This document shows, one piece after another, positions 1-14,145 of a DNA stretch of 14,145 nucleotides. How positions within the stretch are numbered: the first letter of the stretch is position 1; every line of letters begins with the position of its first letter. Location: contig JADGJL010000765.1 of the NCBI GenBank assembly GCA_027600665.1, forward strand, positions 1 to 14,145, read 5' to 3'. The notes under the pieces were generated by a model that was not told where the DNA came from, searched no databases, and saw nothing but the letters and a program-made list of their open reading frames with translations. The stretch is from Irineochytrium annulatum (lineage: Eukaryota; Chytridiomycota; Chytridiomycetes; Chytridiales; Chytridiaceae). The translations under genes were made by a program, and so were the position numbers.

Positions 1-116
1 GCCTGGGATGGGCGCGCGTTGTTGGAGGGCTGCTGGGTAGGGCTGCGTTTCTCGCCAGGCCGTGGAGGGTTGCGCGGGTTGGAGGCTGTGGCGCCGGAGC
101 GGGGTTGGTGGGACAT
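1..116 (-). CDS. Possible N-terminus of a gene running off the left edge
   Basis: On the minus strand an ATG at 114-116 opens a frame of 38 codons that stays open to the window edge. The predicted start reads MSHQPRSGATASNPRNPPRP and continues rich in Pro, Ser, Asn, Arg and Gln, as in a disordered N-terminal tail. It lies downstream of, and on the same strand as, the small acidic gene at 379-767. No domain can be seen and no function is suggested. The frame is short and of biased composition, so a chance ORF is quite possible. Confidence 0.35.
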   Translation of the reverse strand, partial: MSHQPRSGATASNPRNPPRPGEKRSPTQQPSNNARPSQ

Positions 117-139
117 GCGGCCGTTGCTCTGATGTGGTT

Positions 140-375
140 TTTAGAAAAAGATAGAGCAAAGGGGAGGGGACTAGCGGGACAGGAAGTGTAGCGCTTCGCC
201 GCTTGCAAAAAAAATGTGGGGTCGGGGGTCGCTTCGCTTCCTTATGGCATTTTCTGCTATTAAAAGGAACAAAGAGAAGGAAAGAGGAATAGCAGGATAG
301 GAAGCGTAGCTTCGCGCTTCGCCACTCCCAAAAACGAAGGGGTCGCTTAGGGCATCGCGCTTCGCGCTTGCGTTC
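140..375. repeat. Imperfect tandem duplication, about 118 bp period, GCTTCGC-rich
   Basis: Two similar blocks lie head to tail, the first starting near 140 and the second near 258. Matching landmarks are TAGCGGGACAGGAAGTGTAG at 172 and TAGCAGGATAGGAAGCGTAG at 290, both followed by CGCTTCGCC, an A-rich run and GGGGTCG. The offset is 118 bases. Both copies carry several GCTTCGC words, and the second ends in a dense cluster of them (around 355-379) that runs up to the stop codon of the acidic gene. No coding frame explains the block. Confidence 0.55.
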
Positions 376-378
376 GCT

Positions 379-767
379 TCAGTCCCAAAAGAAACGTACG
401 ATCGCGTCGTCGTCATCGTCATCGTCGTCCCCGTGGTCGTACTCGTCGTCGCTGTCGGATAGGTTGCCGGAGGGGGGCGTGTCTCCTCTCGCTGCAGAAA
501 TATCGATTCGGGAGTCAGAAATAAAACCATCAACACAAGGAAACGAAAGACATCCGACCATCCCGGATCCCAAATCCAGACCACCTTCCCTCTCCCCCTC
601 CCCTTTATGCAGATTTACTTACGAGGCAGATCGCTCGTATGCCTGCTGTTGATCCTCTGGTCGATCTCATCGTTCTCCTCGTCGTGGTCGTGCGGATCCT
701 CGTCCTCGTCCGTCAGCTCCATCGCCTCGTCGTAGAAGTTGTTGGAGACGGCCTTGAGCTGCTGCAT
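379..767 (-). CDS. Small, highly acidic protein of unknown function (two exons)
   Basis: Exon 1 is 767-623 and exon 2 is 491-379; together they make 258 nt, or 85 residues plus a TGA stop. The 131-bp intron (492-622) has a strong GTAAGT donor, a CTGAC branch-like site and a TTTCTGCAG acceptor, and the phase (1) matches on both sides. The protein begins MQQLKAVSNNFYDEAMEL and then becomes dominated by Asp and Glu, including a run of eight Asp near the C-terminus, ending AIVRFFWD. The first 18 residues may form a helix and the rest is probably disordered. An in-frame TGA lies three codons before the ATG, so this is the likely start unless another exon is spliced in upstream. I do not recognise the family. 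It may be an acidic chaperone-like or regulatory subunit, but nothing in the sequence proves that. Confidence 0.6.
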
Positions 768-1320
768 CTCTTCTCAGCAGGAGCGAGAGATCCAGCGATG
801 GAAGGTCAAATGTTCGAACACCGCAATATGGAACTGGGGCGAATTCGTTTGTGCAACGAACGAGGATTGTCCTCAGTCAACGTGCATTAATGCATCTGGG
901 GGCTATGGTAAGAAGTATTTATTCTTGAGGCAGAGAGATCGGGGCAGATGCGGGGAATCGTCGACCCAGGTGAGAATTGGGCTGGCGCGGGAATTTGAGA
1001 GTGGTTTGTCGGCGGCGAGGACGTGGTGGCATAACAGTGCGACGGGTCGACGGTGGGATAAGCGGCTGACGTGGCAACTTGAGCATGCTACCCCAACGTC
1101 GTGCCATCACAATGGGTCTTGGCCATACATGTATACTGCATATAATGCATCCACGTGCTGCAATACAATGATAAGATACTGTTCAGAAGAAGATACAAAA
1201 CATCAAAAAGCAAATATATGAAACCGGGACAAAAAAAACAAACAAAACAACAACCGTAAACGATGTAAAAGACCGATTCTTTACTACAAAAAATGGTCCG
1301 CCAATGCATCAACACATTAA
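768..1320. other. Intergenic region between acidic gene promoter and giant gene 3' end
   Basis: Both flanking genes are on the minus strand, so this stretch should hold the 3' UTR of the giant GTPase gene (near 1200-1320) and the promoter of the acidic gene (near 768-960). On the minus strand the part after the giant gene's stop is T-rich (complement of 1229-1251), as is common in fungal 3' regions. An AATAAATA word, read on the minus strand, lies near 917-926 and could act as a TATA-like element. A palindromic GTGCATTAATGCA stands at about 881-893. Long ORFs here have no convincing composition and I call no gene. Confidence 0.4.
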
Positions 1321-4300
1321 TCACACAACAAATAGCCTCGGCTCATAACCTGGCAGCTCATCATCCACTGCTTCATCCTCCTCCTCCTCATGCACGCCCA
1401 TCATGACGCTCCTCCTCTTCCTCTCGGAGTTGGACCTCTGCACAGCCGCCGTCGCGTCCTTGTAGAACATATTGATCCAGTTCGACGACGCTTTACCGGC
1501 TTTCCGAAGCAAAAGCCTGCCCTGTCCCCCGAGCAGCTCCTCTTTCGATGCCCCTCTCTCGACCCGCTTTTCCTCGAACCCTTTCAGAGCAACTTTTAGC
1601 ATGTCGACGAGGTTGTCCTCGCTCTCGAGCTCGAGAGCAAGCTTCTCGCTAATCTTCCCTCTAACGCCGCCGGCAACCGAGCTCTCACGCGGCGGGTTCC
1701 ACAACGGCGCCTTCATGATCGACGACCGCCGCGTCACGCCGCTCTGAGCCGCCGCAGTCCTTGGAGCGCCGTCGACTGCCCCCGCACCACTACCAGCAAC
1801 CTCGTTGCCCGCGACCTTCTGAAGCCTGCTCTCCGTCGCCCGCCGCACGACCTCCCCGAACACCTTATCCGCCGCCTCCGTGAATACACCCTCCGGGTCG
1901 ACCGCGCTAACGGTCTTCACCTTCTCGTCGCTCGTTATCAAGCCCTCAAGCGATTCGCCCGACGTCCTGAGATGTTCACACGGGAACACGGCCCTGCCCT
2001 CCCCACCCCGCATCCCCACAACCGATAGGTGGAACGCCGCAGGAGCGCACCGCGCGCAGACCTGAAGCCTTGAGTTATTTGTCGCCCAGGACCACACCAT
2101 TAAATCCTCCAATCCGATGCCCCCCGCGCGCGCCCTCCCCGCGCTCTGCGACCTCCGGATCGACGCGAGCGAGCCAGCCAGCCTCCTCGACCCTTTGGGC
2201 AGCATCCGCTCCTCCAACAAAAAGAGCGAAGACGCGACGGTAAAGACTCCGCTCACGACCCTCGCGCCATCGACGATTAACCTCCCTCCCTCCTCCTTCT
2301 CGAGGTCCCTCATGGCGATCGACTGGCCCTCGACGGCCTCCGTGATCCTCCTACACCCGCGGTCCATCCACTCCATCCAATCAGGGGACGAGCTGTCCAT
2401 GTCCTTGATCCAGAGGCCTGTCATGCACTCCAGCGTGCCGAGGATCGAGGCCGCCATGCCGTCGAGCGTGCCGTCCGCCTCCCAAAGCGGCGTACCGACA
2501 AGGATGCCGGACCCCGTCGGCGGCGGTGTCGTGATAGCGGCCTTGATGAGGGGGTAGATATCGGATCGGGTGATGCGCTCGAGGTCCTGGACGGGGTCCT
2601 GCACGCCGAGAAGCCGCTGAAGGGAGTACAGCTGACCCGGGTTCACGAGGAAACGGTCTTGGAATCGGTCAAGGTTAGAGGAGGACGCCTGCTGCTCCTC
2701 CTCCTCATTTGCAAAGACGAGCATCAGGAAGGCGGAGGCGAGGGTGAGGGATACGTGGCGGGCGAGGGATGGTGCTATTCGCTTCTTCTGGTCGCTGACG
2801 AGGCGGAGGAGGGACGCGATGGCTCTATACGGTTGGTTGATCATAACCTCACCGACAGCTAAAACGAAGATGATCAGAATCTCAAACCGGTAAGGAACAT
2901 TACGCATACCAATGTTGATGACGACCTCCGGCGTCTCCGCGCCAAGTTGAACGACATCGGTTAACATGCCGAGACCCAGCTGCACGTAGGGCGTCCCGCA
3001 GTGGCCAACCGACGGGTCCAAAGCTTCCATCTTCCCTCCAATGAAGGTTTCCAGTCCAACCTGGTTACTCCGCTCCAAGAACTCCACGACCTCGCCATAG
3101 GTTTTGATCTCTTTCAAATCAATCTTCTTCGTCGTCGGGGATGCAGACGTCTTCAGCTCCTCGCCGCTCTTATCGACCTCTAGGCACGACAACGGGAACG
3201 TCCCCTGATCTTTCCCTCCCCGCTCTCCAAGCGCCGTCACGCCGTCCTCCATCACCATAAATACCTTGACGTTATCCCCAACGTTGAGGTCGATCTCAAG
3301 GTCCTCTCCTCCCCTCTTCCCCCGATGCTTGACCCCAACTCGATAAACCGCGTTCGGGGTCTTTTCCACATCTTCCTTCGTCACAGGTCTCGTTGTCCCA
3401 CCACCTGCCTTGGGTCCCCCGAAATCACCCGCCAGAGCCCGTGCGAACCCCTCATCCGCGCCATGGGTCCACTGCAGACTCCTTAGCGTTTTCCCAACCT
3501 CGACCCAGAGTGCGCCCATATTCCCGAGCTCCCTGGCGTGCGCAGACGCGTTCTCGGCCTTAAGGAACAGCATGGCGCTCTTGGCGTGGTGGCCGAGCGC
3601 GCCAGCAAGGTCACCCATCGAGTACTTGACCTTGCCGAGGTTAGTCTGGATGGCCGCGCGATACGTGAGTTCTGCCTCGCCCAGCGAGCCCGCGTGCGTC
3701 TGGAGAACTTGAAGGCCGAGCGTCTGGGCTTTGAGGGAGTCGTCGAGGGAGCCGAGGGTAGAGTAGCAAAGGCCACGGTGGATGAGGGAGCGGACGTAGG
3801 ACAGGAGCGTGGCGCGGTGCATGTATGAAAGTGCCGGCCCGCGCTTCGAGATGCTCCCGGAGCGCTTGAGCGTACCCCCTGTCGTCGACTGCGATGGTGT
3901 CGGGACAGGGAGGCGGGAGAGTGTGTTCTCGCAAAGGCGGATGCAGGCGTCGTACCACTTGCCAGCGTCGACGACCTTGCCCATCGTGAGATTGGAATGG
4001 CCGACGTTAATGAGGAGACGCATGAACCAAATTAGCGCGACCGGGCCTCGGGCGTGAGACCAGTTCGTGATAGGGTACAATGGAGGGCCGGTACTCATTG
4101 CCGCCCTCTCGACCGAGATCGGACCCATCGGGTCGCCGTTAAGGGAGGTCAGGATGAGGTTTATGCCAATTTCGTCCTGCAGTTGCACGTTCTTGGCGCT
4201 TATTACGTACTTGCACGATTTGACCCAAGCTGACTCCAGAAGGGAAAGCGACTGGCCAAACTTTCCCTGCATTCGCTCGGCACAGCCAAGGTTGGAGATG

Positions 4301-7300
4301 GCGCTAGCTTCGCGGATAAGGTCGCCCGTTTGTTCTGCGAGCCGTTGAGCGTCCCTCCAGAGCCCCATAGCCTTCCGCGACGACGCATTGTTCGTGTACT
4401 CTGTGACTCCTTCATTAAGCAGCTCGTCAATCCTCGTTCCCTGGCCCATCGATGCTACGGACGCGTCGTTGCCCTCGGGTTTCCAATCCCACGCGTTCTA
4501 TGCACATCCGATCAGTAAAGAGACCACTACAAGCATCGTCATGACAACACTCACATGCGGCACGCTCCCGGTTACCTCATCCAACAGTTGTGAGCTCGTG
4601 ATGATCGACGCGCCTTCCCATACAAACGGCATATTCCCCAACTCCGCCGGCGTCACCGTCGCGCCTTCCGCCTTCTCCTCAACCTTCGTCGGCGCCCTCT
4701 TCGGCCTCTTCAAGCTCATCTTCCCCTTTAAGTCCGTCTTCCCCGTCACCGCCTCTGCCTTCCTCGCCTCCAACAACGACCTTACCAAGTCCGACCTTAC
4801 GGCGGCCAGGCTAACCTCGCACTCGTCCACGACGGCCGTGGACCAGTCGAGCCGCCGAAGCCAGATTTCGAGCTCGGACTCGACGGCCTTCAGTACGGGC
4901 GTGAGGGAGCCGCCGACGCCGTCCATCAGGCGGCGGACGGAGCAGGACCAGGCTGTGGCAATAGACGTCCGCATAGAGTCCACGGCGCCGTCAAGCCTAT
5001 TGGAGGGGACGGGCATGCCCGTCATAACACCGAGGAAGAGGGCAATAAAAAGTGGACATGGCTGGGCCGGGGTGAACGAGGACGCCGCGGGTTTCGGGTT
5101 CGGCAGGCTTTGGTATGCGTAGAGGGTGGCGATGTTTTCGGCGGTCCGGGCAGTGCCCTCGAGGCCGGGGAGGGCAGTCGTAAGGATGGTCTGGATGATG
5201 GAGGGGAGTGGGTGGGAGCTTGACGGCGGCTCGTCGTCGGCGGTAATATCGGCCTCCTCATCGAGGCCACCCGACAACCATGAGGACAGGAAAAGGTTTG
5301 TTTCCTCGAGGACAAGCGATTGGAAGATCTTCGCCGGTGGCAGATCTTCGGAGTTCACGGTCGGGAGAAGCTTGCGCAGCTCGGAGGTGAGGGAGTTCCG
5401 GACAAAGACCATCTGCGTCCGCAGTTGATCTAACAACCGATCCAAGAAGGCTTTTAACGTGTACGCGTTCCTAAAAGGCAATCCATTAGGACGCGCTCAG
5501 AAACCGAAGATCAATCTTTGCGAAAAAAACTAACCTAAGCGGATTGTCCGTCGAGAAAACTCTGAACACCTTCTCCAAAACCCGCACACACCTTTCCCGG
5601 CACAACTTTGCCGCCTCCGTCGCCAACCTCGCGCTCTCCCCCGTCGCATCCGTTCCGCCCCCAACACCTACCCCCAGCAGCACGCTAAGCGCCAACGACG
5701 CATCCGCTGCACCCGGCCAGTCCTTCCTCGCCAGCGCCTTCCTCAGCCAAAGAACCGCCGCCTGCTTCCCCTCATCCGTGCCCTTCGCTGCCAGCAGCCC
5801 CGCGAGCGCCCGCATGGCCTCCGGTTCGCCCTTTTCCGCGGCCTTTGTAAACCACCGCTCGGCGCCAGGAAGATCGACATCGACCGAGTCCCCGATCACC
5901 ATGGCGACCCCGAGCTCGAGCTGCGCGCGTACGGAGCCCCGACCGGCAGCCAGGGTAAGCTGCCTGATGCTTTTGGTGGCGTCACCTGGCCCGCCCTCGG
6001 TCGTTGGGCGGTGGAGGTGGGAAAGGCGATGGGCGGCCGTGGAGGCCAGGACCAAGTTGGCCTGGTCATCGGAGGCGGACTTAAAGAGCTTCACAACGTC
6101 CTTGCGGGTTGGGAGGGATGTCGCGACGCCCGGCCTGTGTAGGCCGAGCTCTAGACATCGAGCGGCCGTCAAATACTGCTTCTCCTCAAGAGCGGCCTCG
6201 TAGGTCGTTGCGGCGGCGGCGGGGTCGTCGTACCCGATGTCCTCGAGCGCCGAATAGAAGGAGCGAATCAAGGCGCCTTCGAATTCGGAGGAGAGGGTAG
6301 AGTTGGAAGGAGGTCGGTCAAAAAGGTCGATGATGGTTTTGAGGAAATCGCGCGTCGTCTTGAGCTGGGTGGTGGTATTGTTGACGATCTTGTTGTAGGT
6401 TCCAGTGATGTTTGCGAGTCTGGCGGTGGCGGTGATGGTCTTCAAAGTCTTTCGACGGGGTATCAGAAACTCGATGAGGGACTGCAGGTCGTCCATATCA
6501 TTCAATTGCATATTATCTTGGGCGGCGGAGACATAAAATTGCGTCAAGCCTGGGATTGTTCAAAGGAAGTTAGAAAGGTTACAAAGAGCCACTGCAATAT
6601 TGCCCCAACATACCAGGAATGCCAATCTGATCCTGCACCATCGGCATGGCCTGCCGCTTCCAGTCCGAGTACTTCTTTGCCACATCGCCTCCTCCCTTCG
6701 CGTACAGCTGATTCCAAATGTTGTCGAGTTTATTGACGACGAGAATCGGGACGGTGGCGGTATCCAGGGTCTGGCTGATCATCCAACGAGGCACCTAACG
6801 GAAGATCGTCAATATCCGGCTCCGGGAGAGAAAAGCACGATCGCAACTCACATTTGCAACTTGGGATTGCGCCACCACAAAGATAACGACATCCACGCTC
6901 TCCGTCTGTAACAGCGCCCCCAAATCCCTCGACGGCGTCCGTCCCTCCACCGCAGCTCCCGCCTCCTCGCTTGCCCCATCGGCCTCTGCATTCGTCCCCG
7001 CGTGCACTGGCGGACTTAAACTCAGTGCGACGCTCTCCACACATGGATCGCCGACATTTAACCCCGACAAGCTGTAACCCCCGCCGTTACTCCTCCCGGC
7101 GCCCGCGGCGGGCGGGACATCGGACGCGATGGTGTCAAAGAAGGAGATGTGCCTTAGCGTCTCGATTTGATGGCTAACGACGACGAGGTCCCCAAAGGCC
7201 TCCTGAAAGCGGCGGGAGCGCGGCGGCAAGGGAGTCGGGGTGGCGGTGGATGGGGAGTCGGAGGGGGATGGGCCCGAGTAAAGCGGAGAGTGAAACTTGG

Positions 7301-8299
7301 AGGAGGTCGCGTGGACGAAGGCGTAGTTGTGGACCGTTACATCCTTTAGAGAGCGGATTAGTTTTGCGTTCATGTGTGACTAGAATAGTGGCAGTTCACA
7401 CCTCTCCGAACAGATTCTCCTTCCCGATAATCCTATTTAGTACGGCGCTCTTGCCGCTCCCCTGCGGCCCAACAATCGCCACGCTCAAACTCCTTTCCGG
7501 CAACATCTCCCCGGCGTTCCTCAAGTCCGCCCGCAGCTTGCTCAGCGCCTCGATGGCCGGCAACATCTCGGTCTTGATCTTCCCCGCGGACCCGGACGCG
7601 CTCGCGCTCCCGGTGCTCGAGAACCATGCGAGGTCGCATGAGAGACTAACGCCGAGCCGCATCAGCGCTGGTGAGCGCTCAAGGATCAAGTCGAGCTCCT
7701 GTCGGAGGCGGGAGAAGTTGTCGGAGAAAAGGGACCGGAGGTGGACGAGGTCAGACTTGAATTTAGGTAGCTCGCGGTCTTCAAACTCTGTCGGGTCCGT
7801 TATGGATGCGGTGGGGGGGATTGTCGTAGACGCTGGTATCGGAGCCGGGACTGGAGGCTTGTTGGCGTCTGTCACGGAGGCTAGAGAGAAGGAAAGGGAC
7901 GAGGTTAGAATTATGAGTGAGGTCGTTGGTCCTATTGCGCGGTGATTCGCCTTCCAGCATCAATAACCGGCGCACCCGGCGTCAGCATTACAAGCGGGTT
8001 CCCCCATCGGCCAGACAATGTTCCGCCAAAGTCGAACTCGATGGCCGACTTGTTCAGGCGCGGACCATTTGACGAGGTGCCGTCAACCGTAGGCCCTCGC
8101 GCGTTTGGCCACTCAGGCCCGTCCTGTTCGCTCCTGATTCCAGACCAAACCACGCATCGCCGCCCCGTCGGCTCATTTACAACTCCCCAGCATCGCCAAA
8201 CTCACTGGAATCACTGGACTTGGCAGCGGGGACCGTGGATGACGAGACGGATGACGTCCGCTCCGGGGGCAGGTGATCATCGGAAGCTGTCGTAGACAT
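1321..8299 (-). CDS. Giant dynamin-like GTPase with Sel1, TPR and SH3-like domains (8 exons, 2,178 aa)
   Basis: Exons: 8299-8181, 8133-7976, 7880-7402, 7343-6852, 6794-6614, 6549-5535, 5470-4555, 4497-1321. They total 6,537 nt with matching phase at every join. An in-frame stop precedes the ATG in a good context (CCGCGATGT). Order: Ser-rich disordered N-terminus; helical segment (about 125-225); P-loop GPQGSGKS (230-237); NKLD G4 motif (437-440) and YVSAA G5-like segment (482-486); helical stalk-like region; Sel1-like repeats (about 667-775); a second helical region (816-1120); TPR-like repeats (about 1137-1466); SH3-like domain (about 1502-1562); then roughly 600 unrecognised residues ending in an acidic tail. 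It probably binds and hydrolyses GTP in the cytosol or on membranes and assembles through its repeats; this is inferred from the domains. The donor of intron 2 (7975) is weak and is the least certain join. The alternative is two adjacent genes split at the ATG 4449. Confidence 0.75.
3172..4449 (-). other. TPR-like repeats followed by an SH3-like domain
   Basis: In the last exon, helical pairs resemble TPRs of the LGN/GPSM type. One unit contains ASAISNLGCAERMQGKFGQS (near 4310-4255); a later one contains AAIQTNLGKVKYSMGDLAGA and then ARELGNMGALWVEVGK. After a Gly/Thr-rich linker, an SH3-like stretch is encoded at about 3172-3354, with DLEIDLNVGDNVKVFMVMED, then TALGERGG and GTFPLSCLEV. These match the SH3 pattern of an acidic hydrophobic strand, G-D, a GxxG-like turn and a G-x-F/V-P-xx-x-V end. 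The canonical first ALYDY strand is weak (VYRVGVKHRG). Confidence 0.6.
4498..4554 (-). other. Intron joining the GTPase half to the TPR-SH3 half
   Basis: Read on the minus strand, this 57-bp segment starts GTGAGTGTT, has TTTACTGATC as a branch-like site and ends GTGCATAG. Removing it joins GSVPH in phase 0 to NAWDWKPEGNDASVAS and the ATG at 4449, with no stop. Its length matches the neighbouring introns at 6795-6851 (57 bp) and 7344-7401 (58 bp). Without splicing the upstream frame would end after a short hydrophobic tail (LVVVSLLIGCA). Confidence 0.75.
5654..5980 (-). other. Sel1-like repeats in the giant protein
   Basis: About three units of 36-40 residues are visible, with the Ala/Gly/Leu pattern of Sel1-like repeats: AAGRGSVRAQLELGVAMVIG, then AERWFTKAAEKGEPEAMRAL, then AVLWLRKALARKDWPGAADA. 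Such repeats form alpha-alpha superhelices that scaffold protein complexes (family knowledge). They follow the GTPase and a helical region on a single exon. Confidence 0.7.
6614..7470 (-). other. GTPase core of the giant protein (G1 to G4 motifs)
   Basis: G1/P-loop codons GPQGSGKS are at 7447-7470, preceded by a beta-strand-like LSVAIV and followed by AVLNRIIGKENLFGE, as in dynamin-like large GTPases. G4 NKLD is at 6723-6734, preceded by the strand TVPILVV, and G5-like YVSAA follows in the next exon. Between them lie a strand HISFFDTIASD (about 7119-7151) at the G3 position and a strand VDVVIFVVAQSQ (from about 6901 downward). Spacing and strand order fit a TRAFAC-class large GTPase, closer by eye to the dynamin/mitofusin group than to small Ras-like proteins. 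The subfamily is not settled. Confidence 0.75.
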
Positions 8300-9083
8300 C
8301 GCGGCGGTCGGGATCGTAGGCCGGGGCCGGGATGGGGATCAGGACGGGACGACGTTGCTGTTTGGTGATGGTGGTGTGGTCGGTACAAGCCGTCCTTTCC
8401 TGCCCGATATGGCAGTGGACTAACTGTTGGCGTTCCTTATTCATAAAACGAACGAGTAAAACAGGCGGCGTCGACGACGCTTTCTATTGCTAAAAGAACT
8501 CGATTCCCACGCGGCTCGGCGTCCCGGCCACCATCCCTTGCATGCCTGATGTGGAAGGAAAAGGGCAACAGGCCACAGACCAGGTCGCGTCGGGTCCCGT
8601 TGCGTCGTGGGCACTGTTTAGCGCGGTACGTTGCGTCCGTGTCCTCGTCAATGCACTCCACGGGTACTGAGCGGGCGTCGCTGCCTCCGAAGATGATCCA
8701 TGGAGATGCTTACAACCGCTCTATTCGTAGAGGAATCTGCTCTTGTAGCCCGAATTAGCTCGCCCAGCAGGACCCTCGCATTCTTCTCCTTTCCCGGTTA
8801 CGTACAGATCCAGCAACAGCAAGGCGCTCACCGGCTTTCCGTCATCGCGTAGGCATGAAGCGAGTCGCGCATGCGTGCGGTCAGGTCGCTATCGACACGG
8901 AGCGCATCACAGGAGCCAGCATTTTAGGATCCAGGGCGCATTTCGCACGGGCCGACGACGAAGCGGCGACCGGGAATGCAGATTGATGTGGGCGAGGTGG
9001 GACTCCGTAAAATCGTCTCACACAAATATCTCGGACTTCATCATCTCCTGGTGATCTGACAGCATTTCCACCATCCCATCGCC
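8300..9083. other. Divergent intergenic region, no confident gene
   Basis: This 784-bp region separates the start of the giant minus-strand gene (8299) from the start of the TMEM97-like gene (9084, plus) and should hold both promoters. ORFs on both strands reach about 70-85 codons, but they show no recognisable domain, no conserved-looking motif and no convincing splice structure. I saw no tRNA-like T-loop and no clear repeat. A small unrecognised exon or non-coding RNA here cannot be excluded. Confidence 0.4.
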
Positions 9084-9871
9084 ATGGCCAAGACAAAGCA
9101 GACGACGGCCGCGCTGGCGGAGACGACGACACGACGGAGCATCTTCAGCCGTGAGTCGCCTACCTTCCCTCCCGACGATGATCCTAACCGCTTCCATCCC
9201 CAGGCCCCGCTGACCTGTTCTTCGTCTTCTTCTTCCTCCTTCATATCCCGGTCGGTGCCTCACCTTCCCGTCTTTCGTTACTGACCCCTTCATTTTGCGA
9301 TCAGACGACGCTCCTGATCGGCCTCCAGAACTTCATTCCCGCCGAGCACGTCCCGCCCGCGCTGCGTGATGCGCTCGTGAGCTGGGCTGACCAGAGCGGT
9401 GACCCTTGGTTGACGAGGATCAAATATGTAGGGAGACCGCGTGAATCGATTCACTATCCTCTTTTAAACTATGACGCAGGAGGAGCCTCTCCCGGCCTGG
9501 TGGCTCGGCATCATCGCGGGCGAGGTCGCGTATCAGCTCCCTTGGTTCTTCTGGTACATCTACATGGCCGTAATCGGTAAACGTTCAACGCTTTTTCATT
9601 GCCACGTTTTCTCCCAACTGAGACTTGTCGAAAAACAGATTCGCCCAACATCCGCATACCATCCATCATCTACGCTTCTCACGTCATGACCACCATGGTC
9701 CCCATCCTGACCGAGGTCGTGTACGGCTACCCGGACCTGCCCGACGCGCAGAGGACGATGATCCTCGGCGCTTACGTGCCGTACTTTATCGTTCCGGGTC
9801 TCTTGCTGTTGAGGATGACGGTCTTCTGGAGGTCTACGGACAAGGTGAAGGCGAAGGCGAAGAAGGAATGA
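9084..9871 (+). CDS. TMEM97/sigma-2 receptor-like EXPERA-domain membrane protein
   Basis: Five exons: 9084-9150, 9204-9250, 9305-9427, 9480-9576, 9639-9871. They give 567 nt and 188 residues, close to the 176 of human TMEM97. All introns are 52-62 bp GT-AG with matching phase. The ATG sits in a good context (TCGCCATGG). Family landmarks are HIPTTLLIGLQ (36-46), GDPW (70-73), EEPLPAWW (80-87), GEVAYQLPWFFW (93-104), IPSIIYASHVMTTMVPIL in the third helix region, and YVPYFIVPGLLLLRM in the last helix. Four membrane segments are expected. The C-terminus KAKKE fits a KxKxx ER-retrieval signal, in line with an ER location. TMEM97/EBP/TM6SF2 relatives act in sterol handling (family knowledge); the exact role here is inferred. 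The equivalent of human Asp29 is Gly44. Confidence 0.9.
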
Positions 9872-10227
9872 GCGTGCATTGGGTGGAATCGCCCCCGTTT
9901 GCCCTTTTGCAGCTGTGTTTTCTCGTTCCAGCTGTGTGTTCATGAGATCTTGGTCAAAGTGGGAATACCTACGTGGTTGTTGGAATGAGGTTTGGACATA
10001 AGCGTCTAGGCGAAAGGGAGTGATCGTTTAGTGGACGTTTTATCGTTTCTGTGGTGTTTTTAGGAAATATTTGAGGTGCTTTAAATATGCGGTATCATTT
10101 CACGGTTTCGTGAACGTGACCACGGTGGTGGACACTCTGGACCCCAAAGACCATCATGTCCAGCCATGCGATAGAGATCTACCGGCAATCCCAATGTCGA
10201 CGACGGTGACGCGTCAGAATCTCTCTT
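9872..10227. other. Intergenic region between TMEM97-like and permease genes
   Basis: This 356-bp stretch holds the 3' UTR of the TMEM97-like gene and the promoter and 5' UTR of the permease gene, both on the plus strand. A TTTAAATAT word at 10080-10088 is TATA-like and lies about 140 bp upstream of the permease ATG. I see no additional gene, repeat or structured RNA. Confidence 0.35.
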
Positions 10228-12881
10228 ATGGAGCCCACGGTCGCAACGTTGAAGGGTGCGTCCCTGTCCGCCACGGGGTTCGCGTCGTCCCCTCCCCTTG
10301 CAAGCAGCAACGGGGACCTGAGGGTCGACGGCGCCGACGCGGGCCTCAGATCGGCCGTTGGAGGGACGCAGTCGAACGTGTCGCACTTGTCGCGCGTCTC
10401 GGTCGCGATGGTCGCGAAGGTCGTCGGGGCCGAGTTCGAGGAAAGGGACGACGCGTTTTACGAGGAGGCGAGCCTGAAGGGCGTGCCTCTGCGGCCTTGG
10501 CATCAATGGGGTCTGCAATACGTTTTTTTTTGAAAACCAAAGTGCTTTTTATCCTTTTTGATCATGGGTCTAATTGTTGAATTCCTTGTTAAAAAGGGCT
10601 TCTTGTCGCAATGATGTTTTCGAGTAACTCCCAGTTCTGGTGCGATTTTATCTCGTCGTTCTCCTTGTGATTTACTGTCTCACTTTGTCTGGTCACAGGA
10701 ACTTCGGTCTCATGAACGGGTGGGGGTCACTGATGGTGTCGACGATCATCTCGAACGTCTACTTCTGCGCGCTCACCGCCGTCTTTACCGAGCTCATGAC
10801 CATGCTGCCGTTCGCAGGTATTCAACCAAAAAAAAAGAAAAAAAGGGATACGTCAGAGCCTCACACTACAAAACGCAGGCGGGATGGCCTCGTTTAGTCG
10901 CGCTGCATTTGGACCTTTTGTTGGCTACGCTGTGGGGAATGCGGAGCTGTGGGAGTACGCCGTGTTCATAGGTAGGAAGATTCGCCCAATGTCGTCAGTA
11001 TTTTCTTTTATTAAAAAAACACCTTGCAGCCTACGGGACTGTCGTGATCGGGCAATGGTACATTCCGCTTCACTCTTTATCGTCTTTGACTTGACACACA
11101 GGGTAACTGCGACAGCTGGCACGTCAAGTAGCCTAGAGCCCTTGTGGTGGGGCATACAGATGCTGGTGGCGTTTTCGATGCAGCTGCTCGGGACCGTACA
11201 CTACGTGACGCTGCTTCTAGGTCTAGCGGCTGTCTCTGGGCTGGTTAGTGTGCCCCAGACAATTCCTGAGAGTTTGCAGCTAACGAGGAATCAGTCAGTG
11301 CTTGGAACAAATCTCGCCCTTGTGTCTGGGTTCGACGTTAGGTGGGCGCTGCTGGGATTCACGAACACGACCGGGAGTTTCGAAAACATCAGCATGGGCT
11401 CCGAGGCCCTAGAAGCTGCGTTCCCTCTCGGAGCAATGGGTACCAACTCTCTCTGTTTTTTCTTACGTTTCTCAACTTAATTGGGGCATACGAAGGTGTT
11501 CTTAGCTCCCTGCCGACCGCTATATTTTGGTTCATCGGGATCGAATTCCTGCCCCTGATGGCAGAGGAATCTTTGGACTTTGTCAAGGACGCTCCAAAGG
11601 TGGTCGCTGCGACAGTCATTCCCGTGTCGATCCTTGCGTGGATGGTCCTCATAATTCAGCCGGCTGTTAGGTACGTCCAAGGCTCTTATTTATGTGCCCC
11701 TGATGTCCCACACTTCCATCAGCCCGGGCGCAGAAGCTCTCTCGTGGGCGATCAGTCCGTCTGCAGAGCTGCTTACGACCGCTTTCGGTGGGAATTCGAC
11801 TGCACAGGTGTATACAGCAACCTCGTTTGCTACATTCATCATTCCGGTAGAGTGATACAAGTGAAATTTTTTATTTAAAAAGACCAATATGTGTTAGGGA
11901 TACGCTGCAATCTTGACGCTTATCTACGCATTCACCCGCCAAACCTTCTCCGTAAGGCTGTCCCCCTCCTGAGGAAAAAATCACCGCTAAACCGTTTTTT
12001 TTTTTTTGTTTTTTCGCTCAAAGCTCGCAAAGGCCGGCTACATGCCCACCTTTATGACAAAAACCCGCCTACCCTTCACAAGTGCGCGGGTCCCGTGGGT
12101 GATCATGATGATCTGCATCGTCATCGTCTACCTCATCGCCATCGTCGCCTGGTACGAGCCCGGGAGCGAGATCTCGGTCGCGCTCGGCAACGCCGGGATC
12201 ATCTACACGACCATCAGTTACATCGTCACGTCCCTCGCCTATATAAAGCTGAGCTACAGTTGCCCGGATGTGAAGAGGCCGTTCAAGATTCCATACGGGT
12301 TGGGCCCGTACGCCGCTGGATGTAAGCGCCTTCTTCCCAAGCTTCATGTGCAAAATCCAAAACCGGGGCCAACGTATATCTTCCCGATGACCCTTTTTCT
12401 TTTTTTGGCAGACGTCGCGTTGGTTTCTTCGGCATCCCTGGCGTATATGGCGTCTGAGGAGTCGTATCAGCTAGCCTGTGTGATCTGCGCCGTCAAGATC
12501 ACGCTGTCATTTATCGAGATGTGGATCTTCCACCGTAAGCACTTAGTGCTCTCACCTGAAGGTAAAAATTCTTTCACACGATTTTTTTTTTTTCAATTTG
12601 CGCGCCGGTGAAGCATGTATCTGACGCAATATGTTCATCCCCGTCGCTTGCGTGTGGCCAACGTAGAGCAATTCATACAAGCTCACGTGAGCAAGACCGC
12701 GCCGCTTACTGACCTCCCAAACGTCAGCCTGGACGCGGTGGAGCATATGAGCCAAAGTCGCAAGTCCCTCGGGCGTGGTTGCTACGGGCCGACACCTCGT
12801 TCTGCGTTGGAGGAGAAGAAGGACGAGGATCAGAAGGAGAGCTTGATCAGCGTGAGATCCGTTGGTAGGAACTGTTCTTAG
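10228..12881 (+). CDS. Amino acid/ethanolamine-type permease, APC superfamily (12 exons, 639 aa)
   Basis: Exons: 10228-10510, 10597-10639, 10699-10817, 10879-10971, 11030-11057, 11102-11439, 11496-11670, 11723-11846, 11898-11951, 12024-12321, 12412-12561, 12667-12881. They total 1,920 nt, with consistent phase throughout. The protein has a hydrophilic N-terminus of about 90 residues, then a multi-helix transporter (about 12 membrane segments expected) and a hydrophilic tail of about 70 residues. Landmarks are WNFGLMNGWGSL (109-120), the APC motif AGGMASFSRAAFGPFVGY (148-165), LPTAIFWFIGIEFLPL then AEES (307-327), YAFTRQTFSLAKAGYMPTF and LSPEEQF near the end. These resemble ethanolamine permeases and related amino acid permeases, which import small amines or amino acids across the plasma membrane. 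The substrate cannot be read from sequence. Exon 5 is only 28 nt and intron 5 only 44 bp. Intron 1 and intron 11 boundaries are the least certain; both were chosen by phase and alignment to the family pattern. Confidence 0.88.
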
Positions 12882-13342
12882 ACGCGCGGGCGACGCGTAT
12901 CGCATAGCCTCTACGGTGCAGGCTTCTTCTGCTTTGTTAATCAATGTAGAAGTTTCTCGGTTCATTCGATGGCGACGGTTGATGGTTTTACTTCCTTATT
13001 AAGATGCCCTCGAACATATACGAAAGAAATAAATTGATTGCCTTCATAAAATGAAGTAAAGGTGGGGATGCAGGCGCATCTTCTGCAGTTACAGCTTTCA
13101 TTTATATTGAACACTATTGAGGCACATACAGAGGTCACATACACCAACATATCCCACATACGAACACAAGTAAGAGATGTACTAGAAAAAAGAAAAAAAA
13201 AAAAAGGAAGGACAGGCATCTACAATAGACAAGAGTTTTGGAATAAAGACATAATATGTAGATTCTAGAAAAGGGGGTACATGGCGACAACAAATGGCAT
13301 ACGGCGGAACACGCGTCATCCTTAGAGAACTCAATACAAGCG
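12882..13342. other. Convergent intergenic region with low-complexity A tract
   Basis: This region lies between the 3' ends of the permease (plus) and the Mpv17-like gene (minus). It holds an A-rich tract at about 13183-13207 and AATAAA words on the plus strand at 13028-13033 and 13242-13247. The first, 147 nt after the permease stop, could be its polyadenylation signal. The poly-A tract read on the other strand is a T-rich 3' region for the Mpv17-like gene. No gene is called here. Confidence 0.4.
13028..13033 (+). promoter_or_regulatory. Candidate polyadenylation signal of the permease gene
   Basis: AATAAA occurs 147 nt downstream of the permease TAG stop in an A/T-rich stretch. The hexamer is common by chance in such sequence, and fungal genes often lack a strict signal. 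Confidence 0.25.
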
Positions 13343-14101
13343 TTATGCCGACTTCCCCTTCCCTCCAGCCTTCCCCGCACCGCCCAGAGCCTTCTTCCGT
13401 TGTGCAGCCAGCTTGGTCGCGATGTTGATGTACAGCCTTATGACGATGGGGTTTAGGTCAAAACATGATGCTTTGATAAGGTACTCGAAATAGAACTCAC
13501 CCGATCGTGAAAGCCACCAAGTTGAAGAAGGGAAGCCAGAGCGCGGGAGGCAGGAACTGGAAAACCGACGCGCACCCGTGTCAACGTTCAAGAAAAAGAA
13601 AGAAAAACACAAGGGCATGCGAGAAAAATGACACTCACGTTGAAAGCGATCGTCTGTACGGTCGGGAAGACGACCCACGTGGTCTTCATGACGGCCATAA
13701 ACCTGCTCCGGACGGACTTGATGCTTTCAGAGATGTTCTGGCCGGCAATGAGAGCCATCGTGAAGAGGTAGACTTGATAAAACGACGAAAAGTTTAAGTC
13801 AATTTCATATCCACACTGCCATCAACCAACTCACCCGAGTTCAATATCGGGCTCACGACCAAGTTCGTCGCGAGCAACTTGGCGATGGCCCAGCCGGTCC
13901 CCGTCTTGCCCTTGAACACCTTCTCGAGCTGGGCATACAGGTGATGCCCCAAGGGCCCCGAGATGAACAGGCCGTAGGCCGACATCTTGACCCACTTCCC
14001 GTCGACCTTGCCGGTCGTCACCAGGGACGCGATCAGCTCCGACAGGCCGTTCAGGGTCGCGGCCGTCAGGGACTTGGTGAGGATCGGCTTGGTCTGGAGG
14101 C
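13343..14101 (-). CDS. Mpv17/PMP22-family membrane protein, N-terminus beyond the window
   Basis: Four exons are visible: 14101-13835, 13772-13639, 13556-13501, 13436-13343. They encode about 183 residues and end in TAA. Introns of 62, 82 and 64 bp have GTGAGT donors and matching phases. Family landmarks in order are LQTKPILTKSLTAATLNGLSE (start of the domain), KMSAYGLFISGPLGHHLYAQL (the YGxxxxGPxxHxxYxxL signature, with Leu in place of the usual Trp), a VYLFTMALIAGQ helix, the pattern around MKTTWVVFPTVQTIAFNFLP, and ALWLPFFNLVAF. The tail is Lys/Gly-rich (KKALGGAGKAGGKGKSA). Members are four-helix proteins of the inner mitochondrial or peroxisomal membrane, possibly channels or stress-related (family knowledge). 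The visible part starts after an acceptor AACCCAG; probably only some 10-20 N-terminal residues are missing. Confidence 0.88.
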
Positions 14102-14145
14102 CTGGGTTGAGGTGGTGAGGGTGAGGGGGAGGGGGGGGGGGGGGG
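14102..14145 (-). other. 3' end of an intron of the Mpv17-like gene, cut by a G15 run
   Basis: On the minus strand this reads as a long C/T-rich tract ending CTCAACCCAG, a typical polypyrimidine tract, branch-like site and acceptor in front of the first visible exon. On the plus strand the last 15 bases are all G (14131-14145). The donor and first exon are not in the window. Confidence 0.55.

What the first reader, a model, noticed from the sequence alone, without database searches (positions are those of the whole stretch)
1321..8299. A single giant gene encodes GTPase, Sel1, TPR and SH3-like modules in one chain
Eight exons join with consistent phase to 2,178 codons. The order is P-loop GTPase (GPQGSGKS, NKLD), helical stalk-like region, Sel1-like repeats, further helices, TPR-like repeats, SH3-like domain and about 600 unrecognised residues. 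Ordinary dynamins carry PH or GED modules and mitofusins carry membrane segments; I know of no described family with this order. A GTP switch followed by two kinds of repeat scaffold and an adaptor domain suggests a regulated assembly or sensing protein. It is analogous in general design to NTPases with repeat sensors used in fungal self/non-self recognition, though it is not of the NACHT or NB-ARC class. The function is inference.
Basis: partly seen in the sequence, partly recalled or inferred. Interest (0 to 1): 0.78.

Follow-up and report, generated by a model that had tools for sequence, protein, structure and literature searches.

The report
Chytrid GTPase fused to repeat scaffolds
A chytrid fungus carries one very large gene that joins a GTP switch to two kinds of repeat scaffold, an adaptor-like domain and a long unknown tail; related chytrids have the same chain, so it is a real protein family, apparently undescribed, whose function has not been tested.

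The parts
8202..8299 (-). exon 1 with the proposed ATG; N-terminal extent uncertain
   Evidence: open frame and splice phase; NCBI's model starts later, at about 7988
   Evidence: open frame in phase with both neighbours; its last residues are in NCBI's protein P0001; no convincing alignment to P0002 here
7402..7880 (-). exon 3: N-terminal helices and GTPase G1 (P-loop GPQGSGKS at 7470-7447)
   Evidence: helices and G1 in the AlphaFold model of relative P0003
7567..7650 (-). probable extra in-frame intron of 84 nt (GTTAGT...ACCGAG), or else a species-specific insertion of 28 residues
   Evidence: a gap in the five relatives that cover the place
7344..7401 (-). intron 3, 58 nt; NCBI uses a 22-nt version
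   Evidence: the 12 extra residues of P0001 face a gap in the five relatives that cover the place
6852..7343 (-). exon 4: GTPase with G2 Thr (7337-7335), G3 Asp-Thr (7136-7131) and a following SGLxxxDP segment
6614..6794 (-). exon 5: G4 motif NKLD (6734-6723) and following helix
5535..6549 (-). exon 6: end of the GTPase, helices, Sel1 repeats (about 6070-5588)
   Evidence: PDB phmmer of P0001 to Sel1 proteins, best E 1.5e-20; Pfam Sel1 at or over cut-off in P0002, P0003, P0005; structure matches
4714..5560 (-). helical stalk region after Sel1 (residues about 800-1060), interrupted by the intron 5534-5471
   Evidence: helices in the AlphaFold model; VIA alignment ranges to mitofusins reach its last long helix
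4555..4629 (-). strongly conserved PFVWEGAS..SSQLLDEVTGS block before the TPR array
   Evidence: mean pairwise identity 0.68 over 21 pairs
3457..4449 (-). TPR array, close in fold to LGN/Pins, NASP and kinesin light chain TPRs
3169..3354 (-). SH3-like domain
   Evidence: SH3_2 found in 5 of 7 members, best E 3.3e-6; profile against PDB lists 29 chains, 24 of them SH3 by name or recall, best SH3 E 0.0092
2206..3006 (-). conserved helical C-terminal block of unknown family, crossing the intron 2909-2859
   Evidence: no PDB profile match, no credible Pfam match; mean pairwise identity 0.48
1951..2118 (-). WSWA..CxxC..FPCxH block, a possible zinc site
   Evidence: CxxC in 6 of 7 members, FPCxH in 7 of 7
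1321..2858 (-). exon 9 with the stop codon; true C-terminus (...ELPGYEPRLFVV)
   Evidence: P0002, P0004 and P0005 also end within about ten residues after an LPxY motif

Best explanation
The gene encodes a multidomain large GTPase of chytrid fungi. Its N-terminal half looks like the head and neck of a mitofusin or bacterial dynamin-like protein: N-terminal helices, G domain, further helices and, after an intervening Sel1 solenoid and stalk, a long helix that may return to the neck. Sel1 and stalk would then occupy the place where mitofusins have the trunk and membrane segment. A TPR array, an SH3-like domain and a conserved tail follow. Proposed mechanism: GTP binding closes or pairs the G domains, the movement passes through the neck, and partners held on Sel1, TPR and SH3 surfaces are brought together or released: a nucleotide-gated assembly scaffold, probably soluble or recruited to membranes by partners. 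Shown by computation: one chain, module order, GTPase class, conservation. Predicted only, with weak support: neck packing. Inferred: GTP gating, partners, cellular role.
Confidence: 0.47

Rival explanations
1. Pseudo-GTPase scaffold: the G domain binds nucleotide constitutively, or not at all, and serves only as a structural or dimerisation module; the conserved working part is the TPR-SH3-tail half.
For: DxxG of G3 is lost in 5 of 6 and G4 is HKVD in P0004. The GTPase half is less conserved (mean identity 0.37) than TPR (0.53) and the C-terminal helical block (0.48). Two TPR-bearing relatives without a detected GTPase exist in this genome.
Against: G1 lysine-serine is kept in 6 of 6 and NKxD in 5 of 6, which a fully dead site would not require.
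Confidence: 0.27
2. Membrane tether or remodelling protein in the mitofusin or BDLP manner, with a membrane-binding element in the stalk or tail.
For: Fit to Fzo1, MFN1, MFN2, LeoA and BDLP. A moderately hydrophobic stalk stretch scores 1.63 in P0007, and a different stalk stretch scores 1.63 in the window protein; a tail helix scores 1.69 in the window protein.
Against: None of these is strong in every member: 0.54-1.63 at the stalk place and 1.06-1.69 at the tail place across 7 members; the usual cut-off of about 1.6 is recalled. No dedicated membrane predictor was available.
Confidence: 0.18
3. NLR-like sensor for self/non-self or infection, as the first reader suggested by analogy.
For: General design only: an NTPase followed by repeat scaffolds. 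Weak P-loop matches to NACHT and nSTAND models in one or two members.
Against: No NACHT match over cut-off and no NB-ARC match listed; one GTPase-bearing copy detected in the genome; only short two-copy tandem repeats in the gene; the TPR part is among the conserved parts; no PADLOC match for P0001, though P0002 matches a TPR model at 2.4e-7 and two others weakly.
Confidence: 0.05
4. Annotation artefact: two or more neighbouring genes wrongly joined.
For: The NCBI model itself makes one false join at its C-terminus, to the ORF at 773-624.
Against: Five separately deposited relatives have the same full order, and a sixth has Sel1 through tail.
Confidence: 0.03

Closest known systems
Mitofusins / Fzo1 (dynamin superfamily)
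   Different: Sel1 solenoid and stalk in place of trunk and membrane segment (if the neck reading is right); TPR, SH3-like and a 600-residue tail added; no strong membrane segment common to the members; degenerate G3
Bacterial dynamin-like proteins (BDLP, LeoA)
   Same: G domain followed by helical bundles; both appear in the Foldseek list
   Different: No Sel1, TPR or SH3 modules in those proteins as far as I recall; target-normalised TM-scores only 0.21-0.22
Sel1-repeat proteins (SEL1L, HcpC, LpnE)
   Different: Those carry no GTPase as far as I recall
LGN/Pins and kinesin light chain TPR scaffolds
   Different: Fold likeness only; no shared GTPase or Sel1 parts, as far as I recall
Fungal STAND/NLR receptors (NACHT, NB-ARC)
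   Same: NTPase plus repeats in broad outline
   Different: GTPase class, single detected copy, no long near-identical repeats

Membership tests
Dynamin superfamily | P-loop GxxxxGKS (G1) and NKxD (G4) | tested here: met
   6 of 6 and 5 of 6 members with the region; the window protein has both
Dynamin superfamily | G3 motif DxxG (DLPG / DTPG type, motif recalled) | tested here: not met
   Asp-Thr kept in 6 of 6, but the Gly is present only in P0004 (DTAG); the window has DTIAS
Dynamin superfamily | Pfam Dynamin_N over its cut-off | tested here: not met
   17.8 bits against 27 in P0001; below cut-off in P0002, P0004, P0005 and not listed for P0003 and P0006 in whole-protein scans; in single-domain scans 5 of 6 match, best E 0.0004, bits shown only for P0003 (15.4)
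Dynamin superfamily | G domain followed by helical neck and trunk | tested here: inconclusive
Mitofusins | membrane-spanning segment between the neck helices (recalled) | tested here: inconclusive
   stalk hydropathy 0.54-1.63 across 7 members, mean 1.02; no dedicated TM predictor
Sel1-repeat proteins | Sel1 repeats by profile and structure | tested here: met
   over Pfam cut-off in P0002 and P0005, at it in P0003, below it in P0001, P0004, P0006; P0001 to PDB Sel1 proteins E 1.5e-20; structure
TPR proteins | TPR repeats by profile and structure | tested here: met
SH3 domain proteins | SH3 profile match | tested here: met
   SH3_2 in 5 of 7 members at E up to 0.1, best 3.3e-6; the window segment has 19.9 bits against a cut-off of 21.8; PDB profile search: 24 of 29 chains are SH3 by name or recall, none below E 0.009, and the first row is a designed TIM barrel. 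The AlphaFold model of this part was too poor to test the fold
STAND/NLR receptors | NACHT or NB-ARC NTPase | tested here: not met
   no NACHT match over cut-off and no NB-ARC match listed; NACHT in P0002 has 11.9 bits against 26.7 and covers 20 residues at the P-loop; nSTAND1 in 2 of 6 members at best E 0.022

The most novel reading that the evidence does not exclude
A branch of the dynamin superfamily, so far seen only in chytrids, in which the membrane-acting trunk has been swapped for a Sel1 solenoid inserted between the neck helices, turning a membrane-fusion engine into a soluble, GTP-driven protein-assembly machine with TPR and SH3 docking sites and a new C-terminal domain.
Probability: 0.32. 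Interest if true: 0.68.

Novelty: new variant of a known kind. Interest (0 to 1): 0.5.

Why it matters
If the neck packing is right, it would show how a membrane-remodelling GTPase can be rebuilt into a protein scaffold by replacing its trunk, and it gives a defined set of seven proteins in which to test that. The conserved C-terminal ~600 residues gave no PDB profile match and no credible Pfam match here, so they may hold a new domain. It also corrects a public gene model.

Tried and rejected
NLR-like sensor: disfavoured on NTPase class, copy number, conservation and absence of long near-identical repeats. Bacterial or viral origin: two scans with the family alignment, one of a prokaryote-genome and one of a viral collection, gave pattern matches (17 and 24) but no confirmed relative; each used two short peptide patterns, so they are weak negatives. 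Wider distribution: the three protein searches each scored only 7,982-7,992 top-word candidates. One search did not return P0003 and P0004 although pieces of both were in its query, so absence outside chytrids is not shown. P0008 (CHAT/TPR protein) and P0009 (vertebrate TTC28) (E 9.1e-5 and 1.7e-4) were dropped as generic TPR matches and are not counted as members. Weak PDB matches of a tail piece to holo-ACP synthase (E 0.018) were set aside because the profile of six members gave none. The C628 P-loop match was read by eye as a Sey1/RHD3-type GTPase (recalled), not a family member. The C-terminal half model (pLDDT 47.3) was used only for the TPR array. The family GTPase profile against ORFs of the genome's Dynamin_N loci gave at most 17 bits, the best being that C628 ORF.

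Full report
WHAT THE WINDOW IS. The best protein match to the window's gene is P0001, an NCBI 'hypothetical protein HK101_010703, partial' of Irineochytrium annulatum, whose contig is 14,145 bases long, like the window. This is a chytrid of the order Chytridiales. The genome held for the window has 26.9 Mb in 1,082 contigs.

GENE MODEL. On the minus strand, nine exons (8299-8202, 8133-7976, 7880-7402, 7343-6852, 6794-6614, 6549-5535, 5470-4555, 4497-2910, 2858-1321) join in phase to 2,154 codons. The eight introns are GT-AG, 51-95 nt. Relatives settle three disputed places. Intron 7401-7344 is 58 nt; the NCBI model ends it 36 nt earlier and so adds 12 residues that face a gap in the five relatives covering the place. 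Intron 2909-2859 is retained in the NCBI model, adding 17 residues that 6 of 6 relatives lack. The C-terminus ends at 1321 with ELPGYEPRLFVV; P0002, P0004 and P0005 also end within about ten residues after an LPxY motif, whereas the NCBI model jumps to an ORF at 773-624 for its last ~50 residues. An 84-nt in-frame stretch, 7650-7567, begins GTTAGT and ends AG; its 28 residues face a gap in the five relatives that cover the place, so it is probably a further intron, which would give 2,126 codons. Its GC content (0.65) is higher than that of the other introns (0.39-0.59), so this is not certain. The first two exons have no relative to support them, and NCBI starts at about 7988.

ONE CHAIN, NOT A MIS-JOIN. 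Two searches found six relatives: Phlyctochytrium bullatum (P0002), Blyttiomyces sp. (P0003), Chytridiales sp. JEL 0842 (P0004 and P0005), Zopfochytrium polystomum (P0006) and Cladochytrium tenue (P0007, 1,665 residues, lacking the N-terminal part). Five of the six run collinear over the full order, and the sixth from Sel1 to the tail. A FastTree tree groups the window protein with P0002, and P0006 with P0007. The third search added none and missed two known members, so it says nothing about wider absence. In the window's genome one copy with the GTPase was detected, plus two TPR-bearing relatives without a detected GTPase on contigs C450 and C409; the C450 frame runs to its contig end.

GTPASE. 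In the six members that cover it, G1 is GxxxxGKS in 6 of 6, the G2 Thr is kept in 6 of 6, the G3 Asp-Thr in 6 of 6 but with DxxG only in P0004, and G4 is NKxD in 5 of 6 (HKVD in P0004). Single-domain Pfam scans of six members give RsgA_GTPase (4 members, best E 6.7e-8), MMR_HSR1 (5, 6.7e-5), Dynamin_N (5, 0.0004) and GTP_EFTU (5, 0.0034); Dynamin_N is under its cut-off wherever bits are shown. NCBIfam gives Era first (3.7e-5 for P0001) and a bacterial dynamin at 0.0038. A profile of six members against PDB sequences gives EngA (2.8e-8) ahead of dynamin-1 (0.0045) and mitofusin-1 (0.014). So the TRAFAC GTPase class (class name recalled) is well supported, and the dynamin branch is not settled by sequence.

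CONSERVATION. Mean pairwise identity: PFVWEGA block 0.68, TPR 0.53, SH3 0.53, C-terminal helical block 0.48, WSWA block 0.48, GTPase and neck 0.37 (15 pairs), helices before Sel1 0.31 (15 pairs), Sel1 0.36, last tail segment 0.31, stalk 0.28 (21 pairs where not stated). The docking half is mostly more constrained than the switch half.

MEMBRANE. Mean 19-residue hydropathy over aligned members peaks at 1.39 in a tail helix (1.06-1.69 across 7), 1.37 in a TPR helix (1.02-1.55) and 1.31 in the G domain (6 members); the best aligned place in the stalk averages 1.02 (0.54-1.63). Single members reach 1.78 (P0006, G domain). This argues against, but does not exclude, a membrane segment.

MECHANISM. 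Best reading: nucleotide binding closes or pairs G domains; the neck transmits this; Sel1, TPR and SH3 surfaces gather partners. The pseudo-GTPase rival is serious because of the G3 loss. An NLR-like role is disfavoured.

LITERATURE. Nine searches listed no paper that I recognised as describing this architecture; four of them returned nothing, and of the rest I saw listings only, except passages of two papers. One search lists five papers that mention the genus; I read none. A survey of dynamin-superfamily proteins in eukaryotes, including chytrids (PMC11789081), has no occurrence of Sel1 or TPR in its main text; I saw seven passages and that count only.

VERDICT. A real, conserved chytrid protein family, apparently undescribed: a new arrangement of known modules with an unknown tail. 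The function is unproven.

Noticed in passing
window 624-773, minus strand: A short acidic ORF, with an aspartate-rich open stretch downstream at about 390-495, which NCBI's model fuses to this gene's C-terminus; it looks like the start of a separate small gene.
   Followed up: partly
window 9084-9871, plus strand: A spliced gene whose last part matches EXPERA/EBP (Pfam E 7.6e-11); by eye a TMEM97-like protein (recalled).
   Followed up: partly
window about 10180-12880, plus strand: A many-exon membrane protein that looks by eye like an amino-acid permease; the two pieces given to Pfam gave no match.
   Followed up: partly
window 13340-14145, minus strand: An incomplete gene that looks by eye like the Mpv17/PMP22 family; the piece scanned gave no Pfam match.
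   Followed up: partly
L016:8637-9899 (contig C450) and L018:2913-5355 (contig C409): Two TPR regions related to this gene's (E 9.3e-23 and 2.9e-9) with no detected GTPase, suggesting that the TPR module belongs to a wider chytrid family.
   Followed up: partly
P0004 and P0005 (Chytridiales sp. JEL 0842): Two full-length members of the family in one species, only 50% identical over the TPR-to-tail part, so probably an old duplication.
   Followed up: partly
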